A stretch of DNA of 64,000 bases, taken from Pyruvatibacter mobilis (GTDB lineage Bacteria > Pseudomonadota > Alphaproteobacteria > CGMCC-115125). The stretch spans positions 2,645,501 through 2,709,500 of the forward strand of contig NZ_CP051630.1 of NCBI RefSeq assembly GCF_012848855.1, read 5' to 3'. The position numbers were made by a program, and so were the translations under genes. Positions 1 to 64,000 of the stretch are shown here, piece after piece; position 1 is the stretch's first letter, and the number at the start of each line of letters is the position of its first letter. Under the pieces are notes generated by a model. It was not told the DNA's origin. It saw only the letters and a program-made list of their open reading frames with translations, and did no database searches.

Positions 1-276
1 GTGCAGACCATCCTGCTGCCGCCGGAGCGCCGTGACGAGACCGCGCTGGCCCAGGCACAGCGCCTGCTCACCAAGTCGCTCGCCCCCGTGGAAGAAGCGC
101 TTCAAGGCCGCGACTATCTGATCGGTGATTTTTCCGCCGCCGACGTGATGCTCGGGCATTCGATCTTCATGGCCAATCGCATGGGCTGCGTTACCGACGA
201 CATGCCAAACCTCAAGGCCTATGTGGCGCGCATTGCAGCGCGCCCGGCCTTCGACAAAGCCATCAACATGCAATAG
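1..276 (+). CDS. Glutathione S-transferase family protein, C-terminal part (5' end outside window)
   Basis: Partial gene: the reading frame is open at the first base, so the N-terminal thioredoxin-like domain lies upstream and the GTG at base 1 need not be the start. The visible 91 residues match the all-helical C-terminal domain of GSTs: a helix of the YLIGDFSAADVML type (the conserved N-capping box with its Asp), then a PNLKAYVARIAARPAF end typical of the family. GSTs conjugate or isomerise electrophilic substrates with glutathione in the cytoplasm. The next gene starts 28 bases downstream behind its own good ribosome site, so the two may be co-transcribed. The substrate cannot be inferred. 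Confidence 0.85.
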   Translation: MQTILLPPERRDETALAQAQRLLTKSLAPVEEALQGRDYLIGDFSAADVMLGHSIFMANRMGCVTDDMPNLKAYVARIAARPAFDKAINMQ

Positions 277-304
277 CGCCTGAAGGGCGCGCGCGGGAGG
301 TTCC

Positions 305-1339
305 ATGTCCGGCTCAGAGACGGCGATCGAGGCGCAGGCCTATATCCACCATCAATATCTGCTCGGCCTTGAGCTGATGGTGGCCACCACCAAGGGGCCG
401 GAGGTGGTGGGCGAGTGGATGTTCCGCCTGTTCCGCCGCCAGCATGAGGAGAAATTCCTCTCGAGCTTCGAGAAGCTCGGCCTTGCGGGCCTGCCGGACG
501 CTGTCGCGTGCGCGCGCTACCATGTGCTGTCCAACAGCATGGGCGGCGTCGCCGTCGAATACATGGAGGAAAGCGACCGCAAGGCCTGGGTGCGGTTCCG
601 TTATCCGCGCTGGATGTATGACGGGGCCGCCATTTGCGGCATTCCGGTAGAAGCCAGCCGGGGCTTTCTGCGCGGCTGGTACGGGCAGAACGGCGTGTCG
701 CTCAAAAACCCGCGGCTTGGGTTCGTCTGTGTGTCCGAGGACATGACCGGCGAGTTCGGCCTGTGCGGCTATTTCCGCGAATATGATCATGACCTTGGCG
801 AGGACGAGCGGCTGCAATTCGCCCGTGATGAAGTGCCGCCGCCGTTTGATCCCGCGCAGCAGCCAGCCCCGCCTGCCGGTGACTGGTCGGCGGAGCGTCT
901 GGCCAAGGCCAACCGCAACTACGCCATGGAATATATCCGCAACGGCATGGCCGCCCTTGAGGCTGTAATCGGGCGCGACGAAACGCTTGCCATCGCTCGC
1001 CGCGCCGCACGGCTGACCGGGCTTCAGACCTATCAGCATATCCGCGGGCTTGTCGGCGGCGTTGATGGCGATGTCACCGATGGAGTACGTTTCCTTTCCG
1101 ACGTGCTGACAGGCATGGGCGATGACTGCACAATCAGCGCCAATGACGATGGCAGCGTCACCCTCCGCCAGCAGGGCCTACGCATTTTGCGGGGGCTCGA
1201 ACCTGCCGAAGCGGAAACCTTGCTCGACGCCTGGACGGAGCTTTGGGCCGGGGCGCTTCAATCCCACCGCATCCGCAAGACGGCCAACGCTGTCCGCGAC
1301 GGGGACACGCTGATTTGGACCTTGCGCGATATCGCCTAG
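305..1339 (+). CDS. Conserved protein of unknown function (possible ATC-hydrolase-like)
   Basis: Codes for 344 residues. The start is supported by GGGAGG five bases before the ATG. There is no signal peptide or membrane segment, so it is probably cytoplasmic. The first 200 residues are rich in aromatic residues and arginine and contain a block with RYPRWMYDGAAICGIP around residue 100. The sequence faintly recalls proteins annotated as L-2-amino-thiazoline-4-carboxylate hydrolase-like, but I cannot point to catalytic residues, so the function is open. It lies between a GST gene and a DUF2855 gene on the same strand, 40 bases from the latter, and a TetR regulator follows. A small xenobiotic or lipid-modification operon is a reasonable guess from context only. 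Confidence 0.6.
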   Translation: MSGSETAIEAQAYIHHQYLLGLELMVATTKGPEVVGEWMFRLFRRQHEEKFLSSFEKLGLAGLPDAVACARYHVLSNSMGGVAVEYMEESDRKAWVRFRYPRWMYDGAAICGIPVEASRGFLRGWYGQNGVSLKNPRLGFVCVSEDMTGEFGLCGYFREYDHDLGEDERLQFARDEVPPPFDPAQQPAPPAGDWSAERLAKANRNYAMEYIRNGMAALEAVIGRDETLAIARRAARLTGLQTYQHIRGLVGGVDGDVTDGVRFLSDVLTGMGDDCTISANDDGSVTLRQQGLRILRGLEPAEAETLLDAWTELWAGALQSHRIRKTANAVRDGDTLIWTLRDIA

Positions 1340-1379
1340 ACTGCACAAAACGACACACGCCTTTCAGGGGGGCTGCCGC

Positions 1380-2459
1380 ATGGCACAGGATTTCATCGTC
1401 AACCGCGCGGATTTGCGCGAGGCCAAAATGGTGGACGTGCCCAACGCCGACCTTCAGGACGGCCAGGTGCTGCTTGAGGTCGAACGCTTCGCGCTGACCG
1501 CCAACAACATTTCCTATGGCATGGCGGGCGACATGCTGGGGTACTGGAATTTCTTCCCCGCCGCCGATGGCTGGGGCCGTATCCCCGCCTGGGGCATCGC
1601 CCGCGTCACCAGGAGCGCGCATCCGGACATCACCGAGGGTGCCAGGTTCTTCGGTTACATGCCCATGTCGCACCAGGTGGTAATGACGCCTGTGGATGTC
1701 TCGGCCCGCGGCTTCTCGGATGGCGCTGACCACCGTGCGCAGCTGCCGCCGATCTATCAGGAATATCTCGCCGTGACGCCGGAGAACGGGTTTGATCCGT
1801 CAACGGATGATCTGCAGTGCATCCTGCGCATCCTGTTCGTCACGTCGATGCATTTGGATGACCATCTGGCCGCGCATGACTATTTCAACGCCAACACGCT
1901 GATCATCGGCAGTGCCTCCAGCAAGACGGCGATCGGCCTCGCCTGGCTTGCCGCCAAACGGCCTGGCCTGCGCGTCGTCGGCCTTACCTCGGCGGGCAAC
2001 AAGGAATTTGTTGAGGGGCTTGGCTGCTATGACACGGTGCTCGGCTATGACGAGATCAGTTCGCTCGATGCATCAGCCCCCAGCGTCTATGTGGACATGT
2101 CCGGCAACAAGGCGGTCCTGACAGACGTCCACACTCATCTGGGCGATACCCTCAAGAACAGCACCGGCGTCGGCCTCACCCATTGGGAGTCCGCCGCAGC
2201 GCCTGATGCCGCCGAAGAGCTGCCCGGCCCGACGCCTGATTTCTTCTTCGTGCCCACCCACATGGTAGAGCACCGGGAGCGGCAGGGGCTCGCCGCCCAT
2301 GACGCCCGCATCAGCGCGGGGGCTGCGGCCTTTTATGATTTCATCAGGCCGCATCTCGCGATTACGCCGCACAGCTTTGCCGACATGGAAAAGACCTATG
2401 CGTCCCTCCTTGGCGGGCTGTCGCCGACAGCCGGCCACATGGTGACGGTCACCGCCTGA
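1380..2459 (+). CDS. DUF2855 family protein (MDR/quinone-oxidoreductase-like)
   Basis: Codes for 359 residues, the usual length for DUF2855. Family features are the N-terminal ALTANNISYGMAGD block, the YWNFFPA segment and a central NTLIIGSASSKTAIGLA stretch that looks like a Rossmann-type nucleotide loop in the medium-chain dehydrogenase superfamily. No biochemical role is established for the family as far as I know. The catalytic zinc ligands of classical alcohol dehydrogenases are not evident, so a quinone-reductase-like use of NADPH is inferred. A GGGGG run lies eight bases before the ATG. The TetR regulator 50 bases downstream may control this group. Confidence 0.8.
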   Translation: MAQDFIVNRADLREAKMVDVPNADLQDGQVLLEVERFALTANNISYGMAGDMLGYWNFFPAADGWGRIPAWGIARVTRSAHPDITEGARFFGYMPMSHQVVMTPVDVSARGFSDGADHRAQLPPIYQEYLAVTPENGFDPSTDDLQCILRILFVTSMHLDDHLAAHDYFNANTLIIGSASSKTAIGLAWLAAKRPGLRVVGLTSAGNKEFVEGLGCYDTVLGYDEISSLDASAPSVYVDMSGNKAVLTDVHTHLGDTLKNSTGVGLTHWESAAAPDAAEELPGPTPDFFFVPTHMVEHRERQGLAAHDARISAGAAAFYDFIRPHLAITPHSFADMEKTYASLLGGLSPTAGHMVTVTA

Positions 2460-2509
2460 CCGGCCTAGACTGGCCCTTTCCGTCCACCAGGCTGCGCAAG
2501 GAGACATGT

Positions 2510-3214
2510 GTGCCGGACAGCCGATCCTTCAGCCGTGACCTGCCTGTGGAGACCGCCACGGACCACCGCAATGACCAGCGCGGCGATCATCGTGGTGAAC
2601 TGCGCTCGTCCAAGGACACCAAGAAGCGCATCGCCATTCTCGATGCCGTGGTGCGGCTGATCGCCGAAGGGGGCGCCAAGTTCACCGAGCTGAGCGTGTC
2701 GGACATCGTGCAGGCGGCGGGCGTATCGCGCTCCACCTTCTATCTGCATTTCAGCGACAAGACCGGGCTGATCGAACTCCTGATCGACAAGCTGGAGGAA
2801 GACCTGGTGGAGGCGGCTGGCCTCACCAATGAGGTCTTCTACGCGGAAAGCGAAAGCTCGACGCGGGAATCGCTGATCAATTTGGCGCTCTATGTGCGCC
2901 ACAATCTGCGGCTGTTCTCAGCCGTCTATGAGGTGGTGGCGACCGACCCGGCGATCGAGCGCCGCTACCACAACATGATCCGTGCCACGGTCTATCAGCG
3001 ACGCCGCACGCTGGCCGATGAAAAGGCGTCAGGCCGCGTTGATCCGGACACCGCCAATTTCGTTCCCATGGCGCTCACCTGGATGGTGGAACGCACCATC
3101 ACCCAGCATGTGACCGCGGCGACGAAGGAAGACATCGTCTCCGACCCCGCCGCCATGGCGATGATCGACGGCCTCGCCCAGATCATCCTGCGCAGCATGC
3201 GCCCGCAGGGCTGA
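2510..3214 (+). CDS. TetR/AcrR family transcriptional regulator
   Basis: Codes for 234 residues with a GTG start six bases after a perfect AAGGAG ribosome site. Residues 1-38 are a charged, disordered-looking extension. The TetR helix-turn-helix covers about residues 61-81, with the pattern LSVSDIVQAAGVSRSTFYLHF that is diagnostic of the family. The C-terminal ligand-binding half is all-helical and ends in a hydrophobic dimer-type helix. It probably represses itself and the upstream genes (DUF2855 protein, unknown protein, GST), but no operator palindrome was identified in the short 50-base spacer. The inducer is unknown. Confidence 0.88.
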   Translation: MPDSRSFSRDLPVETATDHRNDQRGDHRGELRSSKDTKKRIAILDAVVRLIAEGGAKFTELSVSDIVQAAGVSRSTFYLHFSDKTGLIELLIDKLEEDLVEAAGLTNEVFYAESESSTRESLINLALYVRHNLRLFSAVYEVVATDPAIERRYHNMIRATVYQRRRTLADEKASGRVDPDTANFVPMALTWMVERTITQHVTAATKEDIVSDPAAMAMIDGLAQIILRSMRPQG

Positions 3215-3246
3215 GCCGTACGTCCCCCGCCTTTCCGGCCCCGCCA

Positions 3247-3276
3247 CTTGATCTGTAGTAATCTGCCCCCCATTTA
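3247..3276 (+). promoter_or_regulatory. Sigma-32 (RpoH)-type heat-shock promoter for hsp20
   Basis: CTTGAT at 3247-3252 and CCCCATTTA at 3268-3276 are separated by 15 bases. The E. coli sigma-32 consensus is CTTGAA, 13-17 bases, CCCCATNTA, so the -10 element fits completely and the -35 element differs at one base. It lies about 105 bases before the Hsp20 start codon, which gives a roughly 100-base leader. Read by eye; no mapped transcription start. Confidence 0.7.
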
Positions 3277-3283
3277 TTAAGGG

Positions 3284-3382
3284 TCCGGTGCCCATACTGG
3301 GGCCGGGCGGATCGGTTTGGCAGGTTTCTGCCGTTTTTGGCCGGTCTGGTGACAAAGCCGCTTCACTGATGAGGGCTTTTGA
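3284..3382 (+). promoter_or_regulatory. Candidate RNA thermometer in the hsp20 leader
   Basis: The leader downstream of the sigma-32 box can form two hairpins. The first pairs GGCAG (3319-3323) with CTGCC (3328-3332) across GTTT. The second pairs AAAGCC (3354-3359) with GGCTTT (3374-3379), which partly hides the GAGGG ribosome site (3371-3375) just before the ATG at 3383. ROSE-type thermometers upstream of alphaproteobacterial hsp20 genes work in this way. I did not find a clear ROSE core, so the class is unassigned. Confidence 0.45.
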
Positions 3383-3913
3383 ATGGCACGGGTTACCCCC
3401 TTTACCCACCCGTTGCTGCTTGGCTTCGATGGCCTTGAGCAGCTTCTGGACAGGGTCGGCAGGCTGTCCAATGACGGCTATCCGCCCTTCAATATCGAAC
3501 AGACGTCCCTCGGCACCGACGCGGGTCCAGATGCCCATGCGGGCGGCGCCCAGCGCTTCCGCATCACGCTGGCGGTTGCCGGCTTCACGGAGAATGCCCT
3601 CTCGGTCACCGTGGAAGGCAATGAGCTGGTGATCCGCGGCAAGCAGCAGGATGACGGCGACCGCGCCTTCCTGCATCGCGGCATTGCGGCCCGGCAGTTC
3701 GTGCGGGTGTTCGTTCTCGCCGACGGGCTGGAAGTGGAAGGGGCCGACCTCGAAAACGGTCTTCTGAGTATCGACCTCGTGAAGCCTGAACCCGCCCATC
3801 ATGTCCGCCGGATCGAGATAGGCTCGCAGGCGCAGCCGCGCCAGCGCATCGAAAGCCGCCGCATCAACGGCTCCGACGGAGCATCCGCCGAACCCGAAGA
3901 CACCGCCGTCTGA
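3383..3913 (+). CDS. Hsp20 family small heat-shock protein
   Basis: Codes for 176 residues, an ATP-independent holdase chaperone that keeps unfolding proteins soluble until DnaK/ClpB refold them. The alpha-crystallin domain runs from about residue 50 to 145: the FRITLAVAGF strand, the LVIRGKQQ strand and the late ENGLLSIDL strand with its conserved glycine and leucine. The C-terminal tail after residue 145 is polar and the I-X-I anchoring motif is only weakly visible (around RRIEIGS). The gene sits behind a sigma-32-type promoter and a structured leader. It is followed 31 bases later by a DUF1150 gene, a pairing common in alphaproteobacteria. Confidence 0.93.
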   Translation: MARVTPFTHPLLLGFDGLEQLLDRVGRLSNDGYPPFNIEQTSLGTDAGPDAHAGGAQRFRITLAVAGFTENALSVTVEGNELVIRGKQQDDGDRAFLHRGIAARQFVRVFVLADGLEVEGADLENGLLSIDLVKPEPAHHVRRIEIGSQAQPRQRIESRRINGSDGASAEPEDTAV

Positions 3914-3944
3914 TTCAGAGGCACAGGTAAGGAGTACGCGACCC

Positions 3945-4217
3945 ATGAATGACAGCACGTTTGACACCCGCGCCCCTGCTCCCATGATGAGCAGCAAGGA
4001 CTTCGCCGAGTTCGGCGCACCGAAAACCGTCTATGTGCGCGAGATCGGCCAGGATGATGTCCGCGAAGTGGTCGGCGAGGATACTAAGATCCCGCACGAT
4101 GCCCGCTTCTTCGCGGTGCACTCGGCCAATGGCACGCGCATGGCCATCGTCGATGACCGCGACGCAGCCTTTGCCGGCGCGCGCCAGTATGACCTCGACC
4201 CCGTGAGCGTTCACTGA
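3945..4217 (+). CDS. DUF1150 family protein
   Basis: Codes for 90 residues. Recognised by the conserved DFAEFGAPKTVYVREI segment (about residues 25-40) and the late RMAIVDDRDAAFAGARQYDL segment, both typical of DUF1150 proteins, which usually sit directly after hsp20 in alphaproteobacteria. It has no signal peptide, membrane segment or cysteine. The function is unknown. Co-transcription from the heat-shock promoter suggests a stress-related accessory role. A strong terminator follows 27 bases after the stop. Confidence 0.82.
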   Translation: MNDSTFDTRAPAPMMSSKDFAEFGAPKTVYVREIGQDDVREVVGEDTKIPHDARFFAVHSANGTRMAIVDDRDAAFAGARQYDLDPVSVH

Positions 4218-4244
4218 CGAAAGACCGGGGTCACCCAACACGGC

Positions 4245-4281
4245 AAAAGGCCGCTGCCCCTTTAGGGGGCGCGGCCTTTTT
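4245..4281. terminator. Bidirectional intrinsic terminator between DUF1150 gene and ptsN
   Basis: A GC-rich inverted repeat (AAAAGGCCGC then TGCCCC, loop, GGGGGCG then CGGCCTTTTT) is flanked by A and T runs, so it can end transcription of both convergent operons. Confidence 0.85.
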
Positions 4282-4314
4282 CATGGGCAGTGACCTTAAT
4301 GCCTTGCCGGACAC

Positions 4315-4779
4315 TCAGGCTGCGTGGCTTGCCGCGGGCTGGGTCAGCACTTCGTGGATTTCCTGGGCGGTCGCCGCCGCGCGCAGGGCATTGGTGACGC
4401 CCTCATTACGCAGCAGGCGCGAGATACGGGCCAGCGCTTTCAGATGGTCAGCGCCGGATTCCTCCGGCACCAGCAGCAGGAAGACGAGGTCCACCGGCTC
4501 GTCATCCACCGCGTCGAACTCGATGGGCGCATCCAGCCGGGCGAAGAAGCCCTCGAGATGCTCCATGTCTTCCAGGCGCGCATGCGGGATGGCGATGCCA
4601 TGGCCGACGCCGGTGGAGCCCAGCCGCTCACGCTCAATCAGCGCATCGAAGATGATGCGGGCGTCAATGCCGGAGGCTTCCGCGGCGCGGGTGGCGAGAT
4701 CCTGAAGCACCTGCTTCTTGCTGCCCGCATGAAAGCTCGCGAAAACGCGTTCGGCCGTAACCAGATCCGAGAGATCCAT
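4315..4779 (-). CDS. ptsN: PtsN, nitrogen-regulatory PTS EIIA-like protein
   Basis: Codes for 154 residues from the ATG at 4779, which gives the family-typical N-terminus MDLSDL; an in-frame TTG at 4812 would add 11 residues. PtsN is the last phosphate acceptor of the nitrogen PTS. It acts by protein contact, for example on potassium transport and stringent-response partners, not by moving sugar. The phospho-acceptor histidine is in GHGIAIPHAR (His66). The length fits EIIA-Ntr. It is the last gene of the lpt-rpoN-hpf run, 100 bases after hpf. No npr or rapZ partner is visible here. Confidence 0.92.
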   Translation of the reverse strand: MDLSDLVTAERVFASFHAGSKKQVLQDLATRAAEASGIDARIIFDALIERERLGSTGVGHGIAIPHARLEDMEHLEGFFARLDAPIEFDAVDDEPVDLVFLLLVPEESGADHLKALARISRLLRNEGVTNALRAAATAQEIHEVLTQPAASHAA

Positions 4780-4879
4780 ATCTGCAATGTGGCGGCCCGC
4801 GCGGCCCTTCAAGCCTCGCGGTGACGCCCCTTCTACAAAACTGTTGCTACGTGTCTATGTGGCGCGCGCGCAGGCTTTG

Positions 4880-5473
4880 TCAGCCCTGGCCGCCAAGTTC
4901 CACCCAACCGATGTTTCCATCCTCGCGGCGATACACCATGCTCACCGCGTCATTGGACCCGGACTTGAAGAGCAGGAACGGCGCATCCGCCAGATCCATG
5001 CGCATCACGGCCTCGCCTACGGAGAGGCGGTGCAGGGTCTTCGTCGTCTCGGCGATGATGACCGGCTGGTCGTCATTGCCCGTATTGTCGCTGGCGGTAT
5101 CCGTCTCCGCCTCGTCCTCACCGCCGGACAGCACGCGCGCCGGCAGCTCGATTTCCTCCGGCGCCGGGCGCCCTTCGGCGTGATGATCCTTCAGCCGGCG
5201 CTTGTGGCGGCGCAGGCGCTTTTCCATGCGGTCGGCGGCACCGTCAAAGGCGGAATAGATCTCGCCCGCGCGCGCCTGGCTCTGCATGACGACACCATGG
5301 CCCAGGCGCAGCGTGCAATCGGCCTGGAACTCATGGCCTTCCTTCGAGAACACCACATGGGCGTCGATGGCACGGCCGAGATATTTCTCGGCGGCGGCTT
5401 CCAGACGGTCGGTGACATGGACGCGCAGGGCATCCCCCACATCAATATGCTTGCCGGTGACCTGAACCTGCAT
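4880..5473 (-). CDS. hpf: Ribosome hibernation promoting factor, long form
   Basis: Codes for 197 residues. The ATG at 5473 is chosen because it gives the canonical MQVQVTGKHIDVGDALR start and has AGAGG just upstream; an upstream extension to 5620 would read through the promoter region. The N-terminal S30AE/YfiA domain (residues 1-100) blocks the decoding centre. A linker rich in Asp, Glu and Thr covers about residues 115-140. The C-terminal domain (about 140-197, with KTLHRLSVGEAVMRMDL and the FLLFKSGSN block) makes 100S ribosome dimers in long-form HPF. It sits between rpoN and ptsN and has its own likely promoter at 5630-5658. Confidence 0.94.
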   Translation of the reverse strand: MQVQVTGKHIDVGDALRVHVTDRLEAAAEKYLGRAIDAHVVFSKEGHEFQADCTLRLGHGVVMQSQARAGEIYSAFDGAADRMEKRLRRHKRRLKDHHAEGRPAPEEIELPARVLSGGEDEAETDTASDNTGNDDQPVIIAETTKTLHRLSVGEAVMRMDLADAPFLLFKSGSNDAVSMVYRREDGNIGWVELGGQG

Positions 5474-5623
5474 GGGGCCTCTGATTTTCGTGTTTAGGCG
5501 ATGTATCGCAAATGGATCAATCGCAGTTGTTGCAGCTCGGGCGGGGCCGATGTGGCCCTGTGCGGACCCCGGTCCGCCGCCTGTCTGATTGTGGCGCTTT
5601 CCGAGCTGCCTGCCAATCACAAG

Positions 5624-5658
5624 CGCCGGACCCTAGTGAGGTCCGGCGGGGGTGTCAA
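5624..5658 (-). promoter_or_regulatory. Sigma-70-type promoter of hpf with overlapping inverted repeat
   Basis: On the minus strand, TTGACA (complement of 5653-5658) and TAGGGT (complement of 5630-5635) lie 17 bases apart. The -35 element is perfect. A 9-base perfect inverted repeat, CGCCGGACC (5624-5632) and GGTCCGGCG (5640-5648), straddles the -10 element and could be an operator or the first hairpin of the transcript. Confidence 0.6.
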
Positions 5659-5713
5659 CACGGCCGGGGCTGCTGCAAGGCAGGCATGACGCCACCCCAT
5701 TAACCCTTTAATT

Positions 5714-7348
5714 TCAGGCGCTTAGCTTCTTCTGTCGGCGACGCTCGACCGACGAGGGGATGTTCATCGCCTCCCGGTATTTGGCCACCGTGCGCCGGGC
5801 GATATCAATGCCCGACAGCTTGAGCATTTCCACGATCTTGTCGTCCGACAGGATCTTCTTCGGGCTTTCCGAATCAATCAGCTCGCGGATGCGGTGCCGC
5901 ACGGCCTCGGCGGAATGGGCATCGCCCCCATCGGTGGAGGATATCGCTGAGGTGAAGAAATATTTGAGCTCGAAGACACCGCGCGAGGTCGCCATGAACT
6001 TGTTGGACGTCACGCGGCTCACCGTCGATTCATGCATGTCGATGGCGTCCGCGATGGTCTTGAGGTTCAGGGGCCGCAGATGCGAGACGCCATGGGCGAA
6101 GAAGCCGTCCTGCTGGCGCACGATCTCACGGCTCACCTTCAGGATCGTCCGGGCGCGCTGGTCGAGGCTCTTCACCAGCCAGTTGGCGCTCTGCAGGCAA
6201 TCCGACAGGTAGAGCTTGTCGTCCTTGTTCTGGGTCGCCCCGGAAACGGTTGCATAATATTGCTGGTTCACCAGCACACGCGGCAGGGTCTCGGTGTTGA
6301 GTTCCACCGTCCAGCCGCCGCCCTGAGCCGCGCGCACGAATACATCCGGCACCACGGGGGCCGCTGTCTCGCCGCCGAAGGTCAGGCCCGGGCGCGGATC
6401 CAGAGCACGGATCTCGGCGATCATGTCGCGGATATCTTCCTCGTCCACGCCGCACAGTTTGCAGAGCTGGGCAAGGTCGCGCCGCGCCACCAGTTCGAGA
6501 TTGTCGAGGAAACATTGCATCGCCGGGTCGAGCCGGTCCTGCTCGGCAAGTTGCAGCGCCATGCATTCCTTCAGCGAGCGGGCCATGACGCCGGTGGGCT
6601 CGAAGCCCTGCATCACGGTCAGCATGCCTTCCACATCCTCCAGCGCCACGCCGAGGCGGTCGGCGATGTCGGCAAGGCCATCAATCCCGTCCTCGAAGCG
6701 CAGATAGCCCGCGTCATCCACGCAGTCGATGAGGAAGCGGCCGATCAGCCGCTTGGCCGGGTCGAACACCGACACATCAAGCTGCTCGGTGAGGAATTCG
6801 TGCAGGGTCTGGTCGCGGGTCAGGCGGCTTTCAAGATCAAGGTCGCCATCGGGTGCCGCGCCGCCCGCACCGCTGCCGCCGGAAGCCGACCAGTCCGATC
6901 CGCCCAGCGCTGCCGGTGTGGCGTCGCCTTCTGCCCCTGCTGCGCCTGTGCGGTCAGACCCGGTATCGTCCGGGTACATATCTTCAAAGCCAGAATCCAT
7001 CTCGGATGCCGGCGAGGCATCATTGAGGGAAAGCTGGCCCGCATCCGCGTCGCTGAAACCATCATCGCCGCCCGCGTCGCCACCAGCGTCTCCGCTAGGA
7101 TCACCGCCGCTATCAGCGCCCGTATCACCGGAAGCGTCCGCCCGTTCGCGATCGGCGCTCTCTGCGGCCATGTCGGGAATGTCAGCGCGTTCATCGCGGT
7201 CAAGCAGCGGGTTTTTCTCCAGCTCCTGCTCGACGAAATTGGAAAGTTCGATATTGGAGAGCTGCAGAAGTTTGATCGCCTGCTGCAGCTGGGGCGTCAT
7301 GACCAGGGATTGTCCCTGGCGTATCTCCAGCCGTGGTGCCAGTGCCAT
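5714..7348 (-). CDS. rpoN: RNA polymerase sigma-54 factor
   Basis: Codes for 544 residues. Sigma-54 directs polymerase to -24/-12 promoters and needs enhancer-binding ATPases. Region I (residues 1-50) shows the glutamine- and leucine-rich activator-contact helix. The core-binding region starts near residue 171 (LESRLTRDQTLHEFL). A DNA-binding helix-turn-helix lies at about 425-450 (TIADAIDMHESTVSRVTSNK). The RpoN box ARRTVAKYR is near residue 520, before a lysine/arginine-rich end. Residues 51-170 are an unusually long acidic linker, including a Gly/Asp-rich tract at 71-105. It follows lptB by 24 bases, the order usual in proteobacteria. Confidence 0.97.
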   Translation of the reverse strand: MALAPRLEIRQGQSLVMTPQLQQAIKLLQLSNIELSNFVEQELEKNPLLDRDERADIPDMAAESADRERADASGDTGADSGGDPSGDAGGDAGGDDGFSDADAGQLSLNDASPASEMDSGFEDMYPDDTGSDRTGAAGAEGDATPAALGGSDWSASGGSGAGGAAPDGDLDLESRLTRDQTLHEFLTEQLDVSVFDPAKRLIGRFLIDCVDDAGYLRFEDGIDGLADIADRLGVALEDVEGMLTVMQGFEPTGVMARSLKECMALQLAEQDRLDPAMQCFLDNLELVARRDLAQLCKLCGVDEEDIRDMIAEIRALDPRPGLTFGGETAAPVVPDVFVRAAQGGGWTVELNTETLPRVLVNQQYYATVSGATQNKDDKLYLSDCLQSANWLVKSLDQRARTILKVSREIVRQQDGFFAHGVSHLRPLNLKTIADAIDMHESTVSRVTSNKFMATSRGVFELKYFFTSAISSTDGGDAHSAEAVRHRIRELIDSESPKKILSDDKIVEMLKLSGIDIARRTVAKYREAMNIPSSVERRRQKKLSA

Positions 7349-7372
7349 CGCGCGCCCCGTTCCCGCCTCGCC

Positions 7373-8176
7373 CTAGAGCGAAAAGCGTTCGCCGAGATAG
7401 AGCCGGCGCACATCCTCGTTGCCGACAATCTCGGAGGGCAGGCCTTCCAGCAAAAGCCGCCCGTCGTGAATGATATAGGCGCGGTCGATGAGCTCGAGGG
7501 TCTCGCGCACATTGTGGTCGGTGATCAGCACACCGATGCCGCGATCCGTCAGATGGCTCACAAGCTCATGAATGTCGCCGGTGGCGATGGGGTCGATGCC
7601 CGCGAAGGGTTCGTCGAGCAGCATGTAGTTGGGCTGGGCCGCCATGGCGCGGGCAATCTCCACGCGCCGGCGCTCACCGCCCGACAATGCCACTGACGGC
7701 GTGCGCCGCAGATGGGTGATCGAGAACTCGGCCAGCAACTCGTCCAGCATGGCTTCGCGGCGGGAATGGTCCTTCTCGACCAGTTCGATGACGGCGCGGA
7801 TGTTTTCCTCAACCGTCAGCCCACGGAAGATCGATGCTTCCTGCGGCAGATAGCCGATACCCATGCGGGCGCGGCGATACATGGGCAGGCGCGAAATATC
7901 AACGCCGTCGAGCTCGACGGAGCCGTAATCCGCCTCAACCAGGCCCGCGATCATGTAGAAGCAGGTGGTCTTGCCTGCCCCGTTGGGACCCAGCAGCCCC
8001 ACCGCTTCGCCGCGTGCCACGTTCATGGAAACGCCGCGCACCACAGGGCGCTTATTGTAGGTCTTGCCGATGCCTTCCACCACGAGACCGGAGGACGCCG
8101 CAACAAGGCGCGGGCCGCCTGTGGCCGCCCGGTTTTCCTGCGTCATGCTCGTGGTATCCCCATCCATGCGTGTCAT
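7373..8176 (-). CDS. lptB: LPS export ABC transporter ATP-binding protein LptB
   Basis: Codes for 267 residues from the ATG at 8176, which has AGGG six bases upstream; ATGs at 8167 and 8146 are possible. LptB is the cytoplasmic ATPase of LptB2FG, which pulls LPS out of the inner membrane. Walker A GPNGAGKTT is at residues 63-71. The signature LSGGERRRVEIARA, Walker B MLLDEPFAGIDP and switch histidine region (VLITDHNV) are all present. The first 30 residues are a polar extension. lptF and lptG are not in the window. It lies between lptA and rpoN on the same strand. Confidence 0.95.
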   Translation of the reverse strand: MTRMDGDTTSMTQENRAATGGPRLVAASSGLVVEGIGKTYNKRPVVRGVSMNVARGEAVGLLGPNGAGKTTCFYMIAGLVEADYGSVELDGVDISRLPMYRRARMGIGYLPQEASIFRGLTVEENIRAVIELVEKDHSRREAMLDELLAEFSITHLRRTPSVALSGGERRRVEIARAMAAQPNYMLLDEPFAGIDPIATGDIHELVSHLTDRGIGVLITDHNVRETLELIDRAYIIHDGRLLLEGLPSEIVGNEDVRRLYLGERFSL

Positions 8177-8317
8177 TAGTCGCCCTGCGCGCTTAAAAAT
8201 TTGTGAACCATGACGGGTTGCCGCTACCAAAAGGCATGAAACTTGCCTAAGCGGCTTTTCCGCCACATGGCGGCCCCCATGCCGCCTGCTAAATCCCCTG
8301 GAAAGGGCGCCCCGCTC

Positions 8318-8956
8318 CTATTGGGCGCCGCCTTCCGATCCGTTGTTGTCGGCCGGCACGAAGAGCGACCGCACACGGCCGCCCTGGGTGCCTGACGCCC
8401 CGCTGGCGCCCGCATCCACCACCGTCTGGCCGGTGTCGAGATTCATCTCCAGCTTCTGGCCGCGGATCACGTTCTCACCCTGGGTCAGCACCACCGTGTC
8501 GCCCATGTAGATCTTGCGCACCTTCACGTCGTACAGCGCCCAGTCTCCATTGGCGGTCTGGTCTTCATCGTCGGTGATGATGACATTCCCCTTGGCATCG
8601 ATCTTGGTGATGCTCTGGCCGGGACCGGGGCCGGGCTCCTCTTCGCCTTCGAAGCCCTCCGGCACGTCCTCGGCCTTCTTGGTCTCGTCCTTGGTGCGTT
8701 CCACATAGTAGACCCACACCTTGTCGGCGCGCAGGCGCATGGTGCCCTGGATCGCGTCCACCTTGCCGGTGAAGATCGCCACATTTTCAGAGCGCACCCA
8801 TTCGGCCTTATCGGAAATCACCTCGATGGGCTCACCGGGATCGTTGGTGAACCCGTCGCCGGAGCCGTCCTGGGCCAGCGCTGCCGGTCCCGCAAGGCCG
8901 AGCATCAGAAGGGCTGCGCCAAGGGTGCGGCCGGTCGTGGTGGTCAGAAGGGTCAT
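8318..8956 (-). CDS. lptA: LPS transport periplasmic protein LptA (OstA-like)
   Basis: Codes for 212 residues from the ATG at 8956, which has AGGA five bases upstream and opens a clear signal peptide ending near ALAQ (about residues 1-29). LptA forms the periplasmic beta-jellyroll bridge for LPS. OstA-type strands are seen in PIEVISDKAEWV, NVAIFTGKVDAIQGTMRLRADKV, then NVIITDDEDQTANGDWALYDV and a NVIRGQKLEMNLDTGQ strand near the end. Between the two halves is an acidic, proline/glycine-rich insert of about 30 residues (following KVWVYYVE). It lies 43 bases after lptC. Confidence 0.9.
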   Translation of the reverse strand: MTLLTTTTGRTLGAALLMLGLAGPAALAQDGSGDGFTNDPGEPIEVISDKAEWVRSENVAIFTGKVDAIQGTMRLRADKVWVYYVERTKDETKKAEDVPEGFEGEEEPGPGPGQSITKIDAKGNVIITDDEDQTANGDWALYDVKVRKIYMGDTVVLTQGENVIRGQKLEMNLDTGQTVVDAGASGASGTQGGRVRSLFVPADNNGSEGGAQ

Positions 8957-8999
8957 CTTGTCCTGTGCCTTTTCGTCGGGAGGGAAGCGCACCCACGCC

Positions 9000-9698
9000 T
9001 CACTTGCCGGTGGGGCCGAACAGCCCCTCACCGCTGGACCCGCCAGCATTAAAGATCACGATCTTGGCGCCGTTGATGAGGGTCACCCGGTCGCCGGATT
9101 CGGTTACCCGCAGCCCGCCGCCCTCGGCGGTGCCTTCCGGACCCTGCGCATAGACCTGCTGATCGCTTGAAATATCGCCTGTATCGAGGTTCACCCGGAC
9201 CAGCTTGCCCTGGAAGCGGAAGCCGTCATCTGTGAACAGCTGCACATTGTCCTCGAGGTCGATCCATTCCTCGTCGGTATTGAGCAGGCCCTTGTTGGAG
9301 GTCACAGCCGTCCAGGAGGTCTGGCTTTCGCTGACCAGATCCCCTTCCACATTCTCCAGGTGGATGAGCGCCGGATTGTCCGCATCCTGAACAGCGCTTG
9401 TGGCATTCATCGTGTAGGGCTGGCCCTTCTCGTCGACGTCGGAGATGCGCGGCGACACCATGCGCAGATCGTCCGTACGCGACGACACCTCGGAGAAGGT
9501 GATGTCGAGCTCATCCGGCCCGTCGAAGGTGCCGGACATGAACAGCAGCGCGCCGATCAAGCCGAGCGCCGTCACCGCGAGGCCCACCTTCATGGCGGAG
9601 ACGAAGCGGCTATAGGCCTGGGCGCGCGCCGCATTGGCCTGGCGCAGGTTGCGCGGCTGGGCCCGGCGGCGGGCAGCGTCTGTTCGGCTCATGCTCAT
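9000..9698 (-). CDS. lptC: LPS export protein LptC
   Basis: Codes for 232 residues from the ATG at 9698; a second ATG two codons on (9692) is equally possible, and a further upstream start would overlap kdsD. A basic N-terminus (about residues 1-35) precedes one membrane anchor, VGLAVTALGLIGALLFM, at about residues 38-54. The rest is a periplasmic beta-jellyroll domain (LptC/YrbK family) that receives LPS from LptFG and hands it to LptA. Recognisable strands are DLRMVSPRISDVDEKGQPYTMNA and DDGFRFQGKLVRVNLDTGDI. It lies between kdsD and lptA as in other alphaproteobacteria. Confidence 0.9.
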   Translation of the reverse strand: MSMSRTDAARRRAQPRNLRQANAARAQAYSRFVSAMKVGLAVTALGLIGALLFMSGTFDGPDELDITFSEVSSRTDDLRMVSPRISDVDEKGQPYTMNATSAVQDADNPALIHLENVEGDLVSESQTSWTAVTSNKGLLNTDEEWIDLEDNVQLFTDDGFRFQGKLVRVNLDTGDISSDQQVYAQGPEGTAEGGGLRVTESGDRVTLINGAKIVIFNAGGSSGEGLFGPTGK

Positions 9699-9726
9699 GG
9701 ATGCGTCGTGCTCACCGGGTCGGTCC

Positions 9727-10752
9727 TCAGGCAAAGCCCGCGCGCAGCAGGTCATGCATGTGCAGCACGCCCAGCGGGGCCTGCGGGCCGGCGCCGCCTG
9801 CGGGCATCACGAAAAGCACGGTCACAGGCGGGCTTACCTCGTTCATCTGCGCCATGGCTTCGGCTGCCAGCGCATCCACCGCAATGGTGCGCGGCGTGGT
9901 GGTCATGACATCGCGCGCGGCCTTGGACACAAGGTCGGGGCCCAGATGACGGCGCAGATCCCCATCGGTGATGATGCCGACGAGCCGTCCGTCCGCATCC
10001 GCCACGCCGGTGCAGCCGAGACCGCCTTCGGTCATCTTGGAGACGGCATCCGGCAGGGGGGTGTCCGGGGTTACCATGGGCACCAGGTCAGGCCCGCGCA
10101 TCACGTCGCTCACCCGCACCAGCGCCTGGCCGAGGCGGCCACCGGGGTGCAGCTCGCGATACTTGTCCTTGGTGAAGCCGCGCCGCTCCATCAGCGCCAC
10201 CGCTAGTGCGTCGCCCAGGGCGATCATCATGGTGGAGGATGTGGTGGGCGCCATGCCCATGGGGCAGGCTTCCTCCGCCGGGGCCAGGGTCAGCAGAATG
10301 GTGGCCGCCTTGGCCAGTGTCGACTCGGCGCGGGAGGTGATGGCGATCAGCGGCGTGTTGATGCGGCGGCCATGGGCGATGATGTCGCCGAGTTCCTGGT
10401 TTTCGCCGGAATTGGACAGCACAAGCAGGCAGTCGCCTCGCGTCACCATGCCGAGGTCGCCGTGGCTGGCTTCGCCCGGATGGACATAGTGCGCCGGCGT
10501 GCCGGTGGAGGCGAGGGTCGCCGCGATCTTGCGGGCCACATGCCCGCTCTTGCCCATGCCGCTGACAATGACGCGGCCCTTGGTGGCCAGCATGGCATCC
10601 ACCGCTTCGCTGAACCGTCCGTCCAGCCCGTCGCGCAGCCGCGCTAGGGCGTCAGACGCCAGGGTCAGCACGCGTGCGGCAGCCGATGCGTCCCCCTCGG
10701 CGGGGGCGGTTTCAGGCGATGCGTCGGGCGCCGGAGAAGCTGTGTGAACCAT
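9727..10752 (-). CDS. kdsD: Arabinose-5-phosphate isomerase KdsD (KpsF/GutQ family)
   Basis: Codes for 341 residues from the ATG at 10752. It converts ribulose-5-phosphate to arabinose-5-phosphate, the first step of Kdo synthesis for LPS. An N-terminal SIS domain (about residues 60-195) shows SGMGKSGHVARK and the HPGEASHGDLG loop that carries the active-site histidine. SNSGENQE follows. Two CBS domains fill the C-terminal third (from VSDVMRG onward, and ARDVMTTTPRTI). The first 25 residues are Ala/Pro-rich and may be disordered. A likely promoter lies about 100 bases upstream, and lptC-lptA-lptB follow. Confidence 0.95.
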   Translation of the reverse strand: MVHTASPAPDASPETAPAEGDASAAARVLTLASDALARLRDGLDGRFSEAVDAMLATKGRVIVSGMGKSGHVARKIAATLASTGTPAHYVHPGEASHGDLGMVTRGDCLLVLSNSGENQELGDIIAHGRRINTPLIAITSRAESTLAKAATILLTLAPAEEACPMGMAPTTSSTMMIALGDALAVALMERRGFTKDKYRELHPGGRLGQALVRVSDVMRGPDLVPMVTPDTPLPDAVSKMTEGGLGCTGVADADGRLVGIITDGDLRRHLGPDLVSKAARDVMTTTPRTIAVDALAAEAMAQMNEVSPPVTVLFVMPAGGAGPQAPLGVLHMHDLLRAGFA

Positions 10753-10852
10753 GTAAGCAGGCCGCGGGCTGTGGCAGGCAACCTGACCCGCCCCGCCCAA
10801 GCCGGACGCGCGGGCAAGCAAGAAACTTGCCAGAAATCATCAATTGCGCCGG

Positions 10853-10882
10853 AGTATGGGTGTGCGACCCGTCCGGCGTCAA
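10853..10882 (-). promoter_or_regulatory. Sigma-70-type promoter upstream of kdsD-lptCAB
   Basis: On the minus strand, TTGACG (complement of 10877-10882) and CATACT (complement of 10853-10858) are 18 bases apart, 100 bases before the kdsD start. It is the best -35/-10 pair seen in the 247-base gap between rnd and kdsD. Confidence 0.5.
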
Positions 10883-10944
10883 CCAGATTGCCCAAAAATC
10901 GGGCGGATTCGCGGCATTGCCTGTCATCACCCGACACCGCTCCG

Positions 10945-10964
10945 GAGCCGCTCCGGAGCGGCTC
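10945..10964. repeat. Perfect 20-base palindrome between rnd and kdsD
   Basis: GAGCCGCTCC is followed directly by its exact reverse complement. The left part also forms a short direct repeat with the preceding CCGCTCCGGAG (10937-10947). It lies 36 bases past the rnd stop and has no following T run on either strand, so it is not a normal intrinsic terminator. Confidence 0.6.
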
Positions 10965-10999
10965 GGTTTGGCTCTGGAAAGCTGGGAGAGAGAGGCGGC

Positions 11000-11614
11000 T
11001 CAACTGTGAGCAAAGATGTCCTCGTCCGGCCAGCCTGCCAGGTCGAGGGCGGCCCGGGTCGGCAGGAAATCGAAACAGGCCTGGGCCAGGTCGGCACGGC
11101 CTTCCCGCGCCAGCATTATGTCCAGCTTGTCCTTCATCTGGTGCAGGTAGAGAACGTCCGACGCCGCGTATTCGAGCTGGGCCGGGCTCAAATCGTCCGC
11201 CCCCCAGTCGGAGCTCTGCTGCTGCTTGGACATATCAACGCCCAGCAGTTCCCGCGCCAGATCCTTGAGGCCGTGCCGGTCCGTATAGGTCCGCACCAGG
11301 CGGGAGGCGATCTTGGTGCAATAGACCGGTGCGCAGGTGACACCAAGATATTTCGAGATCATGCCCACGTCGAAGCGGGCAAAGTGAAACAGCTTCACCG
11401 TGCCTGCATCGGCCAGCAGGGCCTTGAGATTGGGGCAGTCGAAAGTGGTGCGGTTGAGCTGCACCACATGGGCGTCTCCGTCGCCGGCCGATAGCTGCAC
11501 CACGCACAGATCATCCCGGTTCGGATCAAGGCCCATGGCCTCGGTATCCACGGCCACGACGGGGCCGAGATCAAGCCCGTCGGGGAGATCGCCTTTGTGC
11601 AGGGTGATGGTCAT
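11000..11614 (-). CDS. rnd: Ribonuclease D, short form (3'-5' exonuclease domain only)
   Basis: Codes for 204 residues. It is a DEDD-type 3'-5' exoribonuclease that trims the 3' ends of tRNA and other small RNAs. ExoI holds the catalytic DTE (VAVDTEAMGL, about residues 22-25), ExoII is HFARFDVGMI (about 77-86) and ExoIII is YAASDVLYLHQM (about 149-160) with the Tyr and Asp. The HRDC domains that give E. coli RNase D its 375 residues are absent; such short proteins are common in alphaproteobacteria. It is the first gene of the minus-strand run that continues with kdsD. Confidence 0.92.
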   Translation of the reverse strand: MTITLHKGDLPDGLDLGPVVAVDTEAMGLDPNRDDLCVVQLSAGDGDAHVVQLNRTTFDCPNLKALLADAGTVKLFHFARFDVGMISKYLGVTCAPVYCTKIASRLVRTYTDRHGLKDLARELLGVDMSKQQQSSDWGADDLSPAQLEYAASDVLYLHQMKDKLDIMLAREGRADLAQACFDFLPTRAALDLAGWPDEDIFAHS

Positions 11615-11689
11615 CGATGAAGCTCCGGCTTGGATGCATTTGCCCCGTTACATATCGCGGCGCCCCCCAGCCGTCGAGGGCAGCATCAT

Positions 11690-13834
11690 TCAGCCCACCT
11701 GCCGGCGCTCGCCCCCGGACCGCCGGTCCTCTGCCACGGGCTTGCTCTCCTTGCGTCGCTGGTCCTTGCGGTTGTCTACCTCAGGCGTCGACGTGCGGAC
11801 GATGCGGCGGATGGTGCTTTCCAGCCCGTCAATGTCGTTCTTGAGCACGGAAGATGCCTCGGCGACATTGACCGCCACCTCATCCACCCGCGACAGGCTT
11901 TCCGAGATGCCGCCCACGCGGTCTGTCACCCGGCGGGCACCATCGGTGGACTGTTCGGCGTTGCTGGCGATCTCGGCCGCGGACGCGCGCTGCGTCTGCA
12001 CGGCTTCGTCGATCTGTGCTGCGGCGGCATTGATCTGCTCGATCACTTCATGGATCTGGCTCATCGCGCCCACGGCTTCCTCGGTGGTGCCCTGCATCAG
12101 CGCCACCTGGGACGTGATCTCGGATACCGACCGCTGGGTCTGGGTGGCCAGCGACTTCACCTCATTGGCCACGACGGCAAACCCCTTGCCAGCGTCGCCC
12201 GCGCGCGCCGCCTCAATGGTGGCGTTGAGGGCCAGCAAATTGGTCTGCTCGGCAATCTCGCTGATGAGATTGACGACGGCTCCCACCTCGGTGGCTGCTT
12301 CCTGCAGCTTGCCCACCACCTGGCCGGTGCCGGTGGCCGTTGTGGCCGCGCGGTCTGCGGCACTGCGGGTTTCAGATACCTGGGCGACGACCGATTCAAG
12401 GGAGCTGTTGACCTCTTCCAGCAGGCGCGACACGGCTTCCGCATTGGCGGAGGCCTGCTCGGCGGCGTCCACCGCTTCCTTCTGGTTCTCACTCACCTCC
12501 TCACCGATGCGCTTCAGATCCTGGGCGCGGGCGGCGAGCGACTCGCCGTTTTCAGAGATGGTGACGACGGTGGTCTGCAACTCGCCTTCCACAGCGTCGG
12601 CAAGCGCCTTCAGGGCCTTCACCTTTTCTTCGGCGGCGATGGCCTCCTGGCGCGTGCGTTCTTCCTGTTCCTTTTCCCCGGCGATGATGCTGTCGCGGAA
12701 CTGCACCAGCGCGCGGTTCATGGCGCCGATATCGTCCTGGCTCTGATCATCCACGAGGTCGATGTCCCGGTTGCCGCCGGCGATGGCGCGCAGATTGTCC
12801 ACGAAGACACCCACACGGCGTGACAGGGGCAAGGCACCCGCAAGGCCGATGGAGGCGAAGACGATGATCACCATCACATTGGTGGCCACCAGCCAGAAGA
12901 TGGCGGCATCAGCCGCACCCATCAATTCCTCGGTGCGGGTATGGATAGCCTCCGCCGTCCGGTCCTCGATACTGCGCATGGTGGCGAGCCACTGGGTGGC
13001 TGCCTCATACCAGTTGGCCGCCGTCAGGCCGTGCGTGTCGCGGGTGTCCTCCAGGGAGGCGAGGATTTCGCGCAGTTCCTCAACGCGGGCCACTTCCGGC
13101 TGGGCAAGCGCGTCAACGAGGATCTTCTGCTCCTGCTTGGAGGCAAAGCGGTGATATTCCTCCAGGAACACTTCCTCGCCGCGCAGCTGATCGCGATAGG
13201 CGCGGTAGCGGGCGGCATCGTACACGCCAGCCTCGGCATCATTCAGCAGGGACGCACCGTGAGCGCGTTCCAGGCTCGCGCTCTCCATGGTCTGCACCAG
13301 ATAGAGATAAGGCAGCAGCAGCACCGTTACTTCCTGGGCCGGGCTGTACTCGGACGCCACTGCAATCACGTCGATCAGATGGCTGTTGATCGTGGAGTAG
13401 TATTCAAGGCTTTCCTCAACGGACACCTTGCGCCCGTCAACCAGGGCGCGATGGGCATCAAGCTGCTTCAGGTCCTGTTCCACATAGGCCAGTTTTTCGA
13501 CCACGCGCTTGGGCAGGGCCGCCATGTCGGCCTTTGCCACATGGGCGCGGAAGTTCCGCATCTCGGCATTGGTCTTTTCGCGCTGGGTCGTGAGTTCGCC
13601 GCGGCGATCGGCGGCAAAGCCGCTTGAAATCACACCGACGGTGCGGCCGCGCTCGGACTGGAGTTCGTGGATAATCCCGCTCGCCGTCGTCGCGATATCC
13701 TGCAGCGGCACCAGGGCGCGCAGTTTTTCCTTGGAATCCAGCTGCTGATAAATCGCCTCACCGGCAAGGCCAATAATGGCCAGGTGAGGAAAAAGAACCA
13801 GCACGATCAGTTTGGTCTTGAGGCTCATCTGCAT
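11690..13834 (-). CDS. Methyl-accepting chemotaxis protein with NIT sensor domain
   Basis: Codes for 714 residues from the ATG at 13834, which follows GGGGGAT by about seven bases. TM1 (about residues 7-28) and TM2 (about 318-338) bracket a helical NIT domain (nitrate/nitrite-sensing family), marked by [19 protein letters not shown] near residue 60 and [23 protein letters not shown] further on. A HAMP region (about 340-395) and the methyl-accepting signalling domain follow. The latter's hairpin tip [19 protein letters not shown] binds CheA/CheW. The C-terminus is a basic tail without a CheR-docking NWEEF-type pentapeptide. No other chemotaxis gene is in the window. Confidence 0.93.
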
Positions 13835-14061
13835 AGCACAATCCCCCGGCTGCACTTTTGATGAGACCACCTCAAACCAATTTAGTTAAATATTTCAGCT
13901 ACCCAGCACACTTTCTGCGGGAATTCATTCCGCCTGCAGAAATCAAGGCCTAACCGGTCGCCCAACTATACTTTCAGTTGAACAAAGTATGCTTTGCTCG
14001 CATGGGTTGCGCAGTGCGTGCGGCCTTGCGGCGTGATGGAGATGGAGTATCGGGGATGAGA

Positions 14062-14148
14062 TGGTGCCCAGGAGAAGACTCGAACTTCCACGCCCTTTCG
14101 GGCACTAGCACCTGAAGCTAGCGCGTCTACCAATTCCGCCACCTGGGC
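14062..14148 (-). tRNA. tRNA-Leu, anticodon CAG
   Basis: 87 bases including an encoded CCA. Acceptor 5' GCCCAGG pairs with the CCTGGGC end. The D arm has GGTAGAC, the anticodon CAG is the complement of 14112-14114, a long class II variable arm (GCCC-GAAA-GGGC) follows, and the T arm reads GTTCGAG. The identity follows from the anticodon and the long variable arm. Confidence 0.97.
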
Positions 14149-14310
14149 ATCGCTGCCGGGCCCCTGCCCAGAGGCGGGGCGGCTGCGAAGGGGGCGAGTG
14201 ATAGCGCCGCGCTGCGTGCGGATCAAGCCCAGAATGCATGCAAAGCCCGATAATCCGCATAGAATGCATTGCGGCCTGCCTTGGGGCCGGCAGTCACAGG
14301 ATTTCGCGCG

Positions 14311-14823
14311 ATGCCGCGCCTTCTCGTTCTCTCCGGCCTGCCGGGCACCGGCAAGACCACCCTCGCCCGCCCGCTGGCCCGGCGGCTTGGTGCCGTCTAT
14401 GTGCGCATCGACACGATCGAGCAGGCCATGCGCTCCTCCGAGGTTGCTCCGGTTGAGGTCGAAGATCACGGCTATCGCGCAGGCTACGGCGTGACCGCCG
14501 ACAATCTGGCCCTTGGCCGTGACGTTGTGGCGGAATGCGTGAACCCGCTGGCGATCACCCGCGCTGCGTGGCGCGAGGTTGCCCGCAAGGCGGGGGCCGA
14601 CTGCCACGAGATCGAGCTTGTGTGCTCAGACCTGCACAAGCACCGCGCCCGGGTGGAAGGCCGCGTTACCGACATTCCCGGCCTCATCCTGCCGCGCTGG
14701 GATGACGTGCTGGCGCGGGATTATGAGCCCTGGCACGGCCCGCATCTGATGATCGATACCGCCGCCATGACACCGGACGAGGCCGTGCGCCACATCCTGC
14801 ACCGCATCGGCCTGCACTCCTGA
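14311..14823 (+). CDS. P-loop kinase / AAA-family ATPase, small
   Basis: Codes for 170 residues from the ATG at 14311 (CACAGGA upstream). Walker A GLPGTGKTT is at residues 9-17, immediately after the first beta strand. An RIDTIEQAMR segment follows near residue 33, where related zeta-toxin-like and gluconate/adenylylsulfate kinases have their substrate Asp. The C-terminal part has a lid-like arginine block (HRARVEGR) and WDDVLARDYEPW. This is the AAA_33-type small-molecule kinase fold; the substrate is unknown. It is divergent from the neighbouring tRNA-Leu and 149 bases from the thioesterase gene. No antitoxin gene is adjacent, which argues against a zeta toxin. Confidence 0.75.
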   Translation: MPRLLVLSGLPGTGKTTLARPLARRLGAVYVRIDTIEQAMRSSEVAPVEVEDHGYRAGYGVTADNLALGRDVVAECVNPLAITRAAWREVARKAGADCHEIELVCSDLHKHRARVEGRVTDIPGLILPRWDDVLARDYEPWHGPHLMIDTAAMTPDEAVRHILHRIGLHS

Positions 14824-14972
14824 AACCGCCGACTAGAGAGGCGCGCGGAGCCGAAACGGGACGATCTGCATTTGGCCCATCACCGCAATGCCGGTAGGGC
14901 GAAACGCAAATTGTGATCCTCGCCAGGGCGCGCACATTGGTGGGGAAATCAATCATCACCAAAGGCCGCATC

Positions 14973-15389
14973 ATGTCTCAGACCATTCCCGAAGGCTTCA
15001 GCCCTCACTTCCGCAAAAGCCCGCTCACCGACCCATGGGAGCCGCTTTATTCCCGCCTTCTTGAAGACCGCATCGTCCTCGGTCTGCGGGCTGATGAGCG
15101 GCACTGCAATTCGCGCGGCATCGTGCACGGCGGGCTGATCACGGCGCTGGCCGACAATGCCATGGGCCTGTCCTGCGTCGCTGCCTACAAGGCCAAGGGT
15201 TTCGACACCCCACCGCTTGTGACCATCACCCTGCATGTGGATTTCCTGCGCGCCGGCAGTGCCGGGCAGTGGATCGAGTTCTCCACCACCGCCATCAAGA
15301 CCGGTGCCAAGATCGCCGCCGCCCAGGGCGTGGTGACGGCAGACGGGCGGGACAGCGCCTATTGCAGCGCCACCTTCTCCGCCGCGTAG
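14973..15389 (+). CDS. PaaI-type hotdog-fold acyl-CoA thioesterase
   Basis: Codes for 138 residues from the ATG at 14973 (AAAGG seven bases upstream). The PaaI/thioesterase-4 signature NSRGIVHGGLITALADNAMG lies at residues 46-65, with the HGG loop at 52-54 and the catalytic-type Asp61 on the hot-dog helix. The later strands VTITLHVDFLRAG and WIEFSTTAIKTGAKIAAAQG are family typical. Such enzymes hydrolyse acyl- or aryl-CoA thioesters in the cytoplasm. There is no pathway context nearby, so the physiological substrate is open. Confidence 0.88.
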   Translation: MSQTIPEGFSPHFRKSPLTDPWEPLYSRLLEDRIVLGLRADERHCNSRGIVHGGLITALADNAMGLSCVAAYKAKGFDTPPLVTITLHVDFLRAGSAGQWIEFSTTAIKTGAKIAAAQGVVTADGRDSAYCSATFSAA

Positions 15390-15571
15390 GCTTTTCCCGT
15401 ATCGTCCCCATTGCCGGACCCTTCTCTTGGGACAAACTGCCCTGCCCCCTAGGCGGGTGGGTGCGGCTGCGCTATTTACTGCTCTAAATGACTATGCGAC
15501 GCGCGGCCTGAGAGGCTGCCTGCCGCCCCCCGGGGCGCGCAGGTGCCCGGCGAGAAGAGGGACATTCCATC

Positions 15572-16546
15572 GTGAGCGACAAGATCGTTACGGTATTTGG
15601 CGGATCGGGCTTTCTGGGCCGCCACGTGGTGCGGGAACTGGCGAAGCGCGGCTACCGCGTGCGCGCCGCCATGCGGCATCCGTCGCGGGCCGGCTTCCTG
15701 CGCACCATGGGTCTGCCGGGCCAGGTGGAAGCGGTTTACGCAGACATCCGCGATGACGAATCAGTCGCCCGCGCGCTCAACGGCGCGTCCATGGCGGTGA
15801 ACCTCGTCGGCATCCTGTTTGAAAGCGGCAAGCAGACTTTCTCCGCCCTGCAGGCGGAAGGCGCCGGCCGCATAGCCTGGACCGCCAAGGCCAAGGGCGT
15901 TGAGCGGCTCGTGCATGTGTCGGCAATCGGTGCGGATACGGGCAGCGATGCGCAATACGCGGCCAGCAAGGCCAATGGCGAAGCCGCCGTGCTGGAGGCC
16001 TTCCCCGAAGCCGTGATCCTTCGCCCCTCCATCGTGTTCGGCAAGGGCGACGGTTTCTTCAACCGGTTTGCAGGTCTTGCCCGGTTCCTGCCGGCGCTGC
16101 CGCTGCTCGGCGGCGGGCACACGAAAATGCAGCCGGTCTATGTGGATGACGTGGCTGATGCGGTATGCGCGGCGCTGGACGACACGGGCACCTCGGGCAA
16201 GATCTATGAATTGGGCGGCCCGCGCGTCTACAGCTTCAAGGAGCTGATGCAGATCGTCCTTGATGAGACCCAGCGCAAGCGTCTGCTGGCGCCGGTGCCC
16301 TGGCCCATCGCCCGCCTCCAGGGCCGCATCCTCGGGCTGCTGCCCAATCCGCTGCTCACCCATGACCAGGTGAAGATGCTGGAAACCGACAATGTGGTGA
16401 GCGAGGCAGCCATCGCTGAGAAGCGCACCCTCGGCGACCTCGGCATCGAGGCGACCAGCGTCGAGGCCATTGTGCCCAGCTATCTGTGGATGTACCGCCG
16501 CCAGGGCCAGTATGCGGAAGATATCCGCCGCGAAACCGCGTCCTGA
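15572..16546 (+). CDS. Complex I NDUFA9-like NAD(P)-binding protein
   Basis: Codes for 324 residues with a GTG start (GAGAAGAGGGAC upstream). It is an atypical short-chain dehydrogenase of the NDUFA9 family, the group that in mitochondria gives a non-catalytic complex I subunit. The Rossmann loop GGSGFLGRHVV is at residues 10-20. The usual active-site YxxxK is replaced by AQYAASKANGE with a Tyr and a Lys, and LRPSIVFGKGDGFFNRF follows. A C-terminal MYRRQGQYAEDIRRE tail closes the protein. It is convergent with uppP (no gap), a neighbour order familiar from rhizobia and relatives. Confidence 0.88.
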   Translation: MSDKIVTVFGGSGFLGRHVVRELAKRGYRVRAAMRHPSRAGFLRTMGLPGQVEAVYADIRDDESVARALNGASMAVNLVGILFESGKQTFSALQAEGAGRIAWTAKAKGVERLVHVSAIGADTGSDAQYAASKANGEAAVLEAFPEAVILRPSIVFGKGDGFFNRFAGLARFLPALPLLGGGHTKMQPVYVDDVADAVCAALDDTGTSGKIYELGGPRVYSFKELMQIVLDETQRKRLLAPVPWPIARLQGRILGLLPNPLLTHDQVKMLETDNVVSEAAIAEKRTLGDLGIEATSVEAIVPSYLWMYRRQGQYAEDIRRETAS

Positions 16547-17350
16547 TCAGCCCAGATACAGCCAGCCCAGCAATGCCGCCCCCAGCACCACCCGGTAGAT
16601 GACGAAGGGGGTGAGGGAGATGTTTTCCAGAAGCCGCATGAAAACGGCGATGGAAAGCCAGGCGGCGAGGAAGGACAGGAAGGCGGCGATCACAGCGTCT
16701 GTCTGAAGGGTGGTGTTGCCGCTGTCGATCAGTTCCATGGCCGTCGCCGCGCCTGCGCCCAAGATGGTAGGAATTGCCAGCAGCATGGAGAAGCGGGCGG
16801 CTTCCTTGCGGTCGAAGCCCAGAAAGCGCGCCGCCGTCATGGTGACGCCGGAGCGGCTCGCCCCCGGCATGATGGCGGCGATCTGCGACAGGCCAATGAT
16901 CAGCGCCTGCCCCCAGCTCATCTCACGCAAGGTGCGGGAGGTGCCGCCTGCCCGGTCGCCCCAATACAGCAACAGCGCGAAAACCATGTTGGCCCAGGCA
17001 ATAGTTGCCGCGCCGCGCAGGCCGTCTACCAGCCCGCTCGACACCACCGCAAAGCCGACCACGAAGATCGGCACGCTGGCGCCGACAAGATAAAGCACAA
17101 GGCGGCCCGCCTCTGTCATTTCGCCGCGCAGCAGCATCCATGCGCCGCCGATAAGCTCCAGCACATCCTTGCGGAAGTAGATCAGCACCGCGAACAACGA
17201 CCCCACATGGATCGCCATGTCGATCAGCACCCCCTGATCCGCCCAACCGGTCAGTTCATCCACCAGCGCCAGGTGGCCGGAAGATGAAATGGGCAGGAAT
17301 TCAGTCAGCCCCTGGATGATGGCCAGGACGATGAGCTGGGAGAGGGGCAT
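16547..17350 (-). CDS. uppP: Undecaprenyl-diphosphatase
   Basis: Codes for 267 residues from the ATG at 17350 (MPLSQLIVL, the family norm); an ATG two codons upstream at 17356 is also possible. This integral membrane enzyme dephosphorylates undecaprenyl diphosphate to recycle the lipid carrier for peptidoglycan and O-antigen, and overproduction gives bacitracin resistance. The two signature blocks are visible: QGLTEFLPISSSGHL near the N-terminus, with its Glu and the SSSGH residues, and PGASRSGVTM near residue 175. About eight hydrophobic segments are seen. It is convergent with the NDUFA9-like gene and divergent from fzlA. Confidence 0.96.
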   Translation of the reverse strand: MPLSQLIVLAIIQGLTEFLPISSSGHLALVDELTGWADQGVLIDMAIHVGSLFAVLIYFRKDVLELIGGAWMLLRGEMTEAGRLVLYLVGASVPIFVVGFAVVSSGLVDGLRGAATIAWANMVFALLLYWGDRAGGTSRTLREMSWGQALIIGLSQIAAIMPGASRSGVTMTAARFLGFDRKEAARFSMLLAIPTILGAGAATAMELIDSGNTTLQTDAVIAAFLSFLAAWLSIAVFMRLLENISLTPFVIYRVVLGAALLGWLYLG

Positions 17351-17528
17351 GGGCATGGTCCGGTGTGAGCGGCGGAAGGGCCTTGAGGCATCAGAGCGCG
17401 GGCGCGGTTTCATCAATACCCAAGAACGGCCACAAAACAATGATGGGAAGGGGATGATTGGGGGATGGCTTAACGCCGCAATTGGGCTATCTCCCTTGCC
17501 CCGCGAATAAGCTAGACTTGCTCACATT

Positions 17529-18221
17529 ATGCGCCGCCTGCTTCACCAGCCCCTCGATCCCGTCTGCCGCAAGATCCGTCTGGCGCTTGCGGAGAAGAAA
17601 CTCGCTTTCGAGACCAACACCGTGCGCCCCTGGGAACGGCGGGAGGAATTCCTCGCGCTCAACCCGGCCAGCGAGGCCCCGGTGATGATCGAGCCGGACG
17701 GGACCATTGTCAGCAATCACCGGGTGATTATCGATTATCTCGACGAGGTCTATCGCGACCCGGATGGCGGCCTCGTGCTGCTGCCCGGCGGGCCGGTGGA
17801 GCGCGCCGAGGCCCGGCGCATCGCCGAGTGGTTCGATGTGAAGTTCGCCGAGGAAGTGACACTCAACCTTGTCGACGAGAAGATCACCCGCCGCTTTCTG
17901 CCGCGCGACCTGGGCGGCGGCCCGCCGGACACGGAAGCCGTGCGCATCGGCATGCACAATGTGGGCTACCACCTCGACTACATCTCGTTCCTGGTGGAGC
18001 GGCGCAACTGGCTGGCCGGCGACATGCTGACCGTGGCGGACCTTGCCGCCGCGGCCCATCTGTCATCGGTTGATTATCTGGGAAATGTTCCGTGGGCGGA
18101 TTTTCCAGAAGCCAAGGAATGGTATGCGCGCATCAAGTCGCGTCCGAGTTTCAGGGCTCTGTTGGCAGACCATGTGGCCGGTATGCCCGCAGCCTCGCAC
18201 TACGCCAATCTCGATTTCTGA
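17529..18221 (+). CDS. fzlA: FtsZ-binding GST-like cell division protein FzlA
   Basis: Codes for 230 residues. It has a GST fold, but family knowledge from Caulobacter says it binds FtsZ filaments and is needed for constriction, not for conjugation. FzlA-specific blocks are PWERREEFLALNPASEAPV (residues 36-54), WFDVKFAEEV, HLDYISFLVERRNWLAGD, DYLGNVPWADFPEAKEWYARIKSRPSF and the invariant end HYANLDF, whose relatives read HYADLDF. It lies divergent from uppP, as in other alphaproteobacteria. There the tRNA-modifying queG often follows; here a TPR gene comes next instead, on the other strand and 21 bases away. Confidence 0.87.
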   Translation: MRRLLHQPLDPVCRKIRLALAEKKLAFETNTVRPWERREEFLALNPASEAPVMIEPDGTIVSNHRVIIDYLDEVYRDPDGGLVLLPGGPVERAEARRIAEWFDVKFAEEVTLNLVDEKITRRFLPRDLGGGPPDTEAVRIGMHNVGYHLDYISFLVERRNWLAGDMLTVADLAAAAHLSSVDYLGNVPWADFPEAKEWYARIKSRPSFRALLADHVAGMPAASHYANLDF

Positions 18222-18242
18222 TAGCCGGTCGGCGGCTGAGTC

Positions 18243-19118
18243 CTATTTCTCCACGTCCAGCGCCTCGAGCCCCTTGCGGGCATCCTTGAGGGCTGCAGCG
18301 TAGGGATTGTCCGGGTCCACATCGCCAACAAGGCGGGCCACGGCCACCCAGTCCGCGCGGGCGCCCGCATCATCGCCGCGGGCGAGGCGCAGCGCCCCCC
18401 GCTCGACCAGCGCGAACGGGTCTTCCGGGGCAAGAGACAGGGCACGGCTGATGTCATCTGCCGCCGCGTCATGGTCGCCGGTATGGCGGCGGGCGGCGGC
18501 GCGCAGCACCAGCACGTCGGCGGAGGCCGGCACAAGCGCCAGCACCTGGCTCAGATCGGCATCGGCTGCACCATAATTCCCTGCTGCGGCGTGCGCCCGG
18601 GCGCGGTCCGCCAGCAGCACCGGGTCTCCCGGTGTCAGCGTCAGGGCCGCATCAAGCGCCACCACGGCGTTCTCGCCGCTGCCCGCCAGCAGCCAGGCAT
18701 TGCCCGCCTGCGCCAGTAGGTCAGCCCGGTCTTCCGGCCCGCCCGCATCAGGCGCATCGGCAAGGTCACCAAGGCGGATCGCGGCATCACCGAAGAGGCC
18801 AAGCTCCACCAGCGCCAGTGCCTCGCAATGGCGCGCGGCGGCACCGCCGCCATTGCCGCGCCAGGCGATGGCTTCGTCAAAGGCCTGGTCCGGGTCGCGG
18901 GCGACAAGCTTCAGGCAGTCGCGATAGCGGGCAGCACTGTCTAGGTTGTAGGCCGCCGGCTGTGGCGTGCCTCTGGCTTCCGCCTGCGCCGGTTCCTGAG
19001 CCAATCCCTGGGCATGGCTGTGGGCGGGCTGGAACACCACGAGCAGCAACACGAGCCCGGCGATCAGGGCGCCGACCCAGGCAAAAAACAATCGTGCGGC
19101 TTGCAACATCTCTTTCAT
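18243..19118 (-). CDS. TPR-repeat protein with N-terminal membrane anchor
   Basis: Codes for 291 residues from the ATG at 19118; ATGs at 19154 and 19109 are alternatives and no start has a strong ribosome site. A hydrophobic segment at about residues 8-30 is a signal anchor or signal peptide (AHSHAQ at its end). It is followed by a disordered Ala/Gln/Glu-rich stretch and then five or so degenerate 34-residue TPR helical pairs, for example DLLAQAGNAWLLAGSGENAVVALDAALTLTPGD and its successors. It is probably a periplasmic protein-protein scaffold. No partner is evident: neighbours fzlA and an SDR gene are on the opposite strand. Confidence 0.75.
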   Translation of the reverse strand: MKEMLQAARLFFAWVGALIAGLVLLLVVFQPAHSHAQGLAQEPAQAEARGTPQPAAYNLDSAARYRDCLKLVARDPDQAFDEAIAWRGNGGGAAARHCEALALVELGLFGDAAIRLGDLADAPDAGGPEDRADLLAQAGNAWLLAGSGENAVVALDAALTLTPGDPVLLADRARAHAAAGNYGAADADLSQVLALVPASADVLVLRAAARRHTGDHDAAADDISRALSLAPEDPFALVERGALRLARGDDAGARADWVAVARLVGDVDPDNPYAAALKDARKGLEALDVEK

Positions 19119-19235
19119 GGGCGGTAGCGTCGCCCGCGCCCATGGCCTTTTCATGGCGGCGGTTTGGCAACTTCTTGCCTGCCCTCACAACCGCTTGATC
19201 CCGCTCACTCAATGCCGCTCACTCAAGGAGACATC

Positions 19236-20111
19236 GTGCCGCGTCTTTTCTGCTTCGGCCTCGGCTTTTCCGCCCTCGCTTTCGCCCGTGCCGTGCAGGC
19301 GCGCGGCTGGCAGGTGGCCGGGACCTGCCGCAGCCGGGACAAGGCGCAGGCCCTACGTGCCGAGGGTATCGACGCGCATGTGTTCGGGGATGATCCGCTT
19401 CAGGATTTTGCGTCCGCCCTCACCGGCACGACCCATCTTCTGGCCTCCGTACCGCCGGGCGACAATGGCGACCCGGTGCTCGCTGCCCATGGCGAAGACA
19501 TCGCCGGCCTCAAGGACCTTGAGTGGATCGGCTATCTCTCGACGACGGGCGTCTATGGCGACCGTGACGGCGGCTGGGTCAACGAGACAAGCATGCTGCT
19601 GCCCACCACCGCCCGCGGCAAGAAGCGGGTGACGGCGGAACTCAATTGGGGCGACCTTGCCACGCGCATGGATGTGCCGCTGCACATCTTCCGGCTGGCG
19701 GGCATTTACGGCCCGGGCCGCAACCAACTCGTCTCCCTGCGGAAGGGCACCGCGCGGCGGGTGGACAAACCCGGCCAGGTCTTTTCCCGCATCCATGTCG
19801 AAGACATCGCCCAGATCCTCGAAGCGGCTGCCCTGTCGGGCCTGCCCGGCGGTGCCTTCAATGTCTGCGACGACGAAGCAGCACCGCCGCAGGATGTGGT
19901 CGCCTTCGCAGCGGAGCTTCTCGGCATTGAGGCCCCGCCGCTGATCCCCTTCGAGGAAGCAGAGATGTCGCCCATGGGCCGCAGCTTCTATGCCGAATCA
20001 AAGCGGGTGAAAAACGACCGCCTGAAAACCGATCTCGGCATCACCCTGCGCTATCCCACCTATCGCGAGGGCCTGAGGGCGTTGGCCGATGCAGGCGATG
20101 GCAAAGCCTGA
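19236..20111 (+). CDS. NAD(P)-binding SDR-family protein (YeeZ-like)
   Basis: Codes for 291 residues. The GTG at 19236 is preferred because a perfect AAGGAG stands five bases before it and the protein then begins with the first Rossmann strand; an ATG at 19212 has no ribosome site. The nucleotide-binding turn FGLGFSA is at residues 7-13. WIGYLSTTGVYGDRDGGWVNE provides the Tyr of an atypical SDR active site, and PLHIFRLAGIYGPGRN and FSRIHVEDIAQILEA are typical of extended SDRs. Homologues often follow fzlA-queG in alphaproteobacteria. The substrate is unknown. Confidence 0.83.
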   Translation: MPRLFCFGLGFSALAFARAVQARGWQVAGTCRSRDKAQALRAEGIDAHVFGDDPLQDFASALTGTTHLLASVPPGDNGDPVLAAHGEDIAGLKDLEWIGYLSTTGVYGDRDGGWVNETSMLLPTTARGKKRVTAELNWGDLATRMDVPLHIFRLAGIYGPGRNQLVSLRKGTARRVDKPGQVFSRIHVEDIAQILEAAALSGLPGGAFNVCDDEAAPPQDVVAFAAELLGIEAPPLIPFEEAEMSPMGRSFYAESKRVKNDRLKTDLGITLRYPTYREGLRALADAGDGKA

Positions 20112-20138
20112 AGCGACCCATCCCGTCGCGGGCGCGGA

Positions 20139-20930
20139 TCAGGCGCCGGTTATGTCATCCAACGCCCGTGTAAGGCGGGCAATGTCGGCGGGTTCCGACA
20201 GTCTGTGGTCGCCGGACTTCACCAGCGTGTAAGTCACATCGTTCCCTTCCAGGGCCTCCACGATGTTGAGGGCGTGCTGCCAGGGCACATCGTCATCCCG
20301 CATGCCCTGCAGGATGCGCACCGGACAGGTAACGGGGATCACCTCCTGCATGATCAGGTGCTTGCGCCCGTCCTCGATCAGCTCGCGGGTGATCTCGTAG
20401 GGCTCGTCATAGTCCGACGGCTGTAGATAGCGCCCGGTCTCCATGATCTGGGTGCGAATGTCATCCGAGAAACCGGCCCACATCAGCCGCTCAGTGAAGT
20501 CCGGGGCCGGAGCGATCAGCACCAGCCCCTTGAGCCGGGCCGACTGTTCCCGAGCCGCAAGGGTGCGGGCTGCCAGCAGGGACAGCCAGCCGCCCATGCT
20601 GGAGCCGACGAGAATCACGTCGCCCTGCGCCAGCTCGTCCAGTACAGCCATGCCGTCATCGAGCCAGCGGGAGATCGTGCCCTCTGCGAAAGCACCCGAC
20701 GAGGCGCCATGGCCGAAATAATCGAAGCGCACATAGGCCTGGCCGCGCGCCCTCGCCCATTCCTCGATGGCGGTTGCTTTTGAGCCCGTCATGTCGGACT
20801 TAAACCCACCGAACCAGACCACTGTCGGCCCTTTGCCGGGCGTTGCATGATATGCAAGCGTCTGCCCGCCGGGCCGGGCCAGTGTGCTGGGCTGGCCGGA
20901 GGTCGTATGCTGGTCTTGGTCGTCGGTCAT
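20139..20930 (-). CDS. Alpha/beta hydrolase (ABHD10-like)
   Basis: Codes for 263 residues, with a GTG/ATG-proximal polar N-terminus. The nucleophile elbow GSSMGG places Ser111. The acid is in RDDDVPW (Asp212-214) and the histidine in GDHRLS (His242), so the catalytic triad is complete. The oxyanion region WFGGF is at residues 39-43. The arrangement resembles ABHD10-type thioesterases/esterases. It is convergent with the SDR gene 27 bases away and divergent from the glycosyltransferase pair. The physiological substrate is unknown. Confidence 0.82.
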   Translation of the reverse strand: MTDDQDQHTTSGQPSTLARPGGQTLAYHATPGKGPTVVWFGGFKSDMTGSKATAIEEWARARGQAYVRFDYFGHGASSGAFAEGTISRWLDDGMAVLDELAQGDVILVGSSMGGWLSLLAARTLAAREQSARLKGLVLIAPAPDFTERLMWAGFSDDIRTQIMETGRYLQPSDYDEPYEITRELIEDGRKHLIMQEVIPVTCPVRILQGMRDDDVPWQHALNIVEALEGNDVTYTLVKSGDHRLSEPADIARLTRALDDITGA

Positions 20931-20970
20931 TACACTGCCTTGCTGCTACTTGGGGTCGGAAGAACTAGAC

Positions 20971-22128
20971 ATGTCGCAGGAGCTTACAGCGCCAGGCGTG
21001 CTTCAGGTAATCCCGCAGCTGGACGCGGGCGGGGCGGAACGCTCCTGCGTCGAGGTGGCCAGTGCCGTCGCCGCGCGCGGCTGGCGCTCCTTCGTCGCCA
21101 CCAATGGCGGGCGGCTTGAAAGCGAGCTGCTGCGGGCGGGCGTGACGATCTTCCACATGGATGCGGCCTCCAAGAACCCAATGGTGATGCTTGAGAATAT
21201 CGGCAAGATCCGCCGCATCATCCGGGCCCGCGACATCTCCATCGTCCATGCACGCAGCCGCGCACCGGCCTGGAGCGCGCTTGCCGCCGCCCGCGGCGAG
21301 AAGGTGCATTTCGTCACCACCTATCACAGCAAGGTGCATCTCAAGCCGCGCTGGAAGGTGTTCTACAATTCGGTCATGGCGCGCGGCGACGCGGTGATCG
21401 CCAATTCCCGCTACACCGCTGACCGCATCATGATGGCGCATGGCACACCGGTCGAGCAGGTTCACCCCATTCCGCGCGGCTTCGACCTTGAAGCATTTGA
21501 TCCGGATGGTGTGGACGAGACGCGCGTGGCAGCGCTGCGGGCGGAGTGGGGCGTGGAGGGTGATAACCGGCCCATCGTGCTGCTGCCCGCCCGCCTCACC
21601 CGCTGGAAGGGCCCGCTGCTGCTGGTCGATGCCGCCGCCCGTGCCAAGCTGCCCGCGCGCTATGTACTGGCAGGCGACGCCCAGGGCCGCACGGAATTCG
21701 AGGCAGAGGTGCGCAAGCGCATCGCAGAGCATGGCCTTGAGGGCGATGTCACCCTGGCAGGCCACGTAGATGACATGCCCGCCGCCTACAAGGCCGCCGA
21801 CATCGTCGTCTCCGCCTCCCTTGATCCTGAACCCTTCGGCCGCATCGCCGTCGAGGCCCAGGCCATGGGTGCCCTGGTGATCGCGCCGGATCACGGCGGC
21901 GCGCAGGAGCAGCTGGTCACCGACCCGGCCCATGCCCGTACCGGTTGGCTGTTCGCGCCGGGAGACGCCGACGCGCTGGCAGGCACCATCGACGACGCGC
22001 TGGCGCTTGGTGCAGACGACAAGGCCCGCATGGGCGCCCGGGCCCGGCGGCACGCCATCGAAAGCTTCACGTCGGACGCCATGTGCGCGGCGACACTCAA
22101 GGTCTATGAGGACGTGCTCGCGTCATGA
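20971..22128 (+). CDS. Glycosyltransferase family 4 protein
   Basis: Codes for 385 residues from the ATG at 20971 (GGAAGAA upstream). GT-B fold: the N-terminal domain begins LQVIPQLDAGGAERSCVEVA, the glycine-rich acceptor-side loop, and the C-terminal domain carries the family motif in SASLDPEPFGRIAVEAQAMGALVIAPDHGG with the E-x7-E donor-binding glutamates. ANSRYTADRI marks the domain junction. It probably adds a sugar to LPS core or another surface glycan at the inner membrane. Its stop overlaps the next gene's start (ATGA), so the two are translationally coupled. Confidence 0.9.
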   Translation: MSQELTAPGVLQVIPQLDAGGAERSCVEVASAVAARGWRSFVATNGGRLESELLRAGVTIFHMDAASKNPMVMLENIGKIRRIIRARDISIVHARSRAPAWSALAAARGEKVHFVTTYHSKVHLKPRWKVFYNSVMARGDAVIANSRYTADRIMMAHGTPVEQVHPIPRGFDLEAFDPDGVDETRVAALRAEWGVEGDNRPIVLLPARLTRWKGPLLLVDAAARAKLPARYVLAGDAQGRTEFEAEVRKRIAEHGLEGDVTLAGHVDDMPAAYKAADIVVSASLDPEPFGRIAVEAQAMGALVIAPDHGGAQEQLVTDPAHARTGWLFAPGDADALAGTIDDALALGADDKARMGARARRHAIESFTSDAMCAATLKVYEDVLAS

Positions 22129-23123
22129 GCCGGGCGGACGTCACACGGGCCAGGCAGCGCATTCTGGTCATCAAGCTCGGCGCGCTTGGTGATTTTGCGC
22201 AGGCGCTCGGCCCCTTCGAGGCCATCCGTACTCATCATGATGAGCTGGATGCAGCTACCGGCGGCTCCGGCCATGCCCATATCACGCTGCTGACCACACC
22301 GCCCTTCCGCAAGCTGGGCGAGGATACCGGGTTCTTCGACGCGGTCTGGGATGACGGCCGGGCAAAGGGCTTCAGTGCCATGCTGTCGCTGGTCCGCCGC
22401 ATGAGCTGGGCACGGTTCACCCGCGTCTATGACCTTCAGACCTCGTCTCGGTCATCGCTGTACTTCCACCTGCTGTGGCCGCGCACGGAATGGTCGGGCA
22501 TCGCACGGGGCTGCTCGCACCCCCATGCCAATCCGCAGCGTGACCTTATGCACACCATTGACCGGCAGGCCGAGCAGCTGCGCGACGCCGGCATTGCCCA
22601 CACACCGATGCCGGATGTAGCGCGCCTGCGTGGCACACGCCCTGCAGCGGAGCTTCTGGGCACAGACGCGCCCTATGGTCTGCTGGTTCCGGGTGCCGCG
22701 CCGCACCGGCCGGCCAAGCGCTGGCCCGCAGAGTATTTTGGCGAGGTGGCGCGAGCCTGGGCTGACCGGGGGCTGCTGCCTGTCATTGTCGGTACCGCGG
22801 GCGAGAAGCCCCTGGCGGACGCAATCCGCGCCATCGCGCCTTCCGCGCTGGACATGACCGGGGCGACCAGCCTCAACGACATCGTGACACTGGCCTTGGG
22901 GGCGCGTGCTGCTGCGGGGAATGACACGGGGCCCATGCATCTGGTGTCGCTTGCGGGCACGCCGAGCGTTGCGTTGTTCGGCAGCGACAGCGACCCTGCG
23001 CTTTGCGCGCCGCGCGGTGCATCCGTTTCGGTACTGCAAGCGCCTGAGATTTCAGCCATCACGCCGGAGGCCGTTAACGCGGCATTGGGGGCTTGCGTGG
23101 GAATCTCGGAGGCTGAGGCTTGA
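22125..23123 (+). CDS. Glycosyltransferase family 9 (heptosyltransferase-like)
   Basis: Codes for 332 residues, overlapping the GT4 gene by four bases (ATGA). Family 9 features: ILVIKLGALGDFAQALGPF at the N-terminus, a central LLVPGAAPHRPAKRWPAEYFGEVA block that contacts the ADP-sugar, and NDTGPMHLVSLAGTPSVALFG near the end with the D-x-G-P-x-H signature. WaaC/WaaF-type relatives transfer heptose to the LPS inner core. With the adjacent GT4 it probably forms a two-gene LPS-core glycosylation unit. The exact donor sugar cannot be read from sequence. Confidence 0.9.
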   Translation: MSRADVTRARQRILVIKLGALGDFAQALGPFEAIRTHHDELDAATGGSGHAHITLLTTPPFRKLGEDTGFFDAVWDDGRAKGFSAMLSLVRRMSWARFTRVYDLQTSSRSSLYFHLLWPRTEWSGIARGCSHPHANPQRDLMHTIDRQAEQLRDAGIAHTPMPDVARLRGTRPAAELLGTDAPYGLLVPGAAPHRPAKRWPAEYFGEVARAWADRGLLPVIVGTAGEKPLADAIRAIAPSALDMTGATSLNDIVTLALGARAAAGNDTGPMHLVSLAGTPSVALFGSDSDPALCAPRGASVSVLQAPEISAITPEAVNAALGACVGISEAEA

Positions 23124-23210
23124 AAACCGCTGCGATTCGCGAAATATAAGCGGTTCAACACCTTTGTTTTCATTGGACGGGGCTTGCGGGACCATTTTGA
23201 TCGACGTTTT

Positions 23211-23245
23211 CTCCCGCGCCGTCCTTACGGGAGAATAGCACGATC
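23211..23245 (+). promoter_or_regulatory. Ribosome site and hairpin controlling infC, with ATC start
   Basis: GGGAG at 23229-23233 stands nine bases before ATC at 23243-23245. The upstream CTCCCG (23211-23216) can pair with CGGGAG (23228-23233), hiding the ribosome site in a six-base stem with an 11-base loop. Confidence 0.6.
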
Positions 23246-23782
23246 GCACGCCGCCCCAACATGGCGCCCCCTCCGAAGCAGGAGGGCCCGCGCGCCAATA
23301 ACCAGATCAACGTTCCTGATGTCCGGCTGATTGACGCCGAGGGTGAGAATGTCGGTGTCGTTGCCACCGACCGCGCCATGGAAATGGCCCAGGAAGCCGG
23401 TCTTGACCTGGTTGAGGTGTCCCCCACCGCCAAGCCGCCTGTTGCCAAGATCATGGATTACGGCAAGTACAAATATCAGGCGCAGAAGAAAGCCGCTGAG
23501 GCCCGCAAGAAGCAGAAGACGGTCGACGTCAAGGAAGTGAAGATGCGGCCGAACATCGACACGCATGACTATGACGTGAAGATGCGCAACATGCTCCGCT
23601 TCTTTGAAGAAGGCGACAAAGTGAAGGTCACCTTGCGCTTCCGCGGCCGCGAAATGGCCCATCAGGATCTCGGGATGAAACTGATGCACCGGGTGCGCGA
23701 CCAGGTGGACGAGATTGCCAAGGTGGAACTGCACCCCAAGCTTGAAGGCCGTCAGATGATCATGGTGCTGGCACCGCGCTAA
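23243..23782 (+). CDS. infC: Translation initiation factor IF-3, non-ATG start
   Basis: Codes for 179 residues if read from ATC at 23243, giving (M/I)[20 protein letters not shown]-3 keeps 30S subunits free and rejects non-standard start codons, and infC genes classically start with AUU or a relative so that IF-3 represses itself. The ATG at 23261, six codons in, has no ribosome site, whereas the ATC has GGGAG nine bases upstream. N-domain: [18 protein letters not shown]. Linker helix: [21 protein letters not shown]-domain: [16 protein letters not shown] and [17 protein letters not shown] strong terminator follows, so infC is separate from rpmI-rplT here. Confidence 0.95.
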
Positions 23783-23808
23783 GGGCGCGCCCACCATCAG
23801 GAAGCTGG

Positions 23809-23847
23809 AAAGGCCAGTGCTCCGACAGGCGGGGCGCTGGCCTTTTT
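23809..23847 (+). terminator. Intrinsic terminator of infC
   Basis: AAAGGCCAG-TGC and GCGCTGGCC pair around a short loop and are followed by TTTTT at 23843-23847. Confidence 0.88.
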
Positions 23848-23875
23848 GCGTTCATCCCCCTTTTCAGGTAGCCAA

Positions 23876-23904
23876 TTACCACTATTGCGAGTCATTTGCA
23901 TTAT
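23876..23904 (+). promoter_or_regulatory. Fur box over a likely promoter for the TonB receptor
   Basis: TGCGAGT-C-ATTTGCA at 23886-23900 is a 7-1-7 inverted repeat with five of seven matched pairs, close to the alphaproteobacterial Fur pattern. It sits in the spacer of a weak promoter, TTACCA (23876-23881) and CATTAT (23899-23904), 17 bases apart. The receptor starts 140 bases downstream. Iron repression is inferred. Confidence 0.55.
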
Positions 23905-24040
23905 AAGTTATAGACCCCTCACCGGTGGCTGGCTGCCGGAAGCTGGGGGAAATTGACGCTAACCGCAGACAAACGTGGGAGCGCGACTCTGCCCTCAACT
24001 TGATTTTGAGTCTTAGTATCATTTTGGGGGACCAATCTCG

Positions 24041-26260
24041 ATGTCGATCGTCCATTGCCGTCCGGCCGCAAGGCACCTGGCCGGCGCGCTCCTTCTCAGC
24101 GTGGCGCCAGCCGCCCTGATGCCTGCCCTGGCGCAGGAAACCGCGCCTCAGAACCCACCGGAGACCGCGCAGGAGGCCGCACCCGCTGCTTCGCCGGACG
24201 CTGTCCGCGAACTTGCGCCAATCACCGTTGAAGCTACCGGCGAATCCGCCGACGGCCCCGTTGAGGGCGTGTTCGCAACCCGCAGCGCCACGGCCACCAA
24301 GACTGACGCCCCGATCGCGGAAACCCCGCAGTCGATCACCGTCGTGCCGGCAGCCGCCATCGAGGCGCGCAATGCCAACTCCGTGGCGGAGGCCCTGCGC
24401 TATGCCACCGGCGTCACCACCGAAAACCGCGGCGGGTCCGTCTCCCGCTACGACATGTTCACGGTGCGCGGCTTCCAGGTGAACCGCGAATATCTCGACG
24501 GCCTGCAGCTCCAGTACAATGGCTGGTACGCGATCCCGCAGATCGACACCTCGATGATCGAGCGCGTGGAAGTGCTCAAGGGCCCGGCCTCGGTGCTGTT
24601 CGGCAACTCGCCCCCCGGCGGCCTCGTCAACCTCGTATCAAAGCGCCCGCAGGACACGGCCTCTGGCAAGGTTTCGGTCGGTATCGGCACCAACAAACTG
24701 CGCGAGGCAACTGTAGATACGACCGGTCCGCTGGATGATGAGGGCGAGTTCTCCTACCGTCTGATTGCCAAGGCCCACAGCAAGGACGGCCAGGCCAAGA
24801 CGACGGAAGCCGAGCGCGTGCTGGTGGCCCCGTCCCTCACATGGAAGCCCAGCGACCGGACCTCGCTGACAGTGCTTACCCATTATCAGCGCGATCCGAA
24901 GTCCGGCTCCTACGGCGCTGTTCCCTCCCTCGGGTCCGCCTTCGACAATCCGCTCGGCCAGCTCGACCCGGACTTCTATGACGGTGACGTCAACTGGGAA
25001 GAATTCGACCGGACGCAGATCGCCGCCGGCTATGAGTTCGAGCACAGCTTCGACGACACCTGGACCGTTCGGCAGAATTTCCGCTACCTCGAAACCGATA
25101 TCGATTACCGCAGCGTCTATCCGACAGCCCTGGCGGGCGACAACCGGACCCTGGGCCGCGCGTCGATCTATTCGGACGAGCGCACCAAGAGCTTCGCCGT
25201 TGACAACCAGATCCAGGCGAAGTTCACCACGGGTCCCATTGAGCACACGCTGCTTGCGGGCCTGGACTACTGGAAGCTCAATTCGGACGCCGAGATCGGC
25301 TATGGGGCCGCGCCCACGCTTGATCTTTTCGCCCCGAACAACAACCAGCCGATCGCCTCGATCGCGCCGTCGCGGCGGTGGGATTTCGATCACCACCAGA
25401 CGGGCATCTATGTCCAGGAGCAGCTCAAATGGGGCGGCCTGACCGTCCTCGCCGGCGGCCGGAAGGACTGGTATGAGCGCGACGACACGGAGCTTCTGTC
25501 AGGCACGCCTGCGGACCTTGAGCAGGACAATTTCTCAGGCCGTGTGGGGGCTCTCTACCGCTTTGAAAACGGCATCGCGCCCTATGTCAGCTACGCGGAA
25601 TCTTTCGAGCCGCAGAGCGGCACGGATTTCGCCGGCACGCCTTTCAAGCCCACCACCGGCCAGCAGACCGAAGTGGGCGTGAAGTATCTGTCGCTTGATG
25701 AAAGCGTCATGGTCACGGTCGCAGCGTTTGACCTCTACAAGCAGAATGTCACCACCCGCGACCCGGCCAATCCGGCCTTCAACATTCAGACCGGTGAAAT
25801 CCGCTCCCGCGGTGTCGAAGTCGAGGGCCATCTCGATCTCACGAACGGGCTTGGCCTTTCCGCCTTCTATACGTTCCTTGATACGGAATACACGAAGGAC
25901 AATACCGGCCTTGTCGGCAAGACGCCCGTCTGGGTTGCCAAGCATAACGCGTCCCTCTGGGCGGATTACACGTTCGACCAGGACACGATCCCCGGGCTCA
26001 AGGTCGGTGCTGGTGCGCGGTACACGGACGGTTCCTGGGTGGATGCCGCCAATTCGCGGCAGCTTGATCCGTTCACCCTGTTCGATGCTTCCATCGAATA
26101 CGACCTGGGCGCGATCACCGCTGACCTTGAAGGCACATCCGTGCGTCTCAATGGCAGCAACATCACAGACAAGCGGCATGTGGCCGGCTGTTTCTCCTCC
26201 GGCTGGTGCTGGTTCGGCGAGGAACGGGCGGTGACGCTGACTGTTGCCCATGAGTGGTAG
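24041..26260 (+). CDS. TonB-dependent siderophore receptor
   Basis: Codes for 739 residues: an outer-membrane active-transport channel of the FhuA/FoxA-type siderophore family. A signal peptide (about residues 1-31, ending ALMPALAQ) is followed by an Ala/Pro/Glu-rich stretch. A likely TonB box is in ELAPITVEA near residue 57. The plug (about 85-205) carries ETPQSITVVP, VRGFQVNREYLDG and VEVLKGPASVLFGNSPPGGLVNLVSKRP. The 22-strand barrel ends with the siderophore-receptor pattern NGSNITDKRHVAGCFSSGWCWFGEERAVTLTVAHEW, with an aromatic last residue for assembly. The ligand cannot be told. The PepSY gene follows after eight bases and a Fur-like box lies upstream. Confidence 0.95.
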   Translation: MSIVHCRPAARHLAGALLLSVAPAALMPALAQETAPQNPPETAQEAAPAASPDAVRELAPITVEATGESADGPVEGVFATRSATATKTDAPIAETPQSITVVPAAAIEARNANSVAEALRYATGVTTENRGGSVSRYDMFTVRGFQVNREYLDGLQLQYNGWYAIPQIDTSMIERVEVLKGPASVLFGNSPPGGLVNLVSKRPQDTASGKVSVGIGTNKLREATVDTTGPLDDEGEFSYRLIAKAHSKDGQAKTTEAERVLVAPSLTWKPSDRTSLTVLTHYQRDPKSGSYGAVPSLGSAFDNPLGQLDPDFYDGDVNWEEFDRTQIAAGYEFEHSFDDTWTVRQNFRYLETDIDYRSVYPTALAGDNRTLGRASIYSDERTKSFAVDNQIQAKFTTGPIEHTLLAGLDYWKLNSDAEIGYGAAPTLDLFAPNNNQPIASIAPSRRWDFDHHQTGIYVQEQLKWGGLTVLAGGRKDWYERDDTELLSGTPADLEQDNFSGRVGALYRFENGIAPYVSYAESFEPQSGTDFAGTPFKPTTGQQTEVGVKYLSLDESVMVTVAAFDLYKQNVTTRDPANPAFNIQTGEIRSRGVEVEGHLDLTNGLGLSAFYTFLDTEYTKDNTGLVGKTPVWVAKHNASLWADYTFDQDTIPGLKVGAGARYTDGSWVDAANSRQLDPFTLFDASIEYDLGAITADLEGTSVRLNGSNITDKRHVAGCFSSGWCWFGEERAVTLTVAHEW

Positions 26261-26268
26261 GTGACACC

Positions 26269-27468
26269 ATGAAACCCCGCATGATCGCCGTTCTGGCGCA
26301 TCGCTATGTGGGTCTGGCGACGGCGATCTTTCTCGCCGTCGCCGGTCTCACCGGCTCCATTATCGCGTTCAATCATGAGCTTGACGAACTGCTGAACCCC
26401 TCCCTGCTGGAGCGCCGCGGCGACGCGCCGGTGCTGCCGGCACTTGATATCGTCGAACGGGTAGAGGCAGCGTACCCGGAGCTATACGTGTCGTTTGTCG
26501 ACCTCGAAATCGACCCGGCGCACAATCTCGTGGCCAGCGTGTCCGAACGCCGCATTCCCGGTGAAGGCGAACCGGCGGAGCTGCCCTTCAACCAGGTGTT
26601 CATCGACCCGGCGACGGGCGAGGTGCTGGGCACGCGCGAATGGGGCGCCTTCCGGCTCGATGCGCCGCATCTCATCCCCTTCATCTACAAGCTGCACTAC
26701 AGCCTGCATCTCCCCGGCGTGATCGGGCTTCTGCTGATGGGCATCGTCGCAATCCTGTGGACCATCGACTGCATGGTGGGCTTCTACCTCACCCTGCCGC
26801 GCGGGGCGCCGTTCTGGAAGAAATGGGGGCCTGCCTGGCGCATCAAGAAGGGCGCGACGGGCCACCGCTTCAACATCGATTTTCACCGGGCAGCGGGGCT
26901 GTGGCTGTGGCCGCTTCTGTTCATGCTGGCGATGAGCGGCGTGGCCCTCAATCTGCCGGATCAGGTCTTCCGGCCGATCGTGTCGCTGGTGGCGGATCTG
27001 TCCCCCTCCATCAACGATCTTGCTGCGGAGCGCCAGGGCATGGGGGCAGAGGGTGAGCCAAAGCTCGGTTTCTCCGATGCCCTCGCCCTGGCTGAGCAGC
27101 AAGCGCCTGAGCACGGCATCACCCAGCAGCCGGGCATGGTCTGGCATCCGCGCACTTATGCCGCCATCGGCGTTGCCTATGGCGAGCATCACGGCACGGG
27201 GCTGGGCAATTCATGGATGTTCTTCGATGACCGAACCGGCGACCTCCTGCATGTGGAGATTCCCGGTGCCGGCACAGGCGGCGATACATTCGTGCAGCTT
27301 CAGTTCCCGCTGCATTCAGGCCAGATCATCGGCCTGCCGGGCCGGATCATCATCTCCGTCACGGGACTCATCACAGCCGCCTTGTCGATCACCGGCATCC
27401 TGATCTGGTGGCGCAAACGCAAGCCCGCCCGGGCCCGTGCGCGGGCCGCAAGGCCGGCTGCGGCCTGA
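26269..27468 (+). CDS. PepSY-associated membrane protein (putative ferric-siderophore reductase)
   Basis: Codes for 399 residues from the ATG at 26269, with AGGTGA upstream; an earlier ATG at 26254 would overlap the receptor gene. Four or so membrane segments are visible: about residues 15-33, 148-170 (IGLLLMGIVAILWTIDCMVGFYL), 205-225 and 360-380. PepSY-TM family features are LAHRYVGLATAIFLAVAGLTGSIIAFNHELD and HRAAGLWLWPLLFMLAMSGVALNLP, with histidines that may bind heme. Such proteins accompany siderophore receptors and are thought to reduce ferric-siderophores in the periplasm. Co-transcription with the receptor is very likely. Confidence 0.9.
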   Translation: MKPRMIAVLAHRYVGLATAIFLAVAGLTGSIIAFNHELDELLNPSLLERRGDAPVLPALDIVERVEAAYPELYVSFVDLEIDPAHNLVASVSERRIPGEGEPAELPFNQVFIDPATGEVLGTREWGAFRLDAPHLIPFIYKLHYSLHLPGVIGLLLMGIVAILWTIDCMVGFYLTLPRGAPFWKKWGPAWRIKKGATGHRFNIDFHRAAGLWLWPLLFMLAMSGVALNLPDQVFRPIVSLVADLSPSINDLAAERQGMGAEGEPKLGFSDALALAEQQAPEHGITQQPGMVWHPRTYAAIGVAYGEHHGTGLGNSWMFFDDRTGDLLHVEIPGAGTGGDTFVQLQFPLHSGQIIGLPGRIIISVTGLITAALSITGILIWWRKRKPARARARAARPAAA

Positions 27469-27488
27469 GAGGTCCAGCGCCGATGACA

Positions 27489-27530
27489 AAGAAGGCCGGC
27501 AGTCGCAGGACTGCCGGCCTTCTTGCTTTT
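27489..27530 (+). terminator. Intrinsic terminator after the receptor/PepSY operon
   Basis: AAGAAGGCCGGCAG (27489-27502) and its perfect complement (27511-27524) enclose an eight-base loop, and CTTTT follows. The symmetric A and T flanks suggest it could act on both strands. Confidence 0.88.
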
Positions 27531-27590
27531 CCGGAACCCGCATGGGGGGCCATCTGTTTACACGGCAAGAGCAGATGAAAGGACGACACC

Positions 27591-27767
27591 ATGACCGACC
27601 TTATGAAGACGCTTGCCATTGTTGGCCTGATGGCCGTTCCCGCCGGCGGTTGCGCGCTGGGTGTTGCGGCCGGCGCCGGCTACACCGTGGCCGACGAAGT
27701 GGATGAAGGCGACGGCGAATTCGACGTGCTGGAAGATGCACGCGGTGAAGGCAACGGCGCCAACTAA
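27591..27767 (+). CDS. Small predicted lipoprotein, 58 residues
   Basis: The ATG has AAAGGA eight bases upstream, and the frame is closed after 58 codons. Residues 5-18 form a hydrophobic signal (MKTLAIVGLMAVPA) that leads to AGGC with Cys21, a weak lipobox. The mature part begins with a glycine/alanine-rich segment (ALGVAAGAGYTV) and then turns strongly acidic (DEVDEGDGEFDVLEDARGEG). It resembles small entericidin-like lipoproteins in size only; I recognise no family. It lies after the iron-operon terminator and 142 bases from a convergent hydrolase gene. Codon use matches the neighbours, which supports a real gene. Confidence 0.6.
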   Translation: MTDLMKTLAIVGLMAVPAGGCALGVAAGAGYTVADEVDEGDGEFDVLEDARGEGNGAN

Positions 27768-27909
27768 GTCCCGGCCACACGGCCATTTCCATCAGAGACC
27801 TGCCAGGCCGGGTAACCGGTCCGGCAGTGAGCAAGGTCCGGATGCTGCGCCCCTGTGGCAGCCGGGCCTTGCGACCTCTTGCGCGGTCGTCTGGTGGCAC
27901 AGGCCCTCG

Positions 27910-28761
27910 TCAGACCTTGAGGCGGTCGGCGAAGAAATCGAGGATTTCGTCGCGCGCCCGGCGCGTCGGCTCACCCTCTTCATCAACCAGATGCACCGTC
28001 ACGACGCTGTGGGGCGTGGTGACGAATTTCTGGTGGAAGGGGCTCAGATCCCTGGTATTCGCCGCTTCGTCCGGAAGCACCCGGCCATCGAAGCGATCTC
28101 CAAGCGCTTCCGCATAGCGCGCGAAGCGTTCCGCCTGACAGAAATTGTCGCCCTCAAAGCGGTAGGCCAGCACCGTCAGGTCATCTTTCTCAAGCCGCTC
28201 GCGCACCGCTGCCAGTTCCTCCGGCGGGCTTTCCACCTGGCCCGGCTCATCCAGCGGCAGGGAGGGCTGCGACAGGACCGGGGCCAGCACCGATTCCTCA
28301 AGCGTCATCGACAGGGCGAAATTGCCGGTGAAGCACATGCCGATGGCACCGACACCCGGCCCACCGCATTCCTCATGGGCGAAGCGCGCCAGCGCCCTCA
28401 GCCACTGGGTCACCGGGCTCGCCTTGCCGTCCGGGTTGCCCTTGGCAAAGGCGCGGAACTCAGCGCTGACGCAGGCGTGCTGGAACACTTCCGCGCTGCG
28501 CGCCTCATCCGGCACCGCGCCGTCATCACCGAACAGCGACGGCATATAGACCGTGAATCCTGCGTCCCGCACCCAGCGGGCAAACCGCGCCACGTGGGGG
28601 CTGATGCCGGGCATTTCCGCCATCACGATCACAGCCGGGCCGCTGCCGGTTACATGGACGGTCTTGCTGACCCCGGGCGTCGCACCGTCGAGGGTGATGG
28701 TGCGCCGGGTGAAATCTTCCAGCGCATCCGGCTGGTTCAGATCGCGTGATGATGTGGACAT
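27910..28761 (-). CDS. Dienelactone hydrolase family protein
   Basis: Codes for 283 residues from the ATG at 28761, which has AGGGGAGGG just upstream; an earlier frame start would add 44 poorly ordered residues. Alpha/beta-hydrolase fold with a cysteine nucleophile in AIGMCFTGN (Cys143), the family equivalent of GxCxGG. A late histidine lies in TPHSVVTVHL (His251 or His258) and an acid candidate in YRFEGD. PAVIVMAEMPGISPHVARFARWV gives the oxyanion region. Family members hydrolyse dienelactone in aromatic degradation, but many have other ester substrates. No ring-cleavage genes are nearby. Confidence 0.85.
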   Translation of the reverse strand: MSTSSRDLNQPDALEDFTRRTITLDGATPGVSKTVHVTGSGPAVIVMAEMPGISPHVARFARWVRDAGFTVYMPSLFGDDGAVPDEARSAEVFQHACVSAEFRAFAKGNPDGKASPVTQWLRALARFAHEECGGPGVGAIGMCFTGNFALSMTLEESVLAPVLSQPSLPLDEPGQVESPPEELAAVRERLEKDDLTVLAYRFEGDNFCQAERFARYAEALGDRFDGRVLPDEAANTRDLSPFHQKFVTTPHSVVTVHLVDEEGEPTRRARDEILDFFADRLKV

Positions 28762-29090
28762 GGTGCCCTCCCCTGTTTCGACCGTATCGGCAATAAGCCC
28801 GCCACATGGGCGACAAAGCCGCAGGAGGGAAGACCAAGCGCCATCACATTTGCGCTCCCGCCAATGCCAGCCATGCCTGCCGCGACCCGCCACAAAAGCG
28901 TCATCACATCTTCACGAAATGCACCCGGGCGGCAGAAGAACGAATTCTTCCACTATTTCAACTGGTTATGAGATTCACGCACCTGGTGCGTTGAAGTGGG
29001 TCAATGAGGGGAACCCCGGGCGCAGCGGAGACTTGTTTCCGCAAGAGCGGCCATCACAAACCGCTTACCGTGCGTCAACAGGGACAGAAA
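28762..29090. other. Intergenic region, 329 bases
   Basis: Between the hydrolase gene and a small uncertain gene. It must hold the hydrolase promoter (minus strand). I see no tRNA, terminator or convincing reading frame. A more AT-rich patch (28936-28976) could be a promoter for the small gene at 29091, but no clear -35/-10 pair was found. Confidence 0.5.
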
Positions 29091-29270
29091 ATGGCCATCG
29101 GACAGAAATCCGACCGCAGTGCCGCCTATCAGAACGCCCATACTCGCCGTTCAGGCCGCCGCTTCCACAAACACGGCACCACCGGCGGCTGGAAAGGCCG
29201 CAAGACCCAGCTGCGCCCCTGCGGCGCCCCCGGCGACGAAACATGGGATCCGCAAGTGGCCGGTGAGTAG
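29091..29270 (+). CDS. Small basic protein, 59 residues, uncertain
   Basis: The ATG at 29091 follows AGGGACAGAAA, a moderate ribosome site. The product is rich in Lys, Arg, His and Gly (for example HTRRSGRRFHKHGTTGGWKGRK) with two tryptophans and one cysteine, and has no signal or membrane segment. Third codon positions are mostly G or C, as in neighbouring genes, which favours coding, but a reading frame on the other strand also stays open. The basic, glycine-rich character would suit a nucleic-acid-binding protein. No family recognised. Confidence 0.4.
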   Translation: MAIGQKSDRSAAYQNAHTRRSGRRFHKHGTTGGWKGRKTQLRPCGAPGDETWDPQVAGE

Positions 29271-29437
29271 CGTGCTTCGCCTCATGACCGGCCGGGAAAA
29301 CCAGCCGGACCAACGGCTTATCCTGTAATTTGCCCCGCAGGGCCCTTGCATCGCGCAGGCGCCCCCTCTATAACCCCGCGTCTTGAGTGCCGCCTGGCCT
29401 GAAAGGGCATGCCATGGCGGTGTGGTTGCTGACTTCG

Positions 29438-29461
29438 GCGCCGGACTCATCGGTCCGGCGC
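29438..29461 (+). promoter_or_regulatory. Leader hairpin just upstream of rpmI
   Basis: GCGCCGGAC (29438-29446) and GTCCGGCGC (29453-29461) form a perfect nine-base stem with a six-base loop, 25 bases before the rpmI start. No T run follows, so it is more likely a leader structure of the r-protein operon than a terminator. Confidence 0.5.
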
Positions 29462-29486
29462 TCTTACGTTCAAGGAAAGACGCGAA

Positions 29487-29684
29487 ATGCCCAAGATGAA
29501 GACCAAGAGCGGCGCCAAAAAGCGTTTCCGCCTCACGGCTAAAGGCAAGGTGCGGTCCGGCCAGACCGGCAAGCGCCACGGCATGATCAAGCGGTCCAAC
29601 CGTCAGCTGCGCAACCAGCGCGGCACGACGATCCTGTCCGATCAGGATGCCCGCATCGTCAAGAAGTACATGCCCTACGGCTAG
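29487..29684 (+). CDS. rpmI: 50S ribosomal protein L35
   Basis: Codes for 65 residues, the standard L35 length. [23 protein letters not shown] is the family N-terminus, and [19 protein letters not shown] follows. AAGGAAAGA stands nine bases before the ATG. L35 binds 23S rRNA in the large subunit. It is followed 39 bases later by rplT. In many bacteria infC precedes this pair; here infC is 6 kb away with its own terminator. Confidence 0.98.
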
Positions 29685-29723
29685 GGCCTGCCCCTACCCG
29701 ACAACGCTTGAGGAGAAACTCAT

Positions 29724-30089
29724 ATGGCACGTGTCAAACGGGGCGTTACCACTCACGCCCGTCACCGCAAAGTTATCAAGAAGGCCAAGGGCTATTACGG
29801 CGCCCGGAAGAACACCTTCCGCACCGCCACCCAGGCCGTGGACAAGGCTGGTCAGTACCAGTACCGCGACCGCAAGGCCCGCAAGCGGACCTTCCGCAGC
29901 CTTTGGATCCAGCGCATCAACGCCGCCGTGCGCGAGCACGGCCTGACCTATGGCCGATTTATCAACGGTCTCAGTGTCGCCGGCGTTGAGGTGGACCGCA
30001 AAGTCCTGTCCGACCTCGCGATCCGCGAACCTGAGGCCTTCAAGGCTCTGGTCGATCAGGCGGCCGCCGCGCTGAAGCAAGCCTCTTAA
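29724..30089 (+). CDS. rplT: 50S ribosomal protein L20
   Basis: Codes for 121 residues. [35 protein letters not shown] is the rRNA-binding basic extension, and the globular RNA-binding domain ([28 protein letters not shown]) completes the protein. L20 is needed early in 50S assembly and in several bacteria represses its own operon by binding a leader that mimics rRNA. GAGGAG lies upstream of the ATG. A hairpin (30097-30114) and a larger nested structure follow the stop, before pheS. Confidence 0.98.
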
Positions 30090-30096
30090 CGGCTTT

Positions 30097-30208
30097 CCCG
30101 TCCTTCCGGACGGGGCACATGAAGAACAATCGCTGTTTGCCCGCGCGGGCGTCTGCCGGTTCAGCCAGAACCGGGCCTGACGCCCGCACGTGCACCAGCG
30201 ATTTTTTT
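30097..30208 (+). terminator. Nested hairpins ending in a T7 run between rplT and pheS
   Basis: Hairpin 1 pairs CCCGTCC (30097-30103) with GGACGGG (30108-30114). A second, larger element nests three stems: AATCGCTG (30128-30135) with CAGCGATT (30196-30203), GCGGGCGTC (30145-30153) with GACGCCCGC (30179-30187), and CCGGTT (30156-30161) with AACCGG (30169-30174). Seven T follow (30202-30208). It would work as the rpmI-rplT terminator or as a pheST attenuator. Confidence 0.7.
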
Positions 30209-30254
30209 ATGCGAAAAGGCGCCTCACCTCCTGCGCCGGAACGAGACCTCTTAC

Positions 30255-31349
30255 ATGTCTGACCTGAAGAGCGAAGCTGCTGCCCTCGAAGAGCAGTTCA
30301 CCCAAGCCATCACCGATGCCGAGAGCCTCGACGCCCTCGAACAGGTGCGCGTGGCAGCCCTCGGCAAGAAGGGGCGGGTGTCCGAACTGATGAAGGGCCT
30401 GGGCAAGATGAGCCCGGATGAGCGCAAGGAAGCAGGACCGCTGCTGAACGGCCTCAAGGCGCGCATCACAGAAGCCATCACCACCCGTCAGGACGTGCTG
30501 CATGACGCCGCCCTGACGGTGAAGCTCGAGCAGGAGCGCGTCGACGTGACCCTGCCGGTGGCGACCCCGGATGCCGAACAGGGCCGCATTCACCCCAACA
30601 GCCAGGTCATCGACGAGATCGTCGCGATCTTCGCCGACATGGGGTTCGACGTGAAGGAAGGTCCGGACATTGAGACGGACGAATACAACTTCAACGCCCT
30701 CAACATCCCGCCGGAGCACCCTGCCCGGCAGATGCACGACACGTTTTACTTCCACGAACAGGAAGACGGCTCACGCCTGCTCTTGCGCACGCATACAAGC
30801 CCCGTGCAGGTGCGGACCATGCGCTCCGAGGAGCCGCCGCTGCGCTTCATCGCGCCGGGCCGCACCTTCCGCTGCGACAGCGACCAGACGCACACGCCCA
30901 TGTTCCACCAGGTCGAAGGCATGGTGATCGACAAGGAGACCCATATGGGTCACCTGCGCTGGACGCTTGAGGAATTCTGCAAGGCGTTCTTCGAGGTCGA
31001 CAGCGTCGAAATGCGCTTCCGGCCCAGCTACTTCCCCTTCACTGAACCGTCCATGGAAGTGGATGTGCGGTGCGATCGGTCCGGCAAGGATATCAAGATC
31101 GGCCAGGGGGATGACTGGATGGAGATCCTGGGCTGCGGGATGGTCAATCCCAATGTGCTCAAGGCGTCCAATCTCGACCCCGAAATCTATCAGGGCTTTG
31201 CCTTCGGCATCGGGATCGACCGTCTCGCCATGCTGAAATATGGCGCACCGGACCTGCGGGCCTTCTTCGATGGCGATGCGCGCTGGATCAAGCATTACGG
31301 GTTCTCGCCCTTGGATGTGCCCTCTTTGTACGGAGGGCTGAGCCGATGA
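30255..31349 (+). CDS. pheS: Phenylalanyl-tRNA synthetase alpha subunit
   Basis: Codes for 364 residues. PheS holds the class II catalytic core of the alpha2-beta2 enzyme that charges tRNA-Phe. An N-terminal coiled coil (about residues 1-90) binds tRNA. Motif 1 is [22 protein letters not shown], motif 2 [25 protein letters not shown] and motif 3 [22 protein letters not shown], all intact. Its stop overlaps the pheT start by four bases (ATGA). A structured, T7-ended RNA element lies 47 bases upstream of the start and may control the operon. Confidence 0.98.
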
Positions 31350-33739
31350 AGTTTTCCCTTTCCTGGCTCAAGGACCACCTTGAGACTACAGCCTCCCTCG
31401 ACGAGATCTCCGACGCCCTCACCATGCTGGGCCTTGAGGTTGAAGAGATTCACGATCCCGCCAAGGCGCTGGCGGCATTCTCGGTCGCCAGGATCGTGGC
31501 CGCCGAGCAGCATCCGAATGCGAACAAGTTGAAGCTCTGCAAGGTCGCGACCGCCTCAGGCGAGATGCAGGTGGTGTGCGGGGCGCCGAATGCGCGCGAG
31601 GGGCTCGTGGGCATTTTCGCGCCTGAGGGCGCCTATGTGCCGGGCATCGACATGACGCTGAAGCCGACGGAGATCCGCGGCGTGCAGTCCAACGGCATGA
31701 TGTGTTCCGAGCGCGAGCTTGAGCTGTCCGACGAACACAACGGCATCATCGACCTTGAGGGCGACTTCGAGGTGGGTACGCCTGCCGCTGACGCGCTGGG
31801 CGTCAACGACCCGGTGATCGAGATTGCCATCACCCCCAACCGTCCAGATTGCACCGGCGTGCGCGGCATCGCCCGTGACCTGGCCGCCATGGGCATCGGC
31901 ACGCTCAAGCCCGAGACCATCGCGCCTGTTGCCGGGACGTTCGACAGCCCCATCGGCGTTGACCTCAAATTCGACGGCGCGCCCGCGTGCCAGCTGTTCC
32001 TGGGGCGGATGATTAAGGGTGTGAAAAACGGCCCGTCGCCGGACTGGCTGCAGAAGAAGCTGCGCGCCATCGGCCTGCGGCCGATCAATGCGCTGGTGGA
32101 CATCACCAATTACATGTCCTTCGACCGGGCCCGGCCGCTGCACGTGTTTGACGCGGACAAGCTTACCGGCACCGTGCACGCCCGCATGGGCAAGCCGGGC
32201 GAGAAATTCCTCGCGCTTGACGGCAAGGAGTATGAAGCCGACGACAGCATGTGTGTGATTGCTGACGACAGCGGCATGCTGGGCCTTGGCGGCGTCATGG
32301 GTGGGGAGGCGACCGGCTGCACCGAAGAGACGACCAATGTGTTCGTCGAGTGCGCGCTGTTCGACCCCATCACCATTGCCACCGCCGGCCGCAAGACGGG
32401 CATCACTTCGGACGCGCGCTTCCGCTTCGAGCGCGGCGTGGACCCGGAATTCGCCCATGACGGCATGGAGATGGCAACGCGTCTGATCCTCGATATGTGC
32501 GGCGGTGAGCCAAGCAACGTGGGCAGTGCCGGTGACGTGCCTGACTGGAAGCGCGAGATCGCCTTCGACACCGCCCGCGTGCGCAAGCTGACGGGCCTTG
32601 AGCTTGAGGATGACCGCATCTTCGCGATCCTTGACGCGCTGGGTTTCGACAGCGACCGCGCCACGTCACCGGCGACGGTGACGCCGCCGAGCTGGCGGCC
32701 GGACGTGCATGGCTCTGCCGACCTCGTGGAAGAAGCCGTGCGCGTGCACGGCATCAACGAGGTGGCGCCGACACCGCTGCCGCGCCTCAATGCGGTGGCG
32801 CAGCCGATCCTGACGCCGATGCAGGGCCGCGTGCGCCAGGCGCGCAGGGCACTGGCTTCGCGTGGGCTCCTGGAAGCCGTCACCTGGGCGTTCTGTTCCA
32901 AGCAGCAGGCGGAACTGTTCGGCGGCGGTGCCAAGGCACTTGAGCTTGCCAATCCCATCTCGTCGGAACTCTCCGACATGCGACCCAGCATCCTGGCGAC
33001 GCTGGCGGCTGCGGCGCAACGCAATATCGACCGCGGCCAGCGCGACGTGGCGCTGTTCGAAGTGGGCGCTCAGTATGCGAATGAAACGCCCGAAGGTCAG
33101 GCCACATGCGCATCAGGCCTCAGGGCCGGCGCCGTCAGCCGTCACTGGCAGGGCGCGGGCCAGCCGGATGTGTTCACCGCCAAGGCCGATGCGCTGGCCG
33201 CGCTTGCGGCTGCGGGCGCTGCTGCGGATAACGCGCAGGTGCAGGCTGGTGCTGCCAACTGGTATCATCCGGGCCGTTCGGGCCTGCTGACGCTGGGGCC
33301 GAAGGTCATCCTCGCCCAGTTCGGCGAATTGCATCCGCGCGTCGTCGAGGCAATGGGCCTGTCCGGCCGGGTTGCTGCCTTCGAAGTCTATCTCGACGCC
33401 ATTCCCGCCCCGCGCAAGAAGGCCACCCGTTCCAAGCCGCCGCTGGACGCGATCGACCTGATGCCGGTGCGCCGTGACTTCGCCTTTGTCGTCACCTCCG
33501 GCATCGCCGCTGACAAGCTGCTGCGCGCGGCCCGGAGCGCCGACAAGAAGCTCATTACCGACGCGCGGGTGTTTGATATCTATGAGGGCACCGGCATTGA
33601 GCCGGGCAGCAAGTCTGTCGGCATCGAGGTGACGCTGCAGCCGCGCAGCCAGACGCTGACCGACAAGGAGATCGATGCGGTCTCCGAGAAGGTCGTGGCG
33701 GCCGTCGTGAAGGCGACAGGCGGCGAATTGCGCGGCTGA
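31346..33739 (+). CDS. pheT: Phenylalanyl-tRNA synthetase beta subunit
   Basis: Codes for 797 residues, the usual bacterial PheT length, overlapping pheS by four bases. Domains in order: short N-terminal domain, EMAP/tRNA-binding OB fold (about residues 40-150, with [12 protein letters not shown]), B3/B4 editing domain (about 215-380, with [12 protein letters not shown]), B5 domain (about 405-475), the inactive synthetase-like core (about 485-685) and the C-terminal ferredoxin-like anticodon-binding domain (from about 705, [10 protein letters not shown]). Editing of Tyr-tRNA-Phe resides in B3/B4. Nothing is truncated. Confidence 0.97.
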
Positions 33740-33808
33740 CGCACACAGCGCCTGCCCCGCCCGGTTACCTGACTGACCGCCTGCATGCCGCATCAGGGAG
33801 GGGAGCCC

Positions 33809-34618
33809 ATGCGCGCCTGGATGGACCGCCAGCTCTTGCTGGATTCATGGGACCGGCACGGATTGTCGCCGGTTAACTGGGTGATCCTCACGCTCATCCT
33901 TCTGAGCGTCGTGCTGTTCACCATCGAGACCATGCCGGGGCTCTCGCCGGGTACGGCCCGTGCGCTTGATCTTGCCAATGACGCGGTCCTGTTCATCTTC
34001 GCGATCGAGTTTGCGCTGCGCCTGTGGTGCGCCGGAGAGACGCGGGGCATCTCCGGCCTGCGCAACCGCGCGCGTTATGCCGGCCCTTTCTGGCTGTTTA
34101 TTGATGTGCTGGCCTTCGGGCCGGAGCTGATCGTGCTCTTGTTCCTCGGTATGACGGGGGCTGACCTTGCCTGGCTGCGCGCCTTCCGCCTCGCCCGCCT
34201 GTTCAAGCTCGCCAAATATTTCGAGCCCGCCCGCGTCGTCATCCGGGTCCTGCGCTCGGTCTGGCGGCAGCTCGTGGTGGCGGCGGTCATCGCGCTGCTG
34301 GTGATCTATGGCGCTGCGGTCATCATGTATCTATTTGAGCGAGAAACCACGCCGGAAGCCTTCGGGTCCATCCCGTCGGCCATGTGGTGGAGCGTGGTGA
34401 CACTCTCCACCGTCGGCTATGGCGACGTGGTGCCCGCCACCATCGGCGGGCGGGTGGCCGCCGGTTTCCTGATCCTCGGGGCCATCGGCCTGGTCAGCCT
34501 GCCGTCAGGCATCATTGCCGGCGCCTTCCAGGATGAGCTGCGTCAGCGTCGGGAACAGGAGCGCGCTGAACAGGAGGCCCACCATGTGCGCCATTCCGGA
34601 CCACGCCCGGGGCTCTAG
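33809..34618 (+). CDS. Voltage-gated-type potassium channel
   Basis: Codes for 269 residues from the ATG at 33809, which has GGGAGG upstream; the frame could open eight codons earlier. Six membrane segments (S1 about residues 22-42, S2 58-76, S3 92-113, S4 118-140, S5 153-177, S6 208-232). The S4 helix LRAFRLARLFKLAKY carries a basic residue at every third position (R124, R127, R130, K133, K136), so voltage sensing is plausible. The selectivity filter TVGYGD is at residues 201-206. A charged coil ends the protein. It lies between pheT and lepA; no regulator is adjacent. Confidence 0.93.
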   Translation: MRAWMDRQLLLDSWDRHGLSPVNWVILTLILLSVVLFTIETMPGLSPGTARALDLANDAVLFIFAIEFALRLWCAGETRGISGLRNRARYAGPFWLFIDVLAFGPELIVLLFLGMTGADLAWLRAFRLARLFKLAKYFEPARVVIRVLRSVWRQLVVAAVIALLVIYGAAVIMYLFERETTPEAFGSIPSAMWWSVVTLSTVGYGDVVPATIGGRVAAGFLILGAIGLVSLPSGIIAGAFQDELRQRREQERAEQEAHHVRHSGPRPGL

Positions 34619-34706
34619 GTCTTTGGTCCACCTGCAAAAAATGCGGGTCTGACCGCTCGCAAATCCCCTAGGCGGGGCGGTGGGCCAGTGCTATATGCCG
34701 CGTCAA

Positions 34707-36509
34707 ATGACAGAGCTTTCCAAAATCCGCAACTTCTCCATCGTTGCCCATATCGACCACGGTAAATCCACTCTCGCCGACCGCCTGATCCAGAAGACGG
34801 GCGGCCTCAGCGAGCGTGAGATGAAGGAGCAGGTGCTCGACTCGATGGATATCGAGCGCGAGCGCGGCATTACCGTCAAGGCACAGACCGTGCGGCTGGA
34901 TTACACGGCGCAGGACGGCGAGACCTATGTGCTGAACCTGATCGACACGCCGGGCCATGTGGACTTCGCCTATGAGGTCAACCGCTCACTGGCCGCCTGC
35001 GAAGGCTCGCTGCTGGTGGTGGATGCCAGCCAGGGCGTGGAAGCGCAGACGCTCGCCAATGTCTACCAGGCCATCGAAGTCGACCACGAGATTGTGCCGG
35101 TCCTCAACAAGATTGACCTGCCCGCCGCCGAGCCCGAGCGCGTGAAGCAGCAGATCGAGGACGTGATCGGGCTTGATGCGTCGGATGCCATCGAGATTTC
35201 TGCCAAGACCGGCCTTGGGATTGAGGACGTGCTGGAAGGCATCGTCACCCGTCTGCCCGCGCCGGAAGGGGATCGCGCCGCGCCGCTCAAGGCTATGCTG
35301 GTGGACAGCTGGTACGACGCCTATCTCGGCGTGATCGTTCTGGTGCGGATCATCGACGGCGAACTCAAGAAGGGCCAGCGCATCCGCATGATGGCCTCCA
35401 AGGCCGTCTACGGCGTGGACGAGGTCGGCGTCTTCCGCCCGAAGAAGGAAAAGGTCGAGAGCCTCGGCCCTGGCGAGATCGGTTATCTCACCGCCTCCAT
35501 CAAGCAGGTGGCGGACACAGCGGTCGGTGACACCATCACCGAGGAACGGCGCCCTGCGGAAAAACCCCTGCCGGGCTTCAAGCCGGCACAGCCTGTAGTG
35601 TTCTGCGGCCTGTTCCCGGTCGATGCCGCGCAGTTCGAGGATCTGCGCGAGGCGCTCGGCAAGCTTCGCCTCAATGATGCGAGCTTCGAGTATGAGATGG
35701 AAACATCAGCGGCGCTGGGCTTCGGCTTCCGCTGCGGCTTCCTCGGCTTGCTGCATCTGGAGATCATCCGCGAGCGGCTGGAGCGTGAGTTCAACATCGA
35801 TCTCATCACCACCGCGCCAAGCGTGATCTATCACATGTACATGACCGACGGCACGATGGTGGAGCTGCACAATCCCGCCGACATGCCGGACCCGGTGAAG
35901 ATCGACTACATCGAAGAGCCGTGGATCAAGGCCACCATCCTGGTCCCCGATGAGTATCTCGGCGCTGTCCTGAAGCTGTGTGAAGACCGCCGCGGCATCC
36001 AGCAGGACCTGACCTATGTGGGCGGCCGCGCCATGGCGGTCTATCGCCTGCCGCTCAACGAAGTGGTGTTTGATTTCTATGACCGGCTGAAGTCGGTCAC
36101 CAAGGGATATGCCAGCTTCGATTACAATATCGAGGACTATCAGCAGGGCGACCTTGTGAAGATGTCGATCCTGGTCAATGCGGAGCCCGTGGATGCGCTG
36201 GCAATCATCGTCCACAAGGGCCGGGCAGAAGCGCGCGGCCGTGGCATGTGCGAGAAGCTCAAGGACCTGATCCCGCGGCATCTGTTCAAGATCCCGGTGC
36301 AGGCGGCCATTGGCGGCCGCGTGATCGCCCGCGAAACCATCGCCGCCATGCGCAAGGACGTGACCGCCAAATGTTACGGTGGCGATGCGACCCGCAAGCG
36401 CAAGCTGCTCGACAAGCAGAAAGAGGGCAAGAAGCGGATGCGCCAGTTCGGCAAGGTGGACATCCCGCAGGAAGCCTTCATTTCCGCGCTGAAGATGGAC
36501 GACAACTAG
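34707..36509 (+). CDS. lepA: Elongation factor 4 (LepA), ribosomal back-translocase GTPase
   Basis: Codes for 600 residues from the ATG at 34707 ([23 protein letters not shown], the normal start); no strong ribosome site is visible and an ATG four codons earlier is possible. LepA binds stalled or mistranslocated ribosomes, mostly under ionic stress, and also helps 30S assembly. G-domain motifs: AHIDHGKST (G1), RERGIT (G2), DTPGHVDF (G3) and NKIDLP (G4). EF-G-like domains II, III and V follow, then the LepA-specific C-terminal domain with [32 protein letters not shown]. Length and motifs are fully normal. Confidence 0.98.
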
Positions 36510-36623
36510 TCGTTTTTCGCTCCCTCAGAGCGCTCCGCCGGTCCGCTTGTTATTTTTGTTTTACGCGCCTTAGATGTGCTGACGTGTATAGTTCACCCTC
36601 TAACCATGAGGGAGGGACTTACC

Positions 36624-37388
36624 ATGGCAAGGAATACACCTCAGCTCCGGTGGAAAATTGCCCAGGCCATCATCATGTCGGGCGCAGGCGCGCTTGATCC
36701 GTTGCCGGTCGAGGAAGTGATCCAGGCGTCGCTTATCGCCTCGATTGCCGCTGAAACGGCGTGTGATCCGATCCAGTGCCAGATCGATCTGGAATTCGGT
36801 CAGCTTTACGAACCTTACCTGCCTGCCTGCATTGGCGGTATTACCGCCGAAGGCTGCGCCCATCTCATTGAGGGCACGCCGGACGACGCGGTGCTGGCAG
36901 CCCTGCGCACGGCCATCAATGCCCAATGGATGGTTGCGATGACCGAACTGGCTATCCTGAAGACCGTCCATCGCCGCCACACGGCGCATGAGTTCGGCGA
37001 TGAGGAAACGTTCAGGCACCAGGATGCCCACCGGGAAGCGTTGATCGCGCGCGTCAAGGAGGCTCAACGGGATGCAATTGCTGCCTGGGACGGGCTGCTC
37101 GCCGCCTTCGAAGCCTGCAGCAGCTGCAAGCCCGGCGTGATCTCCGCAGACCGGCAGCAGGCCTATCTGAAGGGGTTGGATGAGCGGGGCTTCGGGCCGC
37201 TTGAGAAGAAGCTCTTGCGGGCTGCCGGCGTGCACCCCATTGACATTCACTGGTCTGCGCGGGCCCTGATGCTCGCCGATGTGGAGGTCAAGGATGTTCC
37301 GTTTACGGATCTCATCGACGGTATATCGCGGACGAATACCTTCGAGGACATCTACAAATGCAGCTGTGAAGAGGCGGTCGCAGCCTAG
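36624..37388 (+). CDS. Unknown protein with four cysteine pairs
   Basis: Codes for 254 residues from the ATG at 36624, which has GGGAGGGAC upstream. I recognise no family. Cysteines come in four pairs: C47/C52, C69/C78, C165/C168 and C246/C248. There is also a His-rich stretch (HRRHTAHEFGDEETFRHQDAH, about residues 117-136), which together would suit metal binding. No signal peptide or membrane segment is evident. The secondary structure looks mainly helical. A TATAGT-type -10 element lies at about 36587-36592. Its end overlaps the convergent membrane-protein gene by four bases. Function unknown. Confidence 0.7.
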   Translation: MARNTPQLRWKIAQAIIMSGAGALDPLPVEEVIQASLIASIAAETACDPIQCQIDLEFGQLYEPYLPACIGGITAEGCAHLIEGTPDDAVLAALRTAINAQWMVAMTELAILKTVHRRHTAHEFGDEETFRHQDAHREALIARVKEAQRDAIAAWDGLLAAFEACSSCKPGVISADRQQAYLKGLDERGFGPLEKKLLRAAGVHPIDIHWSARALMLADVEVKDVPFTDLIDGISRTNTFEDIYKCSCEEAVAA

Positions 37389-37666
37389 CGGCGGCGGGTA
37401 AAGGCCCAGGCCGCAAGGAAGAACACCAGCGCGATCAGGCCGAAGACAACAGTGGCCGGCTGGCCCAGCAGCCAGATGATGCCAGGGTCCCACAGCTCGG
37501 GCGAGACGTAGCGCTGGATTACCGCCTGGCTGAGGTTCAGCGTTTCCGGCGATAGGGAAAACCACAGCTGGCCAAGTGACGCCATGCCCCCTTGCGAGAG
37601 CACGTCATTGGCAGCAGCCGCAATGGTGGCGGCAAGAAAAAGAACCGTCAGAACACGCAGGATCAT
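37385..37666 (-). CDS. Small two-helix membrane protein, WDPG family, copy 1
   Basis: Codes for 93 residues. Hydrophobic segments at about 3-20 and 68-88 bracket a short polar loop that contains SLSPETLNLSQAVIQRYVSPELWDPGIIWLLGQPATVVFGL. The protein ends in RRR. The loop-to-second-helix part is clearly similar to the neighbour at 37711-38016 (LWDPG...LLGQPA versus AWDPG...LSYPAW). An inner-membrane protein with the loop outside is inferred. Function unknown. Its stop overlaps the convergent four-cysteine-pair gene by four bases. Confidence 0.72.
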   Translation of the reverse strand: MILRVLTVLFLAATIAAAANDVLSQGGMASLGQLWFSLSPETLNLSQAVIQRYVSPELWDPGIIWLLGQPATVVFGLIALVFFLAAWAFTRRR

Positions 37667-37710
37667 GGTTCTGACGGTCCCTCTTGTGCGGTTAATAAAG
37701 AGTTAGCGGC

Positions 37711-38016
37711 TCAGCCGTTGCGCGGGCGGAAAATCAGCGCGACGACGATGCCGATTACGCCCAGCACGGCCCAGGCCGGATAGCTGAGGACAGACACAAC
37801 GCCCGGGTCCCATGCGGCAGCCGGAAGCGTGCTTTCGGCCCAGGCCTTGAAGCCCTCAAGCGAGGTGGTACCCAGGCGCTGGTCGAGCAGCGCCCAGACC
37901 TGTGCAAAGGAATTGATGCCCACTTCGCCGGATTCCAGCGACCGCAGCACATCGGCGCCGAACACCATCAGTGCGCCGGCGATGAACACCAAACCGATAA
38001 GACGGAAAACGATCAT
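37711..38016 (-). CDS. Small two-helix membrane protein, WDPG family, copy 2
   Basis: Codes for 101 residues from the ATG at 38016; an ATG six codons upstream (38034) is also possible. N-terminal helix MIVFRLIGLVFIAGALMVFGADVL, then a loop with VWALLDQRLGTTSLEGFKAW and PAAAWDPGVVSVLSYPAWAVLG, then a second helix and a short RPRNG tail. It shares architecture and the WDPG motif with the next gene on the strand, so the two look like a tandem duplication that has diverged. Function unknown. Confidence 0.72.
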   Translation of the reverse strand: MIVFRLIGLVFIAGALMVFGADVLRSLESGEVGINSFAQVWALLDQRLGTTSLEGFKAWAESTLPAAAWDPGVVSVLSYPAWAVLGVIGIVVALIFRPRNG

Positions 38017-38287
38017 TTTTCTCAGGCCCCCCATGGCCCCAACGCAAGTAAACAGCCGCTTGTTCTTGGCCGGACAGGGGATCCCCGAACCCGGTACCGG
38101 CCAGCGGCTGCGCGGCCCACACCGCGACTTTATGTCTGCGCCAAGTCAAACCGCAGTCGCGCTGCTGACGCAAGTGTAAATAGCTGACCGCGTTTTGGCG
38201 CATTTCCCCGAAAATCGAGGTTGATGCACGGTGTGCGATACGCTATCTCCGCCCCTCCCGGTGTCTTCTTGAAACGCCGGACCTCGC

Positions 38288-38377
38288 GGAGAGGTGGCCG
38301 AGTGGTCGAAGGCGCACGCCTGGAACGCGTGTAGGCGGGCAACCGTCTCCAGGGTTCGAATCCCTGTCTCTCCGCCA
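38288..38377 (+). tRNA. tRNA-Ser, anticodon GGA
   Basis: 90 bases with encoded CCA. Acceptor GGAGAGG pairs with TCTCTCC (one G-U pair). The anticodon GGA is at 38322-38324 in a CTGGAAC loop. The long variable arm (GTAGGCGGGCAACCGTCTC) is class II, and the T arm reads GGTTCGAATCC. Confidence 0.97.
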
Positions 38378-38681
38378 TTTTCCCTGGTTAACCGATCTGT
38401 CTCGCACCGGCACCGAGCACGCCCGGCCGAGTGCCCCATGGCCGCAGGAAACATGTCAGCTTCCTGCCGCTGCCCGGTGCGCCATTGCCCGGTTTCAGGC
38501 CTTCTTGAGCCTCCACTGACCGCATCAAACGGGTGCGGCAGGGATGCGACACATCAGTGACAAAGATGGTTAACGGTGCCGGGCGACAGGGCGAGGAACA
38601 AGGGCGGGAAGGACAGCCTCATCACGTGACGGCGGCGCGCCTGCTCTGGCAAGCCTCCATACTCTGGGCGGGCGGCTTGGT
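38378..38681. other. Intergenic region, 304 bases, between tRNA-Ser and the Tad minor pilins
   Basis: No gene or clear terminator is visible. It contains two GTTAAC sites (near 38386 and 38570), which match CtrA half-sites but lack a second half at the right distance. It holds the 3' end of the minus-strand minor pilin operon. Confidence 0.5.
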
Positions 38682-39224
38682 CTAACGCGTGCGCCCGACC
38701 ACGAGGGTGCGGCGGGGGCGCGCGTAGAACTTGTCCTCCATCGCGATGTCGCCATAGGCGTAGTAGGTGAACGCTGACTGGTAGGTGTAGCGCACCTCGG
38801 CGATGATCACGCTGCCATTAGTGAAAACGATATCGGGCGGCACGTTGACGGACTGGCCGCGCGAATAGGGGGCCATATTGTAGCCGTCGCTCCAGTCCAC
38901 ACGCACATTGCCGCCGCCATTGTCGGAGGCACTGGTGAGGCGGATCTGGATGTTGTTTGACCCATGCGGCTCCATGATCGCCCGCGCGGCACCAAAGATA
39001 TCGGTCACATTTGTATCGCTGAGGGTGATTGCCTGCGCCGCTAGGTCGGCCACGGTGCTGGCCACTGCCGTCGTCTTGCGGTTGGCGGTGAGCGCGGTTG
39101 CCGTTTCCACAACGCCGATGAAGAAGATCAGCATCAGCGGCAGGATGATGGCGAACTCCACCGCGGCCACACCCTTGTGGTCGCGCCTGAAAGCCAGCAT
39201 CGCGTCATGAAGCCGTATCAGCAT
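38682..39224 (-). CDS. TadE/TadF-like minor pseudopilin
   Basis: Codes for 180 residues. The N-terminal DHKGVAAVEFAIILPLMLIFFIGVVETATAL block is the TadE/TadG-type prepilin region: a Gly cleavage site just before the hydrophobic helix, and Glu at +5 (VEF). A soluble beta-rich domain follows (about residues 45-180). It overlaps the upstream tadE by the ATGA at its start (39224), so the two are co-translated. Family knowledge says TadE and TadF are pseudopilins processed by the prepilin peptidase and needed for Flp pilus assembly. Which of the two names fits better cannot be settled by eye. Confidence 0.85.
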   Translation of the reverse strand: MLIRLHDAMLAFRRDHKGVAAVEFAIILPLMLIFFIGVVETATALTANRKTTAVASTVADLAAQAITLSDTNVTDIFGAARAIMEPHGSNNIQIRLTSASDNGGGNVRVDWSDGYNMAPYSRGQSVNVPPDIVFTNGSVIIAEVRYTYQSAFTYYAYGDIAMEDKFYARPRRTLVVGRTR

Positions 39225-39796
39225 CAGCCGCCCCCGCCCTGCTGTGCCGCCGGATTGTTGTAGGGCTCATTGCGGAACGCGACGCTTGCCACCACCAGAT
39301 GCTTGTCGCCTGACATATTGGACAGGGCAGCGCCAATGAGCGGTGTGGAAATGTCCCAGGCATAGAAGAGCCGCACCAGCACGATGTCGCCGGGATTACC
39401 GGGCTGGAAAAGCAGATCCGTGCGCAGGTCACCATCGCCGTTGAGCGGATTGTTGAAGCTTACATTCTGGAAGTTGTTGAACTGCCGCACGTCGATCTGC
39501 AGCCGGTCATCGCACCCCATGAAGATGATGCCGCAGACGCGGTTGCGGATCTGCTCGCGCGTCAGGCCTTGCGTCTGCGCCTGGCCGGTGCGTACCAACC
39601 GCCCGACATCCGCCGCTGCTGTCTCGAGGCTGACGGAGGCATAGAAAACGGCAAGTGTCTCGATGGTGGCGAACAGAATCGAGAAGAAAGGCAATGCCAG
39701 CATGGCGAACTCGATCGCGGTCACGCCGCGCGCGTCGCGGCGGAAGCGGCGCAGCAGTAACCCTACCGGCGATGTGACATGGTCGGCTCTCTTCAT
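39224..39796 (-). CDS. tadE: TadE-like minor pseudopilin
   Basis: Codes for 190 residues. The prepilin-type segment is DARGVTAIEFAMLALPFFSILFATIETLAVFY: Gly before the cleavage point, Glu at +5 and a long hydrophobic helix. A conserved loop QTQGLTREQIRNRVCGIIFMGCDDRLQIDVR follows with two cysteines that may form a disulfide. The tail is proline/glycine-rich. It is the first gene of a two-gene minus-strand operon divergent from tadG. The 206-base gap between them must hold both promoters. Confidence 0.88.
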   Translation of the reverse strand: MKRADHVTSPVGLLLRRFRRDARGVTAIEFAMLALPFFSILFATIETLAVFYASVSLETAAADVGRLVRTGQAQTQGLTREQIRNRVCGIIFMGCDDRLQIDVRQFNNFQNVSFNNPLNGDGDLRTDLLFQPGNPGDIVLVRLFYAWDISTPLIGAALSNMSGDKHLVVASVAFRNEPYNNPAAQQGGGG

Positions 39797-40002
39797 GGCG
39801 CATCTTGTAGGCCCATTGCGGTTACCAGCCCCGCAAGGCGTTGACCGGGGTTTTAGCCATCACCGCAACTTCCCGCTAACCACCTTTCTTAGGACCTCGT
39901 TCACCGCGCGCTTTTACATTTCGGCATGCCGCCGCACTCCATGTCGAGGCGGTGTCAGACGGCGACCGGTCCTGCCGGGCGCTGCATCCGAACGAGCCGC
40001 AC

Positions 40003-41568
40003 ATGCACAAGTTCCACGCCTTCAGTTCCCGATTGGCAGATGCCTCCCGCAGCTTCGGTGCACGGGCCGGCTCTTTGATGCGCGCGCTCGGCCGAGATGA
40101 CCGCGGCAATTTCGCAATCATCCTGGCAATCTCGATCCTGCCCATCGCCGCAGCGGTGGGCGGCGCGGTTGATCTCAACCGCGCCTTCATCGTGCAGCAG
40201 CGGCTTGAGCGGGCACTCGACGCTGCCGGGCTTGCGGTTGGCGCCTCCCCCGGCGGCACCACCGCCGAGATGACGGCGATGGCGCAGAGCTTCTTTGACG
40301 CCAATTACGACGCCAACGAGCTTGGCGTCCCGGGCTCAGTGTCCGTGGTGCCCGGCGATGGCAGCTTCGTGCTGACAGCCAATGCCGAGCTGCCGACAAC
40401 CATCCTCAAGGTGATCGGCCTCGACACACTGTCGGTTGGCAGCGAAATCGAAGTGGTGCGCGAATCCAAGGCACTGGAAGTTGCCATGGTGCTCGACAAT
40501 ACGGGCTCGATGGCATGGAACGGCAAGATCGGGGCCCTGCGCACGGCCGCGGAAGATCTCGTCAGTATCCTGTTCGGCGATCAGGATCGCCCGTCCTTGC
40601 TACGAATGTCGCTCGTGCCGTTCGTCACCGCTGTCAACATCAAGGCCGATGGCTTTGACATGCAGTGGATGGATGTGAATGGACAATCCCGGTACCACGG
40701 GGAGAATTTTGATTCACGCCGCGGGCCCACCAACCACTTCACCCTGTTCGACAATATCCGTAATGCGGAGTGGAAGGGCTGCGTGGAAATGCGGCCTGCA
40801 CCGCATGACACGCTTGATACGGCGCCGACGCCGGGCAATGCGGACACGTTGTTCGTGCCGTACTTCTGGCCGGATGAATCCGACCGGGAGCGTGACTCGA
40901 GCAATGATTATCTGGACGATGACATCGGCGGCAATGACCGCAAGCGTCAGGAGAACAGCGGCAAATACGACAACGCGCGTATCCACAATGATGAAACACC
41001 GTCCACGACCTATGGCCCTAACAAGTCGTGCCCGCGCCCGCTGGTGCCGCTGACAAATTCGCGCACCCTGCTGGTGAACGAGGTCCGCGCCATGGAGCCC
41101 TGGTACAATTCAGGCACCAACATCGCCGAGGGTCTGGCGTGGGGCTGGCGCGTCCTGTCGCCGGCCGCCCCGTTCACGGAGGGGGCAAGTTACACGGACC
41201 CCGACGTGCAGAAGGCATTGATCCTTCTTACAGACGGTAACAACGAGATCGTCAGTCAGCGGAGCTTCAACGGCTCGGATTACACGAGCTTCGGCTATAT
41301 CGACAACGAACGTCTGGGTACGGACAGCATTGGCGGCGCGCGGAACATCATCGACGACAAAGTTGGGGAGATGTGCGAGCGGGTGAAGGCGGAAGGCGTG
41401 CGCGTCTATACCATCACCTTCCAGCTCAACTCGCCGAGCCTTCAGGAAGTGTTCCGTGACTGCGCCACGTCGCCCGAGCTTTATTTCGATTCGCCGTCGA
41501 ACTCGAAGCTGCGGGAAGTGTTCCAGTCCATCGCCTACGACCTTAGCAATCTACGGCTGGCGCGCTGA
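40003..41568 (+). CDS. tadG: TadG-like pilus protein with von Willebrand factor A domain
   Basis: Codes for 521 residues from the ATG at 40003; a GTG 17 codons earlier (39952) is possible and neither has a strong ribosome site. A hydrophobic segment DDRGNFAIILAISILPIAAAVGGAVDLNRAF (about residues 33-63) anchors the protein. A vWA-type domain follows with a MIDAS-like MVLDNTGSMAWNGKI and LILLTDGNNE, and it ends DLSNLRLAR as in TadG relatives. Within it is a long acidic insert (about residues 285-325, rich in Asp, Arg and Ser). TadG sits in the envelope and helps pilus assembly. A terminator follows. Confidence 0.88.
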   Translation: MHKFHAFSSRLADASRSFGARAGSLMRALGRDDRGNFAIILAISILPIAAAVGGAVDLNRAFIVQQRLERALDAAGLAVGASPGGTTAEMTAMAQSFFDANYDANELGVPGSVSVVPGDGSFVLTANAELPTTILKVIGLDTLSVGSEIEVVRESKALEVAMVLDNTGSMAWNGKIGALRTAAEDLVSILFGDQDRPSLLRMSLVPFVTAVNIKADGFDMQWMDVNGQSRYHGENFDSRRGPTNHFTLFDNIRNAEWKGCVEMRPAPHDTLDTAPTPGNADTLFVPYFWPDESDRERDSSNDYLDDDIGGNDRKRQENSGKYDNARIHNDETPSTTYGPNKSCPRPLVPLTNSRTLLVNEVRAMEPWYNSGTNIAEGLAWGWRVLSPAAPFTEGASYTDPDVQKALILLTDGNNEIVSQRSFNGSDYTSFGYIDNERLGTDSIGGARNIIDDKVGEMCERVKAEGVRVYTITFQLNSPSLQEVFRDCATSPELYFDSPSNSKLREVFQSIAYDLSNLRLAR

Positions 41569-41599
41569 CGGCCTTCGCCGTTCGAGAAATCCATTAAGA

Positions 41600-41632
41600 G
41601 AACCCCGGAGCATTGCTGCTCCGGGGTTTCTT
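41600..41632. terminator. Intrinsic terminator after tadG
   Basis: AACCCCGGAGCA pairs with TGCTCCGGGGTT around a TTGC loop and is followed by a short T/C tail. Flanking A and T runs allow action on both strands. Confidence 0.85.
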
Positions 41633-41681
41633 GAATCATCAGTCCGGTTGAAGCTCAGGCCGTTGCCTCTTCGCTTGCGCC

Positions 41682-42221
41682 CTACTCACCGGCGCCCTGG
41701 CCGCTGCCTTCAGCACTACCGGTGGCAATTCCCTGCTTGGCGATAGTCTGTTCGGAGATTTCCTTGGCGTGGGCGTGTTCGTCACCGATGCGCAGCACGG
41801 GGCGGCATTCAGGTGCGCAGTTATAGCTCCGCTGTGTGGCGCCGCGATTGACCGTCACCATGCGGGGCGACTTGTCCACCACGTTGACCAGGAGCGAGGC
41901 GAGCTGTGAGCCGTCCGCATCGAAGACGAGAACATTGGTGGCACCGTAGCTGCGGCCCACCAGCAGGATCATGTCGCCGTCCTGGATAATAGCATCAGCG
42001 ATGGATGGGTTACCGACAGCGACAAGGCTTGCTGCGCCCTCGATGCGCAGCACTTGCGCCTGATCGATCCCCACCGTGTAGTCGCTGGAATGGATCTCGT
42101 ACATGCCGCCGGCTTCTGCCACGTCGGGCGCTGCGGCCAGACCGATCGCCGCACCGGCGGCAAGGGCGCCAAGCATGGCGAAGGCAAGCGGGCGGGCGGG
42201 GCTTTTCTGGGTCGGCATCAT
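41682..42221 (-). CDS. Stand-alone secretin/CpaC N-terminal domain protein
   Basis: Codes for 179 residues from the ATG at 42221, which has AGGA five bases upstream. A signal peptide (about residues 1-37, ending VAEAG) precedes the pilus/T2SS-T3SS N-domain seen also at the start of CpaC: VLRIEGAASLVAVGNPSIADAIIQDGDMILLVGRSYGATNVLVFDADG. No secretin channel follows. The C-terminal tail has RSYNCAPECRPVLRIGDE with two cysteines and a disordered end. It is probably a periplasmic accessory of the Tad secretin. It lies divergent from the Crp-like gene and downstream-facing to tadG. Confidence 0.82.
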   Translation of the reverse strand: MMPTQKSPARPLAFAMLGALAAGAAIGLAAAPDVAEAGGMYEIHSSDYTVGIDQAQVLRIEGAASLVAVGNPSIADAIIQDGDMILLVGRSYGATNVLVFDADGSQLASLLVNVVDKSPRMVTVNRGATQRSYNCAPECRPVLRIGDEHAHAKEISEQTIAKQGIATGSAEGSGQGAGE

Positions 42222-42446
42222 GCGGTCCTGTCTGCTCCGGAGGGCCCGGCGGGATGCCCATGTGAGGCTGTCACCCACAGGCCGGGACTGGCTCTCAGCC
42301 TCGCTTGAATTGGTGAATTTTTTGCCAAGACGTGTCCCGGCGTTTGCCTAAGGCTTTCAGCGGCACCTTAAAGCGGCCTACAGGCTTTGCCGCCACCATT
42401 GCACGCCTTCGCACCCGCCACCCCAAGCCACGGTGTCCTGCGCCTC

Positions 42447-43205
42447 ATGCCGGTCCAGCCCTCCCTAAATGCACCAACGCCGCTTCATGCTCTGCCGCAG
42501 GCAGTATCTGGCGCTGCTCCCCATCCGCTGGCGGCGATCCCCTGCCTGGGGAGCCGCGATGCTGCCTGGCTCGACGCTCTGGCGGCACAGGGTCGGTTTG
42601 CGCGCTATGGCGCGGGCGACATTGCACGCGGGCCGGGTGCAGGCGAAACGGCGGTCGGCTTCGTGCTGGCGGGCGTCATGCGCATCTCCCTGCCGGCTGA
42701 CCGGCATGGGGATGTGACCTTCTTCGACACTGCCGCAGGCGGTTTATTTGGTCATCTGGATGCACTGGCGGGGCTTGCGCCCACCTTGTCGGCCGTCGCG
42801 CAAACAGGCACGGACGTCTTCATCCTGCCGGCGGACCGTTTCACCGCTCTCCTGCAGTCAGAGCCGGCGATTGCACTCGCCCTGCTTCAGGATCTCGCGA
42901 CAGATCTCGTGACCCGCACGCCAAGACCATTGGCTGCGGACACGGGCCAGGCCGGTACGGCACTTTATGCCGATCTACTGCGCATGGCGGAGCCGGACAC
43001 TGCAAGTGAGGGCGGGCTCATTATTTCCCGCCTGCCGCGGCATCGGGAACTCGCCGCCATGTGCGGGCTCGATGAGCAGACCGTGGCCGCGGGGCTGGCT
43101 GCGCTTGTGAAATCGGGCTGTGCTGAACGGCAATATCCCGGCCTGCGCATCCTTGATCCCGCCTACCTGCGGGCCCTGGCCAGTGGCACACCCGCCACAG
43201 ACTAG
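42447..43205 (+). CDS. Crp/Fnr-family transcriptional regulator
   Basis: Codes for 252 residues from the ATG at 42447; an ATG 20 codons earlier is possible. A beta-barrel effector domain (about residues 40-150) has the layout of cyclic-nucleotide-binding domains, but the phosphate-binding cassette with its Arg and Glu is not evident. A dimer helix follows (about 150-175), and the C-terminal winged helix includes LPRHRELAAMCGLDEQTVAAGLAALVKSG (about 205-233). It sits inside the Tad locus just upstream of flp, so control of pilus genes is plausible but unproven. The 42222-42446 gap holds divergent promoters. Confidence 0.8.
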   Translation: MPVQPSLNAPTPLHALPQAVSGAAPHPLAAIPCLGSRDAAWLDALAAQGRFARYGAGDIARGPGAGETAVGFVLAGVMRISLPADRHGDVTFFDTAAGGLFGHLDALAGLAPTLSAVAQTGTDVFILPADRFTALLQSEPAIALALLQDLATDLVTRTPRPLAADTGQAGTALYADLLRMAEPDTASEGGLIISRLPRHRELAAMCGLDEQTVAAGLAALVKSGCAERQYPGLRILDPAYLRALASGTPATD

Positions 43206-43507
43206 CTCAGGGTCAGCACAGGTCTTACCTTCAATAACTGATTAACCACGCTGGACACAGCGCGCCAGCAAGCATGCCCGTGCCGACACCTTTATTATTT
43301 GACTCTCTTTTTTCTTACTTCCTTTTTACTTCACTGTTTTTCTTTTCTTCCGGTCTTCGCCAATTTTAACTGGCCCATTAAGCGGTACGTAAGGGTCTGG
43401 ACTTAACGTTGCGCGCAGGTGAACTGGTGGCCTGTCCCGACTGCCAGCGCCCAGGGGAACGGCCACACCGGGGTTCCCTCTGTTGGATTGATCCAGAGGA
43501 GGCTTAC
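43206..43507 (+). promoter_or_regulatory. Regulatory region upstream of flp, with CtrA-like box and T-rich tract
   Basis: 302 bases without a gene. TCAA-N7-TTAACC at 43231-43247 differs by one base from the CtrA consensus TTAA-N7-TTAA(C). A pyrimidine tract of about 60 bases (43291-43350) has only two G, strikingly AT-rich for this genome. A second pair of TTAA elements (near 43366 and 43378) is spaced 8, not 7. GAGGAGG precedes the flp start. No sigma-factor pair was identified. Confidence 0.5.
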
Positions 43508-43681
43508 ATGAGCCATTTTTTCAAGCGTTTCGCCGATTGTGAATCCGGCGCCACTGCCATTGAGTATGGTCTGATTGCTGCCGGCATCGCTGCCGTGATC
43601 ATCACTGCCGTCAACACGCTCGGCGGTACCGTGACCGGCGCGTTCGAGAATGTGAACGACCGCATGGGCGGCGGCCAGTAA
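43508..43681 (+). CDS. flp: Flp/PilA-type major pilin
   Basis: Codes for 57 residues, typical for Flp pilins. Start fixed by GAGGAGG before the ATG. A basic leader MSHFFKRFADCESG ends at Gly14. The mature pilin would begin ATAIEYGLIAAGIAAVIITAV with Glu19 at +5 and the Tyr that follows, the Flp signature. A short polar tail ends GGGQ. CpaA cleaves and methylates it, and it polymerises into the Tad pilus. A terminator follows at once, so the strongly expressed pilin can be made apart from cpaA onward. Confidence 0.96.
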   Translation: MSHFFKRFADCESGATAIEYGLIAAGIAAVIITAVNTLGGTVTGAFENVNDRMGGGQ

Positions 43682-43703
43682 GGTCAGTTGACTGACACGG
43701 ATC

Positions 43704-43737
43704 AGGGCCGCCGGGTTTTCCCGGCGGCCCTTTTCTT
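43704..43737 (+). terminator. Intrinsic terminator after flp
   Basis: AGGGCCGCCGGG and CCCGGCGGCCCT form a 12-base perfect stem around TTTT, followed by TTTCTTT. Confidence 0.9.
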
Positions 43738-43856
43738 TGCGCCGGTTCCAGTGCGTCGGCAGCGCGCGCAATTTGGAACGAATTTTAAGGTTTACCGGGA
43801 CTTTACGGGTTCGCCCGCCTAATGGCGGCACGTTCCAATCCGGAGTTGCGTCCCCG

Positions 43857-44381
43857 ATGCCCGTGCTCGCCGAGCTGCCTGACTATTCCCCGCTGCAATG
43901 GGCCGTTATCAGCCTGTTTCCGGCTGCCATGCTGGCTTCAGCGCTGTGGGATGCCGCTGCCATGCGCATTCCCAACTGGCTCACCGGCGGTCTTGCCCTT
44001 GCCTTTCCCATTGCGGCCGCCGGCACTGCGCTGCCGCTGGAAACCGTTGGCTGGCATCTGCTAACCGGTCTCGGGGCCCTGGCTGTCGTGATGGCGCTTT
44101 TCGCGACTGGCTGGATCGGCGGCGGCGACGCCAAGCTGTTTGCCGCCACGGCCCTTTGGCTCGGTCACGAGGGCATCCTCGCCTACACGCTGGTGACCAC
44201 CATGCTGGGGGGTGGCCTCACCTTGCTGCTGATTTCCTTCCGCGGGATGCCGCTGCCACAGGCACTGATCGGCCAGGAGTGGATCCTGCGGCTGCACGAC
44301 CCCCGCGAAGGCGTGCCCTACGGCCTCGCTCTTGCGGCAGGCGGCCTGCTCGTCTTCGCCCAGAGCCTGTGGCTGGGGTGA
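43857..44381 (+). CDS. cpaA: Prepilin peptidase CpaA (TadV-like, A24 family)
   Basis: Codes for 174 residues from the ATG at 43857; frame starts up to 40 codons earlier would run through the flp terminator region. Five to six membrane segments. The two active-site Asp residues of A24 peptidases are visible: Asp32 in ALWDAAAMRIPN and Asp91 in GWIGGGDAKLF. It cuts the leader of Flp and of the TadE/F pseudopilins. Its length matches the short TadV/CpaA class without the methyltransferase domain of PilD. It lies 140 bases before cpaB, with a CtrA-like box between. Confidence 0.93.
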   Translation: MPVLAELPDYSPLQWAVISLFPAAMLASALWDAAAMRIPNWLTGGLALAFPIAAAGTALPLETVGWHLLTGLGALAVVMALFATGWIGGGDAKLFAATALWLGHEGILAYTLVTTMLGGGLTLLLISFRGMPLPQALIGQEWILRLHDPREGVPYGLALAAGGLLVFAQSLWLG

Positions 44382-44416
44382 GCGCAAAGACCAAGCTTCG
44401 CAGCGGACCAATACGG

Positions 44417-44431
44417 TTAACTGCGAATTGA
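44417..44431 (+). promoter_or_regulatory. CtrA-like box upstream of cpaB
   Basis: TTAA-N7-TTGA at 44417-44431 differs by one base from the CtrA consensus TTAA-N7-TTAA and stands 90 bases before the cpaB start. Confidence 0.45.
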
Positions 44432-44521
44432 CGAATTGCCGGTTTGATACCGGCCAGAGTGCCGATCCGGACCCTTCTTTCCCCGGGCGGCCAACCGAGT
44501 TTCTTGCAGAGGCCAAGGCAT

Positions 44522-45352
44522 ATGTCCGTCGCCCGCATCGCTGTTCTGATCGTCGCCGTGCTGGCCGCTGCCGCTGCGGCCTGGCTCGCGTCGAGTTTCG
44601 TAAGCCAGCCCGTGCAACAGGCCGCACCAGCCGAACCGCAGATCGTCACTGACGAAGTGCTGGTCGCGTCTCGCGACCTGGAGATCGGCGCCAAGATCAC
44701 CCCGGGGGACCTGCGCTGGCAGGTGTGGCCGACCGAAGCACTGGCCTCCGGCTATGTGGTGCGCAAGCAGATGCCTGACGCCATGACCGGCATGCAGGGC
44801 GCGCTCGTGCGCGCCACCGTGCGCCGCGGCGAGCCGGTGACCAATACCAAGATTATCAACGCGGAAGCTGCCGGCTTCATGGCGGCGCGCCTTGCCGCCG
44901 GCATGCGCGCGGTCTCCGTCGCAATATCACCTGAAACGGGCGCTGGCGGCTTTATCCTGCCAGGCGACAGGGTGGACGTGATCGTGACGCGCGAAGAGCG
45001 CAGCGATACCGGTGGCAACTCAAAGGTCTTCAGCGACACCGTGCTTGCCAATGTGCGCGTGCTCGCCATCGATCAGACTTTCGGCCAGTCCGAAGATGGG
45101 TCAGGCGAGAAGATCGCCATCGGCAAGACTGCCACCCTTGAGCTTACTCCTGCCCAGGCGGAAACGCTGGCGCGCTCGCAGGCGCTCGGCGACATCTGGC
45201 TTTCCCTTCGCAGCATCGCGGATTCCTCCGCAGGCGGACCGGTGGATACGGGTGCGCTTGCCGCCGCCGGCAACCGCCGCAATTCCGGTGGCGCGGTCAC
45301 GGTCGTGCGCTATGGCGTGACGTCCGTCGAGCAGCCGAGGAGCGGCCGATGA
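44522..45352 (+). CDS. cpaB: Flp pilus assembly protein CpaB (RcpC-like)
   Basis: Codes for 276 residues from the ATG at 44522 (AAGG upstream). An N-terminal membrane anchor (about residues 5-25, VARIAVLIVAVLAAAAAAWLA) is followed by a SAF domain (about 45-110, with VASRDLEIGAKITPGDLRWQVW) and an RcpC/CpaB domain (about 125-240, with MRAVSVAISPETGAGGFILPGDRVDVIVTR). The SAF domain resembles antifreeze and pilus chaperone folds and may bind peptidoglycan or sugar. CpaB acts in the periplasm alongside the secretin. The stop overlaps cpaC (ATGA). Confidence 0.93.
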   Translation: MSVARIAVLIVAVLAAAAAAWLASSFVSQPVQQAAPAEPQIVTDEVLVASRDLEIGAKITPGDLRWQVWPTEALASGYVVRKQMPDAMTGMQGALVRATVRRGEPVTNTKIINAEAAGFMAARLAAGMRAVSVAISPETGAGGFILPGDRVDVIVTREERSDTGGNSKVFSDTVLANVRVLAIDQTFGQSEDGSGEKIAIGKTATLELTPAQAETLARSQALGDIWLSLRSIADSSAGGPVDTGALAAAGNRRNSGGAVTVVRYGVTSVEQPRSGR

Positions 45353-46866
45353 GCAGGCTGGGCAACCATATGAACCGCGCCACGACGACGCCGCAGTTCC
45401 TGTGCCAGGCCGTGCTTGCCGCTGGCCTCGCCTTTGTTCTTAGCGCCGCTCCGGCTGCGGCACCTACCAGCGCCGCGCAATTGCTAGGCGGCGAGGAAGG
45501 CACTCCCGTCGTGCGGGTCGATCCGGGTGGCGAAGGGGCCAACAGCCAGGTCATGACCCTCGGCCTTAACAAGGCCGCTGTGGTGGAACTGCCGGTCGAT
45601 GCATCGGACGTGCTGATCTCCAACCCGGAGATTGCCGACGCGATCGTGCGCAGTGCCCGCCGCACCTATCTGCTGGGTATGGAGGTCGGCGAAACCAATG
45701 CGTTCTTCTTCGACCAGGCGGGCCGCCAGGTTCTGAACCTCGAGATCCGCGTTGAGCGCGACATCGACTCGCTGCTGGGCGTGCTGGGCCGTCATCTGCC
45801 CTCCTCCCGCATTGACGTGGAAGCGATAAACGAGAACATCATGCTGACCGGCATCGTTCCCAACGCAGCAGCCTCCAGCAAGGCACGCGACATAGCCGCC
45901 CGCTTTGTGGGCGACCCGGAAAAGGTGCTGAACATGCTGGCGATCGAGGGCAAGGAGCAGGTGCTGCTCAAGGTCACCATCGCCGAGATGCAGCGGTCGC
46001 TTATCAAGCAGCTCGGCATCGACCTGTCGGCCATCACCTCCATTGGTGACCTGGCGCTGCGCCTCAACACCGCCAACAATTTCTCGCTGCAGGGCCAGTC
46101 CCTCGGCGGTCTCAACACCACGCCGCGCAATTTCGGCGTCGGCGGGTCGGACCTGATCGACGGTGCCGTGGCAGCGCTTGAGCGCAACGGACTGCTGCGT
46201 ACCCTTGCCGAGCCCACGCTGACCGCCATCTCCGGTGAGAGCGCCAACTTCCTTGTGGGTGGCGAGTTCCCGGTGCCGTCCGACCGCGACCGCAACGGCA
46301 ATGTGCGCATCGAGTTCAAGCCCTTCGGTGTGGGCCTCGCCTTCACGCCGGTGGTGCTGTCCGATGGTCGCATCAGCATGAAGATCTCCACCGAAGTCAG
46401 CGAGCTGTCCTCTGAAGGTGCTTTCGTGTCGCAGGGTGGCACTGCGACGGATACTGAAGGCAACGTGGTGCAGATCAACGGCATCACCATTCCGGCCCTG
46501 CGCGTCCGGCGTGCGGAAACTGCCGTCGAGCTGCCGTCCGGCGGATCGCTGGCCCTGGCCGGTCTGCTCCAGGAAAGCACGCGTCAGAACATCGACGGCG
46601 TGCCCGGCGCGAAGGACATCCCCATTCTCGGCTCCCTGTTCCGGTCGCGTGACTACCTCAACGCGGAAACGGAACTGGTGGTCATCGTCACGCCTTACCT
46701 GGTGGACCCCAAGAACGAGAGCGATTTCGTTCTGCCTACGGATGACCAGGTGCCGGCCAGCGATATCGACACCATTCTCATGGGCCGCCTCAATGGCACC
46801 TATGGGGCCAACGCCTCGGACGTGAAGAAACAGCTTCAGGGTCCGGTCGGCTTTGTTCTGGAGTAG
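45349..46866 (+). CDS. cpaC: Tad secretin CpaC (RcpA-like)
   Basis: Codes for 505 residues, overlapping cpaB by four bases. Signal peptide to about residue 40 (LSAAPAAAPTSAAQ). The N-domain KAAVVELPVDASDVLISNPEIADAIVRSARRTYLLGMEVGETNAFFFDQAG (about 65-115) is the same domain as in the stand-alone protein at 41682-42221. BON-like N1 region (about 125-190). The secretin channel (about 265-475) includes RTLAEPTLTAISGESANFLVGGEFPVP and the LALAGLLQES and LGSLFRS blocks. It forms the outer-membrane pore for the Flp pilus. Confidence 0.96.
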   Translation: MSRLGNHMNRATTTPQFLCQAVLAAGLAFVLSAAPAAAPTSAAQLLGGEEGTPVVRVDPGGEGANSQVMTLGLNKAAVVELPVDASDVLISNPEIADAIVRSARRTYLLGMEVGETNAFFFDQAGRQVLNLEIRVERDIDSLLGVLGRHLPSSRIDVEAINENIMLTGIVPNAAASSKARDIAARFVGDPEKVLNMLAIEGKEQVLLKVTIAEMQRSLIKQLGIDLSAITSIGDLALRLNTANNFSLQGQSLGGLNTTPRNFGVGGSDLIDGAVAALERNGLLRTLAEPTLTAISGESANFLVGGEFPVPSDRDRNGNVRIEFKPFGVGLAFTPVVLSDGRISMKISTEVSELSSEGAFVSQGGTATDTEGNVVQINGITIPALRVRRAETAVELPSGGSLALAGLLQESTRQNIDGVPGAKDIPILGSLFRSRDYLNAETELVVIVTPYLVDPKNESDFVLPTDDQVPASDIDTILMGRLNGTYGANASDVKKQLQGPVGFVLE

Positions 46867-46870
46867 CGCC

Positions 46871-47569
46871 ATGGGACTGAAGACGCTTTTTCCGCTTTCC
46901 CTGGCCGTGGCAGCGGCGCTGTCCGTTTCGGCCTGCGCAAATCTCGGGCAGAACGGCCCGACGGAATCCTACAAGGCCCAGCGCGAACACCCCATCACGG
47001 TGGATGAGCAGGCGGCGACGCTGATGATCCATGTGGCGCCGGATTCCGTGTCGCTGATGGATGAGGATATCGCCCGCATCGATCACTTCGCGGCGCGCTA
47101 CAAGGCGCGCGGCAATGGGCCGATGGTGCTGTCCATTCCGGATGGCGCGCCCAATCGCGGCGCTGTGTCCCGTGCGGTTGCCGAGGTCGAGACCCGGCTT
47201 GATTCCCATGCGGTCGGCCCCAACAGGCTGCGCCTGAGCCATTACCGCGCCTCCGGGTCCGCCCACACAGCGCCTCTCATCCTGTCCTTCACCCAGTATG
47301 TCGCCACGCCGTCGCCCTGCGGCAACTGGTCCGAGGATTACGCCTTCAACCCGCGCAACACGGCCTCGCCCAATTTCGGCTGCGCCAGCCGCAACAACCT
47401 TGCGGTGATGGTCGCTGATCCGGGCGATCTCGTGGCCCCGCGCGGCGAGGACCCTGCTGATGTACAGCGCCGCGAGACCATTCTCGAGCGCTACCGCCAG
47501 GGCGAAACCACACAGACCGAGCGCGCGGAGGAAGAATCCAGCGCGATCAGTCAGGTCAACCAGAACTGA
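46871..47569 (+). CDS. cpaD: Pilus assembly lipoprotein CpaD
   Basis: Codes for 232 residues from the ATG at 46871, four bases after cpaC. A lipoprotein signal ends in SVSAC with Cys22 preceded by VSA, a fitting lipobox. The mature protein is the CpaD family: QREHPITVDEQAATLMIHVAPD, VLSIPDGAPNRGAVSRAVAEV and CGNWSEDYAFNPRNTASPNFGCASRNNLAVMVADPGDLVAPR. Two conserved cysteines in that block could form a disulfide. CpaD sits in the outer membrane and helps the secretin. cpaE follows after 11 bases. Confidence 0.94.
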   Translation: MGLKTLFPLSLAVAAALSVSACANLGQNGPTESYKAQREHPITVDEQAATLMIHVAPDSVSLMDEDIARIDHFAARYKARGNGPMVLSIPDGAPNRGAVSRAVAEVETRLDSHAVGPNRLRLSHYRASGSAHTAPLILSFTQYVATPSPCGNWSEDYAFNPRNTASPNFGCASRNNLAVMVADPGDLVAPRGEDPADVQRRETILERYRQGETTQTERAEEESSAISQVNQN

Positions 47570-47580
47570 GCCTAAAGCCG

Positions 47581-48909
47581 ATGAGCGAAGCCCATCATAT
47601 CGATCCGCAGATGCCGCCTTTTCCGGATGCCGCCTCGCCCTTCGAGGCTGCGCCGCAAATGGCCGCAGCGCCTGCCGCACAGCCGGCACCGGGAGACAAC
47701 CCGGTGATCCGTCCGGTGCCGCGCATCACCATTCAGGCCTTCTGCGAAACCCCGGAAGTCGGCGTGGCGCTGCAGCGTTCCGCGCAGGACCGCCGCCTCG
47801 CCAAGGCTCACCTCACCGTGCATATGGGCGGCATCGGTGCTGCCGTGTCCCATTACTCGGATACGCCGACGCCCGGCCTTATCATCGTTGAGAGCCGCCT
47901 TGCGGGCGTGCAGATGCTGGCGTCCCTAGACAGCCTTGCCGAGGTCTGCGACGCGGGCACGCGCATCGTCGTCATCGGCCATTCCAACGACATCACGCTG
48001 TACCGGGAGCTGATCCGCAAGGGCGTGAACGATTATCTCGTGGCACCGTTCAACCCGGTCCAGGTGGTGGAGAGCATCTCTAACCTCTATGCGGACCCGG
48101 AGGCTCCGCCCCTTGGCCGCTCCATCGCCTTTGTCGGTGCGCGTGGCGGCGCAGGCTCCAGCACCATCGCCCACAATGCGGGCTGGTGCATTTCGGAATA
48201 TATGAACGAGGACGTGACTGTCGTTGACCTTGACCTGCCCTTCGGCACCGGCGGTCTCGACTTTAACCAGGACCCGGCCCAGGGCGTGGCTGACGCGCTA
48301 TATGCGCCCGAGCGCCTGGATGATGTGCTGCTCGAACGCCTGCTCGTGCGGTGTACGGAGCATCTCAGCCTGTTCGCGGCTCCGGCAACGCTCGACCGCG
48401 ACTACATGATCGATGAGGAAACCTTCGAGCTGGTGCTCGACGTGGTCCGTCATTCGGTGCCCTGTGTGGTGCTGGACCTGCCGCATATGTGGACGCCGTG
48501 GACCCGCAAGCTGCTGCTTGAGTCCGACGAGATTGTCGTCACCGCGACACCGGACCTTGCGAGCCTGCGCAACACCAAGAACCTGCTGGATACGCTGAAA
48601 GCCGCACGCCCCAATGATGCCGAGCCGCATCTGGTGCTCAATCAGGTGGGTGTGTCCAAGCGGCCGGAAATTCCCGTGCACGACTTCGCCGAAGCACTGG
48701 GTTGCGACCCGGCCCTCGTGCTGCCCTTTGATGCGGCGCTCTACGGTGAGGCCGCCAACAACGGACAGATGATTGAGGAAGTGGATGCCCGCAGCAAGAC
48801 AGCGCAGGGCATGCGCCACCTTGCTTCTGTCGTGTCCGGCCGCCAGATGGCCGCAAGCGCCAAAGGTGCGCCGTCGATCCTGTCCCGGCTGCTTGGACGG
48901 AAGGGCTAG
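47581..48909 (+). CDS. cpaE: Pilus localisation ATPase CpaE (TadZ-like)
   Basis: Codes for 442 residues. An N-terminal disordered stretch (about 1-45) leads to a receiver-like domain (about 50-165; RIVVIGHSNDITLYRELIRKGVNDYLVAPFN). The C-terminal MinD/ParA-type ATPase (about 180-420) has the atypical Walker A GARGGAGSSTIAHN, in which the signature lysine is replaced by arginine, as usual in CpaE/TadZ. VLDLPHMWTPWTRKLLLESDEIVVTATPDLASLRN follows. CpaE marks the cell pole or site where the pilus machine assembles. It precedes cpaF by three bases. Confidence 0.95.
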   Translation: MSEAHHIDPQMPPFPDAASPFEAAPQMAAAPAAQPAPGDNPVIRPVPRITIQAFCETPEVGVALQRSAQDRRLAKAHLTVHMGGIGAAVSHYSDTPTPGLIIVESRLAGVQMLASLDSLAEVCDAGTRIVVIGHSNDITLYRELIRKGVNDYLVAPFNPVQVVESISNLYADPEAPPLGRSIAFVGARGGAGSSTIAHNAGWCISEYMNEDVTVVDLDLPFGTGGLDFNQDPAQGVADALYAPERLDDVLLERLLVRCTEHLSLFAAPATLDRDYMIDEETFELVLDVVRHSVPCVVLDLPHMWTPWTRKLLLESDEIVVTATPDLASLRNTKNLLDTLKAARPNDAEPHLVLNQVGVSKRPEIPVHDFAEALGCDPALVLPFDAALYGEAANNGQMIEEVDARSKTAQGMRHLASVVSGRQMAASAKGAPSILSRLLGRKG

Positions 48910-48912
48910 CGC

Positions 48913-50406
48913 ATGTTCGGGCGGCGCGATAATGACGGGCCGCAGACACCGGGAACCCCACCACGGGCCCCGGCGCAGCCTGCTGCGCCCCCTCCGGCCC
49001 AGGCCCGTCCGGCACCACCGCCGGCCCCGGCTGCAAAGCCTGCCGCCCCCAAGCCCGCGGCACCCAAGCCCACAGCACCGGCTGATGCCGCACAAAAGCC
49101 CGCCGCCCAGCCGCGGCGACCGCAGGAACGCTCGGCGGACTACTACCGGGTCAAGACGACGATCTTCAACGCGCTGATCGACACGATCGATCTCACCCAG
49201 CTGGCGCAGCTTGATGCGGCAAGCGCGCGTGAGGAAATCCGCGACATCGTCAACGAGATCATCTCGATCAAGAGCGTTGTCATGTCGATCTCGGAGCAGG
49301 AAGAGCTGCTCCAGGACATCTGTAACGACGTGCTGGGCTACGGCCCCCTTGAGCCGCTTCTGGCGCGCGACGACATTGCCGACATCATGGTCAATGGCGC
49401 GGAGAACGTGTTTATCGAAGTGAGCGGCAAGACTCAGGCGACGGGCATCAAGTTCCGCGACAATTCGCAGCTGATGAACATCTGCCAGCGCATCGTCAGC
49501 CAGGTTGGCCGCCGTGTTGATGAAGCCAGCCCCATTTGTGACGCGCGCCTGCCCGACGGCAGCCGTGTCAACGTCATCGCTCCACCACTGGCCATTGACG
49601 GGCCCAGCCTCACCATCCGCAAGTTCAAGAAAGACAAGCTGCGGATGGACGACCTGGTGAAGTTCGGCTCCATCTCGCCGGAAGGCGCCAAGGTGCTAGG
49701 TATCATCGGCAAGTGCCGGTGCAATGTCCTCATCTCCGGCGGTACCGGTTCGGGCAAGACGACGCTGCTCAACACGATGACGGCATTCATCGAGGAAGAC
49801 GAGCGCGTCATCACCTGTGAGGACGCCGCCGAACTGCAGCTGCAGCAGCCCCATGTGGTGCGTCTTGAAACGCGGCCAGCCAATCTTGAAGGTTCCGGCG
49901 AGATCACCATGCGCGATCTCGTGCGCAACTGTCTGCGCATGCGGCCCGAGCGCATCATCGTGGGTGAGGTGCGAGGCCCGGAGGCATTCGATCTCCTGCA
50001 GGCGATGAATACGGGCCATGACGGTTCGATGGGCACGCTGCACGCCAACAGCCCGCGCGAGGCCATGTCGCGCCTTGAGAGCATGATCACCATGGGCGGC
50101 TTCAAGCTGCCGTCGAAGACCATCCGCGAGATGATTTCTGGCTCGATTGACATCATCATCCAGGCTGCGCGCCTGCGCGACGGTTCCCGCCGCATCACCC
50201 ACATCACCGAGGTGACCGGCATGGAAGGCGACGTCATCATCACACAGGATCTCTTCGTCTACGACATGGATGGCGAAGACGCCCAGGGCAACATTTCCGG
50301 CCAACACAAATCCACCGGCATCGCACGTCCCGCCTTCTGGGACCGGGCCCGCTATTACGGCCTAGAAGGCGAGCTGGCGCGCGCGCTGGAAGCGGCCGAG
50401 GCGTAA
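48913..50406 (+). CDS. cpaF: Pilus motor ATPase CpaF (TadA-like)
   Basis: Codes for 497 residues. The first 75 are a Pro/Ala-rich disordered tail. An N-terminal domain (about 80-200) precedes the secretion ATPase core: Walker A GGTGSGKT at 276-283, an acidic Asp box around ERVITCEDAAELQLQQPHVVRLETR, Walker B-type RPERIIVGEVRGPEAFDLLQAMNTGHDGSMGTLHANS, and the His box LHANS. It powers extension and, in Tad systems, also retraction of the pilus as a cytoplasmic hexamer. TadB and TadC, its membrane platform, follow directly. Confidence 0.97.
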   Translation: MFGRRDNDGPQTPGTPPRAPAQPAAPPPAQARPAPPPAPAAKPAAPKPAAPKPTAPADAAQKPAAQPRRPQERSADYYRVKTTIFNALIDTIDLTQLAQLDAASAREEIRDIVNEIISIKSVVMSISEQEELLQDICNDVLGYGPLEPLLARDDIADIMVNGAENVFIEVSGKTQATGIKFRDNSQLMNICQRIVSQVGRRVDEASPICDARLPDGSRVNVIAPPLAIDGPSLTIRKFKKDKLRMDDLVKFGSISPEGAKVLGIIGKCRCNVLISGGTGSGKTTLLNTMTAFIEEDERVITCEDAAELQLQQPHVVRLETRPANLEGSGEITMRDLVRNCLRMRPERIIVGEVRGPEAFDLLQAMNTGHDGSMGTLHANSPREAMSRLESMITMGGFKLPSKTIREMISGSIDIIIQAARLRDGSRRITHITEVTGMEGDVIITQDLFVYDMDGEDAQGNISGQHKSTGIARPAFWDRARYYGLEGELARALEAAEA

Positions 50407-50418
50407 GGGGCGCAGCTC

Positions 50419-51423
50419 ATGTTCGATGCCCAGATGGTTTTCATCGCCACCGTCTTTCTCGCCGTCCTCGGCGTGGGCGGCGCGGCCTATGCGCTGATCG
50501 TCCCCATGCTGTCGAAGCGCGAGCAATCCTCCAAGCGTATGACCGTTGCGACGGGTGGTACCAATGCACGCCGCCGCAGCGGGCGCGACAGCAGCGGCGG
50601 CGACGCCAATGCCCAGCGCCGCAAGCAGGTTCAGGACACGCTGAAGGAGCTCGACAAGGCCCAGGAGGCGCGCAAGCAGAGTGTCACCCTGCGCGTGAGG
50701 CTCGAACAGGCGGGGCTGGACGTCACGCCGCGCAATTTCCACATCGCATCCGCCATCGGCGGGCTTGCCGTTTTCAGCCTCATGTCACTGACCGGCCAGG
50801 CCATGCTGGTCGCCCTTTTGTCAGGCTTTGCGGCCGGCTTCGGTTTTCCGCGCTGGCTTCTGGCCTTTCTTCGCCGCCGGCGGCTCAAGCAGTTCATGGA
50901 TGAATTTGCAAACGCTGTTGACGTGATCGTTCGTGGCCTGAAGGCCGGTCTGCCACTGCATGACTGCATCAATATCATCGCCAGCGAAGCCCAGGGGCCC
51001 GTGCGGGATGAATTCCGCCAGCTGGTGGAAGGCCAGAAGGTCGGCATTCCTATCGATCAAGGCCTGGAGAAGATGACCCACCGGGTGCCGCTGTCGGACC
51101 TGCGCTTCTTCCACATCGTGATTTCGATCCAGCAGAAGACCGGCGGCAACCTGTCCGAAGCCCTGTCGAACCTCTCCAAGGTGCTGCGCGACCGCAAGAC
51201 CCTGAAGGGCAAGATCGCCGCCATGAGCCAGGAAGCGAAATCGTCGGCCGCCATCATTGGTGTGCTGCCGCCGGGCGTGATGGGCCTCATCTATCTGACG
51301 ACCCCGGACTATATCGGCCTGCTGTTCAGCGAACGCATGGGCCAGGCGCTGCTCGTGGGCGGCGCGTTGTGGATGCTGTGTGGCGTCCTCGTGATGAAGA
51401 AGATGGTGAGCTTCGACTACTAG
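50419..51423 (+). CDS. tadB: Tad inner-membrane platform protein TadB
   Basis: Codes for 334 residues. Membrane segments lie at about 5-27, 110-140 (AVFSLMSLTGQAMLVALLSGFAAGFGFP), 278-300 and 305-330. The T2SSF domain (about 165-290) has FANAVDVIVRGLKAGLPLHDCINIIASEAQGPVRDEFRQLVEGQ and MTHRVPLSDLRFFHIVISIQQKTGGNLSEALSNLS. A basic cytoplasmic linker (about 30-90) is rich in Arg and Lys. It contacts CpaF and forms the platform with TadC, whose gene follows after 30 bases. Confidence 0.94.
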   Translation: MFDAQMVFIATVFLAVLGVGGAAYALIVPMLSKREQSSKRMTVATGGTNARRRSGRDSSGGDANAQRRKQVQDTLKELDKAQEARKQSVTLRVRLEQAGLDVTPRNFHIASAIGGLAVFSLMSLTGQAMLVALLSGFAAGFGFPRWLLAFLRRRRLKQFMDEFANAVDVIVRGLKAGLPLHDCINIIASEAQGPVRDEFRQLVEGQKVGIPIDQGLEKMTHRVPLSDLRFFHIVISIQQKTGGNLSEALSNLSKVLRDRKTLKGKIAAMSQEAKSSAAIIGVLPPGVMGLIYLTTPDYIGLLFSERMGQALLVGGALWMLCGVLVMKKMVSFDY

Positions 51424-51453
51424 GCCACCAGCCAGCCAAGGAATTCAGCCGCC

Positions 51454-52434
51454 ATGTTCATGGCATTCGTCGATACGGTGACAGATCCGCAGGTGATGAC
51501 CATGCTGCTTGCAGCAGGCGCCGCCTTTGCGACCATCATCACCCTCGGCCTGCCCTACATGCAGCAGGATTCCCTTTCCACCCGCATGAAGCATGTGGCG
51601 ACAGAGCGCGAAGCCCTGCGCGCCAAGATGCGCGCCGAGCTCGACAGCCGCGAGGCTACCAAGCGCGGCAGCCTGCGCGCCCAACCCAAGGGCTATGCCA
51701 AGAAGCTGGTGGACCGGCTTAACCTGCGCACCATGCTGGAAGACGAAGATCTTCAGCTGAAGATGAAGATGGCGGGCTTCCGCGGCCCCGGGCCCATCTA
51801 CACCTTCCTCTTTTTCCGCATCGCCATGCCGCCGATCGTGTTCGTGGTGGCGCTGATCTATATCTTCTTCGTGCTCAACCTGTCCTACGGGCCGCTGGGC
51901 AAGCTGGCGCTGGCGGGCGGTGCGGGTGTGATCGGCTTCTACCTGCCCAACATCTTCGTGCAAAACCTCATTGCTCGGCGTCAGCAGGCCATTCAGCTTG
52001 CTTTCCCGGACGCGCTGGACCTGTTGCTGATCTGTGTTGAATCCGGCATGTCGGTTGAGGCTGCCTTCAACAAGGTGGCCGCGGAGATCGGGTCCCAGTC
52101 AGTGGAACTCGCTGAAGAACTGGCGCTGACAACGGCTGAATTGTCCTATCTCCAGGACCGGCGCCTTGCCTATGAAAATCTCGGCAAGCGTACGGGGCTG
52201 CCCGGTGTGAAGGCCGTCACGACCAGCCTCATCCAGGCTGAGCGTTACGGTACGCCGCTCGGCAATGCCTTGCGCGTGATGGCGAATGAGAACCGCGAGA
52301 TCCGCATGCAGGCCGCCGAAAAGAAAGCCGCAGCGCTGCCGCCCAAGCTCACCGTGCCGATGATCGTGTTCTTCCTGCCAGTGCTGTTCGTGGTGATCCT
52401 GGGTCCTGCCGCGATCCGCTTCATGCAGAACTAG
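51454..52434 (+). CDS. tadC: Tad inner-membrane platform protein TadC
   Basis: Codes for 326 residues, with the same T2SSF layout as TadB but distinct in sequence. Membrane segments lie at about 12-32, 118-138 (PPIVFVVALIYIFFVLNLSYG), 148-168 and 300-320. The T2SSF block reads AFPDALDLLLICVESGMSVEAAFNKVAAEIGSQSVELAEELALTTAELSYL, with TSLIQAERYGTPLGNALRVMANE after it. Together with TadB it probably transmits CpaF movement to the pilus. It is the last plus-strand Tad gene, ended by a terminator; tadD faces it. Confidence 0.94.
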   Translation: MFMAFVDTVTDPQVMTMLLAAGAAFATIITLGLPYMQQDSLSTRMKHVATEREALRAKMRAELDSREATKRGSLRAQPKGYAKKLVDRLNLRTMLEDEDLQLKMKMAGFRGPGPIYTFLFFRIAMPPIVFVVALIYIFFVLNLSYGPLGKLALAGGAGVIGFYLPNIFVQNLIARRQQAIQLAFPDALDLLLICVESGMSVEAAFNKVAAEIGSQSVELAEELALTTAELSYLQDRRLAYENLGKRTGLPGVKAVTTSLIQAERYGTPLGNALRVMANENREIRMQAAEKKAAALPPKLTVPMIVFFLPVLFVVILGPAAIRFMQN

Positions 52435-52469
52435 CCGACAAGGTATGCGCCCCAAACACCGCACATGAA

Positions 52470-52503
52470 AAACCCGCCGGGCCGGATGGCTGGCGGGTCT
52501 TTC
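52470..52503. terminator. Intrinsic terminator between tadC and tadD
   Basis: ACCCGCC (52472-52478) pairs with GGCGGGT (52492-52498) around a GC-rich loop, with A before and TCTTTC after, so it can serve both convergent genes. Confidence 0.75.
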
Positions 52504-52528
52504 ATTTCGTGATGGCGGCCGCAGGGCG

Positions 52529-53371
52529 CTACTCGATCATCACCGGGTTGTTGTCGGCGTTTGCCTCGCGCGCCCACAGGGCCGGCTGGGTGACGATCGC
52601 GCGCAGCTCCTCGAGGTTGCCGTCCACGGCGGCGGGCACCTTGTTGGCACGGGCCAGGCGCTCCGCATCTGTCGTGTCACCACGCAGGCCAAGCACGAGA
52701 GCCAAGTTCTGGCGCATCTTGGCGCTGGCCTTGTTGGTTTCCATGGCCTCGCGCAGCGCCAGCTCCGCGTCTTCCAGATGACCGGTCAACGCATAGGAGA
52801 GACCAAGATTGTTCCACGGGGCCGGTTCGCCCGGGCCTGCCGCGATCGCGCGGCGATAGGCTGCGCGGGCTTCCTCGTGGCGGGCCAGCTGGTCCAGTGC
52901 CACGCCGAGAGCTGTGAGGGTGCGCCAATTGCCGCCGTCCTGTGCGATGGCGGCCTCAAGCAACGGCAGGGCTTCTTCCGCGCGGCCGGCGGCTGTCAAC
53001 GTCTTGCCATGCTCGGCCATGAGGCGGGGATCGTCGGGGCTCAGGGACTGGGCCCGGCGCAGCACGCCGAGGGCTGCGTCCACTGAACCGATGGAGCGGA
53101 GCGCTGCGGCATATTCAGCGGCAGCTTCCGCGTTGCGCGGATCCTGCTCATAGAGCCCGCCCCAATAGGCGGCCTTGGCGACCACATTGCCGTTGATTTC
53201 AGATAGGACGTCAGCCTCGCTCAGGCGCTCTCCTAGTGCCTGGCCTTGCGGACCCTGGGCACTCGACCCTGTGGTCTGGCACCCGGCCACAAAACCAGCA
53301 GCAAGGCAGAACAGGACCGCCTGCGCCGGGCGGCGCAGCGGCAGCATCTGGGAACGGGAACGCAGTTTCAC
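52529..53371 (-). CDS. tadD: Pilotin-like TPR lipoprotein TadD
   Basis: Codes for 280 residues from a GTG at 53371 (AAGAGA upstream); an ATG eight codons later at 53347 is possible. The lipoprotein signal ends FVAGC with Cys31. The mature part is a run of TPR helical pairs: AEAAAEYAAALRSIGSVDAALGVLRRAQSLSPDDPRLMAEHGKTLTAAGRAEEALPLLEAAIAQDGG and two more. TadD binds and guides the secretin in other Tad systems, so a pilotin role is inferred. It is the only Tad gene convergent with the cpaB-tadC run. Confidence 0.9.
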   Translation of the reverse strand: MKLRSRSQMLPLRRPAQAVLFCLAAGFVAGCQTTGSSAQGPQGQALGERLSEADVLSEINGNVVAKAAYWGGLYEQDPRNAEAAAEYAAALRSIGSVDAALGVLRRAQSLSPDDPRLMAEHGKTLTAAGRAEEALPLLEAAIAQDGGNWRTLTALGVALDQLARHEEARAAYRRAIAAGPGEPAPWNNLGLSYALTGHLEDAELALREAMETNKASAKMRQNLALVLGLRGDTTDAERLARANKVPAAVDGNLEELRAIVTQPALWAREANADNNPVMIE

Positions 53372-53465
53372 GTCAGGGTCTCTTCACGGCCGGCACCGGG
53401 CAGCGCAAGGCGCAGCGGTGCTGATTGTCCTGACGTGATGGTGTCAGGGAGCCCTCAAGAAACCA

Positions 53466-54152
53466 TTAATCATGCGCCGCCATTTGCGCGCGCGCCTCAA
53501 GCACCCATTGACGCATTTCCGGCATCGAGGTCACCGTTTCCATATAGGCGCGGGCGACGCCGTCCCGGTCACCCAGGGCCACAAGGTCCGGCGCATAGGT
53601 GGCAAAGCGCGACACCACGGGCGCATACATGGCATCCGCTATGGAGAAGGCGCCGAGCAGGAAAGGCCCACCCTGCCCCTCTCCCGCCTGTTCGCCAAAC
53701 CGGCCGCGGGCTTCGGCCCACAGGGCGATGATACGGCTGATGTCCGCTGCCACCGCATCATTCATGCCCTCGCCGGGCCGGTGATGGATGCAGTCCATCG
53801 GCATGTCGCGGCGCAGGGCCTGGAAGCCCGCATGCATTTCAGCGGCGATGGCCCGGCCATGGGCGCGGGCCTGAGCGTCCTCCGGCCACAGCCGCGCCGC
53901 GGGCAGGCGGTCCGCCAGGGTTTCGAGGATGGCGAGTGAATCCCAGATCGTTTCCTCACCCCATTTGAGCACCGGCACCTTGCCCGACGGCGAATGGGCC
54001 AGACACTGGGCACGGGTCTCGGCATCCTGGCGCAGGGTCACATGCGCTTCCTCGAAGGCCAGTCCCGCCCTTTTCATGGCAAGCCACGGCCTGAGGCTCC
54101 AGGACGACCAGTTCTTGTTGCCGATGACAAGGGTGAGCGGCGGCGTCTGCAT
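53466..54152 (-). CDS. Glutathione S-transferase family protein
   Basis: Codes for 228 residues from the ATG at 54152, which has GGGAG seven bases upstream. Thioredoxin-like domain: LVIGNKNWSSWSLRPWLAMKRAGLAFEE (the maleylacetoacetate-isomerase-like Ser-rich active loop SSWSLRP, residues 15-21) and PSGKVPVLKWGEETIWDSLAILETLA, with the glutathione-binding PVL cis-Pro and the E/D-S-x-A motif. A helical C-domain follows with FSIADAMYAPVVSRF. It is divergent from the aminopeptidase gene, 102 bases away. The substrate is unknown. Confidence 0.9.
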   Translation of the reverse strand: MQTPPLTLVIGNKNWSSWSLRPWLAMKRAGLAFEEAHVTLRQDAETRAQCLAHSPSGKVPVLKWGEETIWDSLAILETLADRLPAARLWPEDAQARAHGRAIAAEMHAGFQALRRDMPMDCIHHRPGEGMNDAVAADISRIIALWAEARGRFGEQAGEGQGGPFLLGAFSIADAMYAPVVSRFATYAPDLVALGDRDGVARAYMETVTSMPEMRQWVLEARAQMAAHD

Positions 54153-54254
54153 GACAGGCTCCCGGGTGCACGTTGCAGCAATGGACCATGTTCCATTTGC
54201 CCCTGAGACCGTGCCATATAGCAGGTCACTCCGCCACAAGCTCCGGTCCCGACC

Positions 54255-55634
54255 ATGCTCGATGTTTTTGCCGAATCCGGCCCGTCCATTCCCGTTACCT
54301 GCCTCGACGACGAAGCCCTCGATAGCTGGCTCGCCGGTGCGCCCGCGCAGCAAGCGGGCTTTGTCAGTGCGCAGGGCTTCAAGGCGAAAGCCGGTCAGGC
54401 GGTGACGCTCGTTTCCGCCGATGGCGAGATCGAGCGCGTGCTCTTCGGTCTCGGCGACGGCAGGGATGCGTTCGTGCACGGCGCGCTCGCCGCGCGGTTG
54501 CAGCCGGGCCTCTATCACTTTGAGCCGGCACCTGCGGATCATGCGCAGGCACTGCTCGGCTTTGCCCTGGGGACCTACAGTTTTGACCGCTACAAGGCGT
54601 CCGCCGGCACTGCGGAAGATGCGCCCAAGGTACGCATGGTCGTGCCTGACGGCATTGACTGCGCTGAAGTCTCCCGCATCGCGCGCGGCATTTTCCTGGC
54701 CCGCGATCTCATCAATACCCCGGCTTCCGACATGGGTCCGGCGGAGCTCGAGGCCGAGGCCGAGAAGCTCCATCACCGCTTCGATGCGAAACTCAGCGTC
54801 ATCCGCGGCGATGATCTACTGCGCGACAATTACCCCATGGTGCATGCAGTCGGCCGCGCAAGCGACCGCGCGCCGCGGCTGATCGACCTCACCTGGGGCC
54901 GGGCGGATGCGCCCAAGATCACCCTGGTGGGCAAGGGCGTCTGCTTCGATACGGGCGGCCTCAACCTCAAGCCCGGCAATTTCATGGGGCTGATGAAAAA
55001 GGATATGGGCGGTGCTGCCACCGCCATAGCGCTGGCGCAGATGATCATGGACCGGGGGCTTGATGTGCGCCTGCGCCTGCTCGTCGCTGCCGTCGAGAAC
55101 TCCGTGTCCGGCAATGCCTTCCGTCCGGGTGACGTGCTGGCCAGCCGCAAGGGTCTGTCGGTCGAAATCTCAAACACCGATGCTGAGGGCCGCCTGGTGC
55201 TGGGGGATGCCCTTGCTGAAGCTGACACGGAGAGCCCGGACCTTCTGGTGGACTTCGCCACGCTGACGGGTGCCGCCCGCGTGGCGCTGGGCCCTGACCT
55301 TCCGCCCTTCTTCACCCGCAACGACGCGCTTGCCCAAGAGATCAGCGCAGCGGCCGAAACCACCCATGACCCGCTGTGGCAGCTGCCCCTGTGGGACGGC
55401 TATGAGAGCATGCTCGACAGCAAGGTGGCGGACATCAACCATGCACCGGAGAGTTCCTTCGCCGGCTCCATCACCGCAGCCCTGTTCCTCAACCGCTTCG
55501 TGACGCAGACCGACGCCTATGTGCATTTCGACGTCTATGGCTGGACGCCCAAGCCCAAGCCGGGACGGCCTGTCGGCGGTGAGTTGCAGGCGGCGCGCGC
55601 GATTTATCACCTGCTGTGCGCCCGCTACGGCTGA
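54255..55634 (+). CDS. Leucyl aminopeptidase family protein (M17)
   Basis: Codes for 459 residues. M17 di-zinc aminopeptidase with the exact signature NTDAEGRLVL at residues 307-316 and the metal-binding segments GKGVCFDTGGLNLKP and MKKDMGGAA. The latter contain the conserved Lys and Asp. The N-terminal half is shorter and more divergent than in PepA, as in the PepB-like alphaproteobacterial group. It removes N-terminal residues from peptides in the cytoplasm. The MarR-like and NlpC/P60 genes follow, a neighbour group seen in other alphaproteobacteria. Confidence 0.93.
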   Translation: MLDVFAESGPSIPVTCLDDEALDSWLAGAPAQQAGFVSAQGFKAKAGQAVTLVSADGEIERVLFGLGDGRDAFVHGALAARLQPGLYHFEPAPADHAQALLGFALGTYSFDRYKASAGTAEDAPKVRMVVPDGIDCAEVSRIARGIFLARDLINTPASDMGPAELEAEAEKLHHRFDAKLSVIRGDDLLRDNYPMVHAVGRASDRAPRLIDLTWGRADAPKITLVGKGVCFDTGGLNLKPGNFMGLMKKDMGGAATAIALAQMIMDRGLDVRLRLLVAAVENSVSGNAFRPGDVLASRKGLSVEISNTDAEGRLVLGDALAEADTESPDLLVDFATLTGAARVALGPDLPPFFTRNDALAQEISAAAETTHDPLWQLPLWDGYESMLDSKVADINHAPESSFAGSITAALFLNRFVTQTDAYVHFDVYGWTPKPKPGRPVGGELQAARAIYHLLCARYG

Positions 55635-55821
55635 GCTGGACGCGCGGTCAGATACCATGCGTGAGCTGACAAAATTGTCGGCACTTATCAGCCTCGTGAA
55701 TGTTTTTCATTTCGCAGGCGGTTGCAGCACGCGCCCCTCCACCGCTACCATTAACCATAGAGGGACGTCCCGTGAGAGCCTGTGGGGGGCCTTGTGACGG
55801 ACGGCTTTGGGGGGTGGCGCA

Positions 55822-56160
55822 ATGGAACTCAAATCCGTTGAGGCATTGAAGCTCTGGCACAATGTTGTCGCGGATACGGTGCGGGATGACGGGCCGGACC
55901 TGTCGTCCCGGCAGATGGCCATCCTGCTCACCGTTTATCTGTCGCCTCCGCCCCACACCGTGCGTGGCCTTGCTGAAAAGCTGAACATCTCAAAGCCCGC
56001 CATCACCCGCGCGTTGGACGCCATGGGCCGCATGGATCTGCTAAAGCGCAAGCGCGATGAGACGGATCGACGTAACGTGCTCGTTCAGCGAACGGTAAAG
56101 GGCTCGGTCTATCTTTCCGAGTTCGCGGAACTGATTGCCAAGCATGCCAGGGACATCTGA
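55822..56160 (+). CDS. MarR-like winged-helix regulator, short
   Basis: Codes for 112 residues from the ATG at 55822 (GGGGGG seven bases upstream). MarR-type winged helix: LSSRQMAILLTVYLSPPPHTVRGLAEKLNISKPAITRALDAMGRMDLLKRKRDETDRRNVLVQRT covers about residues 28-93, with the recognition helix ISKPAITRAL and the wing DETDRRN. The N- and C-terminal dimer helices are short, so it is small for MarR (140-150 residues usual). Its stop overlaps the NlpC/P60 start (TGATG), so the two are translationally coupled. The target is unknown. Confidence 0.85.
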   Translation: MELKSVEALKLWHNVVADTVRDDGPDLSSRQMAILLTVYLSPPPHTVRGLAEKLNISKPAITRALDAMGRMDLLKRKRDETDRRNVLVQRTVKGSVYLSEFAELIAKHARDI

Positions 56161-57026
56161 TGCCCACCCCATCATTTCTCGATACGCGCCTCAATGCGGT
56201 GCGGCCGGATCTTGCCGACCGCGCTCTTGAAGGCCGCGTTGAGGCACCCCGCTTCGTGGAAGGTACACCGGCGCATGTGACAGTGCCCGTCACGGCCCTG
56301 CGCCGCCGGCCCGCTGCCGATGCCCCCCGGGACACCGAACTGCTGCTGGGGGAAACGGTGACAGTTTTTGACCGGGCCGAAGGTTTTGCCTGGGTGCAAG
56401 CCCGGCGTGACGGCTATGTCGGTTATGTCGCGGCGCGTGACATCGCCGAGGGTGCACCTGCGCCTACCCATGCGGTTTCTGCCGTCCGCAGCTTCATCTA
56501 CCGGGCCGCGGACATCAAATCACCGGTGACAGGCTGGGTTTCCCTCAACAGCCCGGTGGTGATTTCCGGGACGGAAGACCGGTTCAGCCGTCTTGCCGGG
56601 GGCGGCTACATGGTGAGCCAGCATTTGCGCGGGGTAGCCGACAGGGAAGATGACTTCGTGGCCGTGGCGGAAGGGTTTCTGGAGACACCCTATCTGTGGG
56701 GCGGCCGGTCGAGCCTCGGCCTTGATTGCTCAGGCCTTGTCCAGAATGCGCTTCATGCGGCGGGCTTTGCCTGCCCGCGTGACACCGACATGCAGGAAGC
56801 AGCCTTGGGCGAAACCCTGCCGGACGGCGCGCCCTTTGCGCGCGGGGATCTTGTGTTCTGGAAAGGTCATGTGGGGATCATGCTGGATGGCGACACGCTG
56901 CTTCACGCAAACGCCACCTACATGAAGATTGTTGCAGAACCCGTGGCACCCGCCATTGCCCGCATCGCGGAGACGGACGGGCCGGTCACATCCGTGCGCC
57001 GGATGCCGGGCCTGCGGGCACCCTAG
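56160..57026 (+). CDS. NlpC/P60 family cell-wall peptidase with SH3 domains
   Basis: Codes for 288 residues, overlapping the MarR-like gene by one base. Two SH3b-like segments (about residues 35-100, with TVPVTALRRRPAADAPRDTELLLGETV, and 105-160) precede the NlpC/P60 domain. Catalytic Cys190 lies in LGLDCSGLVQNALHAAG and His237 in WKGHVGIMLDGD, with a polar third residue shortly after (LLHAN). The family cleaves the D-Glu-gamma-diaminopimelate bond in peptidoglycan peptides. No signal peptide is visible, so a recycling role in the cytoplasm, with the neighbouring aminopeptidase, fits. Confidence 0.92.
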   Translation: MPTPSFLDTRLNAVRPDLADRALEGRVEAPRFVEGTPAHVTVPVTALRRRPAADAPRDTELLLGETVTVFDRAEGFAWVQARRDGYVGYVAARDIAEGAPAPTHAVSAVRSFIYRAADIKSPVTGWVSLNSPVVISGTEDRFSRLAGGGYMVSQHLRGVADREDDFVAVAEGFLETPYLWGGRSSLGLDCSGLVQNALHAAGFACPRDTDMQEAALGETLPDGAPFARGDLVFWKGHVGIMLDGDTLLHANATYMKIVAEPVAPAIARIAETDGPVTSVRRMPGLRAP

Positions 57027-58672
57027 CTCGCCACCACGCCTTCAGGTGCAGCTTCAAGATCGAAGGCTGCGGCCATCAGGGCCTTTGTATACTCCGTCTG
57101 CGGATGATCAAAGATCTGGTCCGCCGCACCTTGTTCCACAACCTTGCCATTGCGCATGACGATGACTTCGTCAGCGAGGGCGCGCACGACTTTCAGGTCG
57201 TGGCTGATAAACAGATAGGCCAGGTCGTGGCGCTGCTGCAGGTCGCGCAGTAGATCAACGATCTGCGCCTGCACGGACATGTCCAGCGCGCTTGTCGGCT
57301 CGTCCAGCACCACGAAATCCGGCTTCAGCGCCATGGCGCGAGCAATGGCGATGCGCTGGCGCTGGCCACCGGAGAATTCATGCGGATACCGGTCCATGGT
57401 GGCGGGATCGAGCCCCACTTCCGTCAGTGCTTCAGCCACGCGCTGGCGGCGGGCGTCATAGCCGAGGCCCGAGCCATGCACCAGCAGCCCTTCTTCCACG
57501 ATTTGCGCCACCGACAGGCGCGGGCTGAGGGAACCGAACGGGTCCTGGAAGACGATCTGCATGTCCGCGCGGCGGGCCCGCAGCTTCGACCAGCTTTCAT
57601 CCTCGATGTGCTGACCCATGAAGACGATGGGTCCGTCGCTTTCGATCAGCCGCAGCAGGCCAAGCCCCAGAGTCGTCTTGCCGGACCCGGATTCACCCAC
57701 CACGCCGACCGTGTGCCCGCGCCTCACTGACAGCGAGATACCATCCACCGCCTTCACGTGGTCCACGGTGCGTTTCAGCACCCCCTTCTTGATCGGGAAC
57801 CATACCTTGAGATCGTCGGTCTTCATGATCTCCGGCGCATCCGGCCGGGCTGCCAGCGGCTTGCCCTTGGGTTCGCTGCTCAGGAGGTGGCGGGTGTAGT
57901 CATGCTGCGGGTCCGCAAACAGGCGTTGCGTCTCGCCGGTCTCGACGATATGGCCATGCTTCATGACGCAAACCCGGTCGGCCATCTTGCGGACGATACC
58001 GAGGTCATGGGTGATGAGCAGCATGGCCATGCCCATCTCCTTCTGGAGCCCCTTGAGCAGTTTCAGGATCTGCGCCTGCACGGTCACGTCCAGGGCCGTG
58101 GTCGGTTCATCGGCGATGAGCAGGCGCGGCTCGTTGGCGAGCGCCATGGCGATCATCACGCGCTGGCGCTGGCCGCCGGACAATTCGTGCGGGTAGGCAC
58201 CAAGGCGCTTCTCGGCGTTCTGGAGGCCGACCTTGTTGAGCAGTTCCAGCACCCGCTTACGGGCGGCTTCGGCGCGGAGGCCCCGATGGACAGCCAGCAC
58301 TTCGCCCACCTGCCGCTCGATGGTGTGCAGCGGATTGAGCGATGTCATCGGCTCCTGGAAGATCATCGAGATCTCGTTGCCGCGAATGCCCATCAACGTG
58401 CGTTCATCCGCGCCCACGACATTCTTGCCGCGATAGCGGATGGTGCCCGACGGATGCGATGCTGCCGGATAGGGCAGGAGCTGCATCAGTGACAGGGCGG
58501 AGACGGATTTGCCTGATCCGGATTCCCCCACCAGCGCCAGCGTCTCGCCTTCGCTGATGTGGAACGACACTCTGTCCACGGCGAGCGTCTGGCTGCCGTC
58601 CTGGGTGAAGGCGACCGAGAGGTCTTCGACGTCGACCAGCTTGTCGCCCCTGCGGGACGTGTCCTGGCTCAT
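57023..58672 (-). CDS. yejF: Peptide ABC transporter ATPase, duplicated (YejF-like)
   Basis: Codes for 549 residues from the ATG at 58672, which overlaps the yejE stop (ATGA). Two complete ABC modules, as in YejF: the first has Walker A GESGSGKS near residue 42, the [16 protein letters not shown] signature and [12 protein letters not shown]; the second has GESGSGKTT near residue 330, [16 protein letters not shown] and [12 protein letters not shown] linker joins them at about residue 265-290. It powers uptake of peptides (in E. coli, microcin C) through YejBE. Its stop overlaps the convergent NlpC/P60 gene by four bases. Confidence 0.95.
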
Positions 58673-59775
58673 CGCAGCGTCTTTCTCGGGTCGAAGGCAT
58701 CCCGCACCGCCTCGCCGACGAACACCAGCAGGCTCAGCATGGTGGCAATGACGATGAAGCCGGTGAAGCCCAGCCACGGCGCCTGGAGGTTGTTCTTGCC
58801 CTGCGCCAGCAATTCACCGAGGGAGGGTGAGCCGGGCGGCAGGCCGAAGCCCAGGAAGTCCAGCGCCGTCAGGGTGGTGATGGACGAATTGAGGATGAAG
58901 GGCAGGAAGGTAAGCGTGGCCACCATGGCATTGGGCAGCACGTGCTTGAACATGATGGTGATGTTGCGCAGGCCCAGCGCCTTGGCAGCGCTTACATATT
59001 CGAGATTGCGGCCGCGCAGGAACTCCGCGCGCACGACGCCCACGAGTGCCACCCAGGAGAACAGCAGCAATGTGCCGAGCAGGATCCAGAAGGTGGGCTC
59101 GATGACGGCGGCAATGATGATGATCAGGTAGAGCGCCGGGATCGACGTCCATATCTCGATCAGCCGCTGGAAGATGAGATCAGTCCAGCCGCCGAAATAG
59201 CCCTGCACCGCACCCGCCGCCACGCCGACGATGGACGAGAACACCGTGAGGATGAGCCCGAACAGGACCGAGATGCGGAAGCCGTAGATCACCCGCGCCA
59301 CCACGTCACGGCCCTGGTCATCCGTCCCCAGCCAGTTTTCGGCGCTTGGGGGCGCGGGCGCGGGCACCGGCAGGTCCAGGTTGATGGTGTCGTAGCTGTA
59401 GCGGATCAGCGGCCAGATGATGATGCCGCCCTTGTCCTTGATCAGCTCCTGCACGAAGGGATCGCGGTAATCCGCTTCGGTCGCGAAGTCGCCGCCGAAC
59501 TCGGTCTCCGGATAGGCGGTGAAGACGGGCATGTAGATGCCGCCCTCAAAGGTGACGAGCAGCGGCTTGTCGTTGGCGATGAACTCGGCGAACAGGCTTA
59601 CGACAAACAGGGTGAAAAACACCCACATGGCCCAGTAGCCGCGCTTGTTGGCCTTGAAGTTGCGCCAGCGCCGCTGGTTGATGGGCGAGGTGCGCGCCTT
59701 GTTGAAGCGGCCGATCCATGTCGCTTCCCAGTTCACGCGGCCGAGCGCTGTTTTCTGCATCAGGGCGGTGAGCAT
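58669..59775 (-). CDS. yejE: Peptide ABC transporter permease YejE
   Basis: Codes for 368 residues. N-terminal cytoplasmic tail, one membrane helix (about 50-68, MWVFFTLFVVSLFAEFIA), a long periplasmic loop with YPETEFGGDFATEADYRDPFVQELI as in YejE, then the five-helix permease core (about 165-360). The core carries the EAA-type loop EYVSAAKALGLRNITIMFKHVLPNA. GTDDQGRDVVARVIYGFRIS opens it. YejB precedes it by three bases and yejF overlaps its end. Confidence 0.95.
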   Translation of the reverse strand: MLTALMQKTALGRVNWEATWIGRFNKARTSPINQRRWRNFKANKRGYWAMWVFFTLFVVSLFAEFIANDKPLLVTFEGGIYMPVFTAYPETEFGGDFATEADYRDPFVQELIKDKGGIIIWPLIRYSYDTINLDLPVPAPAPPSAENWLGTDDQGRDVVARVIYGFRISVLFGLILTVFSSIVGVAAGAVQGYFGGWTDLIFQRLIEIWTSIPALYLIIIIAAVIEPTFWILLGTLLLFSWVALVGVVRAEFLRGRNLEYVSAAKALGLRNITIMFKHVLPNAMVATLTFLPFILNSSITTLTALDFLGFGLPPGSPSLGELLAQGKNNLQAPWLGFTGFIVIATMLSLLVFVGEAVRDAFDPRKTLR

Positions 59776-59778
59776 GGC

Positions 59779-60882
59779 CTACCTCGCCTCGAAATCGATG
59801 CGCGGATCGACCAGCGTGTAGGTGATGTCCGACAGCAGCGTCACGATGAGGCCGATGAGGCCGAAGATGTAGAGCGTCGCGAACACCACCGCGTAATCGC
59901 GGTTGACGATGGATTCAAAGCCCAAGAGCCCGAGCCCGTCGAGGGAGAACACCGTCTCGATCAGTAGCGAGCCCGTGAAGAACGCACCAATGAAGGCACC
60001 GGGGAAGCCCGCGATGACGATGAGCATGGCGTTGCGGAAGACGTGCCCATACAGCACCTGCCGCTCGCCGAGGCCCTTGGCCCGGGCAGTGACCACGTAA
60101 TGCTTGCGGATCTCGTCGAGGAAGGAATTCTTTGTCAGCAGTGTCGTGGTGGCGAAAGCTGAAATCACCAGCGACATCACCGGCAGGATGATGTGCCAGA
60201 GGTAGTCACCCACCTTGCCGAAGAAGGAAAGCTCGTCCCAATTATCGGAGGTCAGCCCACGCAGGGGGAAGAGGTCGAAATAACTGCCGCCGGCAAACAG
60301 CACGATCAGAAGCACCGCAAACAGGAAGCCCGGGATGGCATAGCCGACGATGATGACAGCCGATGTCCACACATCGAACGGCGTGCCGTCACGCACTGCC
60401 TTCATCACCCCGAGGGGAATGGAGATCGTGTAGGCGATAAGCATGGTCCACAGGCCGAGCGTGATTGACACCGGGAGTTTCTCGGCGATCAGATCGATCA
60501 CCTTCACGTCGCGGAAATAGCTCTCGCCGAAATCAAAGCGGATGTAGTTCCACACCATGTCGGCAAAGCGCACATGGACGGGCTTGTCGAAGCCGAACTG
60601 GCGTTCGAGTTCGGCGATGAATTCAGGATCAAGCCCCTGCGCGCCGCGATACTTGGCCGTACCGCCGGTGTCGCCGCCGGCTGATTGCGCCCCTGCCCCC
60701 AGGTCCCCGCCGGGAGAGCCGCCGATGCGTGACGTGGCGGATACGTCATTGCCCTGCAACTGGGCGATGATGCGCTCGATCGGCCCGCCGGGGGCGAATT
60801 GGACGATGGCGAATGCCACCAGCAGGATACCGAGAATGGTCGGTATCATTAGCAGCAGGCGTCTGATGATATAGGCGGCCAT
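59779..60882 (-). CDS. yejB: Peptide ABC transporter permease YejB
   Basis: Codes for 367 residues. Six membrane segments: the first at about residues 8-30 ([24 protein letters not shown]), then a periplasmic loop with the Gly/Ala-rich insert [19 protein letters not shown] and [20 protein letters not shown], then five helices with the EAA loop [27 protein letters not shown]. Partner of YejE. A 145-base gap separates it from the upstream binding-protein gene, enough for a separate promoter or processing site; no hairpin with a T run was found there. Confidence 0.95.
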
Positions 60883-61027
60883 CGGGCGGGTATCGGTCCC
60901 TGGGTCGAACGCTCAGGCGCTGTTGGGTCGGCAGGCAGGTCGGTCTGCGAATCGCAGTTTGCCCTATTTGTTCGCCGCGACAACCCACAAGGCGCTGTCA
61001 GCGAATCTGCGGGGCTGTTTCTAGTCG

Positions 61028-62881
61028 CTACTGGTTAAGACGGGCTTCCTTTTCCGGGTCCACCCACCACAGGCGAATAACACCGCGGTGATACTTCGGC
61101 TTTACCTCCGGCCAGCCGAACTTGTCCCAGACAGCCAGATTGTGCTCGCCCTTGTACCATTGGGGTATCCAGTAGTGGTTCGCGCGCAGCACCCGGTCCA
61201 GCGCGCGCGTAGCCGTCACCAGCTCTTGCCGCGTCGTGGCGTGGACCACCCGGTCGATCAGCGCATCCACCGCCGGATTGGCGATACCGGCAAGGTTGCG
61301 GCTGCCGGGCTGATCGGCTGTCTCCGAGCCCATGAAGGCCCGCAGCTCCACGCCGGGCGTCTCGCGCATGGAGAAGCGGCGGATGATGATGTCGAAATCG
61401 AAATCCTTGAGCCGCTCCTCAAATTGCGCCGCATCCACCTGGCGGATGCTGGCATCGATGCCGAGCAGGCCAAGATTCTTGATGAAGGGCTGCAGCACGC
61501 GCTCGAAGGTGGGGGTGTCGGACAGGAACTCGATGGTGAGCACCTCACCCGCCGCGTTGCGCGCCTTGCCGTCGGAGACCACCCAGCCAGCGTCAGCCAA
61601 GAGATCCCGGCCGCGCTTCAGCATCCGCCGGTCCTGACCTGAGCCATTGGAGACAGGCGGCACCCAGGCCTCGGTAAAGACCTCGTCAGGCACCTGGCCG
61701 CGAAAGGGCTCGAGCAGGGCCAGTTCGGCCTCGCTCGGCGGGCCCTCGGCCTTCATGTCGGAGTTTTCGAAATAGCTCTGCGTGCGCGTATAGAGACCAT
61801 GGAAATGGAGCCGGTTGGTCCACTCGAAATCGAACGCATAGCCCAGCGCCTGCCGCACGCGGGGGTCGGCGAACTTGGCCTTCCGCGTGTTGATGAACCA
61901 CCCCTGGGTGCCTGAAGGGCGGTTGTCCGGCGTCGTCAGCTTGATGACACGGCCATCGGTGACGGCGGGGAACTCGTACTTCGTGGCCCAGAAGCGGGAG
62001 GTGAATTCCTCCCGGAAGGTGTATTCGCCGGACTTGAAGGCCTCGAAGGCAGCCGTCCGGTCCCGGAAATATTCAAAGCGCACTGTGCCGAAGTTGAAGC
62101 GCCCCCGGTTCACCGGCAGGTCACGGCCCCAATAGTCAGGGTCCAGACGGTGGGTTATCGAGCGCCCCTGCTGTACGTCATCCACGCGATAGGGGCCTGA
62201 GCCAAGCGGCGGCTCGAGCGACGAGGCTGAAAAGTCGTGGTCGGAATAATAGGCCTTGGACAGGATCGGCAGCTCGGCAACCGTGAAGGGCAGGTCGCGC
62301 ACGAGGTCGCCCTGGAATCGGTAGACCACGGTGCGGTCGCCCGCCGCCTCGGCGGATACCACGTCACGGATAGCCGTGGTGAGCAGCGGATGTCCCTTCT
62401 CCTTCAGGAGATCGAAGGTGAACACCACATCGTCCACCATGACCGGGCTGCCGTCATGAAACCGCGCGCCGTCACGGAGGCGGAACGCAACAGACATGCG
62501 GTCCGGCGCGATGGCGGCCGCTTCCGCTGCAAGGCCATACATGGCGTCCGGCTCGTCCCACGCGCGGGTCATCAACGTATCGAAGGTGAGCCGCATGCCA
62601 TGGGCGCCCGAGCCCTTGAGCACGAAGATGTTGAGGGTGTCGAAAGTGAGGAAACCCTGGTTGAGATACGCCTCGGAGGGAATCAGCCGCAGCTCACCGC
62701 CCTTCGGTGCGGCGGGGTCGGCGTAGTCGAAATGCGGGAACCCGGCGTCATATTTCAGGTCGCCGAAGATCGACATACCGTGGCGCCACTCTCCCCCATT
62801 GGGAGCCAGGCTTTCCGCCTGCGCAGGACCGGTGAACGCCAGGGCGATCGTGGCGGCAAGGGCCGCGAGCCGCGCCCTCAC
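61028..62881 (-). CDS. yejA: Extracellular peptide-binding protein, YejA-like (copy 2)
   Basis: Codes for 617 residues, the length of YejA. A signal peptide (about 1-22, ALAATIALAFTGPAQA) is followed by the SBP_bac_5 fold: YDAGFPHFDYADPAAPKGGELRLIPSEAYLNQGFLTFDTLN, LRDGARFHDGSPVMVDDVVFTFDLLKEKG and GTQGWFINTRKAKFADPRVRQALGYAFDFEWTN. It delivers peptides to YejBEF. The ATG at 62881 overlaps the stop of another binding-protein gene upstream (ATGA). Confidence 0.93.
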   Translation of the reverse strand: MRARLAALAATIALAFTGPAQAESLAPNGGEWRHGMSIFGDLKYDAGFPHFDYADPAAPKGGELRLIPSEAYLNQGFLTFDTLNIFVLKGSGAHGMRLTFDTLMTRAWDEPDAMYGLAAEAAAIAPDRMSVAFRLRDGARFHDGSPVMVDDVVFTFDLLKEKGHPLLTTAIRDVVSAEAAGDRTVVYRFQGDLVRDLPFTVAELPILSKAYYSDHDFSASSLEPPLGSGPYRVDDVQQGRSITHRLDPDYWGRDLPVNRGRFNFGTVRFEYFRDRTAAFEAFKSGEYTFREEFTSRFWATKYEFPAVTDGRVIKLTTPDNRPSGTQGWFINTRKAKFADPRVRQALGYAFDFEWTNRLHFHGLYTRTQSYFENSDMKAEGPPSEAELALLEPFRGQVPDEVFTEAWVPPVSNGSGQDRRMLKRGRDLLADAGWVVSDGKARNAAGEVLTIEFLSDTPTFERVLQPFIKNLGLLGIDASIRQVDAAQFEERLKDFDFDIIIRRFSMRETPGVELRAFMGSETADQPGSRNLAGIANPAVDALIDRVVHATTRQELVTATRALDRVLRANHYWIPQWYKGEHNLAVWDKFGWPEVKPKYHRGVIRLWWVDPEKEARLNQ

Positions 62882-64000
62882 TGGCTGCTCCCGCTGCTAG
62901 CCGCGGACGCTGTGTCGTCATACCACCACACGGTGGGGAAGCCGCCCAGCGGGGCGTAGTCCGGCAAGGTGTCGGGCAGGCCGAAGCGGTTCCAGCGGGC
63001 CGAGCGCAGGGGGCTCCACCATTGCGGGATCACGTAGTGGTTCCACAGCAGCACCCGGTCAAGCGCGCGGGAGGCAGCCACCAGCGTCTCACGGTCTGGT
63101 GCGAAGATAATCTTCTCGATCAGCGCATCCACCGCCGGGTCCTTGATGCCGATCGTGTTGCGGGCGCCTTCTTTGTCGGCTCCTTCCGAGCCCCAGAAAT
63201 CCCGCTGCTCGTTGCCCGGCGACAGGGACTGGCTGAAACTGTCGACGATGATGTCAAAGTCGAAGGTCTCCTCGCGCGCCTGGTATTGCGACGTATCCAC
63301 CGTCCGAACGGATGCCTCGATCCCCAGCCGCTCCAGGCTCTGCTTGAAGGGCAGAACCACCCGCTCGAAAGAGGGCGACTGCAGCAGGAACTCGACGGTC
63401 ATTGCTTCGCCGCTGGTGCCGTTGACCAGCTTGCCGTCCGTCACAACCCAGCCGGCTTCCCTCAGCAGCCCGGCTGCCTTGCGTAGATTGGCGCGGACGG
63501 CGCGGGTGTCCGGGTTGGTGGGGTTCTCGAAATCCTGGGTGAATACTTCCTCGGGCACCTGACCGCGCAGGGGTTCGAGCAACTCGAGCTCCTTCGGACT
63601 TGGCAGGCCCGTGGCCTCGAGTTCGGAGCCTTCGAAGAAGGAATCCGTGCGCGTGTACTGATCAAAGAAGATGTTCTTGTTCATCCACTCGAAATCGAAG
63701 GCCAGATTGAAGGCCTGGCGCACGCGGCTGTCGGCGAATTTCTCGCGGCGAGTGTTGAACACGAAAGCCTGCATGGGCGACGGTACCTTGCTGGTGAAGG
63801 TCTGCAGCACCACGCGGCCATCCTTCACCGCCGGGAAGTCATACTCCGTGGCCCATGACTTGGCACTGTTCTCCACCCGCACGTCGTATCGGTCTCCCTT
63901 GAAGGCTTCCAGCATGGCGGTGTTGTCGAGGAAGAACTCGTAGACCATGAGGTCGAAATTGTTCTTGCCGCGATTGACCGGCAGGTCGCGGCCCCAATAA
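62878..64000 (-). CDS. Extracellular peptide-binding protein, YejA-like (copy 1), cut by window end
   Basis: Partial: the frame stays open to base 64000 (YWGRDLPVNRGKNNFDL precedes the first in-frame ATG at 63948), so the signal peptide and about the first 240 residues are missing. The visible 374 residues match the C-terminal two-thirds of SBP_bac_5/YejA proteins: FVFNTRREKFADSRVRQAFNLAFDFEWMNKNIFFDQYTRTDSFFEGSELEATG and SPGNEQRDFWGSEGADKEGARNTIGIKDPAVDALIEKI. It is clearly paralogous to the downstream copy. The end overlaps that gene by four bases, so the two are co-expressed. Confidence 0.9.
   Translation of the reverse strand, partial: YWGRDLPVNRGKNNFDLMVYEFFLDNTAMLEAFKGDRYDVRVENSAKSWATEYDFPAVKDGRVVLQTFTSKVPSPMQAFVFNTRREKFADSRVRQAFNLAFDFEWMNKNIFFDQYTRTDSFFEGSELEATGLPSPKELELLEPLRGQVPEEVFTQDFENPTNPDTRAVRANLRKAAGLLREAGWVVTDGKLVNGTSGEAMTVEFLLQSPSFERVVLPFKQSLERLGIEASVRTVDTSQYQAREETFDFDIIVDSFSQSLSPGNEQRDFWGSEGADKEGARNTIGIKDPAVDALIEKIIFAPDRETLVAASRALDRVLLWNHYVIPQWWSPLRSARWNRFGLPDTLPDYAPLGGFPTVWWYDDTASAASSGSSQ

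Follow-up and report, generated by a model that had tools for sequence, protein, structure and literature searches.

The rplT-pheS hairpin of Pyruvatibacter mobilis as a probable intrinsic terminator, with an attenuator-like element at the same junction in Rhizobiaceae-type genomes

Does the large hairpin between rplT and pheS of Pyruvatibacter mobilis regulate the phenylalanyl-tRNA synthetase operon, or does it mainly mark the end of the ribosomal protein transcript in front of it? The window, by which we mean the whole stretch of 64,000 nucleotides analysed, is part of a 3.33 Mb chromosome, and the nearest relatives of its rplT are alphaproteobacterial. A sequence-only reading had described three nested stems of 8, 9 and 6 base pairs closing on a run of seven T, preceded by a separate hairpin and lying only 47 bases before pheS, and had suggested either an attenuator for pheST or a read-through control between the two operons. 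The features of the locus are as follows.

29346 to 29374, + strand: possible promoter of rpmI-rplT, TTGCAT-17-TATAAC (consensus match only)
29487 to 29684, + strand: rpmI, ribosomal protein L35 (NCBIfam TIGR00001, above cut-off)
29724 to 30089, + strand: rplT, ribosomal protein L20, the gene 5' of the hairpin (NCBIfam TIGR01032, above cut-off)
30096 to 30115, + strand: small hairpin after the rplT stop, 8 pairs with a 4-base loop (RNAfold)
30128 to 30203, + strand: long interrupted hairpin, probably a terminator, helices of 8, 3, 2, 9 and 7 pairs with a 5-base loop (RNAfold; kept in 3/3 other genomes of the genus)
30202 to 30208, + strand: T7 run, the first two T also closing the stem, then ATGC (sequence; identical in 4/4 genomes)
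30218 to 30237, + strand: small GC stem between T7 and pheS, GGCGC..GCGCC (weak evidence)
30255 to 31349, + strand: pheS, phenylalanine-tRNA ligase alpha, the next gene (NCBIfam TIGR00468, above cut-off)
31346 to 33739, + strand: pheT, phenylalanine-tRNA ligase beta, overlapping the end of pheS (NCBIfam TIGR00472, above cut-off)

The stretch 30127-30208 is folded by RNAfold into a single unbranched hairpin (30128-30203) of -50.7 kcal/mol, compared with a mean of -27.5 kcal/mol for dinucleotide shuffles, none of which was as good (z -8.28; 200 shuffles). The 29 pairs are broken by several internal loops. The earlier description of the nested stems is confirmed for those of 8 and 9 pairs, except that the inner one has 7 pairs rather than 6 and that two short helices of 3 and 2 pairs linking the 8- and 9-pair stems had been missed. 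The T7 run does close the structure, five T following the two that take part in the stem, and the separate preceding hairpin is likewise found, with a far smaller stability of -14.4 kcal/mol (z -2.6). The gap between the rplT stop and pheS is 165 bases, of which 46 separate T7 from the ATG. A scan of the window for hairpins without branches that reach -10 kcal/mol and have 6 or more T among the 8 bases behind them placed the site first among 23 candidates on the + strand, and its complement was the strongest of 13 on the - strand; a simple terminator scan of the window did not list the site. The size that had been called unusual is indeed so, the 29 pairs being about twice the median of 150 terminator-like hairpins found after rplT (14 pairs, -23 kcal/mol), and Zymomonas terminators with mapped ends are given a mean of about 11 pairs and about -17 kcal/mol in the available text of PMC7566282.

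Two other identities were considered for the hairpin and rejected. A bidirectional terminator is disfavoured since the complement folds as well but has a weaker T tract in the other three genomes of the genus, and since the next gene, pheS, lies on the same strand. A mobile or repeated element is contradicted by a genome search with the 96 bases 30120-30215, which revealed no second full copy, the next matches spanning 14-31 bases at E 0.08 or worse. Elsewhere in the window, a perfect 14-pair hairpin at 27491-27522 with T-rich flanks on both strands sits just past a + strand frame and before a - strand frame, and looks like a bidirectional terminator; Rfam gave only weak asX1 and Thr_leader matches there.

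Conservation was assessed in four genomes of the genus, two of which are nearly identical at the hairpin and which represent the whole order by one genus. The three genomes other than that of the window each have a hairpin near -50 kcal/mol, and in all of them T7 and the ATGC behind it are unchanged. In a consensus of 30 hairpin pairs, two have changed on both sides and been kept (U-A to C-G in the outer stem and G-C to U-A in the inner stem), another has a change on a single side, and five show a break or a gap in a single sequence. A lack of compensatory changes, which had been named as grounds for refuting the attenuator idea, is therefore not what is seen, two hairpin pairs co-varying among the four genomes; a constitutive terminator would produce the same pattern. 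The other three genomes read GGCC..GGCC where the window has its small GC stem near pheS. The small hairpin at 30096-30115 is poorly kept, since only a short GTCC..GGAC stem is found in the others, and this weighs against the notion that the 3' end of the rplT mRNA is released as a stable small RNA made up of the small hairpin and the terminator. Two hairpins and a U run within 30096-30208 do match the outline of such RNAs, but with the first of them poorly conserved and with none of 4227 Rfam models matching at the hairpin site at E <= 5, we regard a small RNA derived from the 3' UTR as most improbable.

Stability beyond chance, a U run directly after the stem and a structure kept in relatives are together what is expected of an intrinsic terminator, and the best explanation, to which we assign a probability of roughly 0.8, is that the hairpin is the Rho-independent, U-tract terminator of the rpmI-rplT transcript and that pheST is fed by residual read-through. 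RNA polymerase would produce the long hairpin, the outer 8-pair stem would close against the U run, most transcripts would end there, and the fraction reading through would continue into pheST. The terminator would thereby act as a fixed valve keeping phenylalanyl-tRNA synthetase below ribosomal protein L20, and the synthetase is generally present at a lower level than L20. That termination takes place at the hairpin, how efficient it is, and that pheST depends on read-through instead of a promoter that escaped recognition is what we infer from the sequences; the terminator is probably constitutive and leaky and would set the presumed step-down from L20 to the synthetase. In agreement with a terminator, U-rich stem-loop ends accompany the most highly expressed genes in Methylosinus sporium according to the available part of PMC12403871. 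The element shares with an L-shaped intrinsic terminator a GC-rich hairpin that leads directly into a T run behind a ribosomal protein gene, but its stem of 29 pairs (-50 kcal/mol) is roughly double the usual length and contains internal loops. It is furthermore awkward for an essential operon with no visible promoter to be preceded by a strong terminator, unless the terminator is leaky.

Termination does not need a length of 29 pairs, and this speaks against a terminator alone and directs attention to RNase III, which may cut the read-through RNA in the long stem such that the rplT and pheST mRNAs decay apart. With its 29 interrupted pairs the stem exceeds the needs of a terminator, and such a length is compatible with cutting by RNase III. 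In E. coli the enzyme cuts the rplT-pheM junction inside the termination structure of the attenuator (available text of PMC5371410). However, several internal loops interrupt the stem, and the hairpin is usually much shorter in the alphaproteobacteria surveyed below (median 14 pairs), and a processing site is therefore held as a possible but rather doubtful reading, although termination and cutting may also coexist at the hairpin.

The supply of pheST bears on the terminator reading as well. No promoter conserved between rplT and pheS was found in the four genomes of the genus. In the window the strongest candidate near pheS, CTGACG-17-GATTTT, lies inside the hairpin and T7, yet its score just matches the 95% level of shuffles and it is not conserved, since two of the relatives (L084 and L085) have CTGCCA there and the third (L083) does not have the same site; it was consequently rejected. 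Upstream of rpmI, TTGCAT-17-TATAAC is among the two best promoter matches in three of the four genomes, with a score below the median of the best matches in shuffles of the pheS-side region. About 25 bases 5' of rpmI, the window also has a strong hairpin at 29437-29462 (GCGCCGGAC..GTCCGGCGC), a possible leader structure known from the window genome alone, as the rpmI start was located only there. In the wider survey, 24 of the 105 loci that have both an adjacent pheS and a hairpin show fewer than 30 bases from the end of the stem to the pheS start, which would leave little room for a pheS promoter, and read-through would then be the simplest supply of pheST in those 24 loci. The idea of a read-through control between the operons accordingly survives in the form of a plain terminator inside the gene cluster, with no conserved promoter between rplT and pheS.

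The regulated alternative is that termination would be relieved when phenylalanyl-tRNA is short, as for E. coli pheM, or when rplT is not translated. It draws on the gene order, which is the same as that of the E. coli pheM-pheS-pheT attenuator described in the available text of PMC5371410, and on the hairpin and U run between rplT and pheS, which the two have in common. An attenuator of this type should however possess an upstream strand competing for the 5' arm of the hairpin, and when the sequence between a point 40 bases ahead of the rplT stop and the hairpin was examined for pairing with this arm, no competing helix better than dinucleotide shuffles was found in any of the four genomes (p 0.44, 0.21, 0.315 and 0.295). 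Folding the leader together with the outer 5' arm likewise shows the arm meeting only small local hairpins, with 3, 3, 7 and 7 of its 8 bases paired. Furthermore, a search for frames of at least 8 codons starting in the gap before the hairpin loop gave no Phe-rich leader frame common to the four genomes, the gap frames having 0-2 Phe codons, and the one TTG frame inside the hairpin that all four share has 41, 13, 39 and 39 codons with 2, 0, 1 and 1 Phe. A leader peptide from the ATG at 30119 (47 codons, 2 Phe, overlapping the pheS start) was rejected since none of the other three genomes has it. In all four, rplT has its last Phe codon, a TTC, 12-15 residues before the stop, and no match in the four genus members reached the Rfam gathering score, as was the case for all 20 loci searched. 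The genus thus differs from the E. coli attenuator in having neither a common Phe-rich frame nor an antiterminator helix better than chance. The suggestion of an attenuator for pheST is therefore not upheld here: competing-helix p values of 0.21-0.44, no common Phe-rich frame and no Rfam match make it very unlikely. For this genus a plain terminator is much better supported than an attenuator, and the element is ordinary except for its length. For the window this means that a candidate regulator is struck off and that the gap is explained as an operon boundary inside a conserved gene cluster.

The same junction was surveyed in 211 alphaproteobacterial loci 3' of rplT, 80 of them named. The gene pheS lies within 400 bases of rplT in 159 loci, farther away in 8, and was not found in 44. 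With a terminator defined as an unbranched hairpin that reaches -10 kcal/mol and has a T tract behind it, rplT is followed by one in 103 of the 159 loci with pheS adjacent, compared with 27.6% of their shuffles, and in 45 of the 52 loci where pheS was not seen adjacent, compared with 56.3% of shuffles, longer stretches having been scanned in the latter. Since a terminator follows rplT whether or not pheS is next, the signal accompanies rplT; the remaining 56 of the 159 loci with pheS adjacent are without such a terminator. A point in favour of regulation is that competing helices at p <= 0.05 are commoner with pheS adjacent (22/105) than where it was not seen adjacent (4/45). The available parts of PMC10117765 and PMC1273637 contain nothing on the rplT-pheS junction.

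A second point in favour of regulation comes from outside the window, since a convincing attenuator-like element is found at this junction in Rhizobiaceae-type genomes, by which we mean 80 loci made up of 17 named ones (Rhizobium, Mesorhizobium, Shinella, Bartonella, Falsochrobactrum, Oricola and others) and 63 from family f181, taken to be Rhizobiaceae from its likeness to the named loci. Their rplT has 133-134 codons in 68 of the 80 and a C-terminal extension mostly ending N-x-F-E-[SG]-A-V-x. In most of them, strand 2 (CCAGCGC..) right after the rplT stop pairs with strand 3 (..GCGCTGG) around an inner stem, and strand 3 also pairs with strand 4 (..CGCGGG followed by T) to form a terminator. 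Strand 1, which is complementary to strand 2, is formed by the final rplT codons (gaa agc gct g), which immediately follow the conserved Phe codon. Candidates for the whole element, running from the last 36 bases of rplT to the T run, are seen in L224, L252, L264, L268, L285, L289 and others. The position between rplT and pheS is shared with the window genus, but the four strands and the Phe-bearing L20 extension are both absent from the latter, where rplT ends ..ALKQAS* in the window and ..ALK* in the other three genomes.

In a chosen set of 50 of the 80 loci (A2), and with no statistic corrected for relatedness, the cells of strands 2:3 are paired in 98.0% of cases in the outer helix and 84.2% in the inner helix, and those of the terminator in 98.0%. 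Nine pairs in strands 2:3 and five in the terminator have changed on both sides, and no pairing measure was reached by more than 2 of 500 shuffles. The slid controls all fall below both structures in cells paired and in covariation score; for strands 2:3 a slide of +1 has more both-side cells than the real register (21 vs 17). The pairing of strand 1 with strand 2 has a mean of -13.8 kcal/mol vs -9.3 kcal/mol for synonymous versions (p <= 0.05 in 39/64, median 0.033), and the Ser of strand 1 is AGC in 41 of 42 cases vs 15 of 298 elsewhere in the same genes. Codon choice is skewed at the conserved Phe of the extension too. This residue lies 5 residues before the last one, and 65 of 67 loci encode it by TTT, compared with 43 TTT to 286 TTC at the remaining Phe positions of these rplT genes and 135 TTT to 836 TTC in the pheS parts examined. 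Swapping TTT for TTC alters the 1:2 energy in 51 of 64 loci without weakening it on average (mean -0.11 kcal/mol), and the 1:2 pairing does therefore not explain the TTT. Among all 211 loci, a Phe in the last eight L20 residues is found in 17, and 16 of these are named Rhizobiaceae-type loci.

This anatomy probably, though by no means securely, represents a ribosome-mediated Phe attenuator with L20 itself as the leader peptide. A ribosome waiting at the TTT Phe codon would mask strand 1 and let strand 2 pair with strand 3, the terminator could then not form, and pheST would be read; with Phe-tRNA plentiful, the ribosome would reach the stop and mask strand 2, and the terminator would form. The masking builds on the generally known lengths of ribosome footprints. 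If true, a synthetase operon would have a complete and essential ribosomal protein as its sensing leader, and the L20 extension would be under double selection, as protein and as RNA. The rplT-pheS junction of alphaproteobacteria would then be a site at which the end of a ribosomal protein gene has been turned into a pheST attenuator. In a literature search conducted mostly outside subscription journals, no published description of the Rhizobiaceae-type element was recognised.

Several observations count against this reading or form exceptions to it. The leader has a single Phe codon only, which counts against an attenuator. Furthermore, pheS lies 866-1308 bases away in 8 of the 80 loci and was not found in 6, and six of those eight (L254, L255, L263, L264, L266 and L273) still score as paired upstream. 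An automatic test asking for at least 5 bases of the 5' arm of the terminator to be paired upstream is passed by 73 of the 80 loci, including L283 and 6 of 7 loci with the YERA.GE ending described below, which by eye are simple terminators; since the test does not separate these, the probability of the Rhizobiaceae reading was lowered slightly. None of the 21 Rhizobiaceae-type loci searched (L018, L024, L066 and 18 more) reached an Rfam 15 gathering score, and the 18 gave four matches at E <= 1, all below gathering scores. The best of these is sX6 in L297 (481-731, - strand) with 24.6 bits against the 40 required and E 0.0066, or E 0.00037 when searched alone; it covers the stretch from rplT through the element and shares the strand of the element. 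A match to the rnk leader in L297 (22.8 against 55 required) overlaps the element too, and L284 gave a Leu_leader match (E 0.42) on the opposite strand. One locus of 18, with a score far below the cut-off, does not establish membership of sX6, although the resemblance to sX6 may be genuine.

It should also be mentioned that in L272, L274, L276, L287, L290, L292 and L294 the L20 extension ends ..YERA.GE.., with Tyr replacing Phe, and that by eye six of these have a simple terminator while L272 showed none; in L299 the strands are retained and the Phe is likewise replaced by Tyr. In L254, L255, L263, L266 and L273, a co-directional frame of 281-337 codons lies between rplT and pheS, and these frames share LCHGRPH and FxDFxE and appear kinase-like by eye.

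Other alphaproteobacteria have what looks like a different arrangement at the junction. In four Sneathiella-like loci (L006, L014, L105 and L106), an apparent switch precedes pheS, in which GGGCCC either pairs with GGGGGCCC or leaves GGGGGCCC to pair with GGGTCCCC, followed by a T run. These loci conserve the stretch AGACCACTTTATTAAAA, the stem ends 16-23 bases before the pheS ATG, and the competing-helix p values are 0.07, 0.000, 0.865 and 0.005, the value of 0.865 reflecting that a longer hairpin was chosen in L105. A further switch-like arrangement is seen in L017 (Rhodospirillaceae), where overlapping GGGCCTT, GGGCCCC, GGGGCCC and GGACCCC stretches lie between rplT and pheS and the competing helix has a p value of 0.025.
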